DNA from: Isoetes taiwanensis
Taxonomy: Eukaryota > Streptophyta > Lycopodiopsida > Isoetales > Isoetaceae
Assembly: GCA_021234155.1 (NCBI GenBank)
Contig: JAJEKV010000037.1
Coordinates: 1,054,001 to 1,118,000, forward strand
Reading direction: 5' to 3'
DNA: 64,000 bases
Positions 1 through 64,000 of the stretch are shown here, piece by piece (positions within the stretch are counted from its first letter, which is position 1; each line of letters begins with the position of its first letter). Below the pieces are notes generated by a model, which had not been told where the DNA came from, made no database searches, and was given only the letters and a program-made list of their open reading frames with translations. The position numbers were made by a program, and so were the translations under genes.

Positions 1-476
1 CTATACAACATAGCCAACAACAAGGGCATCAACAAAATCCAAGAAAAATAAGGCAAACGATTAAAATCTAATAAATCTCTCGAGAAAAGTGAGGCAAAGA
101 CGCTTAAAATCTATCAGCTTTTAGACAATGATTCCATCATCGCCATGAATCATCTCTTTATGCTTATTTGTTACTTCCCGCATTACATTAGTAATAACTT
201 TGAGTAGTTCTCGTGATCAAAGGCATCTTTCTAACAGTGTCCCGAGGTAGCATACCACGAAGGTGCCATTCTCTGATTCTCGCACCAAGCTCACAAAACC
301 AACGGGCACAAAAACAAAAATATCATATTCTTTATGGGACATATATGTGTAACACAAAAAAACATGACTTTTTCCCACCATTTGCCCCAAGCCCCGCCTC
401 TTCTACTAGTTTGAGTTTTTTTTTTTTCTTGCTATCCCCACTTAGGATCTTAGGAATCGAATCTTGGCGAGAATGG
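1..476. other. Intergenic, no gene recognised
   Basis: No convincing coding, RNA or repeat signal is visible apart from a short poly-T stretch near 418-430. The segment abuts the 3' tail of a minus-strand LINE remnant. Confidence 0.4.
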
Positions 477-528
477 ATTATTTAATTTAATTTAATTTAT
501 GTCTATTGCTCACTTGGGCCTTGAGACA
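477..528 (-). repeat. 3' terminal hairpin and (TTAAA)n tail of LINE C
   Basis: On the minus strand, TGTCT and AGACA (outer) and CTCA and TGAG (inner) can pair just upstream of an AAATT-type pentamer run at 499-477. The arrangement parallels the tails of the other LINE families in this window. Confidence 0.55.
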
Positions 529-554
529 CCATGGAGCACATGAAAAAACTCGCT

Positions 555-884
555 TTACAACTTTAGTATTAAGGAACGGTGTGCATCCACCGCTTTATGT
601 ATGATCCCAATAACATTGGTGGCAATGATAATAAAGAATAAAAAATCGCCACTTGATGCCAAAGCTTTTTCTAATATGTACATATTCGGGCATTGCAAGA
701 AGACATGTCGCTCGCTTTCAATAGCTCCTAATTTGCATACCTTGCATAACTGCCTTCTACTCGTGTCTTTGTCCACCTTCCCCGCCTCTACTTCCAATTT
801 ATGCGAGCCCTGCTCAGATATTGCTATCATCCGCTTATACACTTTTGGTATGCATGCTTTCAAAACCGCTGCATTCATAGGCAT
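555..884 (-). pseudogene. C-terminal zinc-finger segment of LINE C
   Basis: The frame includes CKVC...H..LQC, a Cys-Cys-His-Cys pattern (CX2C, then ERHVFLQC). The same module ends LINE B (CHCCEMHVIEDEHHALQRC) and the plus-strand tail copy at 55.5 kb (CACCQLQVIEDESHTLLSC). It probably binds nucleic acid during target-primed reverse transcription; that role is inferred from other LINEs. Confidence 0.7.
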
Positions 885-1010
885 CTAAGTGGTTCACGCT
901 TGGTCCGATAATGTATCATTCTTTTCCCCGGTTCAGCCCAAATGTGATCCATCGCTAGCTTTTCTAACAAATCTCTTTGCTTTTGCTTCTCCTTTGGCCA
1001 ATTCAACCGC

Positions 1011-1379
1011 TTATCCCCATTTGTTTGCCCATTGCATTAGGTCCTTTTTCCATCCTTCGATTCTATCAAGGCAAGATGAGATAGGCGGCCGGTATCCCGC
1101 TTCTAACTCGTTGTAGAAATTGATAGCTTGAAATGTACTCTTCAAGTTCAAGCGAACATGCCCACTTCGCCAAAGATTATTGCATAAGGGATTTGGGATC
1201 GATTCCAAGCCCCCGCTTATAAACATTTTTTGAATTGTTTCTATTTGGTTCCATGTCCGGGCAGAGATTCCGGGTCCCCAAATTGGAACGCCGTATAGCA
1301 GAACTGTTTGGATTAGTGTCTTGAACGGAATTCTTTTTAAACCCCAATCTGTGAGTGATGCCCTGCTACATTTTGCCAA
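1011..1379 (-). pseudogene. Post-RT thumb region of LINE C
   Basis: The frame contains the conserved post-RT signature 'TLIQTVLLYGVPIWGPGIS' followed by WNQIETIQKMFI. These match the segment that follows YADD in LINE A (HLFRALIEPVLLYRAEVWGS) and LINE B (HLFRALVEPVLLYGVEVWGP) in this window. It is detached from the RT frame by a frameshift. Confidence 0.75.
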
Positions 1380-1504
1380 AGATGCTATACAAGGCGCCTT
1401 ACCTCCCGATACCCTTTCTATTCACACGCTTTTTCCAAATTGAATTGGATGCTATATCTATCCCCGATATTTATAGTCGTCCACAATCCCCGTGGCATGT
1501 CCCT

Positions 1505-2318
1505 TTATATGTGAATTCCGGGTTCTGCCTCTTTTGTGCCAAATACCATGATTTTGGATTTAGTCAGGTTTACAGCCATCTTCTTTGTTTCACAGAAGGC
1601 CTCCAAGCTATGGAGATGATCTTGCAATACTTTGCTTTTACTCGCCAGCAATACTACATCGTCCGCATAGAGAAGTAACTGAATGATATATGTGCCTAGC
1701 TTCGTGCCTGCTAGAGATCTGTCTCTTAACCAATTGTCTAGCTCAACTATGAATATTCCGAACAGAGTCGGTGATAATGGGCAGCCTTGGCGTACCCCAA
1801 TTGTACTCTTGATTTTTGTGTCCACATTCCATGAGACCTTGATTAACACTTCCTCATACAGTCGTGAAACTGCTGCCCTTATATCTTGTGGGACACCAAT
1901 CTGGATCATTCTATCGCTAAGCTCTTTGCGAGGTACAGTATCGAAACGCTTTTGTAAAATCTATGAACGCCACATAGAGGGATGCATTTGGAGCTTTGGC
2001 TTTTTCAATCAGAGTTCTGAGCGTCAACACATGATCCAAAGTATTATGATTACTTCTGAAGCCTGCTTGGCATTTAGAGCGCACATCGGCCAGCTCTGCC
2101 CATGAGCTTAGTTTCTTTTCCAGTAGACTGCCTATGACTTTTGCAAAGATACTACCAATCGAATTGTTCTCAGAATTGCTTGCTACTTTTGTCACCGCTT
2201 TGTGAATTGGATGTACACGGTTAATTTGCCATGTTTCGATCCCTTGCATGATAGCTTTGTTCAACAAATCACCAGACGTAAAGGGTTTCATCCTCCCCAT
2301 TTGAGTAGCTCTACACAA
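1505..2318 (-). pseudogene. Reverse transcriptase domain of LINE C (frameshifted)
   Basis: Two adjoining frames cover the RT core. The first (2318-1917) carries fingers motifs such as AGFRSNHNTLDHVLTL and the first catalytic region, VAFIDFTKAF. The second (1909-1505) carries GVRQGCPLSPTLF and the catalytic box LLLYADDVVLLA. The frame break falls just after the first catalytic Asp region, near 1910. The order and spacing of the motifs are those of a LINE RT, which would copy element RNA at a nicked target. The frameshift means no functional enzyme is made from this copy. Confidence 0.85.
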
Positions 2319-2745
2319 AGACCATCATCGTATCATGAGCTTTATTATTGAGGTTCCGATAAACACTCCCCGACCTCTCGCTTTTGTGAAGATTTCTCGC
2401 CATGAGCTATTTTTGGCATGCCATCAACGCCATTCTTCTCTCATAAATATCTTTGACCAATTTAGCCAATGCTTCGCGGCCTAAAAAAAGCCTGCTCGTG
2501 TTTACCTTTTTAGTGTGTCCCAAAAGCTTTTTGATTTTTCATAAATTGCTCGATAACTTTATTTGTCACAGTGCATAGTACTCACGCTTTTTCTATCCGA
2601 CGCTTGTTTATACCATTTAGGTTTGCATATGCGCTCTTTTGTAATCCGCCTTTGCCTCTTGGCATTCTAAATCCCACCATGAGTTGCATGGTTTACCTTG
2701 CATCCGCTTTTTTAGATAGGCCGATACCTTTTAGTCAGCCTATTT

Positions 2746-3387
2746 GAGATAAGACATACCATATGCCCAGCCACGGAACTTTTTTTCCTTCGGCGCTGAG
2801 AGGTAGCTGAATCAGTGCTGCCTTGAAACTTTAGCCTAAACTCAGCAGCGCAGGTTGCATCCGTGACAACTGAAATCTTATAGCGGAGCTGAATTTTTTC
2901 AGCTCAGCCCAAGGTCAACAAGGACTCAACCATCTCATCAGTATCTGTCCATATGAATTCAGTAATATTCACTCATGTTTTATGCCAAACGTGGAAAAAA
3001 ACCTAGAAAGTTGTGTGTTGCCTCTTATGAAATTAAACTGTTGGAATTTCCTTAATGCATGAGATTCACGCTTAAGGAAACGAAAATAAAGTATTTGGAT
3101 AAGGTTTTTGCCATAGACAATTCTCATCTATTTTTTAAAGGTTGGGAAGGGTGTTCAATATTTTGGTTTTTGTTTTAGTATATTTTGTAAAGGCTTAGTT
3201 TTTTTGGTGACGGCAACAACAGAGTTTCCATGACCGGAGCGAGGAGGCTGGTGCACTCTTCTGGAAGTGCGCTTCTGGATTTGGTTTGGTTTCATGGGGG
3301 TTCAACTCCCCGGCCAATAGATTTGTTGTATTCGGCACTTAGAGAGGTTTTTTTTTTTTTTTTTTTTGCTTGTTCTGGATTGTTTCT
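2746..3387. other. Intergenic, no gene recognised
   Basis: No coherent coding signal. At 3285-3303 there is a sequence resembling a pol III B box (GGGTTCAACTCCCC), but I cannot pair it with a convincing A box. Confidence 0.35.
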
Positions 3388-3650
3388 GGCATGCATGATG
3401 CCAAATCTACAGGAGTGGTGGAGCGGGGTCGCTAACAAATATGCTCCACTAAGCAAATTAGTGGAGCAATGGCTTTTTTATTCTGTTGAATGCGTTGTGC
3501 ATCCGGCTCTGCAAGTTCTACAAGTTTTAGATGTTTAAGATATGCTTTAGGTGTTTTACGAATGCTGGAGAAATGGATACTGGAAGTTACAAGTTGCTTT
3601 GGTTCGGCTAGTTGGCCATGGCAACTGTGTATTTTGAATGCACTACTAGT
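3388..3650 (+). repeat. Dispersed repeat copy 1 (partner at 13926-14130)
   Basis: From TCTGGCATGCATG to the phrase ending TTTTGAATGCACTA, this segment matches 13926-14130 closely in the same orientation. The copy here has about 55 extra bases at 3435-3489, including a perfect 11-bp inverted repeat. No protein is recognised. Confidence 0.75.
3442..3468. repeat. Perfect 11-bp inverted repeat with 5-base loop
   Basis: TGCTCCACTAA (3442-3452) and TTAGTGGAGCA (3458-3468) flank GCAAA. It lies inside the segment absent from the partner repeat at 13.9 kb. Confidence 0.85.
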
Positions 3651-3844
3651 AACGGAAGCCCGGTGTTGCGGGGTATTAATACAATTTTGTTGTAGACATC
3701 CATCAAGTAAGAAAACATATTTACTTGAATAGATAGATAGATAGTACTTGAAAGAGGTGAATGAGAGAAGGGAAATGGTATGTTAGATTTCTCTGATAGG
3801 GGATACACATTAGAAGCAAATTTGATGTGGACTCTATTAAATAA

Positions 3845-4220
3845 CATCAATCCATAAATGCTATATAGTGGTATGTTTATGTGGAGCATGTCATTGTCTG
3901 TGAAATTTCTATATGGATTCGACAAATAAGCGAGAACGCCTAGGGAACAAAATTAAACGTAGAATATTTGCAAGGTCTCCATCAATCCATAAATGCTATA
4001 TAGTGGTATGTTTATGTGGAGTATGTCATTGTCTGTGAAATGTGTCTATGGATTTGACAAATAAGCTGACTGCATATCAAACGTTAGGAAAATTAGATAT
4101 AGTCTACTCTTGTGTATGTGAATATACCATTATAGTTTTTCATTCATGGATGTAAAATAGCGAGAATGCCTAGGGAACAAAATTCAACGTAGATTATTTG
4201 CGAGGTCTCCAAAGGTGTCA
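3845..4220 (+). repeat. Interleaved local direct duplications
   Basis: A block starting CATCAATCCATAAATGC at 3845 recurs at 3980 (period 135). A second block starting at GCGAGAACGCC (3930) recurs near 4160. Both pairs are highly similar, which indicates stepwise local duplication. Confidence 0.75.
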
Positions 4221-4710
4221 CTTTGGATACTTTCGCTTTTGAGTTAAGTATACTATTCTGTAACAACAGATGTTTCATCGAGTTTTCAACAACAGATGTA
4301 ACAGATATGTCATAGGAGGGGTCATCTTTGGCACATGATCATCTCGTTCAACTCCTTGAAAGCCTTCATGGTGCTCAAATTCAAATTGTGGAGCAAAGAT
4401 CCTTGTATCTCAAGCAATCAAGATAAAATTTATAAATAATTGTGGTGGTCGCAGTTTACTTCAAGCTATATAGAGAATCATGTTGTATTATAAAGAGGTA
4501 TTTTCCATTGCACTTTGACCCTAAGAACCACAATGACTTTGTAAATGTTATGGCATTTGGGTTCTAGCTTAGAGCACAATCAATTTGTAAAATATAGTGG
4601 GATTTGGGCTTGGCGCTTGTGTTTAAAGAGGATGTTGTTATATCACAAGCAATGTACCTTGCGCAAAGTGCGTGCAAGTGCGTGCAAAAGTGCATTGTAC
4701 GCACGCATTT

Positions 4711-4757
4711 ACGCACGCACGCACGCATGCATGCATGCATGCATGCATGCATGCATT
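4711..4757. repeat. (CACG)n/(CATG)n microsatellite
   Basis: ACGC/GCAC units run into uninterrupted GCAT tetranucleotides, preceded at 4664-4690 by related GTGC/GTGCAA units. The GCAT part is self-complementary. Confidence 0.9.
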
Positions 4758-4800
4758 GCATGTGAATTTTCTATGTCATGCCACATTGGCAAAGATCCAT

Positions 4801-5060
4801 GAATAGAATAGAATAGAATAGAATAGTTTTTTAACGCCCACTGAGACCAATAGGTCATGGGACCCATACTAGTGGATTAAAAACCCTCGGCCGAAAAGGT
4901 TTTCAAGGGAAAACCTTTGCGAATGATGATACTAGACAAGTTTAGATAATGACTACCGAGGGCTCAATAATTGCCGACGCTTATCTAGAACCTCAAGTAT
5001 GTATAATGCCAAGTCATGCACAGATGGTGCGCTGAGAAGTTGTGGAAGCGTTGAGGACAT
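4801..5060 (-). mobile_element. 5'-truncated LINE 3' tail copy (family A')
   Basis: Read on the minus strand, this contains the last coding residues of a LINE ORF2, a 3' UTR, a 3' hairpin (4863-4836) and (ATTCT)n at 4826-4801. It aligns closely with the plus-strand copy at about 55810-56078, including the coding end and the stop. The low-coordinate side ends in the GAATA microsatellite, so this is a typical 5'-truncated LINE insertion. The right-hand limit is approximate. Confidence 0.85.
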
Positions 5061-5349
5061 ATGAGGACATGGGCCAATGATAAAATGTAGAGCTATTTAC
5101 TAAATTATTGATTTGGAACTATCTATCTAAGATAGTTGGGGTTTTGATTTTACGCTCTAGCTTTTGTGCAAATTGTTATATAACGGCGTGATAGGCGCAT
5201 GGCAATGATATATACCATTTAAATTAAGATTATTCAATGGTTTTTTCAAGTGTGGGAATGCATGTGGACTTTATACAAATGAGGAATTTGCCTTTAGACG
5301 AATAATATGAGCTGCAAATGAAATTAAAGGGTGATGTCAAACCTTAGAC

Positions 5350-5495
5350 TAGACATTGCAATATTTGAATCACAAATCTTCAAGAAGCCTTGCGTATTGA
5401 AAGAACAAAATTTAAAAGAGATGTCCATAAACTACTTTAAAATTATGTAGTTATTTGTCATAATGATATCTTGTTGAGCAATTTGAAGATGGAAA
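5350..5495 (+). repeat. Local duplication, left copy (partner 5849-5998)
   Basis: GCAATATTTGAATCACAAA through ATTTGAAGATGGAAATA is repeated about 500 bp downstream with scattered substitutions. This copy carries the MITE; the partner does not. Confidence 0.8.
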
Positions 5496-5773
5496 TATGG
5501 GTGTAAATTCTTTGGTGGTGTACAACTTTCCGCGACAGCACTTAGCACATAAAGCACTTAGCTAATACAAAATTTGATGTTACGAAATAATTATATTAGT
5601 TGGTACCTCTTTTTTCCTACTTTAATGTTTTAAAGACACGTTTATTATTTGTAACACTCAATTTTCAAACACAATATGCATGTCAAATTCACGTTGGATG
5701 TGAGATTTTTAGCAGTTAAAGCAACTTGTCTGGACAGTGCTTTTTGACCACCAGTAAAGAATTTACACCCATA
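5496..5773. mobile_element. Non-autonomous inverted-repeat element (MITE-like)
   Basis: About 278 bp bounded by a near-identical terminal inverted repeat: TATGGGTGTAAATTCTTT on the left, its complement AAAGAATTTACACCCATA on the right. The similarity extends inward through GTGGT and AGCACT motifs. The paralogous repeat at 5849-5998 lacks the element and reads straight through the junction, so an empty site is present in the window. The duplicated target is short and AT-rich (TA or ATAT; ambiguous). No transposase is encoded. The superfamily cannot be assigned with confidence. Confidence 0.7.
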
Positions 5774-5848
5774 TATGGAATGCCATATAATGCGGGCAAA
5801 ATTTTGGGTGGGCTCTCCAATTAATTTATACAAAGCCAAAGCACAAAA

Positions 5849-5998
5849 CGTTGAAGCAATATTTGAATCACAAACCTTCTAGAAGCCTTGGATATTGAAA
5901 GGACAAAATTCAAAAGAGATGTCCATAAGTAGCCTTAAATTTATGCAGTTACTATATTGATATCATGTTGAGTAATTTGAAGATGAAAATATAGGAAT
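5849..5998 (+). repeat. Local duplication, right copy (empty site of the MITE)
   Basis: Partner of 5350-5495. Here GAAGATGAAAATATAGGAATGCC is continuous, where the left copy is interrupted by the MITE. Confidence 0.75.
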
Positions 5999-6009
5999 GC
6001 CATATTTTC

Positions 6010-6230
6010 CTATCCGGCAACTCATCTCATGCATCACACAATCCGGCAACTCAGATATGCTGACGATGTCAACCTCCTGGCCTATACTCCAGAGGACATG
6101 CAACGTCACCTGGATGCTCTTGACACTTTTTGCCGATTCACTGGCATGCGAGTTAACTTGGGCAAAACTAGGGTGCTGCTAGTTGCATCATCCCGTCAGC
6201 TAAGGCTTCTCCACATGGCAGTCGATGGTC
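6010..6230 (+). pseudogene. LINE A reverse-transcriptase fragment
   Basis: The plus strand encodes an RT piece with the catalytic YADD box (RYADDVNLLAYTPEDMQ), then LDTFCRFTGMRVNLGKTRVL. It is almost the same as 9451-9280 on the minus strand. Both ends of the protein are missing, so this is an isolated fragment of the LINE A family in inverted orientation to the longer copy. Confidence 0.85.
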
Positions 6231-6795
6231 CTACGACATTTATGGAAGTGAGAAATATGCTTTCATTGAGGTGTGGAACTCCGGATTCATGTTCTGATCT
6301 ACAGAAGCATTTGAAAAGTTCAGAATGACTACATAACCCTAGCAATTAAATAACACTTACCGACAGTGAAGCTGTTTGGAAAGGGTGGCAGAATTCATGA
6401 TAAAAGTTGAATATGCATGTCTATATATGTATGCGCAGCCAAATATATTTGTGCCGACTGCATGGTGTAGTCACATGTAGAAGCTGGGCATAACTCATGT
6501 GCAACCAATGCTAACTGCACAGTCTTCGTGCTTTCAGCGTGGGTTGTGGAGGGACTGAGATACATGCATGCGCAGGGTAGGCAGTGAATAAATAATTTAT
6601 AGTGTCTCGAGATGCTTGTTGGCACAACGTGATATCAATTCTTTGATGTAGTATCTTATTGCTCCATGCTCATGCATCTGCACATTGTGAAATTGTCCTC
6701 ATGCATATAACTCTAAAGTAATGGTGGAAGCAAATCTGCAAGCAAAACATTGGCAATAGCATATTCACACATTTTGCAATTGAAATGTTATAATG

Positions 6796-7195
6796 TGAAA
6801 CCTCATTACCTAAGTTACGAAAATATCTGGGTATCAGAGGATAGGAAAGGAACATATGAAATTGTCGGAGCCTTTTCTTCATGGTTGTGTTGAAAACTGA
6901 AGAACATGTAGAGTGCGTTATGCTTTAATTTGATGCATTACATCCTCTGTTATCGTTGGAAATGTAAAGAAATGTAGATTAGAATAATGTGAGACCTCGT
7001 TACCTAAGTTATGAAAGAATCAACACGGGAGTCGTTTACTGTTTATGGAGAGGATCGGATCATATGTGGGTATCAGAGGATAGGAAAGGAACATATGAAA
7101 ATGTTGGAGCCTTTTCTTCATAGCTGTGTTGAAAACTGAAGAACATGTACAGTGCGTTATGCTTTAACTTGATGCATTACATCTCCTGTTATCAG
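6796..7195 (+). repeat. Tandem duplication of a ~165-bp block
   Basis: GTGAAACCTCATTACCTAAG to CATTACATCCTCTGTTATC (6796-6958) is repeated at 6988-7195. The second copy has about 45 extra bases near 7015-7062. No coding content is evident. Confidence 0.75.
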
Positions 7196-7872
7196 AGGTC
7201 CTCCATAGTGACAATAGAAATGGTAATCTGCCAAATACCAAGGATGCTGTAGACTGAGCCTGTATTGACATGAAGGTAAGCGAAGCGATGTAGAAGTATA
7301 GAGGTAAGAAGGTATGATCATAAGCTGCAAATTTGAGAACAAACCTTGACAATTGAGCTGGATGGATGAATTTTTGCAGTCTGCAAACTCCTCTGTGATA
7401 TGGTCATGCTATCATCGTATATACAACTGGTTGTTGAGGAAGAATCGCAGAGGTAGTTGCGAGTTGAGGAAGAAGATATGATTATATTGCAAGCTAAACG
7501 AAATTGAGTTTTCAGAAATTTTCTAAGAATTTAATGAAGACTGAGTAGGTAGGAGTGACATATGCTAGGTAAATATGAAAGGAAATAGCAATTGGCGATA
7601 TGTTTATAGTTTGAGTCAAGCTGGAGTAAGTATGCCTTATCGATGATTTATCTTCTCTAAAGATGACGCACAATTTTCACCTGCTTTAGACATGGTAGGT
7701 GGTGTCTCTGTTATGATATGCATTTCTGCTTAATAGGGTCAGCTTATGATTTTGTGATTGTTCTTGGATAGTGTATAGAAGTTTCGTGCTGCAATGATTC
7801 TGCAACCTGCAAGAAATGAAGTGAATTTCAATTGAAAAGAGTAAAATAGAGTCAATATTGGAACAAAGATTG
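7196..7872. other. Intergenic, no gene recognised
   Basis: AT-rich sequence with no extended coding pattern or clear repeat structure. Confidence 0.35.
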
Positions 7873-8690
7873 TTAAGTGTATGGGAGATATAGTGTAGGT
7901 TGATGTGGTGGATAGAGACGTACCGATTTTTGTGGCTTCAGAGCTTGTTGAATGTCACCTTTAGTGTTCGCAAGAAGCTTGTTTGAGATGATGTGTGCTG
8001 CACTCAATTCTGCATTCATTGCATCCTTCCACTTATCTGATTTTGGATATTCTATAGCCTCATTATAACTAGTTGATATTTCTGATTCCAATATAGTCAT
8101 AAGTGCAGCTATTGCCTATTCGCTTTCTTCAATTTCTTCTTGTCTTGTACTTCTTTGAGGTGCATCTTTCCTTGTACTTCTTCCAGTCTCATCCTTTCCA
8201 TAATTGTGACATGTCAAATGATGTTTCTTCCTTAAGTAATTCTGCTTCAGTTCTTTTTCTGCGTCACGTTATTTCTTGAACTGGTTCTTTGCCACCATGC
8301 TTAACATGATTTACCTGTTCAAGTTGTTCTTCTGCTCCAACATGCTCAGTATGATCTACTTCTCTTCTAGTATCAACACTAGTTTCTGCATCGTCTTCGT
8401 CATCATCAAAATAATGGACAGGTTCCCAATTAATATCTTTATCTGCATCTTGCTCTTGTTTATTAGATAATCGATCCTTATATAATATTTTTTCAAAGAA
8501 AATGACATCTCGAGTAACAATTATTGTTTTTTTATTTGGATCATACAACATATACACTTTCGACTCCTTATCATATCCAACAAAATATGTTTCTTTACTT
8601 TTATCATCTAATTTTGATCTATTATCTTCCACTATTTTTGTATATGTCAAACATCCAAAAAGGGTTTTTTTCTATTTTTATCTGTCTAAG
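7873..8690 (-). pseudogene. Ty1/copia polyprotein remnant (integrase C-end and RT start)
   Basis: On the minus strand, 8650-8264 encodes the copia motif after the integrase core (SKLDDKSKETYFVGYDKESK, then VYMLYDP, VTRDVIFFE). It continues with an acidic linker. Then 8100-7873 encodes the conserved start of copia RT (SYNEAIEYPKSDKWKDAMNAEL). The same modules occur in the 37-42 kb copia (39719-39860 and 40300 onward), but this is a different, diverged element. Gag, protease, the integrase core and most of RT are absent, and no LTR is recognised. Confidence 0.8.
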
Positions 8691-8697
8691 TTTATAA

Positions 8698-8988
8698 CTA
8701 AGGTCTGACTCTAAAACTGACTCTAATACCATGTCCCTCTTGTGGTGATGAGAACCACTGAGCTTGCTTGTCCTTCCAGCAGGCTTTCAGGCGTTGAGGA
8801 CCCATCGCCATGGCCAAAGCAAGGTTGGGCAAATGTGTATCACCCATTGCGACCACCTTCTGGAAGTAAATGATATGGCGTTCCAATGTAGCCCGTTGAA
8901 GGGGTAGAAAACCTGTCTTCTGGAGTAGGATCTGGTATGGAACTGTGGACTTCACCCCAAGGGCTCGTGCCAAGAAGGCTTTCTGCAC
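8698..8988 (-). pseudogene. LINE A post-RT region
   Basis: Continues from the RT with MQKAFLARALGVKSTVPYQIL, matching LINE B near 57320-57241 (QKAFLTYSLGVKDTVP). The terminal zinc finger and 3' UTR are missing because the element is cut at the copia junction. Confidence 0.7.
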
Positions 8989-8999
8989 CTGCTCGAGAT

Positions 9000-10048
9000 C
9001 ATTCCAGGTGTTGAGGGATCACCGAACCCCATACTTCTGCCCTATACAAGAGGACCGGCTCAATCAAGGCCCTAAACAAGTGTGATTGGTGGCCCCAGGC
9101 ATACAGCTCTGCCTTGTGGCTGTTGTTCTGCATGGCATATAGTGCTTTCCAACCTGCCGTGACCCGCAATCTGATGGCCGCATCCCAGTGGGTGGTAGCA
9201 GAGAACTCGATCCCCAAGTACTTGTAGGTCGGAGCCACCTCTACATCTTGTCCCTGGTAAGTGAATGAGGGAAGCCTTGGCTGACTGGATGATGAAACTA
9301 GTAGCACCCTAGTTTTGGCCAAGTTAACTTGCATGCCAGTAAATCGGCAAAAAGTGTCAAGAGCATCCAGGTGATGTTGCATATCCCCTGGAGTATAGGC
9401 CAGAAGGTTGACGTCGTCAGCATATATGAGTTTCCGGATTGTGTGATGCATAAGATGGGCGCCCGCACCTTCGTGCTCAAAAAGCCAATCTTCAAGCTGG
9501 TCAATGTATAGGCCAAAGAGTGTGGGGAAGAGGGGACAACCCTAACGCACTCCAATACTACCGACACGGCTGTCCCGAAGATGTGATATGGCCCGAAAGC
9601 ATGCCTCAGATAGCCTATATATTGCATTCCTCGCAAGTCAAGGGGGGGTACCCAAACCGCCGCAACCGCTCCATAACTTATCCCGGGCACTCGGTCAAAA
9701 GCTTTTGGCGAAATCCACGTAAAACAACAAAGATGCATTTTGTTGGTGATTCCTGCTATCCTCAATCAGTATGTGCAGAGTGAAGATATGATCAATGGTG
9801 GAATGCCTGAGCCAAAAGCATGCCTGTGTGAGAGCTTGCACATCTACCTCCTCTGCCCATATTGTCAGCCGCTGCTCAAGGATGCCAGCCAACAGTTTTG
9901 CAAAGAGAGAGCTGACCATAATAGTACGATAGTTGGCTGGGCATTGAGAGTCCCCTGCCTTGTACATGGGCACAACTCTACTAGTAGTCCACTGCCGAGG
10001 GAAGCCTTCTTGCAATGCTTTATTGAATAATGCCGTGAGGACAGCCAT
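9000..10048 (-). pseudogene. LINE A reverse transcriptase
   Basis: Three overlapping frames cover the RT. 10048-9695 has FPRQWTTSRVVPMYKAGD, NYRTIMVSSLFAKLLAGILE and FYVDFAKSF (first catalytic Asp). The 9765-9298 frame has the continuation, with the cysteine and glycine motifs damaged. 9451-8999 has LIYADDVNLLA and the primer-grip region, then HLFRALIEPVLLYRAEVWGS. At least two frameshifts separate them, so the copy is dead. Confidence 0.85.
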
Positions 10049-10049
10049 C

Positions 10050-10900
10050 TAAATCTGCTGCCTTCCCATTAGCTAGGCATTGTAGGCCCATGATGATATT
10101 CCCCTCTGTGATGACCAGAGCCATGCCTATCTGTAGAGAGACTGGTGCCCAGCCCCCGAGCGAATCGTGAAGCCGCTGCGGCACTGTACCCATTGCTCCA
10201 GGTGATGTTCCCCTGTGGGTCGTGATGTACCTTGCTCAATACCTTTCTCCGTATCGTTTTGGGATGCCGATCCGTGAGACCAACATCCGGCCGGGCCGGG
10301 TGCTCATCGAGGTATCTGGCTTTCTTGTTCTTGAGGAAGGAGCGGTATTGACTGATGGCCTATGGGCGGGAGATGGGGTCAGTGACTTGCCAGAGTTCAC
10401 GTTTGAGCTCCCGACACTTATCATCGAGCCATCTGTCGCGGGGGAAGGTGGCAGCGCCCGAGGTTCTCCATGAGCGGCCTCTCCCAAAGCATCCGGCGCC
10501 GAAATGCCGAAGGTGTGAGTCACCGAACAACATTGCTGTTGAAGTGTGGAAAGTTGCAGTAGTGCCGCCAGATCATGCTCAAGCAGCTGGGCATAGGTAC
10601 CTACACGGTCGTAGTCCAGGCGCAACTGGGGCACCTGAGGTGTTGAGGTAGGAGATGCACGGGGAGCCTGCCAATGTATATGCACGAACAGGGGCTGGTG
10701 GTCTAAGTCCACTTCCTCGTCCCGAGTGTCTGTTCCAATGGATAAATGGGTAACCAGGTGCAGATCCCGCTCAACAACCAAGAGGGTAATCCACCACAAT
10801 CGGGCGCCCCTTGGTTCTCCTGTCTACAAGTGCAGCGGCTGGAAGACGGCCATTGTGCCAACCCATTACAAATAACCAGGTCAAAGATACTACCCAGCAA
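10050..10900 (-). pseudogene. LINE A linker between endonuclease and RT
   Basis: A long frame (10799-10236) lies between the endonuclease and RT. It has no hallmark motif, and part of it may be the wrong frame. Its GC content is higher than that of the surrounding host DNA, as in the equivalent part of LINE B. Confidence 0.45.
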
Positions 10901-10929
10901 CAACAACTACCTGCCATAGTGCGAAATAT

Positions 10930-11480
10930 GGTTGTCATCTGATATCCTTGACCAAGCTACCTCTGCGGGGTTCAACTGCAAGACGTCCTCTGCCAGAGGC
11001 TCAAAGTTTGGGACCTGCTCGGCTCCTGTGCGTGCATTAAAGTCGCCAAGCAACATAACCTTGCCCAACCGCTTAGGCCGGGCCAGATGTCATCATATAG
11101 ATCGACATAGGGCTCCAATCTATCCACACTCAAATGAGTGTTATAAAAGTTGCTCTCAGCATGTGGGAAGTAGCATGCTGCTATGAAGAAGATGCTGTCA
11201 CTGTCATGCTGCATGCGCACCCACAAGTAGCGATTGTGCTTGTCCATTTTGTGCAACGAGACTGAGTGCCCCAAGGTTGTACGATAGTAGCAGGCAATCC
11301 TCCCATGCCCTCGCTTGCCTGTGCACTCGTTGAACACCGAAAAAATGCGATAGCCCGAGGTTCTATAGCAAATGGCCCTCAAGGTGGTTCCCATGTTTTC
11401 ATGAGGAAAATGAGATCCATATCTGGTGCAATAGAGTTGAGACTCTCCACTTTCTTCCAAGGGAAGCCCCAACAGTTCCA
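10930..11480 (-). pseudogene. LINE A endonuclease domain
   Basis: APE-like endonuclease motifs lie in two frames. One carries GKRGHGRIACYYR, then HNRYLWVRM and FFIAACYFP. The other, near 11056-10990, carries the metal-binding box LLGDFNARTGAEQVPNFEPL. LINE B shows the same layout (GRRGYGGVACYF, NRYMWVMV, LLGDFNARLG). This domain would nick target DNA to prime reverse transcription. Frameshifts inactivate it here. Confidence 0.75.
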
Positions 11481-11558
11481 AGATACCATCCGGAGACACA
11501 ATTCCTATTTGTTGGCACTTGATGTAGACGCTCGATGATCCGCTTTGCTGTTCGGGGG

Positions 11559-12352
11559 CTACCGAAAGCGCTTGCGAGCAAAGGAGGGAGGAGGTGCGAG
11601 AGGGGTACCGTGGCGAGGTGAGTGGCAGGCAGCCTTTGACGATTGCATCGGTGTCCTCAGCAGGCGCCGGCCTAAAAATGTGAAGCTTGCCTCGGACCAG
11701 GCCTGTAGCGCCCCCTCGACGGCAGACGTCCCTGACTTGAGCCACTGTTGCCGGCGGGACTCCTGTTGCATCGGAGTAAGATCCTGATCGACATACAGGT
11801 AGTTCCCTTCAATTGCCTATTCTGGCGCAAAATTGCCTCACGCACTCGCATGTCTACCACCGTGAAGGTGACAACGCGTGGGTGATCTGTGCGTTGAGCC
11901 CCAAGGCGGCTTGCTCGAACAATGTGGACTGTGGTCTGAAATGCCATACGAGATAGGATCTGATCCTGGATGCGCTTGGTGAGATCCTCTCTTGCCTCCT
12001 CTGAGAGTCCACGTACCACCACATTATGACGTCGCCAGCCATGCTCTTGCTCCTCACTGAGTCGTGGGGCAACATTAGCTGTTCCAACAGGTGATGCCTG
12101 CTGTCTGGCGTGTGTGGGATGTTCACAGCAAGGGCGGTGTGGTGTGCGAGATGGAACAGGTGGTGTCTGTTTTCCTGCCATCAACTCCAATAGAAATAGT
12201 TCTGAGCCGGCAAGTACACCAGGCCCTATAGTAGATTTCAGAGCTACTGCTACCTGCATTGCATGAGGGGAGCATAAAGGAGCTGGATCTAGCCTGCAGT
12301 TATTGTTCATGTGCATAGATTTGAGGTTACTAATATGTGTACCTGCAAGCAA
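11559..12352 (-). pseudogene. LINE A ORF1-like protein (RRM-like/C-terminal domain)
   Basis: The frame 12352-11672 carries RRHNVVVRGLSEEAREDL, then VHIVRASRLG, PRVVTFTVVDMRVREAILRQ and NRQLKGT. It continues in a second frame (11771-11559) with the TPMQQESRRQQ-like basic helix. This run (NVVVRGL, RVVTF, REAILR, LKGT, then DLTP-like and Gln/Arg-rich) resembles the RNA-binding part of coiled-coil/RRM-type LINE ORF1 proteins. Such proteins coat element RNA. It lacks the CCHC knuckle and DUF4283 style of the plant L1 copies in this window. A frameshift near 11770 breaks it. Confidence 0.65.
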
Positions 12353-13925
12353 ACCTTTGGGATGAAAAGGAACCCAAATTGAATCTTCTAATAGAAAGCC
12401 TTATACAAAAGACAGAGAAGAGAAACAATTATAAGTAACGGATGGGCATCAAAAATTGTAAATAGCATTTCAGATTATACCTGACGTCGTGGATTTTACG
12501 AGTGGTTGCATCAAATATGAATGGTCTATATCCATTGATGTTGTTGAAGGTTGTGAAATACATCTTCAGTTAAGTTAACAACCTTAGACATTTTGTACAT
12601 GAAAGATTGTCAAAAAACTCGATGGACCCCCATGCATGTCAACAAAACATTGTAATGACTCCTTCAATAAACCTTTGGGAAAAAAAAGAAATATGAGCAT
12701 GGTCTGTGGCAGATATTAGATGTTAGAATTTGACTGATTTTAAGATTAGATAAAGAGAATAGACTTGAGTGGCATGGGATCCTTTCTAAAATAGGATGAG
12801 GTAATGGCCTGACGTACAGAAGAGACACCTTAATTGTTAACAACATATTAAACAATGAATACAAATCTTGATGAGATGGCAGTCACATTTGCATAGTTAC
12901 CTGATCCTATACACAAAACAAAGTTGACCTAATGCTATGGCATGGAGATAATGGATTCTATTTTTGATGGATAAAAAACATCTGCAAAGGTAAACATCAA
13001 AGAATCATTAGAACATTTCAATGTGAAGTTGCAATAGACATTTCAAATCCTAAATTTGCAAGCATTCTTAATGATATGCCGCATCTGTTAAATTTGTTCT
13101 TTGTGGAACAAAACACTGCAAAGGCTGGTCCTTAAAGCGCTACGTCATTATCATGCACTTAAACCCAGTTTGGAATGCAGCAAGCGTTGATGCAATAAAG
13201 AGCTAGATAATCGTGAACAAATGATAGGGATGCAGATGAGAGAAGAATAAAGCAGCCAAAATAGAAGCACAAAGAATAGAGGACAAACCCAGTTAACCAG
13301 AAATAAAGAGTAGATGAAGAAAGGATAATTGTCGCTGGTATTTGTATTGTATTACCACCAACATGGACAATCTTAAAGTTTGAAGTTACATAATAGGCAG
13401 TCTCGTCAAGTCCTTACAATGTTGACCTCGCATGGTATACTGAATTTGTCAATGGTAAACAACTTAGTAAATTCCAAGAGAGTAGAAAGTGTTGCATATG
13501 GAAATAGATTAGAACATTGAAGAATTCAGGATACTAATAGAGATAACGTAATAAATAGTCAGAATCGATACATAGTCAAAATGTATAAACAACTGAAAGG
13601 AAATTTTGAGCTTGCATTTGCCTGCCTATGTAGTTCCTTTTTTTCAAGCACTGGATATAGCAGGCTTAAGTCTCGATGGATTATTGAATGCACATATAAA
13701 AGCAATAGGTGATGCTCGTATTGGCTGGATTTCTTTAAGAAATTAGAACCAAGCATATATTCAGACCCAACCAAGGATGCTTTCAGACCAAGCACTTCGA
13801 ACATGGATTCAAAGAATTCCAAAATCTACATAAAACAAATATCTTGAGGGGATTGATAGTTGGTATTGGAATTTCTCCCAAGCTCTGATATACACTGTTG
13901 CAAAGCCCTTTGGCTGCTTAGGTCT
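12353..13925. other. Intergenic, no gene recognised
   Basis: AT-rich with no coding pattern above background and no clear inverted or tandem repeats. Confidence 0.35.
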
Positions 13926-14130
13926 CTGGCATGCATGCTGCCGGATCTGCAGGAGTGGTGGAGCGGGGTCACTAATGCGTTGTGCATCCAGCTCTGCAAG
14001 TTCTACAAGGTTTAGGTGTTTAAGATGCGCTTTAGGTGTTTTACGAATGCTAGAGAAATGGATACTGGAAGTTACAAGTTGCTTTGATTCGGCTAGGTGG
14101 CCATGGCAACTGTGTATTTTGAATGCACTA
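13926..14130 (+). repeat. Dispersed repeat copy 2 (partner at 3388-3650)
   Basis: Closely similar to 3388-3650 and in the same orientation. It lacks the 3435-3489 insertion that holds the foldback, so the flanks (GGGGTC..CTAATGCGTTGTGC) are directly joined. Confidence 0.75.
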
Positions 14131-16500
14131 TATTTTGATGTATTTATGTATTATTCATGATGATTAAATGGTTATACCATTTTCTTGTATGCATTCAATA
14201 ATTAAGTTACAAACGTTGCACTTATCTTTCTTATATATATGATTAGTAGGAAAAACAAAAGTTTTCAGGAAAAAAAAATCCAAAAATAAATATTTCAGGC
14301 CAAAAAGATCCAAAAATAATTACGTTTGGCATCAGAAAGAGGATTCTGGCGTGGACGCATGGGGATTGTTAGGGAGCTCTAAATTCCAGGTTGTGCATGT
14401 CTGCGCCAAATTCGGGTCGGAAGCTTTGCTCTACGGGTCGGAAGCTTTGCTCTAGAGAGTCGCCTGGGCTTTAAATTCATGTTGTGAGAATCAAAGACCG
14501 AATTTACAGATCAATCCTTGAGAGATGGCTCTTGGAGATGAGAAAAGCAAAGGATTGAGGGCCAAAAGCAATTAATTGAGCATAACGGGCAAAAAACTCC
14601 GGTGATGGACAAAAAATCTCAGGTGAAGCTGAGGAATCCTAGGACGTTTTTCTCACAGTATTCCTTCTACAACATTTGTGCAAGCAAGCGTCTCTAGTTT
14701 TAGATTCCTTGTGCAGAGGCTTACAGGCAAATCATCTTCTTCAAATATCAATAGAATTAACAAAAGAAGGGGATGTTTACCCTGTTAAATATCAACAACA
14801 AAAATTATAAGAAGCCGCCTTGGAGATGCCTATGGGCATGATCTTTCCCAAAACAGAGGCCTAATTGATTCTTTCAATGGGCCTGCATATGAATTAGTGA
14901 TTATCGGTTCAGCAACAATACTGTGAAAAAAAGGCTTGATTCAGGCATGTGTCATATAGTCATTTGAGGTTTTGGGTCTGTAGATTGTATAAGCAGTGTT
15001 ACGCCATATTTTGGCTGTAAAAACTAGGAAGAATGTTTAGAATCAAAGGAAGATATTTGTGCATTTGAAAATGGTGGCCTTAGACCTGACACATGGATCT
15101 GGAAGCTCAAATTTAAAACAAGAGGCTAAGGTTTCTAGCTCTTTCTTTCCATTCTACTTAAAATTGCAGAACCACATCAAAGCTGACCTGCTTTGGGGCC
15201 TGGGAATCAGAGCTCTACTCTAGAATCAAGCAAACATCTGTTTTGGGGCCTGTGAATCAGGTGCATGGGTCTGCGCCTGTGCGTTGAATTCAAGTTTTGA
15301 TTTAAGCCGACAGTTGTATGTTTTCCAGGTATTCTAGGCAAGTACGTAGGTTTCTAGGCAAATGGCATGGATTCCCCAGCCCAATCAATGCCTTTCTCAG
15401 TTGAAATGGATTCCTCAACTTGGAACTCTGATGCTTGCTTCAACAACATGCAGTAAATGATTGTTTGAGTAAATCTTTCATGGTTCTGTACCAGATTGGT
15501 TGTTGTGAAGCTGAAGAGTTCCTGAGTTTTTGAAAAAATGTCTCTGCAGAGCCTTCTAATACTCAATTGCTTGCTTATCCTTTTGTTGCTCAGAATTTGC
15601 CTGTTTTCTGCTAAGCTTCCCCCCTCGTTGGCCCTACTTGAATTGGAGCAAAATTTCTATTTTGGAACCTGATTTCGGTTGAATTTGTTCAGCTGCGCAA
15701 AGCTTAGGTTGCCCAAGCATGAAACTATTTTGTACTTGCTTTGAATCTCAAGCTCCGGTTGAAGAAGCTGTGTAGAACAAAAAAGATCGACAAAGGAGAT
15801 TAGCTGCTGGCATCTACAAACCCAGTGACATCAAAATTCAGCATTTCTTACCATAAATTTTTGCATATTCCCTGTTTTGCCGTCATTTTTTATGTCAGAA
15901 TTCCAGAAATTTGCTTTTGTGGATACATGTGTGGCCCGTTAGTAACAAAGCAGCTTTCACTGCCTATTCCGCTAGGTTCAGGGAGGCACCCGATTTACGA
16001 GTGTTAGAAGTTTTGGCTTTTTTCCTTTTAGGTGGTTCCATCAATGTGTTGTACATTTGTAAAATACAAAAGTGTGAAGTGAACTAGAACCCAACCCCAA
16101 GGTAGCATAACTCCATAAACTCCTCAAATGTGTCACCAGAGCATCAACATTCGAATAAGATTCAATTGGAATACTCATGTTCGTGTTGTTATGATTATTG
16201 TTTGACTAGGCCATAGTTCCCGGTTTCATGTTCATGTATAGATTTACATGATACATGCATGGATTATGGCAATAAATACTAGGGAAGATTTATATGAACC
16301 ATGAGTAAAAGTTATGGGTTGCAATAGGTTAACACACCCTAAATAAATAAAAGATCAGGACTTTAGACATGAATAATGCCATATCCATTTTATAAATTTT
16401 TAGGAAGTAAACCTCTTCAATTGCACGCTTGCAGTATTGACCTCTCAAAGATAACTACCAACTGCGAAATGTGCACACGGCGTTGGCTACGCCAGCGCTA
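14131..16500. other. Intergenic upstream of the cysteine-rich gene
   Basis: No gene recognised. Small local repeats occur: CGGGTCGGAAGCTTTGCTCT twice in tandem near 14415-14456, and a TTTTGGGGCCTG..GAATCAG phrase near 15192 and 15242. Confidence 0.4.
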
Positions 16501-16517
16501 AATTCTTGTAGACAATG

Positions 16518-16612
16518 TACACGTGGAAGATGAACGTGGCATAATGACAAGGCAGTGGTTTGGTCAACAGAAAGCCGTAACGACCAAAAATGGCGTTAAG
16601 CAATGTATAAAT
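16518..16612 (+). promoter_or_regulatory. Candidate promoter of the cysteine-rich peptide gene
   Basis: A TATA box (TATAAAT, 16606-16612) lies 40 bases before the ATG, giving a short leader. Upstream are a G-box (CACGTGG, 16520-16526), an ABRE-like ACGTGGC (16534-16540) and an inverted W-box (GGTCAA, 16562-16567; TTGACC on the other strand). These are known binding cores for bZIP and WRKY factors. Their use here is inference. Confidence 0.55.
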
Positions 16613-16651
16613 TAAACCTGAGAGACAATCTCATATCATCAGCTTTGAAAG

Positions 16652-17008
16652 ATGGCGGGAGTTTTGGTGGTGGCCACCGTAATTCTTTTAATTGTCAAAA
16701 TGGCAGCACAAAATGATGGAGCTCAATCTCCGGCCCTTTTGATGGATTTCGCCAATCAGCCTCTTTCTCCGTCACCATCTGGGCCATATTCTGCATCTGC
16801 ACCAGAATCACAAGGATCCCGTTTGCCGGATTATACAGAGAGGGCCAGTAGAAGAAGAATGTGTTGTTACCGTTGGGGCCCCTGTGGCGTCTGGCCTCAA
16901 GCTGTTGTTTATGCTTATGAATACGACAGACTATGCTGCTGGAATTGGGCCCTCTGCTATCCTAATTGCTACTTCTGGCGAGGTCGCCAGATTTGCGAAA
17001 ATGTATGA
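16652..17008 (+). CDS. Small secreted cysteine-rich peptide precursor (unrecognised family)
   Basis: Single-exon 118-residue protein. The ATG sits in a strong plant context (AAAGATGGCG), 40 bases after a TATA box. Residues 3-15 are strongly hydrophobic, giving a likely signal peptide cut near MAA (residues 17-19). Residues 20-66 form a Ser/Pro/Ala-rich, weakly acidic propeptide. An RRR tract (67-69) precedes a 49-residue C-terminal domain with eight cysteines at 71, 72, 78, 95, 96, 102, 106 and 115. The spacing is CC-x5-C-x16-CC-x5-C-x3-C-x8-C, with five Trp and six Tyr. This layout suggests a secreted, proteolytically processed, disulfide-rich peptide, either defence or signalling. The spacing is not one I recognise from plant defensins, thionins, hevein or snakin/GASA. 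AATAAA-type signals follow at 17094-17101. Function is unknown. Confidence 0.75.
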   Translation: MAGVLVVATVILLIVKMAAQNDGAQSPALLMDFANQPLSPSPSGPYSASAPESQGSRLPDYTERASRRRMCCYRWGPCGVWPQAVVYAYEYDRLCCWNWALCYPNCYFWRGRQICENV

Positions 17009-17375
17009 CACACCAGTTAGATTTGTCTGTACATAAAATATCAGCCGATAATCTGGAGCTCTTCTTTGATACTTTGGGTACTTTAGCAGCTCTATAAATA
17101 AACCCAATCAGTTGCTGTACTACATTTGCTGTTTCGTCTAAATTCTATGGCATATGTTAAGTTAATGTTTACTTACAAGCATGGCACTTATCGTTGTTAC
17201 TTTTCTTTGTGAATTACAACCACGTATGTCAAGCATATTCTATTTTCGCAATATACACATAGAAGATTGCTACAGTGTTGTGAGGTTGATGTTAGAAGGC
17301 ATAATCATAATCAAAATCTCGTCAGTATGTGATGGAATAGAGCGCTTGGTTAATATACTCAAGTACATCCCACCG

Positions 17376-17480
17376 ATGTGTTCTTGAGGTAAGAGGAAAT
17401 TGAACCCCTAACTTTGTGACTGTGGTGTTCGATGCAGATCAGCAAACAAGTGCAAATGCCTTGACCGCTCGCCAACTTCC
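17376..17480 (-). mobile_element. tRNA-derived SINE-like fragment
   Basis: On the minus strand, GTTGGCGAGCGGTCAAGGC (17476-17458) resembles the A-box region of a tRNA-Leu/Ser (TGGCCGAGTGGTTAAGGC type). About 50 bases on, GGGGTTCAATTTCC (17408-17395) resembles a B box. A normal tRNA fold is not evident between them, so a tRNA-derived SINE head fits better than a tRNA gene. The ends are not defined. Confidence 0.45.
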
Positions 17481-17766
17481 ATTTAACATATGAAATTTGA
17501 TGCGTTTAAGAACAAGTTCTTTCTTTTGTGTGTCATATTGTTTCCTTCTTTGTCACTTTCCAGATTCTGCACTTTTCTTATTTTTTGATGTTACATGGCA
17601 AGCTGGTTTACTAACCACTAGACCATAGAACCCACAAGAAGTGATGGAAACATTCACAGTAACTGCACTTGAAGTCATTGATCCCTTTTCCTACATACAT
17701 CATGTGCCATGTAGAATCGCCATGTACAAGTGAGACGACCCTTTATTTAACTCAATTTTAGGAAGA

Positions 17767-17879
17767 GATAATTTTCACCGATGAAAAATTTCGCCGTGAA
17801 ATTTCTGGCGTCGCCAAGATCATGAGCTCAAGGTCGCCAGGAAATTTCACGGCGAAATTTTTCGTCGATGAAAATTACC
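17767..17879. repeat. Long near-perfect foldback hairpin
   Basis: Left arm 17769-17810 and right arm 17835-17877 are complementary over about 42 bases with only a few mismatches or gaps. Both contain the core GAAATTTCACGGCGAAATTT or its complement. The loop is about 24 bases. It could be a foldback or MITE-type element or a small-RNA precursor. No gene overlaps it. Confidence 0.85.
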
Positions 17880-17899
17880 TCACGAAAAAACAGGGGGCT

Positions 17900-20130
17900 T
17901 GGAATTTGGGGTAGATCAACAGGCGATCGACTACAAATTTCGATCTGAGAAACAAGGCGTTTGGGGCCGAAATTTCAAGGCCCCTATTTTTTCGATATAA
18001 CATAGTCATCAATTGGAGTTGCGGTACCATATCCAACATGTCAAGCTACTACATTTATTTGAGAAGCAGTCAAGGTTGAGCATGTTGACTTTGGCTTTTA
18101 ATAAAATAGGTACTTTTTTATTAGAGTCTATGCTTTCTTTAGCAATGAAACCCATGTTGTACTGTTAAGGAATGAATGCTCAAGGTTACGACATCCATCC
18201 TAGAGCTTGTGGCATTCTACAATTTATTTTATCCCTCTAGAGTACATTAGGCATCCAATTAAGAGGTAACATGCTAGGCCTAGGCCATTTGTTCATGTCT
18301 ATCGTATGGTTTTATAGGGTGGCTTCATGAATGTTTGCTATAGTTTGTGACAAAAAGGCATGCTAGGAATGCCTCTACATTTACAAGCTGACTTTGTACC
18401 CCCTCTTGACTTTGTTAGGCTATTTTAAGTCAGGGTAATCTGCTGCATCTCAATATTGTCTTCTTTGTTTTTTGCTTGTATCATGTACTAGAATATGCTA
18501 AATCTGCTTGAAATTGTGCATTCAAACTATATTGGAGAATTGCTTGAACCTTTGGTATGGACGAATATGTTGATACTTTAATAATGCATATGCAATTTGA
18601 GATCTTTTTATCTTTGGCTTTTTAAATACTTTTGAAACCCTTTTGTGAGATTCCTAGGAACAATCATGGCAATTTGAAGTAACCCTTAGTTAGGTTTGCC
18701 AAGACAGTTCTTAGATGATGACAGTATGTTCATAAAAGATGGGATTTTGCATCATGAATGGATTGTGTTTAAAAGACACATGAATAATGTGTGAAACAAA
18801 GAAAGTGAGCATTCAATATGAGTTTTTGAAAGTTGATGCACCTTCAATTTTTGTGTTTATTATTATAGGTAACTTGGCCATACTGCGCATGTGAAATATA
18901 GTTAAGACTGCCTGCCCACATGCCTGATCATGTTGTTTCACAAATAGCGCGATTAGAATGCAAATAATATCAACATTGTAAAACTTGCACAGAACCCATT
19001 CACTTCCATCATACACATATTCTAGAATAACAACTACCTAAAAAATACACCATATCGTTAGAAACATATTAAATTTTTTGCCTTCCCTCATCCACTACCT
19101 TGCCCTCGAAAATATAAAATAAGTAAACATTGTACACCAAATAGTGTATCCAATACATAAAAATTTATCCCTTCCTCTTCATTGATTGAAAAGATAATAT
19201 ACGTCTTCCAAAATAAGTTTCACTTGGAAGCAATCAGGATGTAGGGAGTCCATCTCAATGAAACTTTGCCATCTCAATGAAACTTTGATGCATGACTTTG
19301 CTTTTGCACCTTCCATCTTATGACTCCATATGTTGGTATTTTATGGGTGGTTGGGAGTATATTGTATATGAATGGATGGTTAAACTAGATCTGACAATCT
19401 CTTGGGCATTGGACAAGCCCTGCTAAAAACTTCGAAATAAATTAGTAAGGAAGGTGCCATGATATTCCTCTAGGATGAAGGCGGCTAGGGATTTTAGGAT
19501 TATTTTGTTTTATTAGAGCATGTTGTTTCTTACTTAAGAAAAACGTGAAAGGACATCTACCATGCACAACCATAGAAAATTGAGCTAGGGATAGAAAATA
19601 TAACATTGATACGGTATACATACAATATAGGTGAAAATCTACATTTAACAATATGTTTCTTTGTTACTACCTACAATTTCTTGTAAAGATAGAAAGAATT
19701 AAATATTGGATGGAGACTATTAAGATCATCCAAATAGAAAATGAAATAAAATATCCGTCATTCTTAAATATGTATGAGCATCTTGAAGTCAACTTTACAA
19801 ATCATGAACTTGTTCGAAGTCGTGTTGGCTGGCTTTATGCATTGATTTAGGTAGATAGAGTCTGATCATAAAATGTGCCTCTCCCCTCATTTTTTAGCAA
19901 CTCAATGCTTTACATATAGAGAAAGGATGAGTACCTTGCTTTTTGAAATTGTCACTAGAACTCTATAGAATAGTTACATGTAATGCATTAATCCCAAATC
20001 TAATGAGGGGAGATACATCAAGCACATGTACGTTATTGGATAATGAGAATGCAACCTTGGTTGCACTTCATTGAATTGTTACACACACAATACATTAAGT
20101 CCCAAATGAAATGATATTCTATTGATTGAA
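17900..20130. other. Intergenic, no gene recognised
   Basis: AT-rich. A small GGGGCC..GGCCCC inverted repeat near 17960-17985 and a repeated CCATCTCAATGAAACTTTG phrase (19250, 19269) are the only structures noted. Confidence 0.35.
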
Positions 20131-20244
20131 TATGTTTTATTACATCAAGCTGTTATGTCATGGGTAGCCAACCCGAGATAATAAGAATGAATGAATGTCA
20201 ATAGTTGGTTTTTACATGGTTGTCTTGATTTGCAGAGCAACCAA

Positions 20245-21348
20245 TCAACAAGCAGCTGCAAATGGCTGAGCAGATTGCAATATGCCATTTGACATTTGTT
20301 GAAATTTAATTCGTTTCTTGGGAGGAAGCACAAAGGTATCCCTTTCTAAATTTCCATCTTCTGCCTTGTCCTGCTTCTTCTGGGGCTCAGCAGCTGGAAG
20401 CCTTATTTTTATCTTATGAATGTCTCTCTTCTGAGTCTCAGCAGCAGCTGGAAGCCTTATCTTTATCTTATAACTGCCTCTCTTCTCAACAGAATTCGAA
20501 TTCGAATTGTGTTTGATGATCCAGGGATGGGATAAAATCTGCTGCAGTGTAATTCTGTCCTCTGCTTTGGGCTTCAACATGGCCAAAACTAAATCCTTTG
20601 CTTCCTCACAAACTACATCATCAGGCCAGTCTAAGTAAGAAGCAGCCAAATCTACTCCGTCAATGAGTTCTTGGTAAATCCCCCACACGTTTAAACATGG
20701 AAAAACAGGAAGGCCAGTAAGAGATTCATACAAAATGAGACCGAGATCCCAGATATCAATTTCGGTGGAGTAGCTTGTGAGAACAACCTCTGGAGCAAAG
20801 TAGATTGGAGTTCCGACAATCTCTGTAAAACTAGGAACGGAATCTGAGAAACAAGCGGAAAGCCCAAAATCTGCGATTCTGACATCATAGGGAGCTGCAG
20901 GCGAGGCGAGGAGAATGTTTGCAGGCTTGAGATCTCTGTGGATGATACCATGGTCGTGCATGTGCAGTACAGTGCGTGCGAGATTTGCGATAAGAAGGGC
21001 GGCTTGGTTGGGGGGCAGTTTGCCGTTGGTTTGGATGAAACGATCCAAGCTCAATTCACAGAGCTCCATGATGAGATGGCAATAATCTCCTTGGTCTTCC
21101 ATGATTACGTCTTCCAGATGAACAACCCCAGGGCAGCCGGATAACTTACGCAGGATTTGCTCCTCCAGCCTGGCCTCTGAGCTTTCGGAGAACGTTTTGC
21201 ACGCCACCTTCTTCTTGCTCCGCCTATTCCTACACAAATACACCGTTGCCTGCGAACCTTTGCCCATTTTGCCCATCACCTCGTACTCCTCCATCAGCTT
21301 AGGATATGCTGCCATCTCCTTCTCCACCGAGTTCCTGTATCTCGCCAT
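20245..21348 (-). CDS. Ser/Thr protein kinase with repeated basic C-terminal tail
   Basis: Intact 367-residue single-exon kinase. The glycine loop is GKGSQATV (29-36, third Gly replaced by Ala). Also present are the ATP-binding Lys51 in VACK, probable alpha-C Glu63, catalytic HRDLKPAN (137-144), DFG (160-162), FAPE (184-187), DIWDLG (198-203) and the subdomain XI Arg265. HRD plus the Lys and Asp in HRDLKP mark a Ser/Thr kinase, most like the plant CDPK/PEPRK-related group; no EF hands follow. The tail holds KIKIRLPAA twice (294-302 and 312-320, 18-residue period) and a basic PPKKRIKF (342-349), a candidate nuclear localisation signal. Substrate is unknown. A poly(A) signal AATAAAA lies at 20140-20134. 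The start ATG (ATGGCG) has good context. Confidence 0.85.
   Translation of the reverse strand: MARYRNSVEKEMAAYPKLMEEYEVMGKMGKGSQATVYLCRNRRSKKKVACKTFSESSEARLEEQILRKLSGCPGVVHLEDVIMEDQGDYCHLIMELCELSLDRFIQTNGKLPPNQAALLIANLARTVLHMHDHGIIHRDLKPANILLASPAAPYDVRIADFGLSACFSDSVPSFTEIVGTPIYFAPEVVLTSYSTEIDIWDLGLILYESLTGLPVFPCLNVWGIYQELIDGVDLAASYLDWPDDVVCEEAKDLVLAMLKPKAEDRITLQQILSHPWIIKHNSNSNSVEKRGSYKIKIRLPAAAETQKRDIHKIKIRLPAAEPQKKQDKAEDGNLERDTFVLPPKKRIKFQQMSNGILQSAQPFAAAC
20365..20469 (-). repeat. In-frame tandem duplication in the kinase tail
   Basis: A 54-bp unit encoding KIKIRLPAA plus a Gln/Lys-rich stretch occurs twice in tandem, adding a second basic-hydrophobic motif to the C-terminus. Confidence 0.8.
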
Positions 21349-23957
21349 CTCCGTCTTGACCCAGTCCTCCTCCTGATCGATAAATGCCCTTTCTTGTATT
21401 GTAGATATTGCGTAAAAAATGCCATCTCATTTGCCTTTTACATGGACCCCACGAACCTTTACCTTTTCCTCGTGGCTTCATCTTGGCCTCCCATTTCTAG
21501 GAATATCCCATCATCTAAGATCAGGGACCGTAGGATATAAACCTAAATCCAAAATATCATGCCTACCAAAAGTACACACGAAGCATAAACCAACAATTGT
21601 ATCACAATATATGTAAATGGTTTATTGCCACCAAGGAATCCAACACCATTGCACAAACTAAGGAAGTCACCCTGAATGGAGCATGGCCAGTCAAACATGG
21701 AGAGTGAGGATGGGTCAGTATATCTATATTTTTCAGATTTTGTATTCAAACATTTGAATATCTCTTGGTGAATGTATAGGTTGATGGTTCAACCAAAGCC
21801 AGAATTCTTTATTATCACAAGACCAAACCTCCAAATACATAGCAATGCGTTATTTGTATCAAAATAAATGCATTAAGATCACTCCATACCATATCATTAT
21901 GTTTATTAAGCATATATTAACAATAGGCCACTAGTAAATGGGCGCCAACCATGTTGGGCATTATCCCTAGTGGCAAAGGTATGCGCATGAAATTGCTGTG
22001 ATTCATTAGTGTTTCTTCTTATTTGTCAAATTCGTCCAAAAAGTCTATTAACATCCTCAATCTGAACACAAATCTGTCGATAACATAGGATGAAGTCATC
22101 TTCACAACATTCTTCTGTAATTATCCAATTTCACACCATCCTTTGATGGCAATGTGGAATATATACCAGTTCAGCACACCCAGCATGGGCTTTTGTTAAT
22201 ATTTGCCAATGTCTGAACTTGTTGTAATTGACATAATGTTACACTAAGTTCCACGTGCTTCATATGTTTCTTCATATGTTTCTGCTTCCATTTCTGTTTC
22301 TGTTTCTGTTTTGCATGCTGCAAAAAGACAACTTCTACATTCTCCATACATATAAATTAGAATTTCTCGCACAATATATCAGATTAGAAGTACCGTTGAT
22401 GATGGTTTCTACCTTGTAGGATGTCCCTGTTCATATGGCATTTTCCCAAAATAGAAGCTACCTGATCTTTTGACTTGGCTATTTTTTGGCCTCAAGATCT
22501 CAAAACGATTTTGCCTTTAGCCAGTGATTTTCCTTGGCAATCTCTCTGCAATTGCTCCGGGTCTTAATCAGGTGCTCAACACCCATTGGAGGATGCAAAA
22601 GTTGTCTGCTTGCCCAAAATATGTCTGCGGGTACATGATGATGACAAACCAGAAGATAGAACCTGAATTTCTGGTCCAATCTTCAACCTGCGGCTTATTC
22701 CTTGACTCCACCCCTAGAGATCAACCAGTGCCATTATGCAACTAGATCTAGATTTCCGGGCCCATGATTTCCTGCAAGAATTTAACAAAGAAACCTCCTC
22801 AATTCTTCACTGCTTGCACTATTCCAGACCCCTTGAGATCAACCAGGTCTAGATCTCCTGGCCTACGAATTACCTACAAATGATCTTCAGCAAAGAATTC
22901 ATTGGACATATAATCTAGCTTCCCCAGTCATAATCCTTGCAGCAAAGACATAGGAAATCCTCTTATTACATGCTAATACGGGAAAGAATAGTCCTTAGCC
23001 CAGGAAAACAGCCCTCGTTGTTGTTTCTTCTTTCAAACTTTACATAATCCTGCACGCATAATGCTTCAAATCTGAAGAATGAGAATAAGATCCTTGTAAA
23101 CCAACCACGTCTCCGTTAAACAGTTCGTCTCTCAAAACCTGGAACACTGATACCATGTTAGAAATGCAGGAAACAAGAAAGCTTGCAAGAGAGAGGACAC
23201 AGAGAAGATGGAAGAAGATGAGTTGTCTCAATGAATAAATGAATATGGTATATACATTAGGTACATCCCAAGACAGCTTATGTATAGTTTCATTTTTTTA
23301 ACATTATGCAAGCCTGCTAGCCCCTCATACCCAGGTGCACCTGTAATGCATAAGCATAAAACTTTGCTTGGCATCTTATGCCATGTATCAAGCAACTTTG
23401 GAAGACGTCAGATGCTTCAAGGTGCCATAAAACTCCCAAGAACAAAAGTTCAGACTAAGTAACTCACATCTGTAGACTAGGCTCCTCTCTGTCATGCTGT
23501 CATCATAGATAAGGTGGCCTAAACGAAGGGATAATCTTGATGGCAACATCCTAAGAAGGTTTCATCTCAATCCATTCCACATCCCACACACACAAATCTT
23601 CGGCGTTCCTTCGATCCAAACTTTGGTAGATCTTGATCCCTATCATGGTAAATTTAACGCAGCGAGTTGTCACAAATTTGCAACCATGGAGAATAAGGAA
23701 CAACTTATTTCTCTTGGAGCATTTTAATACTCTTAAAACAAAATCTTATTTGGCTCCAATCATGAGGAAATTAGCATAACTTTAACTATCATTCCTTATT
23801 AGATGCCAACTTCCCCCTACCAGCTCCTTCCATTGTTGCAGAAACGACAGCCAATCAGATCTGTAGTAATAGAACTGAATTCCTGTACATGGAGGGCAGA
23901 AGAAATGATGACATGCCCAAGCATTGTTCAATAAGATGCTCGATTGGGAAGTGAATG
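21349..23957. other. Intergenic between kinase and PPR gene
   Basis: No gene recognised. Near 23150-23165 the plus strand reads CACTGATACCATGTTAGAAA, annotated separately as a possible copia LTR/PBS relic. Confidence 0.4.
23146..23240 (-). mobile_element. Possible copia LTR end and primer-binding-site relic
   Basis: On the minus strand, TTTCTAACA is followed directly by TGGTATCAG. The first fits the end of an LTR (..CA) and the second the start of an initiator Met-tRNA primer-binding site. The match after TGGTATCAG is poor and no second LTR or coding part is nearby. Confidence 0.35.
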
Positions 23958-25621
23958 TTACACTAGATACCCACTATCACCAAGACAAACGTGGGATAGC
24001 AAAATATATACCCCAGCATTATCCGGAGCCAATTGAAGCACCTGTTCTGCTGCAAATCTAGCCCGCAGAATATCATCATGAGTTCTGCATGCAACAAGCA
24101 AGGCTGTCCATGCTGTATCGTCAGGTTGAATTGGCATCCTGTTCACAAAGTCTTCTGCCTCATCTAGCCAGCCTGCTCGTCCAAGAAGGTCAATCACACA
24201 ACCATAATGCTCAACCAGCGGTACAATACCTTGTGCTTCCCTGATGGAAACAAAGAAGTGGCATCCTAGATTCAAGAAGCCGGCATGGCTGCATACTGAG
24301 AGAATACTAGAGAAAGTAATCACATTAGGCTTAATCCCCTTACCCTGCAGCTGTAATAGAAGTTTCATAGCATCAACCCCACAGCCATGTTGCGCATATG
24401 CTGCAATCATTCCATTCCAAGATGCTATATCTTTGTGCGGTATCTTATCAAACACAGAACGTGCATCGACCAGATTTCCACACCTACTATACATATTGAT
24501 AAGACTGCTCGCTACAACAACATCAAATTCCAAATCACTCTCAATAATCTGGGCATGGATTATCCTACCCTCTGATAGAGCTCCAATACCGGCACATGCC
24601 GCCAGGATGGTACAGAAGGTGATTGAATCAGGCTTCACGCCTTCGTTTTGCATCTGTTGAAACAGTTCAAATGACTGTTCAACGTGCCTGTTATTGGCAT
24701 ACACTGCAATCATAGCAGTCCAGGAAAAGTGGTCATGTTCAAGCATGTTTTGGAAGATGCTATATGCATCATCAAAACTTCCACATTTGCTATACATTAC
24801 AACAAGAGAATTCCCAAGAACAACATTCAATACAGCTTGCTGACTACAAACGATGCGAGCATGGATGACTCTACCTTGTGGAAGATCCTCCTGTTCTGTG
24901 CATGCAGCAAGGAGTGTGCTGAAAGTAAAAGAGTCTGGAGGAGTCAACATCTTGCGGAAGAATCGCAAGGCCTCTTTGTTTTCCCCACACTGGATATATG
25001 CTGCAATCATGGTGTTCCATGATATAATATTGGGCTGCTGCATTCTCTCGAATATCATCCTTGCATGATCCAAATTGCCAACCATCCCACACATTCGCAT
25101 GATAGCAGTTCCTACAACAAAATCCAGTTCCAGACTTACATATACAATGCAAGCATGTATTATCTTACCTGCCGAGAACGATTCTGGTCCCGTGCAAGCT
25201 TTGAGAAAGGCAAGAAAGCAAACCTTGTCCATTTTTATGTGCGCACTCTGCATTCTTGGGAACAACTTCAGGGCATCCTTATCATGCCCATTCAAAGTAT
25301 AAGCCACAATCATTGCAGTCCATGAGAACACATTTCTTTGGGGCATTGCTTCAAATACTTTCCGAGCATCTGCCACAGCATCGCACTTGCCATACATTTC
25401 AATCAGAAGATTTCCTAAATACATGATACGCCCTAGCCCCCGTTTTTCAATTTGCTCATGCACTTTCCTGCCTTCAGACAATGACCTTGTATTGGCACAG
25501 TGTCGCAAAATTTGGACGTAATCCTGCTTCTGCTTTGGCAAAGATTGTTCCTTTTTCTTCCACCAAAAGTGAACAATGCGACCATCGCCCGAATCCTGGA
25601 CACCATAGCTGCCTTTTGCAC
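23958..25621 (-). CDS. PLS-type pentatricopeptide repeat protein, exon 2
   Basis: Main exon of a two-exon PPR gene (579 residues when joined to 25707-25782). It encodes about a dozen PPR motifs in P-L-S order, visible as repeated WTAMIAVY, TFCTILAACAGIGALSEGR, IHAQI and NMYSRCGNLVDARSVF phrases. Then come L2/S2 motifs (YGCVIDLLGRAGWLDEAEDF) and a partial E motif. It stops after GVYILLSH plus a short divergent tail, with no DYW deaminase domain. Such proteins bind organellar RNA sequence-specifically; E-type members usually assist C-to-U editing. An upstream in-frame TTG at 25541 is not the start. The frame is open to the 3' splice site at 25622, and splicing supplies the ATG. The truncated E region may mean partial loss of editing function. 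Confidence 0.8.
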
Positions 25622-25706
25622 CTAACCAGTTCCCATGTTGCCAAGTCTAAGGATGCAGAAAAGAAGCAGATTGAGATATAAAATTCAACAACGAAGAGGG
25701 AGGTAC
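25622..25706 (-). other. 85-bp intron of the PPR gene
   Basis: Minus-strand GT (donor GATG|GTACCT, 25706) to AG (acceptor GGTTAG|GTGC, 25622). Removing it joins a G to GT to complete a Gly codon and keeps the PPR frame. The two exons total exactly 580 codons including the stop. Confidence 0.7.
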
Positions 25707-25782
25707 CATCAGTTCTTGATTCTCCATCCAACACCGCAGGAGAAAAATTTTCCAAATGTCCAGGAGGAGTAACAGCAGCCAT
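25707..25782 (-). CDS. PLS-type pentatricopeptide repeat protein, exon 1
   Basis: Short first exon with the ATG at 25782. It encodes MAAVTPPGHLENFSPAVLDG plus a few residues before the intron. Without splicing the PPR frame has no ATG and is closed by a stop at 25647-25649, so this exon gives the most reasonable start. The N-terminus is not an obvious basic transit peptide; targeting to plastid or mitochondrion is expected from the family but is not visible. Confidence 0.65.
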
Positions 25783-26889
25783 AATACAGTCTTAACGAGA
25801 ATTTTACAGCACGAAGAACCATACAAAGTTTTCCTTCTATAATGTGTACTAAAACGTTGGCTTTTACGCAAAGGGCTGAGAAATGGTCTCATCCACTGCG
25901 TGGCAAATATAGAGGTAATAGCATTTGTTCATAGTTTAATAACCCTAATACATACAAATCGTGGCGGCGCCGCCATGAATATTTCTCGCCGCCACGAATA
26001 TTTCTCTTTACGGGCTTGGTGTCGGTTAGAACCCCCAAGCTTGGTTCGGGAAATACCGGGGTTAAAGAGCATCTGGCCGTTTAAAATTAAAAATTGACAG
26101 GTTGTTAACAAAGTTGACGGATGTGGGCCCGTTTAATTTTCTAGCTTTTTAGGAAATTGGTGGGTTTGAACATCATTTGACGTAAAAAAAAGCTGCCTCT
26201 TATTTTTTTTCACGGATTCTCCACGAGCACCCTATTGCATTTATTTTTTTGGGCACTTTCCCCTTTTAGGTTTAGGTTTTCTTTCTCTATTACGTTAGGT
26301 CGAACGGGCTGTGGCACGACGGCGCCTTGCAGGTTCGAAGAAGCAAGCACTGCAAGCAGCGAAATAGCAGCATTCGGCCCTATGCAAATGCGATTTGCTC
26401 CCTCCCTATGCAAATGCGATATAAATGGAGGAGGCGATGTTCTGTTCCTCTCCTCCCTCTGGCAAGCAGCAACAGCAACACCCAGTCTTTAAAGATTTTT
26501 TGGAAGATATATTGGAGGAGGAGGTCGAATCTTAGAACACCAGCATTTACTAAAAGCCTTACCTTAGTTTGCAATGCATTTTGCAGAGTAAGCTAGTTAA
26601 TGCTTTTACTGAATGCTTTTACTGAATGCCTTATGTATGCAATTTTCTGATTTCTGATTTTGATCAGTTATCATAAACCATGTTACTTTATAAACCATCT
26701 ATTATTATATCCGGTTGATTTTTACTTCTTAGAAAAATTGTATATATCCGGTTCATTTTTAATTCTTAGGAAAATTGCATGTATGTTTTGTTTTTGTTAG
26801 GAAATTGTAGGCTGGAAAGGGCTATAACCGGGTTATGTTCGCAAGTCCAGGAAAATTTCCTTGGACTTGTAAAAAGTTTCCCGAACCAA

Positions 26890-27150
26890 GCCCCCAAGTA
26901 TGCTGAACATGTCTTTTCCATGTCATGAACTTAGTGAGGGTGTTTGAAGGTGTTTTTCTCAATTCACTAGGCATTTCGATGAAACTGTTTTTTAATAAAC
27001 AACCCATTGATGCCGGCGCGATAAATTTCTCTTTATTGGCTTGGTGTCGGTTAGAACCCCCAAGTATGGTGTACATGTCTTTTCCGTGCCATGAACTTAG
27101 TGAAGGTGTTTTTCTAAAGTCATTAGGCATTTCGATGAGATTTTTGGGTT
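26890..27150 (+). repeat. Direct duplication of a ~95-bp block
   Basis: CCCCCAAGTATG..ACATGTCTTTTCC..TG.CATGAACTTAGTGA..GGTG through GGCATTTCGATGA occurs at 26890 and again at 27055, about 165 bp apart, with scattered differences. Confidence 0.75.
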
Positions 27151-27345
27151 GCCCCTAGGGGGGCAAACCCTCGTTTATGTGGGTATGTGGGCATATCCAG
27201 GTATATGCCGGCATATGCCTAGCATATACTGGTGACTGCTAAAAACTGGCTGGTGCCTGTAAGTGCTCGGTCGCCAGCGTTGTCGGGTGGATGCTGTGCA
27301 AACCGGCTAACCGGCTTTCGTGTTGTTCCGCTTTCACGTCCGGGA
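27147..27345 (+). repeat. Dispersed GGGTTGCC-type repeat, copy 1
   Basis: Starts TTTTGGGTTGCCCCTAGGGG and includes AGGTATATGCC, TGACTGCT and CCGGCTAACCGG. It is matched by 31328-31500 in the same orientation, and its first ~35 bases occur inverted near 35597-35633. Confidence 0.7.
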
Positions 27346-27497
27346 TTCGATTAATCAAGTGGGTTGTGAAGATTAATCAGGTTTGGGGCTGGATTTGAGA
27401 GAGATTGAAGGAAAAATGATGGAAAAGGGAGCGCAGATGGAGCAGAAAGGGGCCGGGAAGAGGGCAGACCAGAATCGGAATTTTAAGAGCTTTGCAG

Positions 27498-28896
27498 AAT
27501 GAGCTGCTTCGCATTCTTTACCCTGTTTTTGTCCATTCCTCCATGGATCTTGTTTCAAAGGGATTTGCTCAAGAAGGTATGGTACCCTGTGGTTACCCTT
27601 TAAAAAAAGATATTATGATATAATGCATGCACTCTTATAAGCAGCTCGAACATTTTTTCAAAGTTCCGATGAGGACCACGAGGCGATGCATTTGCATGAC
27701 CTTCAAAAACTTGAAGGTTTTATATCCCCCGAACATTTAAAGGTAATGACATGCCGATTAAATGTGCAGGAGAATGACATTGCAAAAGACATTATGCGTG
27801 AAAATAAGGTTAACATCAGATTATGCCACGTAAATTTCCTCCTATATTTCTTCCATAGGTGTTATATGTTGAACAATAAGGCATTCAGGAAGAAAAGGAA
27901 AGAAACTTGTGTGCTTGATATTTACTGAGTGAAATCCTCAAGCATCTCACTTTGCGCCAGATAGATGAATATCTCCGACCGCTGATTGTGAGTTTCTTTT
28001 CAAAGATTCTTTCGAGCTTCTATTGCAATACCTTCATATTACAGATTCCATGCTGATGCTTGGAATTGTGAATGCTTACATAAAACTCAAAGGTTGGTCT
28101 AACAAAGTTCCAAATGTGTCTGTGCCTTTATATGATTATGATCAGTTTTCTCGGTCAGCCCTCGGAGTTGCCCGAGGAAGAAGACTCACCTACATTACCT
28201 GGAAAAATGCAAGAGGCATTGGATTCTATTAACCAGAAAGAGATTTACTGGGGGGTAAGCAGAAGGTGTTAACTTTTATTGATATTATTCAAAAGCTTAG
28301 TAACTATCTTGTTATTTACCATGATTTGCAGGTGCTTGGATTTAGTAGAAGATAGGTTCAAGAAAGAACAGATCGGAATCAGATGGACAAAGCCGCATTG
28401 GAAGCCAAAGAAATAGAAGGTGAAGATGGGAAGGTGAGCATCATATATTGGGCCCATCTATAAATATATGCGGCTCCACTAATACGGACTGATGCAGAAG
28501 CGAGCTTCAGATGGAAAGCAGGACCTGATGAACAAGAAACTAAAGAAAGATAAAGCGACTTCTAAGGATTTGAAGCAAAATGATAATTTAAATGTATTTG
28601 AGAACTACTTTCCTGCAGTGTGTGCAATGGCATGTCAATTGCAACTATATTGCGACTGGATCCAATGACAAGACCGTAAGATTATGGGTTGTGCAAACAG
28701 GGGAATGCATGTGTGTATTTGCTGGACATAGGGGAATGGTCATGTCCTTGGCCGTGTCCTTGGCCATGTCACCTGATGGGCGTTATATGGCATCTGGAGA
28801 TGAAGATGGTGCAATAATGATGTGGGATTTGGCAACCACAAAATGTGTATCTCCTTTGCTAGGACACATGGGTAGTGTATGGAGCCTTGCATTCAG
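27498..28896 (+). pseudogene. TAF5: Decayed TAF5 (TFIID subunit 5) gene copy
   Basis: TAF5 is a WD40 subunit of TFIID. Pieces of it lie in order with many splice sites kept. 27498-27576 gives ELLRILYPVFVHSSMDLVSK, 27645-27742 ARTFFQSSDEDHEAMHLHD and LQKLEGFISPEH, and 27770-27829 the REN-KVNIRLCH part. Near 28010-28093 are ELLLQYLH and MLGIVNAYIK, 28160-28253 gives SINQKEIYWG, and 28332-28435 and 28498-28590 a Lys-rich linker. 28619-28896 gives WD repeats (VQWHVNCNYIATGSNDKTVR, SPDGRYMASGDEDGAIMMWD). Defects include frame changes near 28140 and 28345, loss of the WD Asp (RLWV), a small SLAVSLAMS duplication, and absence of the first WD repeats and all of the C-terminus. Introns show that it arose from genomic DNA rather than mRNA. 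Confidence 0.8.
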
Positions 28897-30409
28897 GTAA
28901 TATCCCTTTGTCGTTTCCAGAATCTCAAGAATTTTAAGCAAATGTTGCATATAACCATAAGACAACATTTCGTTAAGATCTTGAGAGATTTTGTTGACCC
29001 TATGCTTGAAGGAAGATTCCGCTAGATGCAAATGACCGCATGAGCATTTTGCTGTTAATTGTGAGCATAACTCTGATAATGTCTAGACGCTGGATGTATG
29101 AATGGTTGTTGAGTGTTTCATGACATATGCCAAAGAGGTTGTCCACTGTGCTATTCAGAAAAGCCGATTTGCCAAACATTAAATTTTCCAAATGCTCATT
29201 GAAATTTGCTTTCCACTCATTACTACATTTAGGAATTGAAGATATTCTTTATTCCATGTGTAAATAACTAAACTCCATGTTTTATCCCAAATGAAGGTTC
29301 CACCTTGCTTTGGGCTCGTGAGACAATACACCGAGGTTGTGGGATATCAATGCCGGTTCTAAAGCCTCTCGCCTTTACCGCAACAAGTATGCACCTTTTT
29401 AAAGTCATATTGTTGTTCTTAGCAAGGTAGGAATATTCTATTTTGGTTTGTATACATCTTTTGGCACGTGTTTTAAGGGGCCACATAGCATAGTCTTCTC
29501 TGTTTACCTTTTGAAGCTATGACTGCAGGGATGAGGACGTTTACTCCTTTTTGAACCGAGCCTTCCGATTTATGTTCTAATGGGAAACTTGGTGACATTA
29601 AGTACCCAAGGATTGCAGCTAAGAGTAACAATAAGGTGCTTGCACATTCTAAGACATTTCCCATATCGTCATCGATCATATCCTTGGAAAAAAAGGAAGC
29701 ACAGAAGAAACCAAGCATGGGAAGTGTCTTACGTGCTAGACTTGAAAGGAGAAAATTATTTCTCTTACGCAAGGCGGGGAAAGAGATCTGTTGCTCGTTA
29801 TTCTCTAGGTTCAACAGAGGAAGTCATTGCTTTTTTAAAGGAAATTGTTAAGGGCTAGGAGGAAACATACAGGAAGGTCTCCGAGGTTGGCGAAAGCCGC
29901 GAGTAATCCATAGTATCTGTGGGATTTCTGTATAAAATGCCAAGAGTGTAAAAGCTTCCTTGTAACTACCTACATTGGATCAAAAGAAAAAGCATTTTTG
30001 TCCCCAACTGCCTCAGATACAAGGATTGGAAATAAAAGAAAGCTGATTGGCCACAATACTCCCATTTCATAGTCAGACTTCTCTCTGGAAAATGGCCATA
30101 GGTTGCTCACCATGGCATGCTAATGATTGGGTCAGATACCCAAGTGTTATTATTCTTGTAGAAGTTTAGGATTGATCTATTTAGATTCCAGAAAAGGGTT
30201 CGAAGTCCAATAACTAGCCAACAAGTATTAATTTAAAGTGTTAATGTGGTTAGAATATAAAACGAGAGGGCATGACTTGCCAGTTAACTTGTAATAGAAA
30301 TAGAAATAGACTGGGCAAAATTAGGGTATTTTGAGTCTCTAAATCAAGTTATCCCTATTGGACGAAATAATAGACTAGACAAATTGAGACACTTATGTTA
30401 CACCGCATT
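28897..30409. other. Intergenic downstream of the TAF5 relic
   Basis: The last TAF5 piece ends at a usable GT, but no further WD exons are found. An open frame at 29580-29858 has no recognisable motif and is probably chance. Confidence 0.4.
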
Positions 30410-30478
30410 CCAATAATACGAGGCAAAATTTGGGGAGTAAACGTAAAGAACTCCCCAAATTTTGCTTGGCCTTATTGG
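30410..30478. repeat. Foldback hairpin with perfect 16-bp inner stem
   Basis: GCAAAATTTGGGGAGT (30423-30438) and its exact complement (30450-30465) flank an 11-base loop. Outer CCAATAA and TTATTGG extend the arms to 29 bases with a mismatched middle. Confidence 0.85.
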
Positions 30479-31327
30479 AGCAAATTGGAGGAAAATTGGA
30501 TCAAATTGGAGGGAGCAAATTGGTCGAAAAATTGAAGAGTTAATGCACAAGGCTTGACGTTTCTAATTGTTGACAGTTCAAGATATGTAGAATCTCCAGA
30601 AATACACAGCATTTTTTAGCATTTTTGACATCTTCGATCCCGACAACGATGGTCTAATTTAAGCTCGTTTGAGTTCCGATCTAAAGCTCGTTTGAGTTCT
30701 TTAAAGGTTTTTTTTTGGATTTCCTTCCTCTCCATGTCGATGCTGACCTTATGGTTCTCCTTCTATTAGCAAACTTCAAGTACCTAGTTCCTCCCCCAAA
30801 ACTATTGCCAAGTAGAAATGGCTATGTAAAGACCGTGTCTTAGCATGGGATGCTATAATGAAAATGTCAATTGAGCCTTTAGATGGCTCTGCTTGTTTTG
30901 GCAAGAACTTTTGCTTTTGCTTCAAAAGGATAATAGTAACATCGGTTCAAAAACACATAAGATCCCCACATCATGACTTCTTTCGGATAATATCAACATT
31001 CAAGCCATTGCCATGGCTTCTTTTGAGTAATATCAACATTCAAGCCATTGCTTGAATCAAAAGTTCTCAATTCCAACTCGTTGGGTCGATGATGGAACAT
31101 TGTCTTAGTAGTGTTTCAAAGTCCCTTATATGTTAATACCTTTTTAGAGGTTCCAATTGGCCCAAATTTGTACCCAACTTTTAGGAATGAGTATCAAGCC
31201 ATCAATTCAATTTAATTTGATTCAATTCACTTCATTATATGTGTTAATTGATTTTTTTTTACAATTGTGAGTCCTCAATCTCTTGGCATACTTCGCTCGG
31301 CTCCTGTAATTGTTTTTCCTTTATCCC

Positions 31328-31570
31328 CTTTTGGGTTGCCTCCTAGGGGGGCAAGCCCTTGTCCATATGGGTTTATAGCATATTTCAGGTATATGCCAGG
31401 AATATGCTAATGACTGCTCCAAACTTGCTATCGGGTGTAAACTGGCGGTGGCCACTATTGTTGGGCAGTCCCTTTGGGAACCGGCTAACCGGTGCTTCTT
31501 GCTCGAGCATTTTTCCAAGTAGGAAGACCAGACTTTGATCAGAAAGTAGCTTTCTCGGCATCTGATCCCC
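31328..31570 (+). repeat. Dispersed GGGTTGCC-type repeat, copy 2
   Basis: TTTTGGGTTGCCTCCTAGGG, AGGTATATGCCAGG, TGACTGCT and CCGGCTAACCGG align with 27147-27345. The tail after the CCGGCTAACCGG motif diverges. Confidence 0.7.
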
Positions 31571-34480
31571 GGCACAACCCAACAGTTAAGATATGCAAGC
31601 TATAGGGCAAGATGGTAGAACTTATGAGTTTATAGGATTTGTGAAACGGAAATTCGGACCATAAGCTTGGACGCATTATTTGTCTTTATGTTTTTGCTTG
31701 AAAAAAATAACTAAATACTTCATTAAAACTATGAATTATGAAGATATGTTTCGACGACCACCTAAAATAACCACGGTGGTTATAGGTTTATGGATATGGT
31801 CATTAATAAAAAAAAAAAAAAGTATTGCAGAGTCTATGAGCATCTTTGCACGGAGTATTTGCATTTACAGGAGTTCATAAATATCTTGCTTTTGAATTTG
31901 AAAATCCAAACAATCGATTTTGCAAGAACTATAACGCTACTCCAGGATTCAGAAGCGAATGTTTAATGCCATGACTTAATAGAAAAAAAACTCAACTTTT
32001 ATTTAAGCAAAGCATATGAATTGCCCTCTCTATTTTAATTTCGGAGGAAAAACAATGGCCCATGTTATATGGATGCCAATGTTGACCCTCGGGAATGTTA
32101 ACAAAAAGGCAATGTTCATTTGTGCAAATATAAATAAATATTCATTTGAGTGCCTAACAATAAGTAGTGAATCCATTTAATCTTTATCTTAGGTGATTCA
32201 ATTCTTGTCCGTTTTTAGTGGATATCAATTGTAGTATGGGCTATAAGCTATTTATTAAAACAACAAGTATCTTATTGTCGTGGGCCTCTTCTATCTAGGC
32301 CATTAAAAGCCAACGACCACAAACTAATAAATGAGTGATTAAATTATAGCCTCTTATATGTGATTAGTGATATATACTCGACATTGCTAGCTTTAGTAAC
32401 GACATGGAAAAATACTTTGTTATCTCATTGATTAAAATAGAAAAAAAAATGTCTTGAGTACAAATTTGTGTGGACAACCAAGATACAAGCAGCGGCGATG
32501 GCTGCACACACGCTGCCTAGTACTCCTCGAATCCATACTAGGTTCAAAGCATCCATATGAGATGTACTATGCAGGACCAATGATGTTTTACTAAAGCAAA
32601 GTTCTTTCACCATGTACATTGCAAACAAAGCAAAGGAAAGAAGAATGTCCAAATTCCAATTCTTATATCCTTATTTCTTGCTCCTATACAATACATAAGC
32701 GATCGAAAGAGACAAACCAGATGCAAAAAATAAATCAGCATTCAAGTTCAATCTTAAAGAACAATCAAATAAAAAACATGAAAACAAACGTTGAAATAGA
32801 AACCATAAAAACACACTTTCGCGTCATCGGAGGGCAACCCCTCGTGCGCAGCACCTTGTTTTTAATAAACAACCTATTGATGTTAGTGTTGGAATGTTTT
32901 GAATGTCGCAAAGCAATAATTATGCCCCTCAGCATATAGATCGTGAGTGCATAGGGAAGGGATTATATATGTATACAAGCAATTTTGAAGACTTTCTGTT
33001 TTAGACTATTGAATTTTTAGTTGAATGTTATGAGTCCTTGAAGAGAATCTAAAAAATATGGGAAGAGAAATGTGGGAAAGACATGGGATGGGTAGTCTAG
33101 GTGTTTAGTTTAATTGATTTTGCATGGATTCATTGGGTGCATTATATTGTTGGGCACTTGATAAGTTGTTGCTGCACTTTTTGACAGAAATATGACCAGA
33201 AGCTATACTGCTGCTATTGATGGTATGACTATAGAAGGACAATAATCTATGCGCTTAATTGATGATTCAACAAAAATTGAGCTTGACATGGGGAAAGAAC
33301 CTGAGACTCCTTTAAACTTTGCTCATGGTGGAGATGTGCAAAGTGATATTGATGAGGGTAATGACAACATTGACACTGAAAATGATGATGAAATAACAAC
33401 AAGAGTGTTAATGGACCAATCGAAAGCTAATACGAATGATCTTACTGTATAGATACACAACGAATAACTCGAATGCGATCAATAGATTTCTTGATCTTGA
33501 AGTGCCATGTCAATAGCGTATACCTGGAATTGTAGCTCCCTGGCTTGATAAAATCGGTTGGTTGATTGCTACATGTCAATAGTGTATACATGGGATTGTA
33601 CCTTTCTCACCTGATAAAATGGGTAACTTCTTAAAGACTTTTTTTGGCATGAAAAAAAAGCCCTTTCTTCCGCTATTCTTCTTCAAGCTAATCCAGGAAG
33701 GGTTGTCATATCCACATCATGGAGGTTTAGAGTTAGGAATCAAGGATGTTTTGGCAACAGAATGGAGGGAAAGGGCACTTTGAAGTCCACAAATCAAAGG
33801 ATTCGGGTTGTACATAAGGCACGTTTGAAAAAAAAAACTACATCTTCCCAAAGCAGTCCACGTTGTTGAGGTTGTACCAATCGAGGCTAGGCTATATGTC
33901 AATCCATAGCCCAATATTGCAATTGTTCTTCATTGTAAACATCGTCGCCTTTGCTCCTGCAAATCACACATTCAGAACCAAATCCAGACCATAACTAAAA
34001 GATCCAGACCTAAAACACCATATAATAACTATCCAATTTGCATGACCGCAGAGGCATGCCCGACACGCCAGAATGTGCTGCAAATGCACATTATCATAAC
34101 ATGGAAACCACTATGTTAATTCCAGGGGCAAGAACCTTGAGTAAATTTAAGGGTGTAAAGTAAAAATTGAATAACTGCAGTCAAGAAACACTTCATAATT
34201 CTGCAAAAGACGACGCACCGCATGTCAGTTTGGACGAAGAGGTGGAATTCAATTTAAGTGGTTTTTAGGTGTTGCGTATAAATTTTTTTTTACATCCAAT
34301 TATGACTTAGTCCACTTACGAGTTGGTCATATCACATAGCGTAACCCCAATAGCTCAATATTATTCTTATAGTTCCTACTTTTATTCATCATATCTGTGT
34401 GAGAAGCATCATAGTCTGAACGTTGAGATGGAGTGCCAGAGGGAGAGTTTGAACCAAGGTGAGAAAGGATATCATGTGCC
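31571..34480. other. Intergenic with fragments of dispersed repeats
   Basis: No gene recognised. 32835-32885 shares GAGGGCAACCCCTCG and TTTTTAATAAACAACC phrases with 26980-27010 and 53744-53775. A ~65-bp tandem duplication (CATGTCAATAG..GTATAC..GATAAAAT.GG) lies at 33507-33620. Confidence 0.4.
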
Positions 34481-35125
34481 AAGGGATCCAGCACATGCTA
34501 TCATGAGGGATCTCAAAGAACGAAGTGGCAAGAAGTTGCAAACGGTCAAGAATAAGAATGACCTGGGACTATTGATCAAATGTTAGTTCTCCTATCTTAG
34601 GTTCCAAATAATATCTTTGAGAACATATGGTTTTTCTTGAAGTGTGTCAGGCCGAAATTTGATGATGAAATCAAAGCGAAACATCTGTGTATGCCATTGT
34701 ATCTGATGATGATTAAAAACTTGAGCAGATTGAAAACACTCCAGGTTTTAATGATCAATATACAATGTTATTTTATGGAGGGAGCCTTCAAGAAATTGTT
34801 GCCAATGAAATGTGTCAACAATTGCTAGAAGTTTCTTATCATAAATAGGATAGTTTATTTTAGCAGCATAGAACGTTCCTGAATGATAGGCGATCGGGCA
34901 CAGCTCATGATCATCCCCTTTTGTGACAAGATACTGCCAAGAGCAAAGTCGGAGGCGTCAGCTTCGAGGAGATAGCAATGCAAAGGATCTGGATGTGCAA
35001 GAACATATGTCGGTGTGAAGGCATGCTTCAAAGTGACGAATGTTGATTATGCGCTAACTGTCCATTCAAAAGGCGCATCCTTCCTGGTGAGATATATCAA
35101 AGGCAAGATAATCTTCAATTGTGCG
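34480..35125 (-). pseudogene. Ty3/gypsy RT-RNase H relic
   Basis: Read on the minus strand without a long open frame, 35110-34480 still spells the gypsy signature. It starts with LTRKDAPFEWT, then FTPTYVLAHPDPLHCYLLEA, DASDFALGSILSQKG and IAYHSGTFYAAKINYPIYDK. It ends with WQQFLEGSLHK, a TLYIDH motif, then FDFIIKFRPDTLQ. DASDFALG and the final xFxFxIxxRPxT region are typical of Ty3/gypsy RNase H. Stops and small indels show long decay. No LTR, integrase or gag is seen nearby. Confidence 0.75.
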
Positions 35126-36376
35126 TAAAAAAGAAATTCAAAGCAAAGAAATTTAAGGCTTATGATTGTCCCTTAAAATAAAATCTCTCTCTCTTTCAAT
35201 TATACTAATTTGTAGCATACCAGAAGGACGTTGTGCTCGAGAATAGAAGCCTTAAGGACGTCTTTCTCTTTTGAACATCCGGTGAAGCTGCAATATGAGA
35301 AGTGCAGAGTGGAGTTGAGAATGCCCTGCCCACTAGAGTTAGGTAACCCATCTAGAACATGGTGGGAATTAGACAAGGTTGAATTTGGGTGGCTATGGAC
35401 CACCAGGAGCGTCGGAGTTGGGGTGGAGTTCCGATCAAGCTATCCAAACGCTCTCGTAATGCACGTTCACGTGTCATTACTGAATGTCGTTCTGTTCATT
35501 CATATAACGCTGAGAAAATTTTGACCTAGGTCGTTCTAATCTCATCGATTGAACTAGCATATCTAACGGTACAAAAATAATATTCCATCAGCACACCTCC
35601 CAGGGGTTTGCTCTTTGGGCAACCCAAAAAGAGAAAAACTTAGGAGAAAGAAATAAAACAATGTCCTTAATGGTTAAGATGTTTGCTTTGAATTTGCTAT
35701 GTTAACTTGAGCAGTGAAGTTTCATGCAAGAGCATCATTATTCAATTATAGATCATCTGCTATTCACAGGCCACTTATTATGGAAACTATACATTCTTGA
35801 AGAATCAAAAGTTTCCTGGAGATTGCAATCCACATTGCCATAATGCAATCTTGAAATTCTACTCTAATATGCTGATGTTTTCTCTTGCATATTCACCTGA
35901 TACATCCATTCACTTGATACATTCATATTATCAAACTTCTTGCTGACCTGGTATCCATTATACCTGGCTTCTATCATCACATATCCCAGATCATAAGTTG
36001 CTGTCACACATTCCATATGGCAACTCATCCTTTGAACGAGTGCTTCATGAATGTTATCATGAGTTCATCAGAGTTGATCATCCATATCATCTGCAGATAA
36101 AGACAAGTCAATCTTGCCAATCCAAATGCAGTCACAACTGGTGATGCGGATGCTAGAGCAAATAAATAAAGAACAGGGGACTATTTTGACGAAACAGGAA
36201 CATAAATGCATTCATAAATTTCGAGGTATTCCTAACTTGAAGCATCAATTTGATCGGAATAGACTTAAGGAGTTAGAGCCAGGGCTATCATAAAATGCAT
36301 CAGACACAAGGGAGTAACACTGGAGTACCTTAAAAAAGAATTACAAAAACTGGACAAATAACTTGAAATAACTGGA
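35126..36376. other. Intergenic, no gene recognised
   Basis: An open frame at 35231-35524 (+) lacks recognisable motifs. The inverted start of the GGGTTGCC repeat family lies near 35597-35633. Confidence 0.35.
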
Positions 36377-36991
36377 ATGTATTGGATCGATTTTCCATTT
36401 TTCGTGGTGGAGTGTAGAAATAACAGCTCGGTGCAGTATCTACTCAACAAGGCACGACATACAGAGCTAATATACAAATTTACTTCCAGAAATAGAATGG
36501 AAAATTCTGAAACAACTCTTCCACCGCGCTTCATGCTCTATAGCAGGGTTAAGTCCAATGTACTGGTATGAGAAGATCTTTCAAATATTATTCTCGAGGA
36601 TAGAGGAATATATTGCATGGGAAGCAGTACCAGAAAGAGCTCCTAAGATTTGGATACAGCTGGATATTTTGAAAAATATCTTAACAAAATTAGATTATCA
36701 AGATTTCTTCGGAGACAATAAGAGCCTCAATTTAGCATGGCAAGGACTGCCTACTCCTTGCAATATCTGTGGTATAAGACTGCATGGAGGAGTTGTTTGC
36801 CAGGGCAAATGGATGAGACCTGACAACAAGCTCGACAACAATAAAACTCCTTCATATCAGGGAGTGAGGGTTGAAATAGTACATCCCAAACCTATGGAAC
36901 AGTCCTGAACACCAGCTAAATCAAGGAAGAAAAATAAGAATGGGAGTGCCTACAAGAAAGCAAGGAAGCAAAGGGCAAAAGAATAGAGGAG
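36377..36991 (+). pseudogene. Plant L1 (copy F) ORF1, 5' part, interrupted by copia
   Basis: Two frames encode the DUF4283-like part (ELIYKFTSRNRMENSE) and then RAPKIWIQLDILKNI followed by the knuckle region LPTPCNICGIRLHGGVVC (near 36750-36800). This order (DUF4283, then a zinc knuckle) is that of plant L1 ORF1, an RNA-binding protein. The reading passes into a basic Lys-rich stretch that stops exactly at the copia LTR at 36992 and resumes at 42327. A frameshift separates the two halves. Confidence 0.7.
36987..36991. other. Copia target-site duplication, left (AGGAG)
   Basis: AGGAG directly precedes the 5' LTR and is repeated directly after the 3' LTR (42322-42326). Five bases is the normal Ty1/copia duplication. 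Confidence 0.85.
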
Positions 36992-37482
36992 TGTTGAATA
37001 TATGTCATGTTGTAATTGCACTTAGGTAGTGCTTGAAGCACTTGAAGCACTTAAAGCACGATTGGGATTTGGAAATAAGGCAATGGTTAATAAACCATGG
37101 AATATACATAGCAGGTCATTATAAGAACGACACCTTGCATATCCTAAAGGGGGAAATATGATTCAAAGTTCCCAATTAAGAAATCTGATAGCAAGCAGCT
37201 CGTTCGGTCCGGCATAGCGGCCGGACTGAAGGTTATAAAGAAAAAAGAAGAATTGCATTGTGATTATCATTTGTGAAGGGAGAATACGCAAAGAGGAAGA
37301 CATGATATGATCCCGGGCTTGGGTCATTCAAGTGTTATAAATCAGTTTCATATCTTAATTGTATGATGTGGATGCAAATGCAATAGTTCGAAGATAACTT
37401 GTAGTTTATCTTGTCTATTGCTTGCTTGAATATACTAACAAGTTTATTAATTTAACTTGTTGAGTGTTGTTTGAATTCTTCA
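36992..37482 (+). repeat. Copia 5' LTR
   Basis: Begins TGTTGAATATATG and ends GAATTCTTCA. Contains a nine-base CTTGAAGCA-type triplet repeat near 37030 and a GTCCGGC/GCCGGAC hairpin near 37208-37228, followed by a TATAAAG (37232). Matches the 3' LTR apart from one substitution and a clustered block near 37284-37330. Confidence 0.92.
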
Positions 37483-37483
37483 T

Positions 37484-37495
37484 TGGTATCAGAGC
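37484..37495 (+). promoter_or_regulatory. Copia primer-binding site (initiator Met-tRNA)
   Basis: TGGTATCAGAGC lies one base after the 5' LTR. It is the classic plant LTR-element site complementary to the 3' end of initiator Met-tRNA, used to prime minus-strand DNA. Confidence 0.92.
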
Positions 37496-37519
37496 TACAG
37501 ATCCTATAAAAAATTCATC

Positions 37520-38449
37520 ATGTCTAGCAGATTTGGAGCAAATCTGCTTAACGCCATTGAGGTGTTCAAAGGGGAAAGTGGTTTCCAAGTCTGGAAACAA
37601 AGTATCCAGGAAGTCCTGGAGTTTGAAAACCTGTGGTATTTAGTTGATCCTAAAGCAAGCAGGAGATCTAGTGCTAATGCTGGTGCAGGGTCAACCAGGA
37701 GAGCCAGTTCAAGCTCAAGCACAGGGGATTCCACAGCTGGTGGAAGTGGTGAAGCTAGTATAGCTGCTGCAGAAAGTGCAGGTCCAACAGTCACCTCAAG
37801 TGTGTCAACTGATGAGGTAATTAAGATTAAAGAGGCTCAAGCTATCATTTGCTGTAAGGTTGGAACAGCTATTAAGCTCAAGCTTAGAGGGCTAAGCCCT
37901 AGTGAAATGTGGACCTACATGGTCACAAATTATGAAGTTAAAACATCATCCCAGATTGATGTTTTAGAGAAGCAGTTGAGAAAACTAAAGCTACATGAGA
38001 AAGATAATATAACTGAATTTTGTGAAAAATTTGATTCCATTGTAGCAGATCTAGAAGGAGCAGGTGTTATATTAAATGAGCAATATCAATTGCTGGCTAT
38101 TTCCAGGGCTGTTTCTCACAATGCTTACTTGGCTACTCTTTTAAGGAATATTGCAAGAACCAAAGATCATGCAATACAAATGATACGAACTGAATTTGAA
38201 CAGAGGCAGTTTGGCCAAGATGAAGACGAACAAGCTGCAGAAGTACTTTATGCAGGTAAACATAAGGAAAAAAGAGGATTTGGAAAGGCTGGCAGGGACA
38301 AAGTTGGACCTTGTTATAATTGCAATGCATATGGTCATTTAAGGGCTGATTGTCCAAAAACAGGGAAGGAAGTTATATGTTACAATTGTGATGGTAAAGG
38401 CCACTTTGCTTCCAAATTGTCCCCCAAATCAAAGGGGCGAGAATGCTAA
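37520..38449 (+). CDS. gag: Copia gag (capsid and nucleocapsid)
   Basis: Encodes a 309-residue gag-like protein starting MSSRFGANLLNAIEVFKGES. It has the copia gag domain (FQVWKQSIQEVLE, then LRKLKLHEKDNITEFCEKFD) and a Ser/Ala/Gly-rich insert near residues 52-95. It ends in two zinc knuckles: CYNCNAYGHLRADC is complete, but CYNCDGKGHFASKL loses its last Cys through a frame change at about 38415. In the intact family, gag and pol would be read as one polyprotein. Here gag ends at a stop at 38447 instead. Confidence 0.85.
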   Translation: MSSRFGANLLNAIEVFKGESGFQVWKQSIQEVLEFENLWYLVDPKASRRSSANAGAGSTRRASSSSSTGDSTAGGSGEASIAAAESAGPTVTSSVSTDEVIKIKEAQAIICCKVGTAIKLKLRGLSPSEMWTYMVTNYEVKTSSQIDVLEKQLRKLKLHEKDNITEFCEKFDSIVADLEGAGVILNEQYQLLAISRAVSHNAYLATLLRNIARTKDHAIQMIRTEFEQRQFGQDEDEQAAEVLYAGKHKEKRGFGKAGRDKVGPCYNCNAYGHLRADCPKTGKEVICYNCDGKGHFASKLSPKSKGREC

Positions 38450-39325
38450 AGGCAAAACCAGAGGTAGAGGCAAAGGGACATTCATACAAAAAGGAAAGGG
38501 AGGTTCTAAAGATAATCCAGCATTAAATTTAACACAGGAGGCTCGAAGTGAGGAGGACGAGCAAAATGAAGATGATGAGGTTAGTTATGCTAAATTATGT
38601 CATTTGATGCATGATAATGATCACAATATGATAATTATAGATTCAGGAGCTGAGAGGACAGTAACATCATCCGCAAAGTTGCTTAAAGATTGCAAGAAAG
38701 TAAAAAGTGGACATGTGCAACTAGGAAATGGTGATTTGCAAGAAATCAAAGATACAGGAATGCTTGAACTGTATGATCTTGAAGGAAGGTCATCAAGTTA
38801 GAAAATGTGCTTTGTGTTCCAGGTTTAGTTAGAAATCTGATTTCAGTTTGCCAGTTAGTTGATCTTGGGTATAAAGTTCTCTTTGAGAGATTGGAATGTA
38901 AAGTGTTTCTCAATAATAAACTCAAGTTTCTTGGTAAAAGAATTGGCAATTTATTTGGTTTAAACTTGAATCATTATGTTCCAAGTGTTAACCTTGTAAC
39001 ATGTGCAAGTACAAAAACATGGCATGAGAGAATGTGCCATGTAAACTCTAAAACTGTCAAACTTATGATCAAGAAGGGGCTGATCAAGGGCACAACTGAT
39101 GATAATGAGAAGCTTAAATGTGTTGGCTGCATTTTAGGCAAGCATAGTAGACTTCCTTTTAAGAAATCAGAAAAAAGGGCAAAGAATAAGCTGGACTTGA
39201 TACACACAGATTTGTGTGGGCCTTTAAATGTTACTAGCATTTCTGGAAAAAGGTATTTTATGACCTTTATTGATGACTATAGTAGAATGACCGAGTCTAC
39301 ATCGCTTGAGCACAAAAAGACCTAG
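38388..39325 (+). pseudogene. Copia protease and integrase N-terminal part
   Basis: The frame after gag carries the aspartic protease motif IIIDSGAERTVTSS (about 38632-38680), then stops at 38799. The next piece (38807-39325) has the GAG-pre-integrase HHCC zinc site (H..H in WHERMCHVN, CVGC) followed by the integrase core start (DLIHTDLCGPL, MTFIDDYSRM). A stop at 39323 breaks the core. These would mature the polyprotein and insert element DNA, but the chain is interrupted. Confidence 0.85.
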
Positions 39326-40160
39326 CATTGGAAGCATTTAAAAAATTTGCAAATGAGGTGCAAGTTGAAACAGGGAGGAAAATCAAATGCTTAAGGTCGA
39401 GATAGGGAGGAGAGTTCATGTCTAATGAATTCAAGCAATATTGCAATATACATGGCATTAAGAGGCAACTGACATGCAGGTTCTCGCCTCAGCAAAATGG
39501 GATTGCTGAAAGGAAGAATAGAACCATTCTCAATGCTGCAAGGAGTATGCTAAAATACTCTGGTTTACCAAATTTCCTTTGGGAAGAAGTCATTTAAGCG
39601 CAGCATGTGCAAAAAACCAGCCACCATCCTTAAGTATCAAAGGAGAAATTCCAGTTATATTATGGGCTAACAAAACACCAGACTATGAAAGGCTTAAGGC
39701 CTATGGATGTCTGGCATTTGTTCATGTGCCAGATGAGTTGAGGAAGAAGCTTGATGACAAAGCTTATATTACATACCTGGTTGGGTATGACCAAGAATCA
39801 AAGGCATACAGGGTTTATGATCCAAGCAAAAGGAAAATTCTAATTAGCGTGGATGTTGTATTTGATGAAGAACAATACTACAAGGTATTACCGAGGATCA
39901 ACAATCGGGTCAAACAGATAATAATCACGGGATTGAGGAAGTACCAAATATTCCGTAAAGAAAAGGTCGAGCCAACAATCACGCTTGGATGGGATGAGGA
40001 AGATGAACAATTGCTAACCCACCATAATGTTATTGCTGATGACAATGTGCAGCAAAGCGAGTTCAAGATCAACAAGATGAGGTACAAAATAATGTTGTTA
40101 AAAAGAAAAGGAAAGGAGGACGGCGAGAAATGCTTAAGGGGAAGCCGCTACACAACATGA
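39326..40160 (+). pseudogene. Copia integrase core end and C-terminal part
   Basis: 39400-39600 still encodes GGEFMSNEFKQYC and FSPQQNGIAERKNRT, the latter with the catalytic Glu, but has a stop in the motif before GGEF. 39579-40160 continues with LKAYGCLAFVHVPDELRKKL, YLVGYDQESKAYRVYDPS and an acidic linker. Several frame changes separate the parts. Confidence 0.8.
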
Positions 40161-40257
40161 TCTACTTGGACGTGATGCCTCGGTAGGAGCGTAAGATTGA
40201 AAGAAAAAAAAGGTGAGATTCTTGGACTCTTTGAAATTCTAATGCATTTGGATGTAG

Positions 40258-41834
40258 TCAGTACCTAAAACATATGATGAAGCCGTAACCTCACATGATT
40301 GCAAAAACTGGCTGAAGGCTATGAAAGAAGAAATGCAATCATTTGAGAGAACAAACACTTATGAGGTTGTAGATACTCCTAGTAACAAGAATATTGTTGG
40401 TAACAAGTGGTTGTACAAGATAAAGACTCAAGCGGATGGAGTGACACCAAAATTCAAAGCAAGGTCGGTTGCTCAGTGGATTTACCCGAGGTATGGACAA
40501 GATTATGAAGAAACCTTTTCTCCTCTGGTAAAATGAATAGCATAAGAATGCTATCACAATTGCAAATGTTTGCAGACTTGGAAGTACATCATATGGATGT
40601 AACTAATGCTTTCTTGAATGCGAGACTTAGAAGAAGAAATCTATATGAAAATACCTCCGTGGTTTTGAAAAAAAAAATGGAAAAGTATGGAAATTAAAAA
40701 AGGCAGTTTATGGCCTTAAACAATCCCCAAGGGAATGGTACAGGTGTATAGATTCCTTTCTTAGAGAGCAGGGCTTTGGAAAATTGCAAAATGATGGCAA
40801 TATTTACAAATTTCATAGAGGAGCTGAGTGGTGCATAATAGCTCTCTATGTAGATGACAATATAATGGTAGCTAATGGCATTGATATTTTGGAACATTGC
40901 AAGAACATTCTCGAAAAGCAAATTTAAAATGTCGATCTAGGTGAGTTGAAGAAATTTCTCGGGCATAGAAGTTCATAGAAATAGGGAGAACAAAACTCTG
41001 ACATTGACTCAAAGAGGACAGATTGAGGGAATGCTCAAAAAGTTCAAAATGACTGAATGTAATATCAGCAATACTCCAATAGTTCCAGGTTGCAAACTCT
41101 CAGCAAAAATGTGTCCAAAGACAGATACAGAACGAGAGGAAATGAGTAATGTACCCTATATGTCATTGATTGGTTGTTTGTCCTATGTTGCCAACTGTAC
41201 TAGGCCAGACATTGCTTATGTGGTGAATATGCTGAGCAGATACAACAATGACCCAGGAAAGGAGCATTGGATGGCAGCTAAACGTGTGCTTAGATACTTA
41301 AAAGGTACAATGAATCATGGAGTTAGCTATGATACAGAAAATTTACAATTGCATGCTTATTGTGACGCTGATTGGGGAGGAGATCTAGATACAAGGAAAT
41401 CCACTTCAGGATATTTAACATTCTTAGGGGGTGCTCCTGTTAGTTGGAAATGCAAAAAGCAAAATGCTACAGCCATGTCAAGTGCTGAGGCTGAATATGC
41501 CTCAGCTGTATTAGCTACCAAAGAAGTAATATGGGAAAGAAGGCTGCTAATAGAACTTGGTTTCAATCAAACCAAGGCCACTGAATTGTACTGTGACAGT
41601 ACAAGCTGCATTGCAATGACGAAAGATCCTGTCTTTCATGAAAGATCTAAACACATAGAACTTGAACTTCATTTTATCAGGGAAATAGTTGCAAAGGATA
41701 TAGTCAAGTTGGTATATGTTAACACAGCCAAGCAGCTAGCCGATCTGCTCACAAAACCCCTGGCAGTGACAAAATTTACAGAGTTGAAGTGCATGATTAA
41801 ATGTGTGGATTACAACATGAAGGGGGAATGTTGA
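40258..41834 (+). pseudogene. Copia reverse transcriptase and RNase H
   Basis: 40300-40536 gives the RT start (TYEVVDTPSNKNIVGNKWLY, QDYEETFSPLVK). 40540-40920 gives the middle, including LYVDDNIMV with the catalytic YVDD near 40846-40857. 41004-41834 is an uninterrupted 276-residue frame with the RT end and RNase H (HAYCDADWGGD, STSGYLTFLGGAPVSWKCKK, AEAEYASA, LYCDSTSC). At least three frame changes or stops occur before 41004. The end abuts the polypurine tract. Confidence 0.85.
41819..41828 (+). promoter_or_regulatory. Copia polypurine tract
   Basis: GAAGGGGGAA immediately before the 3' LTR, the usual plus-strand primer position. Confidence 0.85.
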
Positions 41835-42321
41835 ATATATGTCATGTTGTAATTGCACTTAGGTAGTGCTTGAAGCACTTGAAGCACTTGAAGCACGATT
41901 GGGATTTGGAAATAAGGCAATGGTTAATAAACCATGGAATATACATAGCAGGTCATTATAAGAACGACACCTTGCATATCCTAAAGGGGGAAATATGATT
42001 CAAAGTTCCCAATTAAGAAATCTGATAGCAAGCAGCTCGTTCGGTCCGGCATAGCGGCCGGACTGAAGGTTATAAAGAAAAAAGAAGAATTGCATTGTGA
42101 TTATCATTTGTGAAGGGAGAATACAGCAGTAGCCGGAAGACATGATATGATCCGGGCTTGGGCTGTCGAAGTGTTATAAATCAGTTTCATATCTTAATTG
42201 TATGATGTGGATGCAAATGCAATAGTTCGAAGATAACTTGTAGTTTATCTTGTCTATTGCTTGCTTGAATATACTAACAAGTTTATTAATTTAACTTGTT
42301 GAGTGTTGTTTGAATTCTTCA
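41829..42321 (+). repeat. Copia 3' LTR
   Basis: TGTTGAATATATG..GAATTCTTCA, the 493-bp partner of 36992-37482. It is followed by the AGGAG target duplication at 42322-42326. Confidence 0.92.
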
Positions 42322-42326
42322 AGGAG

Positions 42327-43264
42327 GAAGCAGGAAGAAGGACAAAAAGGACAGAAAACTCAAAGGAATGAATGGCGGAAAAATAAGGAGCATGAACAAA
42401 TAGCAAGTTAGATAAAGGTCCTCATAAGTCCAAATGGCCAAGGAATGGAGAACTCTGATGTCCCTCTACGTTCGATTGGCCAGGAAATAAAGAACTCTAT
42501 TGTCCTTTTAAGTCCAAAAGAAAGGAGAAAAAAAGCCAAGCAACTATTCCAAAAAGAAAGTTATTTGTTACACCTGCACACCTGCTGAGAGGTAACACCC
42601 TGATGATTAATGAATCGAGTGGCCCACCAATAAATGAATATCCAGAATATTCAGATTCAAATATATCTAGTGAAGGTATAAGATTGATAAAAGGGAAATT
42701 TCCAGGATCCTTTGCCCTATAGTTCCAACAATTTGGTCTTCTCCACTCCCAGAGAAACCAATGAGCATGAAATGCATGAAATGCTTCTAAATATAATGGA
42801 ATAAGAAGAATAACTAAAGGATGAGGCTGAGTTGGAAACGGTGCCATGCACTACTGCTGAGTCTCTTACACCAGTCAATCAAGGGGAAGCCAAGTGTTAT
42901 TTTTTTTTTTACAAGATCCCCATTGGAGGATCTTAAATTCTTGGATGAAGCTGATTCAGGAGAAGGAACAAAGGAAATGAAGTTCATAGAAACTGAAGAA
43001 AATGACCTCATTAGTGGTGAAATAGGCTCCAATATCAATGGCCCTATAAGTCCCCAGCTCAATGGCCAAGTATTGATACCACATGACCATCAAGATCTTA
43101 TAAGTCCAGTTGGCCTCGAAAATAATATCCCAATAAGTCCAACTGGCCAAGACAGGTCAATACCACAGGAGCAGAAGGGGGACTTAATAAATTCAACTCA
43201 TAAACCCAAGATTGGGGAGGAAAAACTCTATAAAAAAGGGAATGAAGAAAGTCCACTTCACTAA
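42327..43264 (+). pseudogene. Plant L1 (copy F) ORF1, 3' part
   Basis: Resumes after the copia insertion with a Lys/Arg-rich stretch, followed by 42821-43264, an acidic low-complexity region with repeated SPQLNGQV/SPVGLEN/SPTGQD-like phrases. This fits the variable C-terminal part of plant L1 ORF1. Frame breaks are present. Confidence 0.55.
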
Positions 43265-43319
43265 TAATAGCCCAGCCTTGAACCTGAGAGTGCTGAAAAG
43301 AAAACGGTATCTAACATAA

Positions 43320-43700
43320 ATGAAGGCACTTACATGGAATATGAGAGGAATCAAAGGTCCCCTCAAGAGAAAGAGAGCTCTAATTGCTATTAGAGAGCTA
43401 AAGGCTGACATTATTATGCTGCAAGAGCACGGATTACCCAATTTTGGGAGCTCCAAACTGGGTGGTTGGATAAGGGCAAATGGAGACTCCATTTATACAC
43501 TAGCAGATGGCACAAAGGGGAGAATATGCATGGTTTGGTCAGGATATAAATGTTTAGAAAAATTATGTCACCCCTCAGGAAGGTGGACAGTAGCTGTTTT
43601 GGAAAGAGGTAAAGAAAAAGTAGGCTTAATAAATGTCTATGCTTTGATTGAACCTGGAGAAAGAAATGACCAATGGAGCCAAATTAAAACATAGATTGAA
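43320..43700 (+). pseudogene. Plant L1 (copy F) endonuclease, start of ORF2
   Basis: Starts MKALTWNMRGIKGPLKRKRA and includes LKADIIMLQEHGLPN with the catalytic Asn and Glu of APE-type endonucleases, then GRWTVAVLERGKEKVGLINV. It matches L1 copy D at 49449-49172, but keeps the Glu that D has lost. It ends in a stop near 43692. Confidence 0.8.
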
Positions 43701-44330
43701 TGAAAAAGATGGACAACTGACTGATGGCAGGAGATTTTAGCAATACTCCAACATGGAATCAAAAAATGGGGAAGAAACTTAATATGTCTAAAGCAGAAAG
43801 AGAAGCCTGGGAACTTTTGATGACACACTTCTCATACGTTCCCTCATCCTCCACAACAATAGATGACTTCTATAACAATTAGCAAAGAGGGCCAAATATG
43901 ACACTACAACATCAAATCTTTGCCCCTTAGGTTGTGAAGAGTGTGAAATCTCTAATCTTGTCTTCACATGCCCCTGGTTAATAAAATTCTGGAGTTGGGC
44001 AGCGCAGATAAATTCAGGGACTATATCTGGAGAAAATAGAGTTTTTTGAGGATGGTAGTAGAATCCAAAATACTACTGGATCTATAAGCTGTTGGGTTAT
44101 CTAGAAACATAGAAATGGGCTTGTGATGGAAAGGAAAATCCCCTCTCTACACTAGTTGAAAAGCCTTTTCTTATACTCTCTCACTGATTCTGCAGGAGCA
44201 CATAAAACCTTAAAAGGGAATAAGTATGATAAAGCATGGGGAAGAATTGGTACTTTCCAGGGTTTACCTGATTTCTTTATTACTGATCTAAGTGTGCACG
44301 ATGATGTACTACACAGACGCGCAGAATAGA
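43701..44330 (+). pseudogene. Plant L1 (copy F) ORF2 remnants, RT deleted
   Basis: After the endonuclease comes AGDFSNTPTWNQKMGKK (GDxN-type motif). The sequence then jumps to the C-terminal zinc region CPLGCEECEISNLVFTCPW (43921-43977) and IKFWSWAAQ. The whole RT is missing, so an internal deletion of about 2 kb or more is inferred at about 43880. Confidence 0.7.
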
Positions 44331-45336
44331 CTCAATAGGATTGGGGGTGCTGATAGGTATATGGGGAATGTTGAGAATTCGGATGAGGAAGACTCCTAAC
44401 TGTCCCACCAAAAACAAGAAACTACTTTCAAGATGCTAAGAAGGGAAATGGTACATGCTAAATCTATCAAAAGTCTTCGAACATAAAGAAAATTTGGATA
44501 TTCAATAGTTCAGTATACAATTTTGCCCTTCGAGATTAATAAATGTGTATTCTGGAATACAAATTCGGTACTCTGAAAGTCTTTATCGTTAAAAGAGGAC
44601 TCAGTATAACCTAAAAACACCTTATTTTTTTACTTTTTTGCACAAAAAAAACTTGCTTGCCATACATATTTTTGCCTAGCTTACACTTACTTTTTAGCAT
44701 CTTTTATTCCAGAATACATTCTAGTGTTTGTTTTGGCTCTTTTTACACTTGTTAACAATAAGTTTTTCACAGGCAAGATGCAACTAAGAAAGCCTTAAAG
44801 AAAGTGTTGAAGATTGTAAAAAGGCCTCACCGACAAGGAAAGTTGCAGGACACTGTTGATCCTGCAATTTATGAAAATTTTTAAACCCAATGGTTTATCA
44901 CAAGGGGAGCAGTGGGGAATATAGTTTCCTAAGTTTCTTGCACGTTTACAAAAGCGCTAGGTAGAAGCCTTATGATGACAGCGAGTTCGTGAATCTGGGC
45001 ACCACCAAGGAACTTTCTGAGGTTGACGAACAGGATGAACAAGTACGGGGGCTATCGTTCAAGACATCACAGGGGTTCATAATAGTTGAAATTGCATTTT
45101 TTAAAATTATTAGTGTGCAATCGGATCATCTGTACAAGTACATATTGCACTATAGAAATAAAGAAAGGCTAGCTGCCATCATACGAAGGGTTTGTTCTTT
45201 AAAATCAGTGAGTCCGAGGAGGAGGAGGAAGAAGAATGAAGCCCCATCGTTGGTACTTCTAGTCAGGATAAAGTTTAGAGGAATCAAAGGAGCAGCAACC
45301 AAAGAAATTTAGCAGGCCAACTGGTTACCAAATGTA
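44331..45336. other. Intergenic before L1 copy D
   Basis: No gene recognised. 44774 onward, after a TTTTTCACAG splice-acceptor-like sequence, encodes a short basic stretch and then, near 45206-45240, an acidic ESEEEEEE run. This may be an exon remnant but matches nothing I know. Confidence 0.35.
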
Positions 45337-45349
45337 ATGTTCCTTAACT
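45337..45349. other. L1 target-site duplication, left
   Basis: ATGTTCCTTAACT directly precedes the poly-T (element poly-A) and recurs at 53554-53566 just after the element's 5' end. The last T may belong to the tail, so 12 bases are certain. Confidence 0.85.
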
Positions 45350-45469
45350 TTTTTTTTTTTTTTTTTGAAGGTAAGAGTATACTATTATTATTATAGGATG
45401 GTACAATATACAGTTTGCCCTTAATAGGACAGATAAGAGGTTACATCATAATTGCTTGACCATTGAGCC

Positions 45470-46430
45470 TTAGGTGTATGTACTACTGGAAACGCTTTCT
45501 CTTCTTCCCCACATGTAGATACTATAGGGAAATATCACCATCTTCTCCACAGAGGCAGGTACTATAGGATAGGCATAGCACGTTTCCACACACCATAAGC
45601 TAAAGGACCGAAGTTTCTTAGTTACCAAGAGTACGTTCCCCATTATCAAGTGGACCCTCATCTTGTGACCACTGACATTTGAAGTAGCTATAAAATCCCT
45701 GCAATTTGCCAACCCTGTCCAGATCTTTATTGTATGCCACCCCATCTTTCTATGGTGGGATAAGGCCATAAGAGCCACTTCCATGTTGAAGATGTTCTTT
45801 AACTTAGTCACTTTGAAGTTATCGCCCCCTAATGCCACATCACATCGGTGTCTCCATATCACCCAAAGTGCCACATTTACCATGGAGGCGATAATGATGC
45901 ACGTATCTGCTTTCGATAAGTAGTTACGGCGGGCAAGATGAACCAAATCAATCCCTAGAATCGGGGAGACCCAACACGGAATTCATGGATCATGGGACAA
46001 AAAAAAAAAGATGCACGAGAGATTCACGTGAGTGGCATCCCGAGGGCACATATCATCGATCCACAATCCCTTTACTGAAGTAACACTTTTTAATCTTGAG
46101 ACCCCCTTGAAGCCTTGATCCACCTAAAGAATTGAAGCTTCTTAGAGCAAATAGATTTCCAAGAGTTAGCTAGAAGAGACTTACGCAACTATTCTTTGTT
46201 ACCCCAGACCTCATTTACGCTATTAATGGAGTTCCGACACCACACAAGGCACGATAAATACTGGCCACACTGTACTTTTCTTTCCCTGCACACCACCATG
46301 CCTCTTCAGGACCCGGCACACACCTTCCCAGTTTTTGACATTTCTCAGGATCTCTTGCAGGCACCTTTCTATCTCCTTCCCCTACCCTTGGTTGTAGCCT
46401 TGAATTTAGTCCAAGAGGTCCACACGCCAT
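45470..46430 (-). pseudogene. L1 copy D ORF2 C-terminal zinc region
   Basis: 46430-46215 and 45946-45470 hold the post-RT part. Near 46050 a degenerate MCPRDATHV zinc-finger-like piece appears. VALWVIWRHRCDVALGG follows, the typical end of plant L1 ORF2. Stops separate the parts. Confidence 0.7.
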
Positions 46431-46927
46431 TCACCCATAAATCTTTGTAGATATTGCACACCACTGTTCTCTCCACTTCGTAAATATACGGGGATGGACC
46501 AGGGCCAAGGGGAGACCATCCTTATTCCACACATGTGTATTCCAGAAGATACTGAAATGCCCAGACCTTGTTAGGAACATTGGGTGGGGAACATCTGAAT
46601 ATTACCTCCTTCCAAGCACAAGTATTCTTCTCATTATAGGGGAAGTACACGGAGCCACTTTAAAATCATAAAAGAAGGCCCCATTTCGTCTCTAGGCGGA
46701 GATGGCTTACCTTTGATCTTACATTGGTTGAGCCGGTATTTAACAAATACCATGGTGGGACGAAGTCATCTTGAAGGACCGCCAAACAAATTTGGTGCAA
46801 GTGCTTGTGCCTGTATAAAGGGGTCTTTACATCCTAGTCCCCCCTCCCTCTTGTCTCTACACAGCTCTGACCATGCTACTTTGGCGATACCGCTCCAAAT
46901 GAACTTCCTCATAATGACACATGTCGA

Positions 46928-47650
46928 TTATATACACTTTTTTTGAGCCACGATCAGCGATGAAAAATATATATGAGAAGATGCAAAGACAAAGATAGCA
47001 ACAGTGACTCTGCCTGCAATTGCTAACCCTTTAGCAGACCACAACCCCATTTTTTTCCTAAGCCTGTCCAATATTGGGGACCATAAGCCTTTCATGCTAT
47101 CCGAGAGAGATAGTGGTAGACCTAGAAGCTTAACTGCCTCATTTGTTAACACCACCGGGAACCCAAGTTCTTTAGCACGAGGATCAATATCCCCATCCAA
47201 GGCCCATAGAGTAGAACATTTGTTTGCATTGAGCTCAATACCAGAAATATCCTTAAAGGCAACTAGAATATCACGAAAGGATTGGAAACTACTATCATCA
47301 AACCTGAGGAACATGAAGGTATCGTCTGCATACTGCATAATCGTAAGCTTCCCACCTTGTCCCGGAAGAGATAGTCCAGACATGGCACCTTCCTCCACTT
47401 TGAGGTTTACCATTTTTGTAAGAAGGCTAGCCATAATCACAAAGAGGTAGGGAGCTAATGGACATCCCTGGCGTATTCCCTTCCTGAGGTGAAATAGGCC
47501 TGAAGGCTCGCCATTAACAAGTACCGAGGCGGAGGCAAGCTTGTTCATGCCCATAGAGAGATTGATGAACTCACTCTGGAATCCCATATATTTCATAGTC
47601 TCTTGCAAACCTTCCCATCTAAGGGAGTCATAGGCCTTCCGAAAATCCAT
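46928..47650 (-). pseudogene. L1 copy D reverse transcriptase
   Basis: A 240-residue frame starting at DFRKAYDSLRWEGL (first catalytic Asp). It has GIRQGCPLAPYLFVIMASLL and the catalytic IMQYADDTFMFLR, then GIELNANKCSTLWALD and LGLPLSLS. These are the plant L1 signatures and differ clearly from LINE A-C. The N-terminal fingers lie in another frame upstream (47650-48192), so a frameshift breaks it. Confidence 0.85.
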
Positions 47651-47880
47651 CTTTACAAGAACACATTACGCTTGGTATCTACACCCGGTGTAACCCTTCC
47701 CTAGCTGCAATATAATTATCAAGAATGTACCTGCCAGGAAGGAATGCCGATTGTTCTCTACCAATTACCCTGCTTAGAATAGGCTTAACGCGGTTGGCAA
47801 TGCCTTTCATAATGACCTTGTACATAACATTGGTCAGAGCAATAGGTCTCCATTCACCAAGCGATACTGGCCTTGGTACT

Positions 47881-49449
47881 TTAGGTATAAGGGTGATGAA
47901 CCCAGCAGCTAGAGTGGGATCTTGAGTAGAAGAAGACCATGCACCTCTTCTTTGCCTTCACAAAGTCGGGCCTCAAGGCGTCCCGAATTCCACAAAGAAT
48001 TCGGGAGGAAACCGCCGTCACGGACCGGAGATTTACCGAGGCCAAAGAACCGCGAGTTTTGTAAATTTCCTCATCATCAAAATACCGAATCAAGCTTTGA
48101 TTCTCATCATGCGTGACTTTGTCCGACCAATCCATCTTGGTCATCGATTGCGAGATCTGAGCTTGAAATGACAATGGTCTAGGGTCTTCCATAAATTGTT
48201 TCTGGAAGCTTTCTCTTATGAATGTCTTGATCTCTTCTTGGTCCTCTAATGTAGAATCACCATTGTCTCTTATAGTTGAGATACTATTTTACTTGCGATC
48301 TTGCCCTGCCATTCTGAAGAAACATTTAGAGTTCTCGGAGTCAAGCTCAGTATACCACTTTGTTTTAGAGCGTACCGCGGCCCCCCTTGCTTCTTCCTCC
48401 TCAATAGCTTTGGCTTTTCCTTCAAGTTCCACTTCCCTGCACTGCTTTCCCAGGTCATGTGGATGATCTAAGAGTTCTTGCTTAATCTCCCTTAGCAGAT
48501 TATACACAATATCTTTTTCCTTTCTGAATTCCAAAGATCTCATTCTGCCCCATTCTTTTATCCATCTCTTCATCAGGTTACTTTTTTGTATCCAAGCTTT
48601 CATACTAGGGAGACCATCAAGATTTGGTAACGAGGCCAGGAATGCCCTAAATGGTCTGCAAAAGGCCTCCTTTCCTAACCATGACGTGTTGAATTTGAAT
48701 GGAACATTACCTTGCTTCCTGATAGAGGGGACATTTTCTAGGACGAGCTTCTGTGGTACGTGATCTGAGTGCGAGAATGCAAGCTCTCCTTCAACATAGC
48801 ATTTATCCATGAAACAAGCTGATTTATTGGCCATATAGAATCTGTCAAGTAAGCAATATACCCTGTCCTGCCCCTTTTGCTTATTTGACCATGAGAAAGA
48901 AGCGTTAGAGGGAGGTACTAGTGAAAGTCCAACATTGTTTAAGAGGGAGTTCCAAGCAATTTCTTCCTCCTCCTGTAGATTCCTGTGCAATCCTATTTTT
49001 TGGTCCCAAACATCCGTCATATTCAGATCCCCACCAAGAATCCAGTTCTCTATCCCCCTGCCATGCTGAATAATCCAATCTTCTATCTCCTTCCACATCA
49101 CTGCTCTTTCCGTGGAACATTAGATGCATATATGTTGAGGAGTCCCCACTGACATTCCGTTGTTTCAAATGTTATGGCTTGCCATCTGCCATCTCTCCCA
49201 GCAAACTGATGCCTCTGTAGTTGTCCTTTCCATAGAATACATGTACCTCCTTTAGTGCCTCGGGCAGCACAACTGAAAGACGAGTAGTCACATCCCACCC
49301 AACTCCCAATGGATCTGGCCTCAAAATCTGGGAGTCTGTGCTCTGAAGTAAGATGATATCAGCTTTCATAGATCTGAGTGCTGCTAGGACCCGACCCCTT
49401 TTGAGAACTCCCTTAATGCCTCGCAAATTCCAAGAGACAATAATCATTG
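47881..49449 (-). pseudogene. L1 copy D endonuclease and pre-RT linker
   Basis: 49449-49172 starts MIIVSWNLRGIKGVLKRG, followed by KADIILLQSTDSQI, in which the usual catalytic Glu (LLQE) is Ser. A frame change then leads to ENWILGGDLNMTDVWDQKIG and AFSHSDHVPQKLV (GDLN and SDH metal/catalytic motifs kept) in 49101-48289. The linker and RT start (EDPRPLSFQAQISQ) follow. Confidence 0.8.
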
Positions 49450-49959
49450 CATAATAGTTGGCACAACGTATGTCTCCCAAATAGGTGGCCTTTGGCATCT
49501 AGTGGCTTCCCCATATACAGATGCACTTTGCCTTTTTGCTCACGAAAGGTTATCATATAGGCTATCATATGGATGCCTCCATGTATCCTTTTTATGTAAA
49601 GGTATGTGGTTGTACCACCACAATATATCCTTTCCGTGGTCCATGTGGCCCATGGTCCATGGAGCACATTTCCATCCAATGTCCCCATTGCCATGTCTTC
49701 ACCCATTGAACGACATATCTCCAAAACCATGGGGGAAAAGAGAACCCAAACCATGTGTGTACCACCCCACCATTGGGTTTAGTCGAGTGACCCAATTCTT
49801 TTCATTGTGTGAGACATATTTATCTTCCAATACAAAGATATAGTGGTGAATCACTTTTGTGTTTTGACGTTGAATGAACATGAAGTTTAGTGTATCTCGA
49901 AACTTGAAACAAAGGAGTTTATATTCCAGATAAAAAGCTATAAAAAGCTAACAATCCCC

Positions 49960-52332
49960 TATGGATTGCTTACAAAAAAGATTGCTAACTTAGGCAAACT
50001 CATATCTGCTACGGGCTTGACCTCAAAGAAGCCAAAACAACCAAGCCCATTCTGAAAAAAACCACATCTTAAGCCATGCCTTTCTTTTTTCCAACTCATT
50101 TCCTTTCCTAAACACTTCACTCTTTGAAAGAGAAACCACATCTTGAAACCAATTGAATTTCCCTTAACAAAACTAACCCGGTAAGAGCCTTGTGCTTCAG
50201 AATACTGCTCCACATTGAAGCTCCTGCTATGCCATTTTGGAGGTTTCTCCAATTGAGTGTTCCAGAAGAACCTTGGCGACACTTGCTTCAAATTCATGCT
50301 TGCTGATTTTCTTCCCTCCAGACCCTTTTTTTCCTTTTTTTGCTTCGCTAATAGCAAGAGCCTTTACTGTCTTCCGAGCAGTAGCATCATTTTTTTTGTT
50401 GCCTTGGATCAAGGAATCAACATCCTGTTCTTGTTTATCCGTTATCAGATCTTCCATTAGATCTGTGAGAAGCGCTTTTCTTCGATTCTTTGCCCTTTGG
50501 GTGACAATGGGGCTGCATGTGTATCCACGATGGGATTATGAGCAACCACGCCTTTCTTGAAAGAAGCCTTGCCCTTCTTCGGATCTTGCAGCAGCTCTAG
50601 CTTGTCACTGGCAACTGGGGTGGGCTGACCTGTCTCACGAGCAATAGAAGGAGGAAGAGCATCACTAGAAGGGGCCACATGAGCTAGGAGAGCAGCCGAG
50701 ATAAAGTGAGAAGGCATAAGCTCATCAGAGAAAGCAGGTTGAGGGCTTTCAGATTTAGCGAGGCCGCTTGGACATAGGTATCGTGGGCTGCAAGAGATAT
50801 ATCAGGGGCAACGGCAGGGATTGGGCCCTTAATAGGAGCAATCCAGTCCTTGAAGCTCCCACTGGGAACCTCATCCGAAATAACCTTCCTTGGATTCGTC
50901 TGCTGCAGATCCAGAGGATTAGATTGGACTAAGCCCACAGGGAGCCCATCAACAACGCACACTTTCTCATTGGAGATGGAAGAGGAGATAGTCCCTGTTG
51001 CCTTCTCGTTGGAGCAGGCAAGATTGGAGATGGCGGGGGAGCTAGTGCTGCCAGAGGGCAGGGAGTTCCCATATTCATCTTGAGTAGAGAGATTGGAAAT
51101 GGCAAGGGAGGTAGTCCCTGTTGCTTTCTTGTTGGGATAGGCAAGAGTGCCGGCCAGAGTGCTGCCAGAGGACAGTGAGTTCCCATATTCGACTTGGCTT
51201 GGAGGGGGGATCCAAGTCGTTTGATGGGTCCATGCCCTTAGGGAGCTTGTCGTCCCCACCATAAGCACTAATATATTCAGTATTGAGACCAGATAGGAGC
51301 TTGTCCCTATTACTATCTCGTTGTTGCAGCCATGGGACAGAGAGGTCCCTTTTACAGAGTCAAGAAAGCTGGGAGGAGAGGACAACGGATGCTTACAACA
51401 GCCAGAAGAAGACAAAAAGTCCCCATTAGAAAGGGAGTCCTTGTTACAGGCAGACCCAAACTCTTGTGTGGCGACTGTGGAGGGAGGAATGTCAACCTAA
51501 TAACCTCACGGGAAGACTCCCCTATGTAACTGCCATAACGAACTGCAGCTTGCTAGAGGGGTGGCTTTGGATCTTGCAGTCTTGCGAGATTTAGAGACCA
51601 CAGTGAAGCCATCATCTGTAGTATCCATCATGGGCAGCTTCCCTTTCTGAGAAACCATCCTTTGAGAGATGGAAGCGTCGATCTTTGCATACATTACTGC
51701 ATGAACTCTGTTGCCACATGAAGATGGAGCATGGCGTAGGAGGAAGGCCCGTGACCACCAGGCTTTTCTCAACTTCGAGCCATGTTTTTTGTTGTAGAAG
51801 CCATTGAAGAAACGGGGCTTGGATTGTGGAATGGGGATTAAAAGGGGAAAGTTGGGGTTAATGTGAAACACAAATTTTGGGTGCATCCTCTCTGCTGCCA
51901 CCCATGCACACAAATTCCCCAAAGCGAAAGCAATGGCTTGAAAAGCCTTTTTCATCCAATATTCATCCTCTGCTTTGCCAGGTTGGCAAGGGAGATCCAG
52001 ATAGGATAGAACAGAGCATCCGGGTCTTTTGGATTAAAGTCAGGCCTCCATTTCTGGAGCAGGAGCTGCCCATAGAGACAAGTGATAACTCCTTTTTTAA
52101 AGAGGAGAGCAGCATCCCTTTCACATGAAAGCGTGATAAGAAAATACTGGCAGCCCAAAGGTTGCACCCTGGAGAGACATCTGCCTCGGCAAACACGCTC
52201 CAAAGCCTTGTTAATGTCTAGTAGTGAAGGATTGCCTCTAATAATCTTGGCAATAAGCCCAAGATTATCAAGGTGGCGAATCCTATTCGCCACCTCAGGG
52301 ATATGGAGAGAAATAGGAGCTTTTTCCTCCAT
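49960..52332 (-). pseudogene. L1 copy D ORF1
   Basis: 52332-51952 encodes a DUF4283-like start (PISLHIPEVANRIRHL, then CERDAALLFKKGVITC, LLLQKWRPDFNPKD). 51955-51506 continues with a DDGFTVVSKSRK phrase, common just after the knuckle region in plant L1 ORF1. 51415-50227 is a Ser/Thr/Pro-rich tail with Lys-rich ends. No clean CCHC is visible. Frames change at about 51950, 51480 and 50700. Confidence 0.65.
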
Positions 52333-52433
52333 ATCTTCTGCACTAGAAGATCGAGACTAGTAGATTTCTAGCCAGTAGTCAGCCTCCAGCCAAGGACAGT
52401 GCACAAAGAGAGATTGAGTAGGACTTGCGTCAA

Positions 52434-53553
52434 GGTTCCCAAGAACCAGCAGCCTTACAAGTCTTCGAACTATGAACGGATCGCCTACCACAGCTGCCCA
52501 ACCAGTGCAACAAACTGATCAGAGTATAAGTGTCTGCTATCGATAATAGAGACCCACAGATGATCAATGGCACCTTGGATGGTACCCCACCAAATGAAGT
52601 CTGCGTTAACAAGCGAACAGGCGCACACTATATTAGGAGGAGATGAAGATGATTGTGGAGACCTAGCAGGTGATGCAGAAGCGCCTTCAGAGATTTGTGG
52701 GCTTGAGTCAGAAGATAAAAGCAGGTACTCCATTGTGGTGCAGCATTAGACAGATTTGTAGAGCTCCAAAGTCACATAATCTGTTAGTTGCTCTGAATAG
52801 AGCATGAACTTAGCTTGAGGAGGTCGATCAGCACCCAAGTAAGCGATCCTGAGTTCAATGGCAGAGGAAGATGGATCAAGAGAAGGATGGGATTGTTCCC
52901 CAATAAAGAAGATGTCTGGGAAGATGCACTCATCCACAAGGAATGACCAGAGATCGACCACTGCACCCTCCAGCCAGCCACAGCAGATTTCTGATCGATT
53001 GTAGAAAATGACAAAGTATTTAGAGAGATCTTCTGCAGATGGGCTTGAAGATGATGGGGGAGTTGGATTCGAGTTAGAGCACCCAATGAGAAGAGGTAAT
53101 GGCACTCCCATTAGGCCCAGACATTGATTCAGAAAGCTGCACAGGGAAGGCACAGATAACAGAGGATTGAGCAGAGAAGTCGAAGGAGATAGTGGTCTGA
53201 AAGGAGATGGATCGAGAAGATGATTTAAAGGCAAGTGTTGCTGCCACTGCTGTCAGCCATCAGCCATCAGAACCTCCAATACTCCATATCCTGGCATTCT
53301 GATCCGGTAATCATGTGAAGTCTCGGTCAAAGAGCCATTATCAGCCCTTACGACCACCGATTGTGCAGCTCTGCTTAGAGCAGGGAGATGTTCCCCCTTC
53401 TACAAGGGGGCCGACACCTATATCTAAAGCTTCAATCCAATCGGGATATCGGAGGACTGCTCAGATTAGCATTCCCTTCGGCACCACAAAAAGGCAGCGC
53501 CATGCATGCAATAACGAGCGCCAGCGCCAACATTCTCCCTCTTCACAATCTCC
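52434..53553 (-). other. L1 copy D 5' region with two related coding modules
   Basis: 53234-52746 encodes WLEGAVVDLWSFLVDECIF and 52733-52485 encodes TIQGAIDHLWVSIIDSRHLY, each preceded by SSSSP. The two are similar to each other, so an upstream ORF or extended ORF1 with a duplicated module is likely. No known domain is recognised. Confidence 0.5.
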
Positions 53554-53566
53554 ATGTTCCTTAACT
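53554..53566. other. L1 target-site duplication, right
   Basis: ATGTTCCTTAACT, partner of 45337-45349. Confidence 0.85.
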
Positions 53567-55479
53567 ACCCCAGCCTAACCAAACATCCAGATATTATATA
53601 TCCCACCCTATTATGGTGGTATCGGAAAATGCCATACTAAGATATACTCGAGCGGTCTCTCATGGGTTCGATCCTTGAACGTGCCTATGGGGCAAACTAT
53701 TGTTAGAAGAAAAAATATCCAAGTCACTAATGATAAAGAATAACAAGGTGCTGCGCACAGAGGGTTGCCCTCCATGGCCGGAGGGTGAAGTGGCTTAAAT
53801 CATAGTTCAAAGTCATATTTTGGCATGATTGGATTACTTCATTATGTAAACATATATACTACAAGTTACGCATCGATGGGATGGTGCAAAGGGGAGCGGA
53901 CACAAGCTCAATGTCTTTACAATGGATTTGGCATAGTTGTTATCTTTTAATGTTTTTATCAGCTAGGTTTGAATAGTTCGAATATCTTGGAGTGCACATG
54001 GCAAATAAAATGAAGCAAAGTAAATGAACGATGTGATAATGTTATTAGGATACCATGAATTAAGCACATCTACTTAACTAATATTATTACATAAGCGTCA
54101 TTTGTGCGAAGCAAAGGCAATAAAGCAATTGCTAGTATACATTGTTAATTCTTGGGTTGCAAAAGTTGGGGTTTACATTGTTGTAATGTGTAAGATTGCG
54201 ATGATAAGAGTTGGTCTTTATATAGGCCAAAGTTTGTATGCACTTGATGGAGTAAGGGGCAAGCCCAAATAGTGTTAAGTTAATGATGGATAGTGCCTCA
54301 GAGTCAAGCATGTCTAGAGTTGACCAGTTAACCACATTTTACCTAACCTCCAAACATTCTAAAACATTGCTTAATCTCAACTAGAAGTTTAAGGTTGCAA
54401 TGTGTAAGATTGCGATGGTATGAGTTGGTCTTTATATAGGCTTTGAGGTTAGATTGCTCGGTTGAAATTGGCATCCATTTTTCTTTAAAATGTGAAAACG
54501 CATTAATTCGAACTTGTATGGATGTAATAGGTAGAGCATGCATATTAATGTTTAATGCACCAATTATAACAAATGGATTTGATGTATTATAGTTAGCACT
54601 AAGTACTTAGGATGTCCGGTTTATAGATACCTAATTGCCAGAAATGAAATTCCTACAAAACGTTCAACATCTTTTCAAGAGTCGTTTTAAGAGTCGATTG
54701 CGACTATTATTAACATTCAACCCCTCTTGTTTCCCCTTCAATATCCCTTTATAGTCTCAACCTATCAATGTGACTATTGCTAACATTCAGCCCTTCTTGT
54801 TTATCTGTCAATATCCCCTGTAAAGCGAAGATAATTATTATGTTACAATGATAACCCTTGCTCATATATCTCAAATCCTATACAACAATCTAGATCTTGC
54901 AAACAAACAAAATCATTGTTCTACCATATGCGACATGGTATCCATTTCATGTCTCTTCATTTTTCTGCAATATATGATGTCAATGCTTCTTTAAATATTT
55001 TTTTGTCTTAAGTTGTGGTTGTGCAAGATGGTTCCTAAAGCAACCATACCAACATGAGCTTGAAAACTATCAGGAACCTCTTGGCATTCAAATGTGACTG
55101 GAATCATAGGTTATTTGGTAGAATAATTAGTGCTTTGTCTGCACTCTATACAATCTATACATATTAAGAACTTTATAAACTATCACATTAATGCATAAAG
55201 AGACTCCATGTCTAAATATCTTGGATAGCTTAAAGACCATAAATTATCACATCAATGCATTAAAAGCCATCTTTTTGGGCTGCATGCTGGATTATATAGG
55301 ATTGTTTTTTGTCATGCCGCATAAACTCATTGATATCCTTTCTCAAGCATGATGGCGCTGCTCAAAATTAGGTCCATCACCGTGAAGCTTCCTTTGATGC
55401 CTTTCTCGGATTGACCGTTTCAAAATTTAAAGGCTAGTTTATCAACATCTTATCTGCAAACAATATCTCAATGGTTTTC
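53567..55479. other. Intergenic with small duplications
   Basis: No gene recognised. A ~50-bp block (AATGTGTAAGATTGCGATG..GTTGGTCTTTATATAGGC) occurs at about 54184 and 54398. A GGGTTCGATCC B-box-like sequence lies at 53664, and GAGGGTTGCCCTCC near 53760 is related to the GGGTTGCC repeats. Confidence 0.4.
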
Positions 55480-55923
55480 TCAAAAGATATGGGACGCAGT
55501 TACTTTGGCCCAAGTGAAAACTGGTCATTACTATGCACACATAAATCCCACCTTGGCACCAGGGCCCCAAGCTTATTTGCTTGCTTCATTGTCCAGGAAC
55601 AAGCTTGTAGCTATTGCATCAATTCGCACGGGGTCCCACAGGCTACGGATTGAGACAGGTAGATGGGAGCGGCCGCAATTGCCGCGAGAAGCGAGACTAT
55701 GTGCCTGTTGCCAGTTACAGGTTATTGAAGATGAAAGCCATACTCTTCTGAGTTGCCCTGCTTTTGAGATAGTCCGGAATCATTTTTTGACATTAGCATT
55801 CCATTCCACGCTTCCACAATTTCTCAGAGCACCATCTGTGCATGACTTGGCATTATACATACTTGAGGTTCTAGATAAACGTCAGCAATTACTGAGCCCT
55901 CAGTAGTCATTATCTCCGCTTGT

Positions 55924-56010
55924 CTAGTATCATCATTACTGCAAAGGTTTTTCCCTTGAAAACCTTTCGAGGCAGGGGTTTTTTAATCCTAGTAGTAATG
56001 ATTGTACTAG
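55924..56010 (+). repeat. Nested stem structures in LINE A' 3' UTR
   Basis: CTAGTA/TACTAG (55924, 56005), TCATTACT/AGTAATGA (55933, 55994) and AAAGGTTTT/AAAACCTTT (55943, 55959) are nested. The last stem is kept in the other two tail copies. Confidence 0.75.
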
Positions 56011-56022
56011 CCCATTGTATGG

Positions 56023-56050
56023 GTCCCATGACCTATTGGTCTCCATGGAC
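56023..56050 (+). repeat. LINE A' 3'-terminal hairpin
   Basis: GTC-C-CAT-GACC-TATT-GGTC-TCC-ATG-GAC folds into a bulged stem. It is followed by GTTAAAAA and the ATTCT repeats. Confidence 0.75.
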
Positions 56051-56078
56051 GTTAAAAAAATTATTCTATTCTATTCTA

Positions 56079-56353
56079 CCTGCCTTTCCAGCACATGCCT
56101 AATGTGCAGCTCTTGCATGCCCTCTGCAGAACTACAGATTGAATACATAATGGCATTTCTCTGCTCTATCGGTCTTTTAATCTATAACCAATTCTGGCTT
56201 CTCAAATGATCAGGGTCAATTACTATATATTTCTTCAGAATCACAACATATCTCCTTTTCTATCTCCTTCCTTTTCAGTATTCTAAACCATCAAAAAGCT
56301 TTGCAGGATCATTCTTAGGCGTACGCATAATAAAGAGTAATAAAGCCTATGGT
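56079..56353. other. Short intergenic gap between two LINEs
   Basis: Nothing recognised between the (ATTCT)n of one LINE and the (GAAG)n of the next, which lies in the opposite orientation (tail to tail). Confidence 0.4.
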
Positions 56354-56357
56354 GAAG

Positions 56358-56419
56358 AAGGAAGGAAGGAAGGAAGGAAGTTTATTTTAACGTCCACGGA
56401 GGCCAAAGGCCTATGAGAC
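56358..56419 (-). repeat. LINE B 3' hairpin and (CTTC)n tail
   Basis: On the minus strand, GTC-T-CAT-AGGCC-TTT-GGCCT-CC-GTG-GAC folds. GTTAAAATAAA follows, then CTTC repeats (plus-strand GAAG at 56358-56380). It corresponds position by position to the LINE A' hairpin. Confidence 0.75.
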
Positions 56420-56664
56420 GGTACATGCAGAGAACAGGCAAAAAAGCCAAAAACCCCAACACCAAAAACAAACAATGTAACTGTACAGTAGAACCCTACT
56501 ACCGGGATGAAAAAACCCCCACTTGGGAGGAAAAACCCTAGCAGTAGGCTCTCAAATACCATGCCCCAGAAGAGCAAGTCTGACGGCCGAAATCTGCAGG
56601 ATGTAAGCTCCCGGCCGCTACCATAGGTGATGCAAATGGCCCGATGTAGCGGTGTGTCGAGCAT

Positions 56665-57204
56665 CTAAGATCGGTGTGCCTTTGCTTTCGGACATGGGCA
56701 TATCTTTGGGCATCGCTGGAGGGCATGGTGCTCATCCTCTATCACGTGCATCTCACAACAATGACATATCCTTTCCTCCCCGGGGATCCGGTGCCGCCAT
56801 TCAACCCCGGTGACTGTTTCAATTACGAGGTAATGGGAACCCGTCCTTATGGCAGCAATAGCTCTCCGTTTCTTCAGCGAGATGTGTGCTTTCAAAATAC
56901 CGATGGGATCCATGCTCAAGGCGGGATTAATCGGCGTGATAGTGCTCTGTCTTGGGCTTTGCAAGAGTAGAGGCATCCCACAGGGTGGCAGCATAGCCCG
57001 CATCCAATTGCCCATTCTGCGCATCAGAATCTGCCAGTGCCACCATCTGTTGGTAATCCATAGACCACCTCCTAAACCATCCCTTCGATTGCTTTCGTGC
57101 CATACCCTCTTGACGGCGGGGGGCCCTCCGTTAACAACCGCGGCCTTTGTGGGGGCGATGCTCATCCATCCCATCCACCTTATGGAAGCAAGTAAGATGC
57201 TCAC
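56665..57204 (-). pseudogene. LINE B ORF2 C-terminal region with zinc finger
   Basis: Ends with RRAIAAIRTGSHYLVIETV and RICHCCEMHVIEDEHHALQR(C), matching LASLSRNKLVAIASIRTGSH and CACCQLQVIEDESHTLLSC of the 55.5-kb copy. CX2C..H..C is the candidate zinc site. Confidence 0.8.
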
Positions 57205-57240
57205 AAGATAGCGAATCTTTGTAAAGGCCAGAACCCCGTC

Positions 57241-58250
57241 TCATACAACAAAATCTGATAACGGTACGGTGTCCTTCACTCCCAAGCTATATGTCAAGAA
57301 AGCTTTCTGCACCCTTTCCAACCTATCCCATGTATTTTTGCTAATCACTTCTGGGCCCCAAACCTCCACCCCATATAGCAGCACCGGCTCGACCAAAGCT
57401 CTAAACAGGTGTGCTCTCCTCGCCCCGATCCGCGAGAGATCTATCCTAAGCAACACGCGTTTTTGCCGCTGCATATATAAAGCCTTCCAGCTGCACTGGC
57501 TCTCCCTCTCCACACACTCATCCCACGGCATGTTAGTAGTGAAATCAATTCCCAAATACTTGAAGCTCCGCACCATCTCCACTTCACTGCCCCCCCGTAA
57601 TATAACTCCTGGGATAGGGTGTTGCGAGGACAGGATCGCGAAGCTTAGTTTTTGTGCAAGTTCCTTTGTCATTCCGTTGCCCCACGTAACCCATTGAGGG
57701 CATCCAAATCTTTCTGCATACTTGCTGGCCGTGTGGGGCTAGCAAAGCTACATCATCCGCATATAGTAATTGGCCCACGGAGGTCGCATCGGATAATTGC
57801 ACCCCTCTCCCCATGGTCTTTGCATCCCACGTCTCCAAGCTATCAATGTACAACCCAAAAGCGTTGGAGACAACGGGCAGCTCTGCTTAACTCCCATAGT
57901 GCTAGCTACCCGCCGATCATCATAAGGCGTAGCGGCATAAATCCCATCATAAAAGGCGGTGCACCACATTCGCAACTCCCGTGGAACTCGCAATTCTTGC
58001 AACCTACGCCCTGCGGCATGTCTCGGGGGACGGTATCATATGCGATCTTAAAATCTACAAAGCGGCAATACAAGTCCAGTCGGCGCATTGCGGCTTGCCT
58101 CCATCAACACTCTCAAAGTGAAGATATGGTCGGTCGTGGAGTGAGCTGGGCTTAAAGCCCCGCCTCGGCCCCTGCCTCCTCGGCCCACTTAGTGAGTTTC
58201 TTCTCCACCACCCCTGCCAGGAGCTTTGCAAACAGCGAGCTTACCATAAT
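57241..58250 (-). pseudogene. LINE B reverse transcriptase
   Basis: Motifs are spread over frames. FVDFKIAYDTVPRD is near 58060 and GVKQSCPLSPTLLG near 57890 (the usual Gly-Cys is Ser-Cys). LLYADDVALLAPHGQQ is near 57770, and FKYLGIDFTTNMPWDECVER with HLFRALVEPVLLYGVEVWGP lies at 57570-57360. Frame changes occur near 57900 and 57670, so no enzyme is made. Confidence 0.85.
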
Positions 58251-59093
58251 CATCCGGTAATTCGCCGGCTCATCCGTATTACCAGCTTTATGAACAGGAA
58301 CAACCTTACTAACCATCCACTCACGGGGAGGCCCTGGCTTCGAGCACGGTTAATGATCGCGGTCGGGGGCCCTACCATAGATGGGCCACCCCACTTCAAC
58401 GGCTTCGACTGCGGCCCACAGTAAATCCTTTGCCTTGCCATTCGCCCGGATGCACGAGACCACTGCTTTGGACATCCTCCCGCGTGGCTGCGGCACCTCT
58501 CCTACGATGCGGGACCACGGCATTAGCTCACGGGGGTCATATAACTCACACAGCGGTGCATCCATTGCTCCACACTTACATTACCAGCCACCTGGCGCTT
58601 CTTGTATAACACCTTACGCCAAAAAGCTTTTGGCTCTGCCATAAGCATGTCAAACAGGCGCTCCTGGGTTTCTGCCATGTATCTCCCCTTCTTGGCTTTT
58701 AGGAAGATCTTATAGTCTTGCAGGGCCTGTGGCCGCAACTGTGGATCTATGACCAAGCGCAACTGGCTCTTTAGAGCCTTGCAATCAACATCAAACCCGC
58801 GGGTTCTCGGGGAAAATGTGCGGTGTCCCTCGCCCGGAGGGCCCTTCCTTTACAAAGGAAGCCTCGGCGGTACGCAAGCGGCCCCTCACCAGCCATGCAC
58901 ACACTCTTTGCGGTGTGTAGAAGCTATCAAACCCCTGTAACTCCCGCACCAACCGCGATTCATCTTTGTCCCATACGATGGCGTGGGATGTGCGGTAACC
59001 CTCCATGCCCCCTTGCGGTGTCTCCACTATTGAGTGCTCCCAATTCAGTGACATAAAGCGGGTAATGATCGACAAAACCTCCTCATCCCACAT
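58250..59093 (-). pseudogene. LINE B linker between endonuclease and RT
   Basis: Includes ALQDYKIFLKAKKGRYMAET and PKAFWRKVLYKKRQVAG (about 58720-58590), the typical pre-RT motif of this LINE group. It then runs toward the RT start. Confidence 0.65.
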
Positions 59094-59379
59094 TAGCTTG
59101 TGCCAATGGAGAAGTGTGTAACCATGTCAAGTCTTTGCTCTCTGAGGCGAGAGGTAATCCAACACACTAGCTCCCCCATCCCCGCCTATCACTCCTGCAA
59201 GTAACACCCCACAGGTGTGGCCATCGCCGCATACCATTACAAATTACCATGTCAAAAACACGGCAGAGGACTGGACCGGTTTGCGCCAAATGGTCTAGCC
59301 ACCATATCACGGGAGTCGCCGTGTATCTTTGAATAGCGGTGTCTCAAACCAAAGCGGATCGACATTATAGTCACCTTGG

Positions 59380-59840
59380 AAGGTCACCGACCGCTGCAAG
59401 CTGCCCAGACGAGCATTGAAATCTCCAAGCAAAACACACATCCCTGCTTTGTCTATAGCGGTCTATGTCATCATCTGAGATCCCTATCACGGCATCCGGA
59501 CATCTGGTAATGCATCATGTACACAGTAGAACTTAGAGCCCGCATGGGGGAATGTAGCGACTAGCAAGAAACAATGGGACATGACCGGGCTCTAATACCA
59601 TTACCCACATGTAGCGATTAAATGCATCAGACTTCTGAAGTGTGATCTTGCATGCTAAGGCATCCCTAAAGTAGCAAGCCACTCCACCGTACCCGCGTCT
59701 GCCATGGCGCTCATTAGCAAGTGAGAAATGCTGATATCCTCGAATGTCTGGCAATCGATGCCCTTCATACTCCCATGTCTCCTGCTGGAAGACGATGTCC
59801 ATGTCTGTCGCGATCCCATTCAAGCCCTTTGCCCCATACG
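59380..59840 (-). pseudogene. LINE B endonuclease domain
   Basis: 59823-59533 encodes DIVFQQETWEYEGHRLPDI (catalytic Glu), GRRGYGGVACYFRDAL and NRYMWVMVLEPG. A second frame near 59450-59390 has LLGDFNARLGSLQRSV. Same layout as LINE A. Confidence 0.8.
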
Positions 59841-59989
59841 CCCGGGAAGCCCCTACAATTCGAGGAAAGAATGCGAAGACACTTTCCTATCTTTTGCTAG
59901 GTACGTGGACCCATCGAGTGCACGAGGGGCGGCTGGCGTGGTTGGAATAACTTTCGGGCAGCCTGCTCCGCGGGACCCCGATGGATGTC

Positions 59990-60960
59990 TTGCGGTGGTG
60001 GAAGGCCTCAATCCGCCCCTCCACGGCCTGATGCCCCTGGACTGCTTTCTGCCCGTCGCGACGCAGTTGTTAAATGGGAATCTTTGCCTCCGAATCGTCC
60101 GGCGAGGAGGCACATATACCTTCATCTTGCCATTAACCAAACCAGCAGCCCCTCCAGCTTGTCGAATCTCTCTTATCTTGACCAACTCTTGGCTTCTTTC
60201 CGTTGTTGCGGTGGCGTGAGATCGGATCCGGGTATATGGGCGTACCTTTCAAGCGGCCCGGTGCGTTGCAACAACAAAGATTTTGCCTCCCAATCCAAGG
60301 CGCAAACTTAACTAGCGAGGTCTCATGCTCGGTCCTCAGACCACGATTGGACTCTTGATAACCAAATCTTGTAATTGGAGCTTTGCAAGTACCCGGGGTG
60401 GTAAGCTTACAGCAAATCCTCGCCTTGCTCCTCCGGCAATCCCGCTTTAATAAGGTTGGTAGGCGTGCACGGATGTCTTGCTCCTCCGCGAAGTACCACT
60501 TTGATTCCACGAGCCACCTCGGCCTGCGGTATGGGGGTGCTGGTCGCCGAACGGCGTGGTGTACTCGGGACTTCGTTGCACCTCCATTGGAGGTCCCGCA
60601 TCTCTTCTTTGCCAAGTGGGCCATATGGTTCTCTATATGTGAGCATCTTCACGACATCTCACCCGCTTTTTGTGCGCCTTTGCTTCATCAAGGAATGGAG
60701 CACGCCCCCGCGCAGCTTCCACATCCTTTTCCTTAGCATCTATCCGGCCGGTCATGCTTGTGACTTGTACAATCTGCTGGAGCAACCCCTTCATGTCGGC
60801 CCGTGCTTGCGCCATGTCTTCCATCCATTCTTTGGTGGACCTTATCCAAGCGGTGCCCCATCTCCGTGACTAGGCTTGCGTTGTTGCTTGTATCTCCTCT
60901 CTTATCGGTCATCGACCTTTTGGGGCTCCCGCAATCATAATCCCCAAACCGAACTTCCAC
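59990..60960 (-). pseudogene. LINE B ORF1-like protein (coiled coil and RNA-binding region)
   Basis: Pieces in three frames. 60824-60633 has a heptad-like EDMAQARADMKGLLQQIVQV then MTGRIDAKEKDVEAARG (probable coiled coil). 60624-60133 ends with GRLKGTPIY and an Arg/Lys-rich run. 60185-59853 starts VKIREIRQAGGAAG, then GKMKVYVPPR. LKGT followed by a DLTP/RQR-like helix parallels LINE A ORF1. This looks like the coiled-coil plus RRM/CTD layout known from L1-type ORF1p. Confidence 0.6.
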
Positions 60961-61330
60961 AAAGGGAAATTCGGCTCCTTACATTGGGAAAAGCTTCTTG
61001 GCGCAGCCCACGGCAAATTGTCCGTGATGCCTCCAAGCTTGCCCGACTTAGCACGGAGGGAACCGACCTGTTCTGTACAACCCTAATTGCCTCAGCACAT
61101 GATACACCGCTCGATGGGGGCCGAGGTATCCAAATTATGGCTCTTTTCTTCAACGCATGCATCTTTGTCGGGGGGTGGCCATAGAGGGCCGGGTCTGTCA
61201 GGTGGATTCCGTCGACTAAAACAGGGGAAACACCGTACAAATCATACACCGACGGAAAGCTCGTTCGATAAGCTTTCCAACAAGCCCAAGAACACCTGAA
61301 TCTGACACCGGAATCCCGAGTTATGAGCAA

Positions 61331-63430
61331 AAGAGCAGGGCTGAAACCCTAAGCGCCAGCATGAGCGCCTGGATAAGAGAAAGGCTTCTTACCCAGAATT
61401 TAGGGATAGCATCAAAGTAAGGGTTTCTTCTACATAGGCATACAGCAGAACTTATAAACCTAAGAAATCAAAACATCCATAAACATGTGCCTGAGAGTAT
61501 TCTGATGATGATCCAAGACGTGGCTATGAAGAAATTTAATACCAGAAAGTCGACTGCATGATGGTGCTGACATTCTGCATTGACGCTTCACATTCTGGAC
61601 AATATTTTTAAGTGGTTATTTAAGGTAAACTTCATGCTCTCATGCTTTCTCCATATTTTCAAGAAACCTATGAATATTACCTTCATTGAAGCCCACTTAT
61701 TGAAACACTCTAAGGTTAATTTTTCAGCAGCATCCTGCATCAAACACATAATGGATGTAGTCAATGCATTTATTCATCGTCCAAAGCCACATGCATGTCT
61801 GTTACTTGCATATCAATTTAGACGTAACTAGCCCTCATCAGATAAACCAAAATGCCTAAGCCTAAAAGAATTTCACCCGCAGCAGCGAATCTTGGATCAG
61901 CATGCAAAAAGTATGTCTATTACACCTGAAAATGGACGAACATGCATCAATTCTATGCCATTATCAGAACCTTTCTACTGGCTTGCAATTCATCTCAAGA
62001 GTACATGCGAAAGCTTTCTATCCCCACTAGTGAGTTAAAAAAATACGCACATTTGCAGGCCATGGCTGTCCAATTAACAGGAAATCGATGGAATACCTTC
62101 CTCTAGCAAAGTTATTACTTTCAAATGCCAGATGCCTTGCAAGCCAGCTGGCATCGTTTGATAAAGGAAGCAGGAGCTTCAATGGAATAAATTCAAGGTT
62201 GCAAATTGGAAGGAGCAACAAAGATGCCAACATACCTTCAACATCTTCATCTTGAGGCTTTTGATGACAACAACACCATGTTATAATTCCTCCACTACCT
62301 ACAGTATTGTTTCTGAGAACAATGGAACAATGTGCTTTATGTGCAACATGGCTGAAAGCTGGGAGTTAATCCCTATCAAGTATTGTAGCATCTTAGAGAA
62401 GAATATTGTAACATGCAGATTGAGCTTAAAATGTTTAAGAATGGTAAATAAGATTCCATACCTTATCACAACAGCACTCTCAGACGGAGCCATACTCTGC
62501 CAAAAAGATCTTTCATGATTACCCTTCTTCCTCAGCTTCCATTGTTTCAGAATATTGAAAGAGAAACCTCAACCTAATTTCATGCCCGGGCAAGAAGCTC
62601 CTTGGCTCTCTTATGGATTCTCTACTTGGCTCCCAGAGACTAAACGACTGTCCGCACCAAACCTACAACAAGCTCATTCAAGTTATAAAAGCAAGCTTTA
62701 AAGGCTAGATACAGCACCAAAACTGAACGAGGTGTGAAAACAAATCTCCCAAATTAGATCTAATCACAAATCCAAATCCAAACACTGCACTCCTGTGGCA
62801 AATAAAAAATACCTGATAAAGATTCACACCCTAATCAGAGATCTCTGGACCATTTTCCAGGAAGTTACAGCATTATAAGTCTGCACATGCAATTATGGCA
62901 TCATCTCTCATGTAGTAGAATATGGTTTTCGAGTATTTAATATCAAATTATTGTGTCAAATAATTTTGGTGAAGGCTCCTCAACAGTGCAATTCAGGGTG
63001 TCCTCTCATCGGCTGGAAATTAGGAAAAGACTGGATGGGTCGAAAGTTTTTTATGAATTAGGCCACTGTAAATCTTTAGAATAGGTTTTCTGGACAGATA
63101 CAACCACAATTATGCCAATTGAAATGGGTATCAGATGAATTGAGTATCAGAGAGACTCAAATCCAAGAATCCATCTATTTCCTTGATCTGGTTTTAGAAA
63201 AGGGGTCACGACAGTTTTGAATCATCAAAGAGTGAAGGAGCTTACCTGAATCCAAGTCTTTCTGATGGGTGCAGTCATGCACCAGCCGATAAACCAAGTC
63301 CGGAGATAAATTCTTCCAATTCCCCCTTCTTCCAACACCAGTTCCCACACCAGGTTATGGACCTCGCTCTAATGCTTGGCGGTGCCGGTTAACCAGTTCC
63401 CACACCAGCCGCACAGCAACAATGGCGACC
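61331..63430. other. Intergenic, no gene recognised
   Basis: AT-rich, with no motif-bearing frame longer than about 85 codons. Could be an intron or spacer; nothing supports either. Confidence 0.4.
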
Positions 63431-63437
63431 GAGAGTT

Positions 63438-63609
63438 AGAATAGAATAGTTTAGTTTTTTTAACGTCCACGGAGACCAATAGGTCATGGGACCCATACAA
63501 TGGGCTAGTACAATCATTACTACTAGGATTAAAAAACCCCTGCCTCGAAAGGTTTTCAAGGGAAAAACCTTTGCAGTAATAATGATACTAGACAAGCAGA
63601 GATAATGAC
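63438..63609 (-). mobile_element. LINE A' 3' UTR copy, truncated at the stop codon
   Basis: The minus strand holds only the 3' UTR of the family seen at 55907-56078. It starts at the last codon region (GTCATTATC, 63609) and ends in the hairpin (63492-63465) and ATTCT repeats (63449-63438). The inner AAAGGTTTT/AAAACCTTT stem is kept. Confidence 0.85.
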
Positions 63610-64000
63610 ACCAAACATTGCATGCTTTATAAACAAGGAAAATCTGCAATCTAAAATGGGCAAAGGTCTTTTATTTTTTAAAAGACTAGCACAACTTAAA
63701 AAAAAAAAAGAAATGGGGCTATTGTTTAGAAGGATGCAACGAGCACATCATCAAATATTGTCCAGCTTCAAACATCGACTAACAGCAGAATCCGACTCGA
63801 TTGTCAAGTTTCAATGTGATGCCAATGGAGCAATTGCAAGCGAAAGGTCCTCACGTAAGAAGCCATGAATCTTGTTGCCATTGCTATTGCCATGAATTTT
63901 CGCTAGAAATCTCATGCGAGGGGTTCTACAGGAAGCTGCTTAGATGAAGAAGGGAGATTGCCAAAAAGTGTCCGCTGCAACTACCAGAGCATTGGATTGA
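63610..64000. other. Intergenic, no gene recognised
   Basis: An open frame at 63605-63868 is Lys-rich and has no recognisable motif. Confidence 0.35.

What the first reader, a model, noticed from the sequence alone, without database searches (positions are those of the whole stretch)
16652..17008. Unfamiliar 8-Cys secreted peptide precursor with prepro-RRR-mature layout
Seen: a 118-residue intact ORF with a hydrophobic N-terminus, Ser/Pro-rich propeptide, RRR, then 49 residues with CC-x5-C-x16-CC-x5-C-x3-C-x8-C, five Trp and six Tyr. The two CC-x5-C units (CCYRWGPC and CCWNWALC) look like an internal repeat. Known: prepro-peptides with basic cleavage sites and disulfide-rich ends are typical of plant defence and signalling peptides. 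Inference: a lineage-specific secreted peptide, possibly defence related. I do not recognise the spacing.
Basis: partly seen in the sequence, partly recalled or inferred. Interest (0 to 1): 0.75.

Follow-up and report, generated by a model that had tools for sequence, protein, structure and literature searches.

The report
Quillwort family of secreted 8-cysteine peptides
This stretch holds a real gene, one of a small, fast-turning-over quillwort family, for a probably secreted peptide with eight cysteines that matches nothing in the libraries searched; a defence role is likely but not shown.

Summary
In detail: window 16652-17008 (+) is an intact 118-codon ORF with the stated layout and CC-x5-C-x16-CC-x5-C-x3-C-x8-C spacing. 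It is a gene-family member, not a chance frame. The genome, very probably Isoetes taiwanensis by assembly size, holds 13 family loci: 4 intact, 1 open but lacking the signal peptide, 8 disrupted. A diverged intact pair on another scaffold keeps all eight cysteines; between subfamilies the cysteine domain is constrained (omega 0.11 and 0.19, two pairs tested). They also share a promoter block with ABRE-like and W-box-like sites. Corrections: RRR is not conserved, only one Arg two residues before the first CC; the internal repeat is not significant in this copy but is in two paralogues. Against: this copy and its closest intact paralogue do not differ significantly from neutral evolution (omega 0.72, p 0.47), so this copy may be drifting. 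No significant Pfam or PDB match. Best reading: a lineage-restricted secreted cysteine-rich defence peptide; gene and secretion well supported, function inferred.

The parts
16652..17008 (+). Single-exon ORF, 118 aa, prepro-peptide of the 8-Cys family
16652..16711 (+). Putative signal peptide (residues 1-20; cleavage point inferred, about residues 18-20)
   Evidence: hydropathy 3.48 over residues 5-15; SignalP not available
16712..16849 (+). Ser/Pro-rich propeptide (residues 21-66)
   Evidence: poorly conserved between subfamilies
16850..16858 (+). RRR (residues 67-69); only the last Arg is shared by both subfamilies
16859..17005 (+). Putative mature peptide, 49 aa, 8 Cys
   Evidence: constrained between subfamilies
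16862..16885 (+). Unit 1, CCYRWGPC
16934..16957 (+). Unit 2, CCWNWALC (CCWNWGPC, CCWNWAPC or CCFNWGPC in the other open copies)
16967..16996 (+). Tail CYFWRGRQIC, the best conserved stretch; pattern found only in 8 family loci, backward control 0
16520..16525 (+). CACGTG (G-box-like) at -132
16534..16567 (+). 34-base promoter block: ACGTGGCA (ABRE-like) to GGTCAA (W-box TTGACC on the other strand)
16606..16611 (+). TATAAA at -46
17097..17102 (+). AATAAA poly(A)-signal-like, kept in the aligned copies

Best explanation
A single-exon gene of a lineage-restricted quillwort (Isoetes) family encoding a secreted prepro-peptide. Probable steps: transcription from a TATA promoter with ABRE-like and W-box-like sites (sites seen; response to stress or infection inferred); entry into the secretory pathway by an N-terminal signal peptide (inferred from hydropathy); removal of a Ser/Pro-rich propeptide at the conserved Arg just before the first CC (inferred); oxidation to a compact 46-51 residue peptide with four disulfides (inferred from eight invariant Cys) that displays Trp/Tyr side chains from two CC-x-x-W-x-x-C loops. 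Most likely role: a host-defence peptide acting on microbial walls or membranes in the apoplast. The gene family and the constraint on the cysteine domain are shown by computation; secretion is likely; processing, fold and function are inferred. The window copy itself may be less constrained than its relatives.
For: 13 loci in the own genome, 4 intact with hydrophobic start. All 8 Cys and 22 invariant columns kept in the 5 open copies. omega 0.36 (p 0.003) for L016-L017; cysteine domain 0.11 and 0.19 between subfamilies, 2 pairs run. Cysteine-domain identity WIN-L016 57% against 30% in the prepro part. CDS gaps between WIN and L009/L010 are 6, 12, 3, 6 plus a 42-base truncation gap, against 2 of 15 noncoding gaps divisible by 3. 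Promoter block 25 of 34 bases identical WIN-L016 without gaps. Promoter pattern: 5 genome matches within 3 mismatches, all at family loci, 3 of them by construction. Birth-and-death with 8 of 13 loci disrupted fits defence more than conserved signalling (inference). Plant defence peptides are typically 2-6 kDa, Cys-rich, made as precursors with several domains (PMC4695807, passages).
Against: No expression, peptide or activity data. WIN-L009 omega 0.72, p 0.47; their cysteine domain alone gives 3.3 (p 0.21). The window copy has WALC where the other 4 open copies have WGPC or WAPC. CDS divergence WIN-L009 (6-7%) is hardly below upstream (7%) and downstream (10%). Net charge of the mature part is only 0 to +3 in the 5 open copies, low for a membrane-active peptide. 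The promoter block was found within 3 mismatches at only 5 of 13 loci, L009 not among them, and the backward control gave 1 match. The 4 promoter words were scanned without a shuffled control.
Confidence: 0.5

Rival explanations
1. A secreted signalling peptide (cysteine-rich ligand in the manner of EPF/EPFL or other plant CRP ligands) read by a receptor kinase.
For: Precursor layout, constraint on the cysteine domain between subfamilies, weak net charge.
Against: Many disrupted copies and few intact ones, variable spacer of 10 to 18 residues, no Pfam match to any known ligand family.
Confidence: 0.22
2. A chitin-binding peptide working like hevein: two CC-x-x-[WY]-G-x-C loops present aromatic residues to chitin, by convergence or by remote descent.
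For: CC-x5-C with aromatic at the third and Gly at the fourth place is the same in the own genome's hevein domains (CCSQYGWCG) and in unit 1 (CCYRWGPCG).
Against: No match to PF00187 (none of the 148 listed genome matches lies at a family locus, in which only 150 of 217 candidates were scored). The two Cys before the CC of hevein are absent.
Confidence: 0.13
3. The window copy is a relic on its way to pseudogene, kept open by recency.
For: WIN-L009 omega not different from 1, WALC change; its segmental duplicate L018 is already broken.
Against: Full-length open frame, all 8 Cys, TATA and promoter block kept.
Confidence: 0.12
4. Chance ORF without function.
For: Short ORF in a repeat-rich window.
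Against: Family, cysteine retention and between-subfamily constraint.
Confidence: 0.03

Closest known systems
Hevein-like peptides (Pfam PF00187, Chitin_bind_1)
   Same: 8 Cys, CC-x5-C core with an aromatic residue and Gly in the loop.
   Different: Hevein domains of this genome have C-x8-C-x4-CC-x5-C-x6-C; the family has no Cys before the first CC, two CC-x5-C units and a different tail; no profile match.
Thionins
   Same: About 5 kDa, 8 Cys, double Cys near the N-terminus of the mature part (PMC8279376, passages).
   Different: Thionin precursors carry a C-terminal acidic domain with six Cys after the thionin; here the Cys domain is C-terminal and a Ser/Pro-rich segment precedes it; no Pfam match.
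Ib-AMPs of Impatiens balsamina
   Same: CC and C-x3-C motifs (PMC4695807, passages); the family has C-x3-C in the C1042 copies (C-x7-C or C-x6-C in the C1025 pair).
   Different: Ib-AMPs are 20 residues with 4 Cys, four peptides from one transcript; sequences not compared by tool.
L027, a single-copy 80-aa ORF on C1090 of the same genome
   Same: Hydrophobic start, then CC-x5-C-x10-CC-x5-C with CCYRWGGC and CCWQWGRC; spacing as in the C1025 pair.
   Different: Gly-rich, short tail C-x1-C-x4-C; tblastn searches in either direction do not connect it at E up to 10; probable but unproven relative.

Membership tests
Hevein-like (PF00187) | Profile match to Chitin_bind_1 | tested here: not met
   0 Pfam families for P0001 at E up to 10, 0 for 5 mature domains; full-length members only DUF1180 at 0.035 in 1 of 5
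Hevein-like (PF00187) | Two Cys upstream of the CC (C-x8-C-x4-CC) | tested here: not met
   no Cys between the RRR and the first CC
Hevein-like (PF00187) | Chitin binding | not testable with these tools
   needs protein
Thionin | C-terminal acidic domain after the thionin, with six Cys | tested here: not met
   ORF ends 3 residues after the last Cys; definition
Thionin | Double Cys at mature positions 3-4 | tested here: inconclusive
   CC is at 2-3 if cleavage follows RRR; true N-terminus unknown
Plant secreted cysteine-rich peptides (broad kind) | N-terminal signal peptide | tested here: inconclusive
   hydropathy only, 4 of 4 intact copies hydrophobic; SignalP not available
Plant secreted cysteine-rich peptides (broad kind) | Small size and an even number of conserved Cys | tested here: met
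   8 of 8 Cys kept in the 5 open copies
Plant secreted cysteine-rich peptides (broad kind) | Four disulfides and a defined fold | tested here: inconclusive
   single-sequence AlphaFold2 mean pLDDT 54.6 and 51.5
Solved structures | Sequence relative in the PDB | tested here: not met
   best E 0.37 for P0001 and 0.44 for the profile

The most novel reading that the evidence does not exclude
A lycophyte-specific disulfide scaffold built from two CC-[aromatic]-x-W-x-x-C loops plus a CYFW-x-G-R-x-I-C tail, outside every known plant cysteine-rich peptide fold, that binds microbial wall glycans by aromatic stacking, a convergent counterpart of hevein in a plant that also carries well over a hundred hevein-domain matches.
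Probability: 0.15. Interest if true: 0.62.

Novelty: new variant of a known kind. Interest (0 to 1): 0.42.

Why it matters
Small cysteine-rich peptides of lycophytes are little described: the literature searches made here listed no paper on such a family in Isoetes. A family with two subfamilies, intact and decayed copies, and a shared promoter gives a ready case for how such peptides arise and die outside flowering plants. If active, it would be a new peptide scaffold. Orphan families of this kind are common in plants (general knowledge), so surprise is moderate.

Tried and rejected
Hevein membership: tested and not met. PDB relatives: none significant. Bacterial and viral origin: 1 locus of 50 candidate stretches in genome contigs, a 14-residue chance-like match without the Cys motif; 0 of 42 in viral contigs. 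Mobile-unit idea: pairwise matches stop at similar points about 130 bases upstream and 250 downstream, but the boundaries are not sharp and some 3' flanks can be aligned by eye, so no transposition claim is made. More members by motif: pattern CC-T..-x-WG-x-x-C gave 57 matches against 74 for the backward control, so it is at chance by itself; 8 of the 57 lie in family loci, 14 others in the 12 stretches that were fetched, of which only L027 has two unlike units at the right spacing; 35 were not fetched. CCY-x-W-x-P-C gave 8 matches against 0 control; 6 are family, and the other two (L042, L043) lack a second unit. Of the fetched weak tblastn hits, L039 and L040 show no family motif; L021 (E 0.18) has LPDYFERGSRGRGKICCFLW, possibly a 14th decayed copy, not counted. 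In one search the L017 promoter comparison was one base out of register (7 of 34) and is not used; one search shows the in-register match.

Full report
Check. The ORF at 16652-17008 (+) is exact: 118 codons, hydrophobic start, Ser/Pro-rich middle, RRR, then 49 residues with CC-x5-C-x16-CC-x5-C-x3-C-x8-C. In hydropathy of the N-terminal part it ranks first of 137 ATG ORFs of 60-160 aa in the window.

Source. G000 has 1,658,258,908 bases in 1110 contigs. Isoetes taiwanensis has a published assembly of 1658.30 Mb in 204 scaffolds plus 909 contigs (PMC8566536, passages). The match in size is close, the count of pieces differs by three; the identification is an inference.

Family. tblastn with the ORF and with three paralogues gives 13 loci with best E of 4.1e-5 or lower. 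Intact with hydrophobic start: the window copy, C1042:989 kb (L009), C1025:17.42 Mb (L017), C1025:18.08 Mb (L016). Open but with the 5' end replaced by unrelated sequence: C1042:983.6 kb (L010). Disrupted or partial: C1037 (L011), two on C996 (L012, L015), C924 (L014), C1031 (L019), and on C1042 at 1027.8 kb (L018), 2.85 Mb (L020) and 2.88 Mb (L013). Four copies lie within about 87 kb of C1042. The window copy and L018 share about 2 kb at 90.5%, a segmental duplication in which L018 is broken. The search tool says its counts are lower bounds.

Conservation. In the 5 open copies all 8 Cys and, in the mature part, 22 columns are invariant. The spacer between units varies from 10 to 18 residues, and the stretch between Cys 6 and Cys 7 from 3 to 7. 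The tail pattern CYFW-x-G-R-x-I-C has 8 matches in the genome, all family loci, and 0 in the backward control. The tribasic site is not shared; the Arg two residues before the first Cys is.

Selection. Pairwise codon models (script): L016-L017 omega 0.36 (p 0.003), mature part 0.23 (p 0.005); WIN-L009 0.72 (p 0.47), prepro 0.35 (p 0.07), mature 3.3 (p 0.21); both pairs pooled 0.46 (p 0.005); between subfamilies, mature part, WIN-L016 0.11 (p 2.5e-6) and L009-L017 0.19 (p 2.8e-4). Only these two of the possible cross pairs were run in the model, and synonymous sites are close to saturation, so the values are rough. Counting methods agree in direction for L016-L017 (NG86 dN 0.079, dS 0.327). Gaps inside the coding region between WIN and L009/L010 are 6, 12, 3 and 6 bases plus a 42-base truncation gap, all divisible by 3, while 2 of 15 flanking gaps are (shared events counted per pair, and open copies were chosen for being open). 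Substitution differences WIN-L009: upstream 7.3%, prepro 6.7%, mature 6.1%, downstream 9.9%; so the coding part is only slightly slower. In broken L018 the coding part is the most diverged (14.5% and 20.3% against 7.0% and 11.6%). The family is therefore under constraint over the long term, but this copy shows little sign of it recently.

Promoter. WIN -118 to -85 and L016 -94 to -61 agree at 25 of 34 bases without gaps, with ACGTGGCA and GGTCAA at the ends; each of WIN, L009, L016 and L017 also has TATAAA 35 to 62 bases before the ATG. A pattern made from WIN, L016 and L017 with up to 3 mismatches finds those three plus C1031 and C1037, two further family loci, and nothing else; the backward control finds 1. 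That the sites respond to ABA or to WRKY factors is recalled knowledge of such motifs, not tested.

Possible distant relative. L027 on C1090 has a hydrophobic start and RW-CCYRWGGC-x10-CCWQWGRC with a short tail. BLASTP in single comparison: 1e-8 to L009, 4e-6 to L016. With Cys held fixed, 356 and 1165 of 20000 shuffles reach its identity to L016 and L017, and genome searches do not link it. It is reported as probable, not counted as a member.

Known families. No significant Pfam match and no PDB match. The hevein core CC-x-x-[YW]-G-x-C-G of the genome's own hevein domains resembles unit 1, but the profile and the two upstream Cys are missing. Thionin precursors have the opposite order of domains (PMC8279376, passages). 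Fold prediction failed.

Mechanism. Best reading: secreted, processed before the first CC, four disulfides, defence role in the apoplast; gene reality about 0.9, secretion about 0.85, defence about 0.5. Signalling and chitin binding are the main rivals.

Literature. Searches on Isoetes or lycophyte with cysteine-rich, antimicrobial or secreted peptides listed no paper describing this family; only listings were seen for those, and subscription journals are mostly not in the library.

Noticed in passing
G000, C1040 about 1.8-2.8 Mb, C985, C1088, C1036 and others: 148 matches to the hevein domain PF00187 at E up to 1 (217 candidates, 150 scored), many in clusters and in tandem pairs: a large hevein-domain expansion in this genome.
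   Followed up: partly
window 17770-17890: By eye, a palindrome-like stretch (GAAATTTC...GTCGCCA and its near reverse complement) just downstream of the gene, possibly a small inverted-repeat element.
   Followed up: no
window 37520-41834 (+): Consecutive ORFs that by eye look like a gag-pol retroelement (CCHC knuckles, integrase and reverse transcriptase-like pieces); reverse transcriptase-like ORFs also at 1505-1909, 8999-9451 and 46928-47650 (-).
   Followed up: no
window 20245-21348 (-) and 23958-25541 (-): By eye a protein-kinase ORF of 367 aa and a PPR-repeat ORF of 527 aa flank the peptide gene downstream.
   Followed up: no
L010 (G000 C1042:983.6 kb): The copy lost promoter and signal peptide: sequence upstream of the propeptide is unrelated to the other copies.
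   Followed up: partly
L027:744-983 (G000 C1090:2876343-2876582): Single-copy Gly-rich 80-aa ORF with two CC-x-x-WG-x-C units, GGTCAA at -70.
   Followed up: partly
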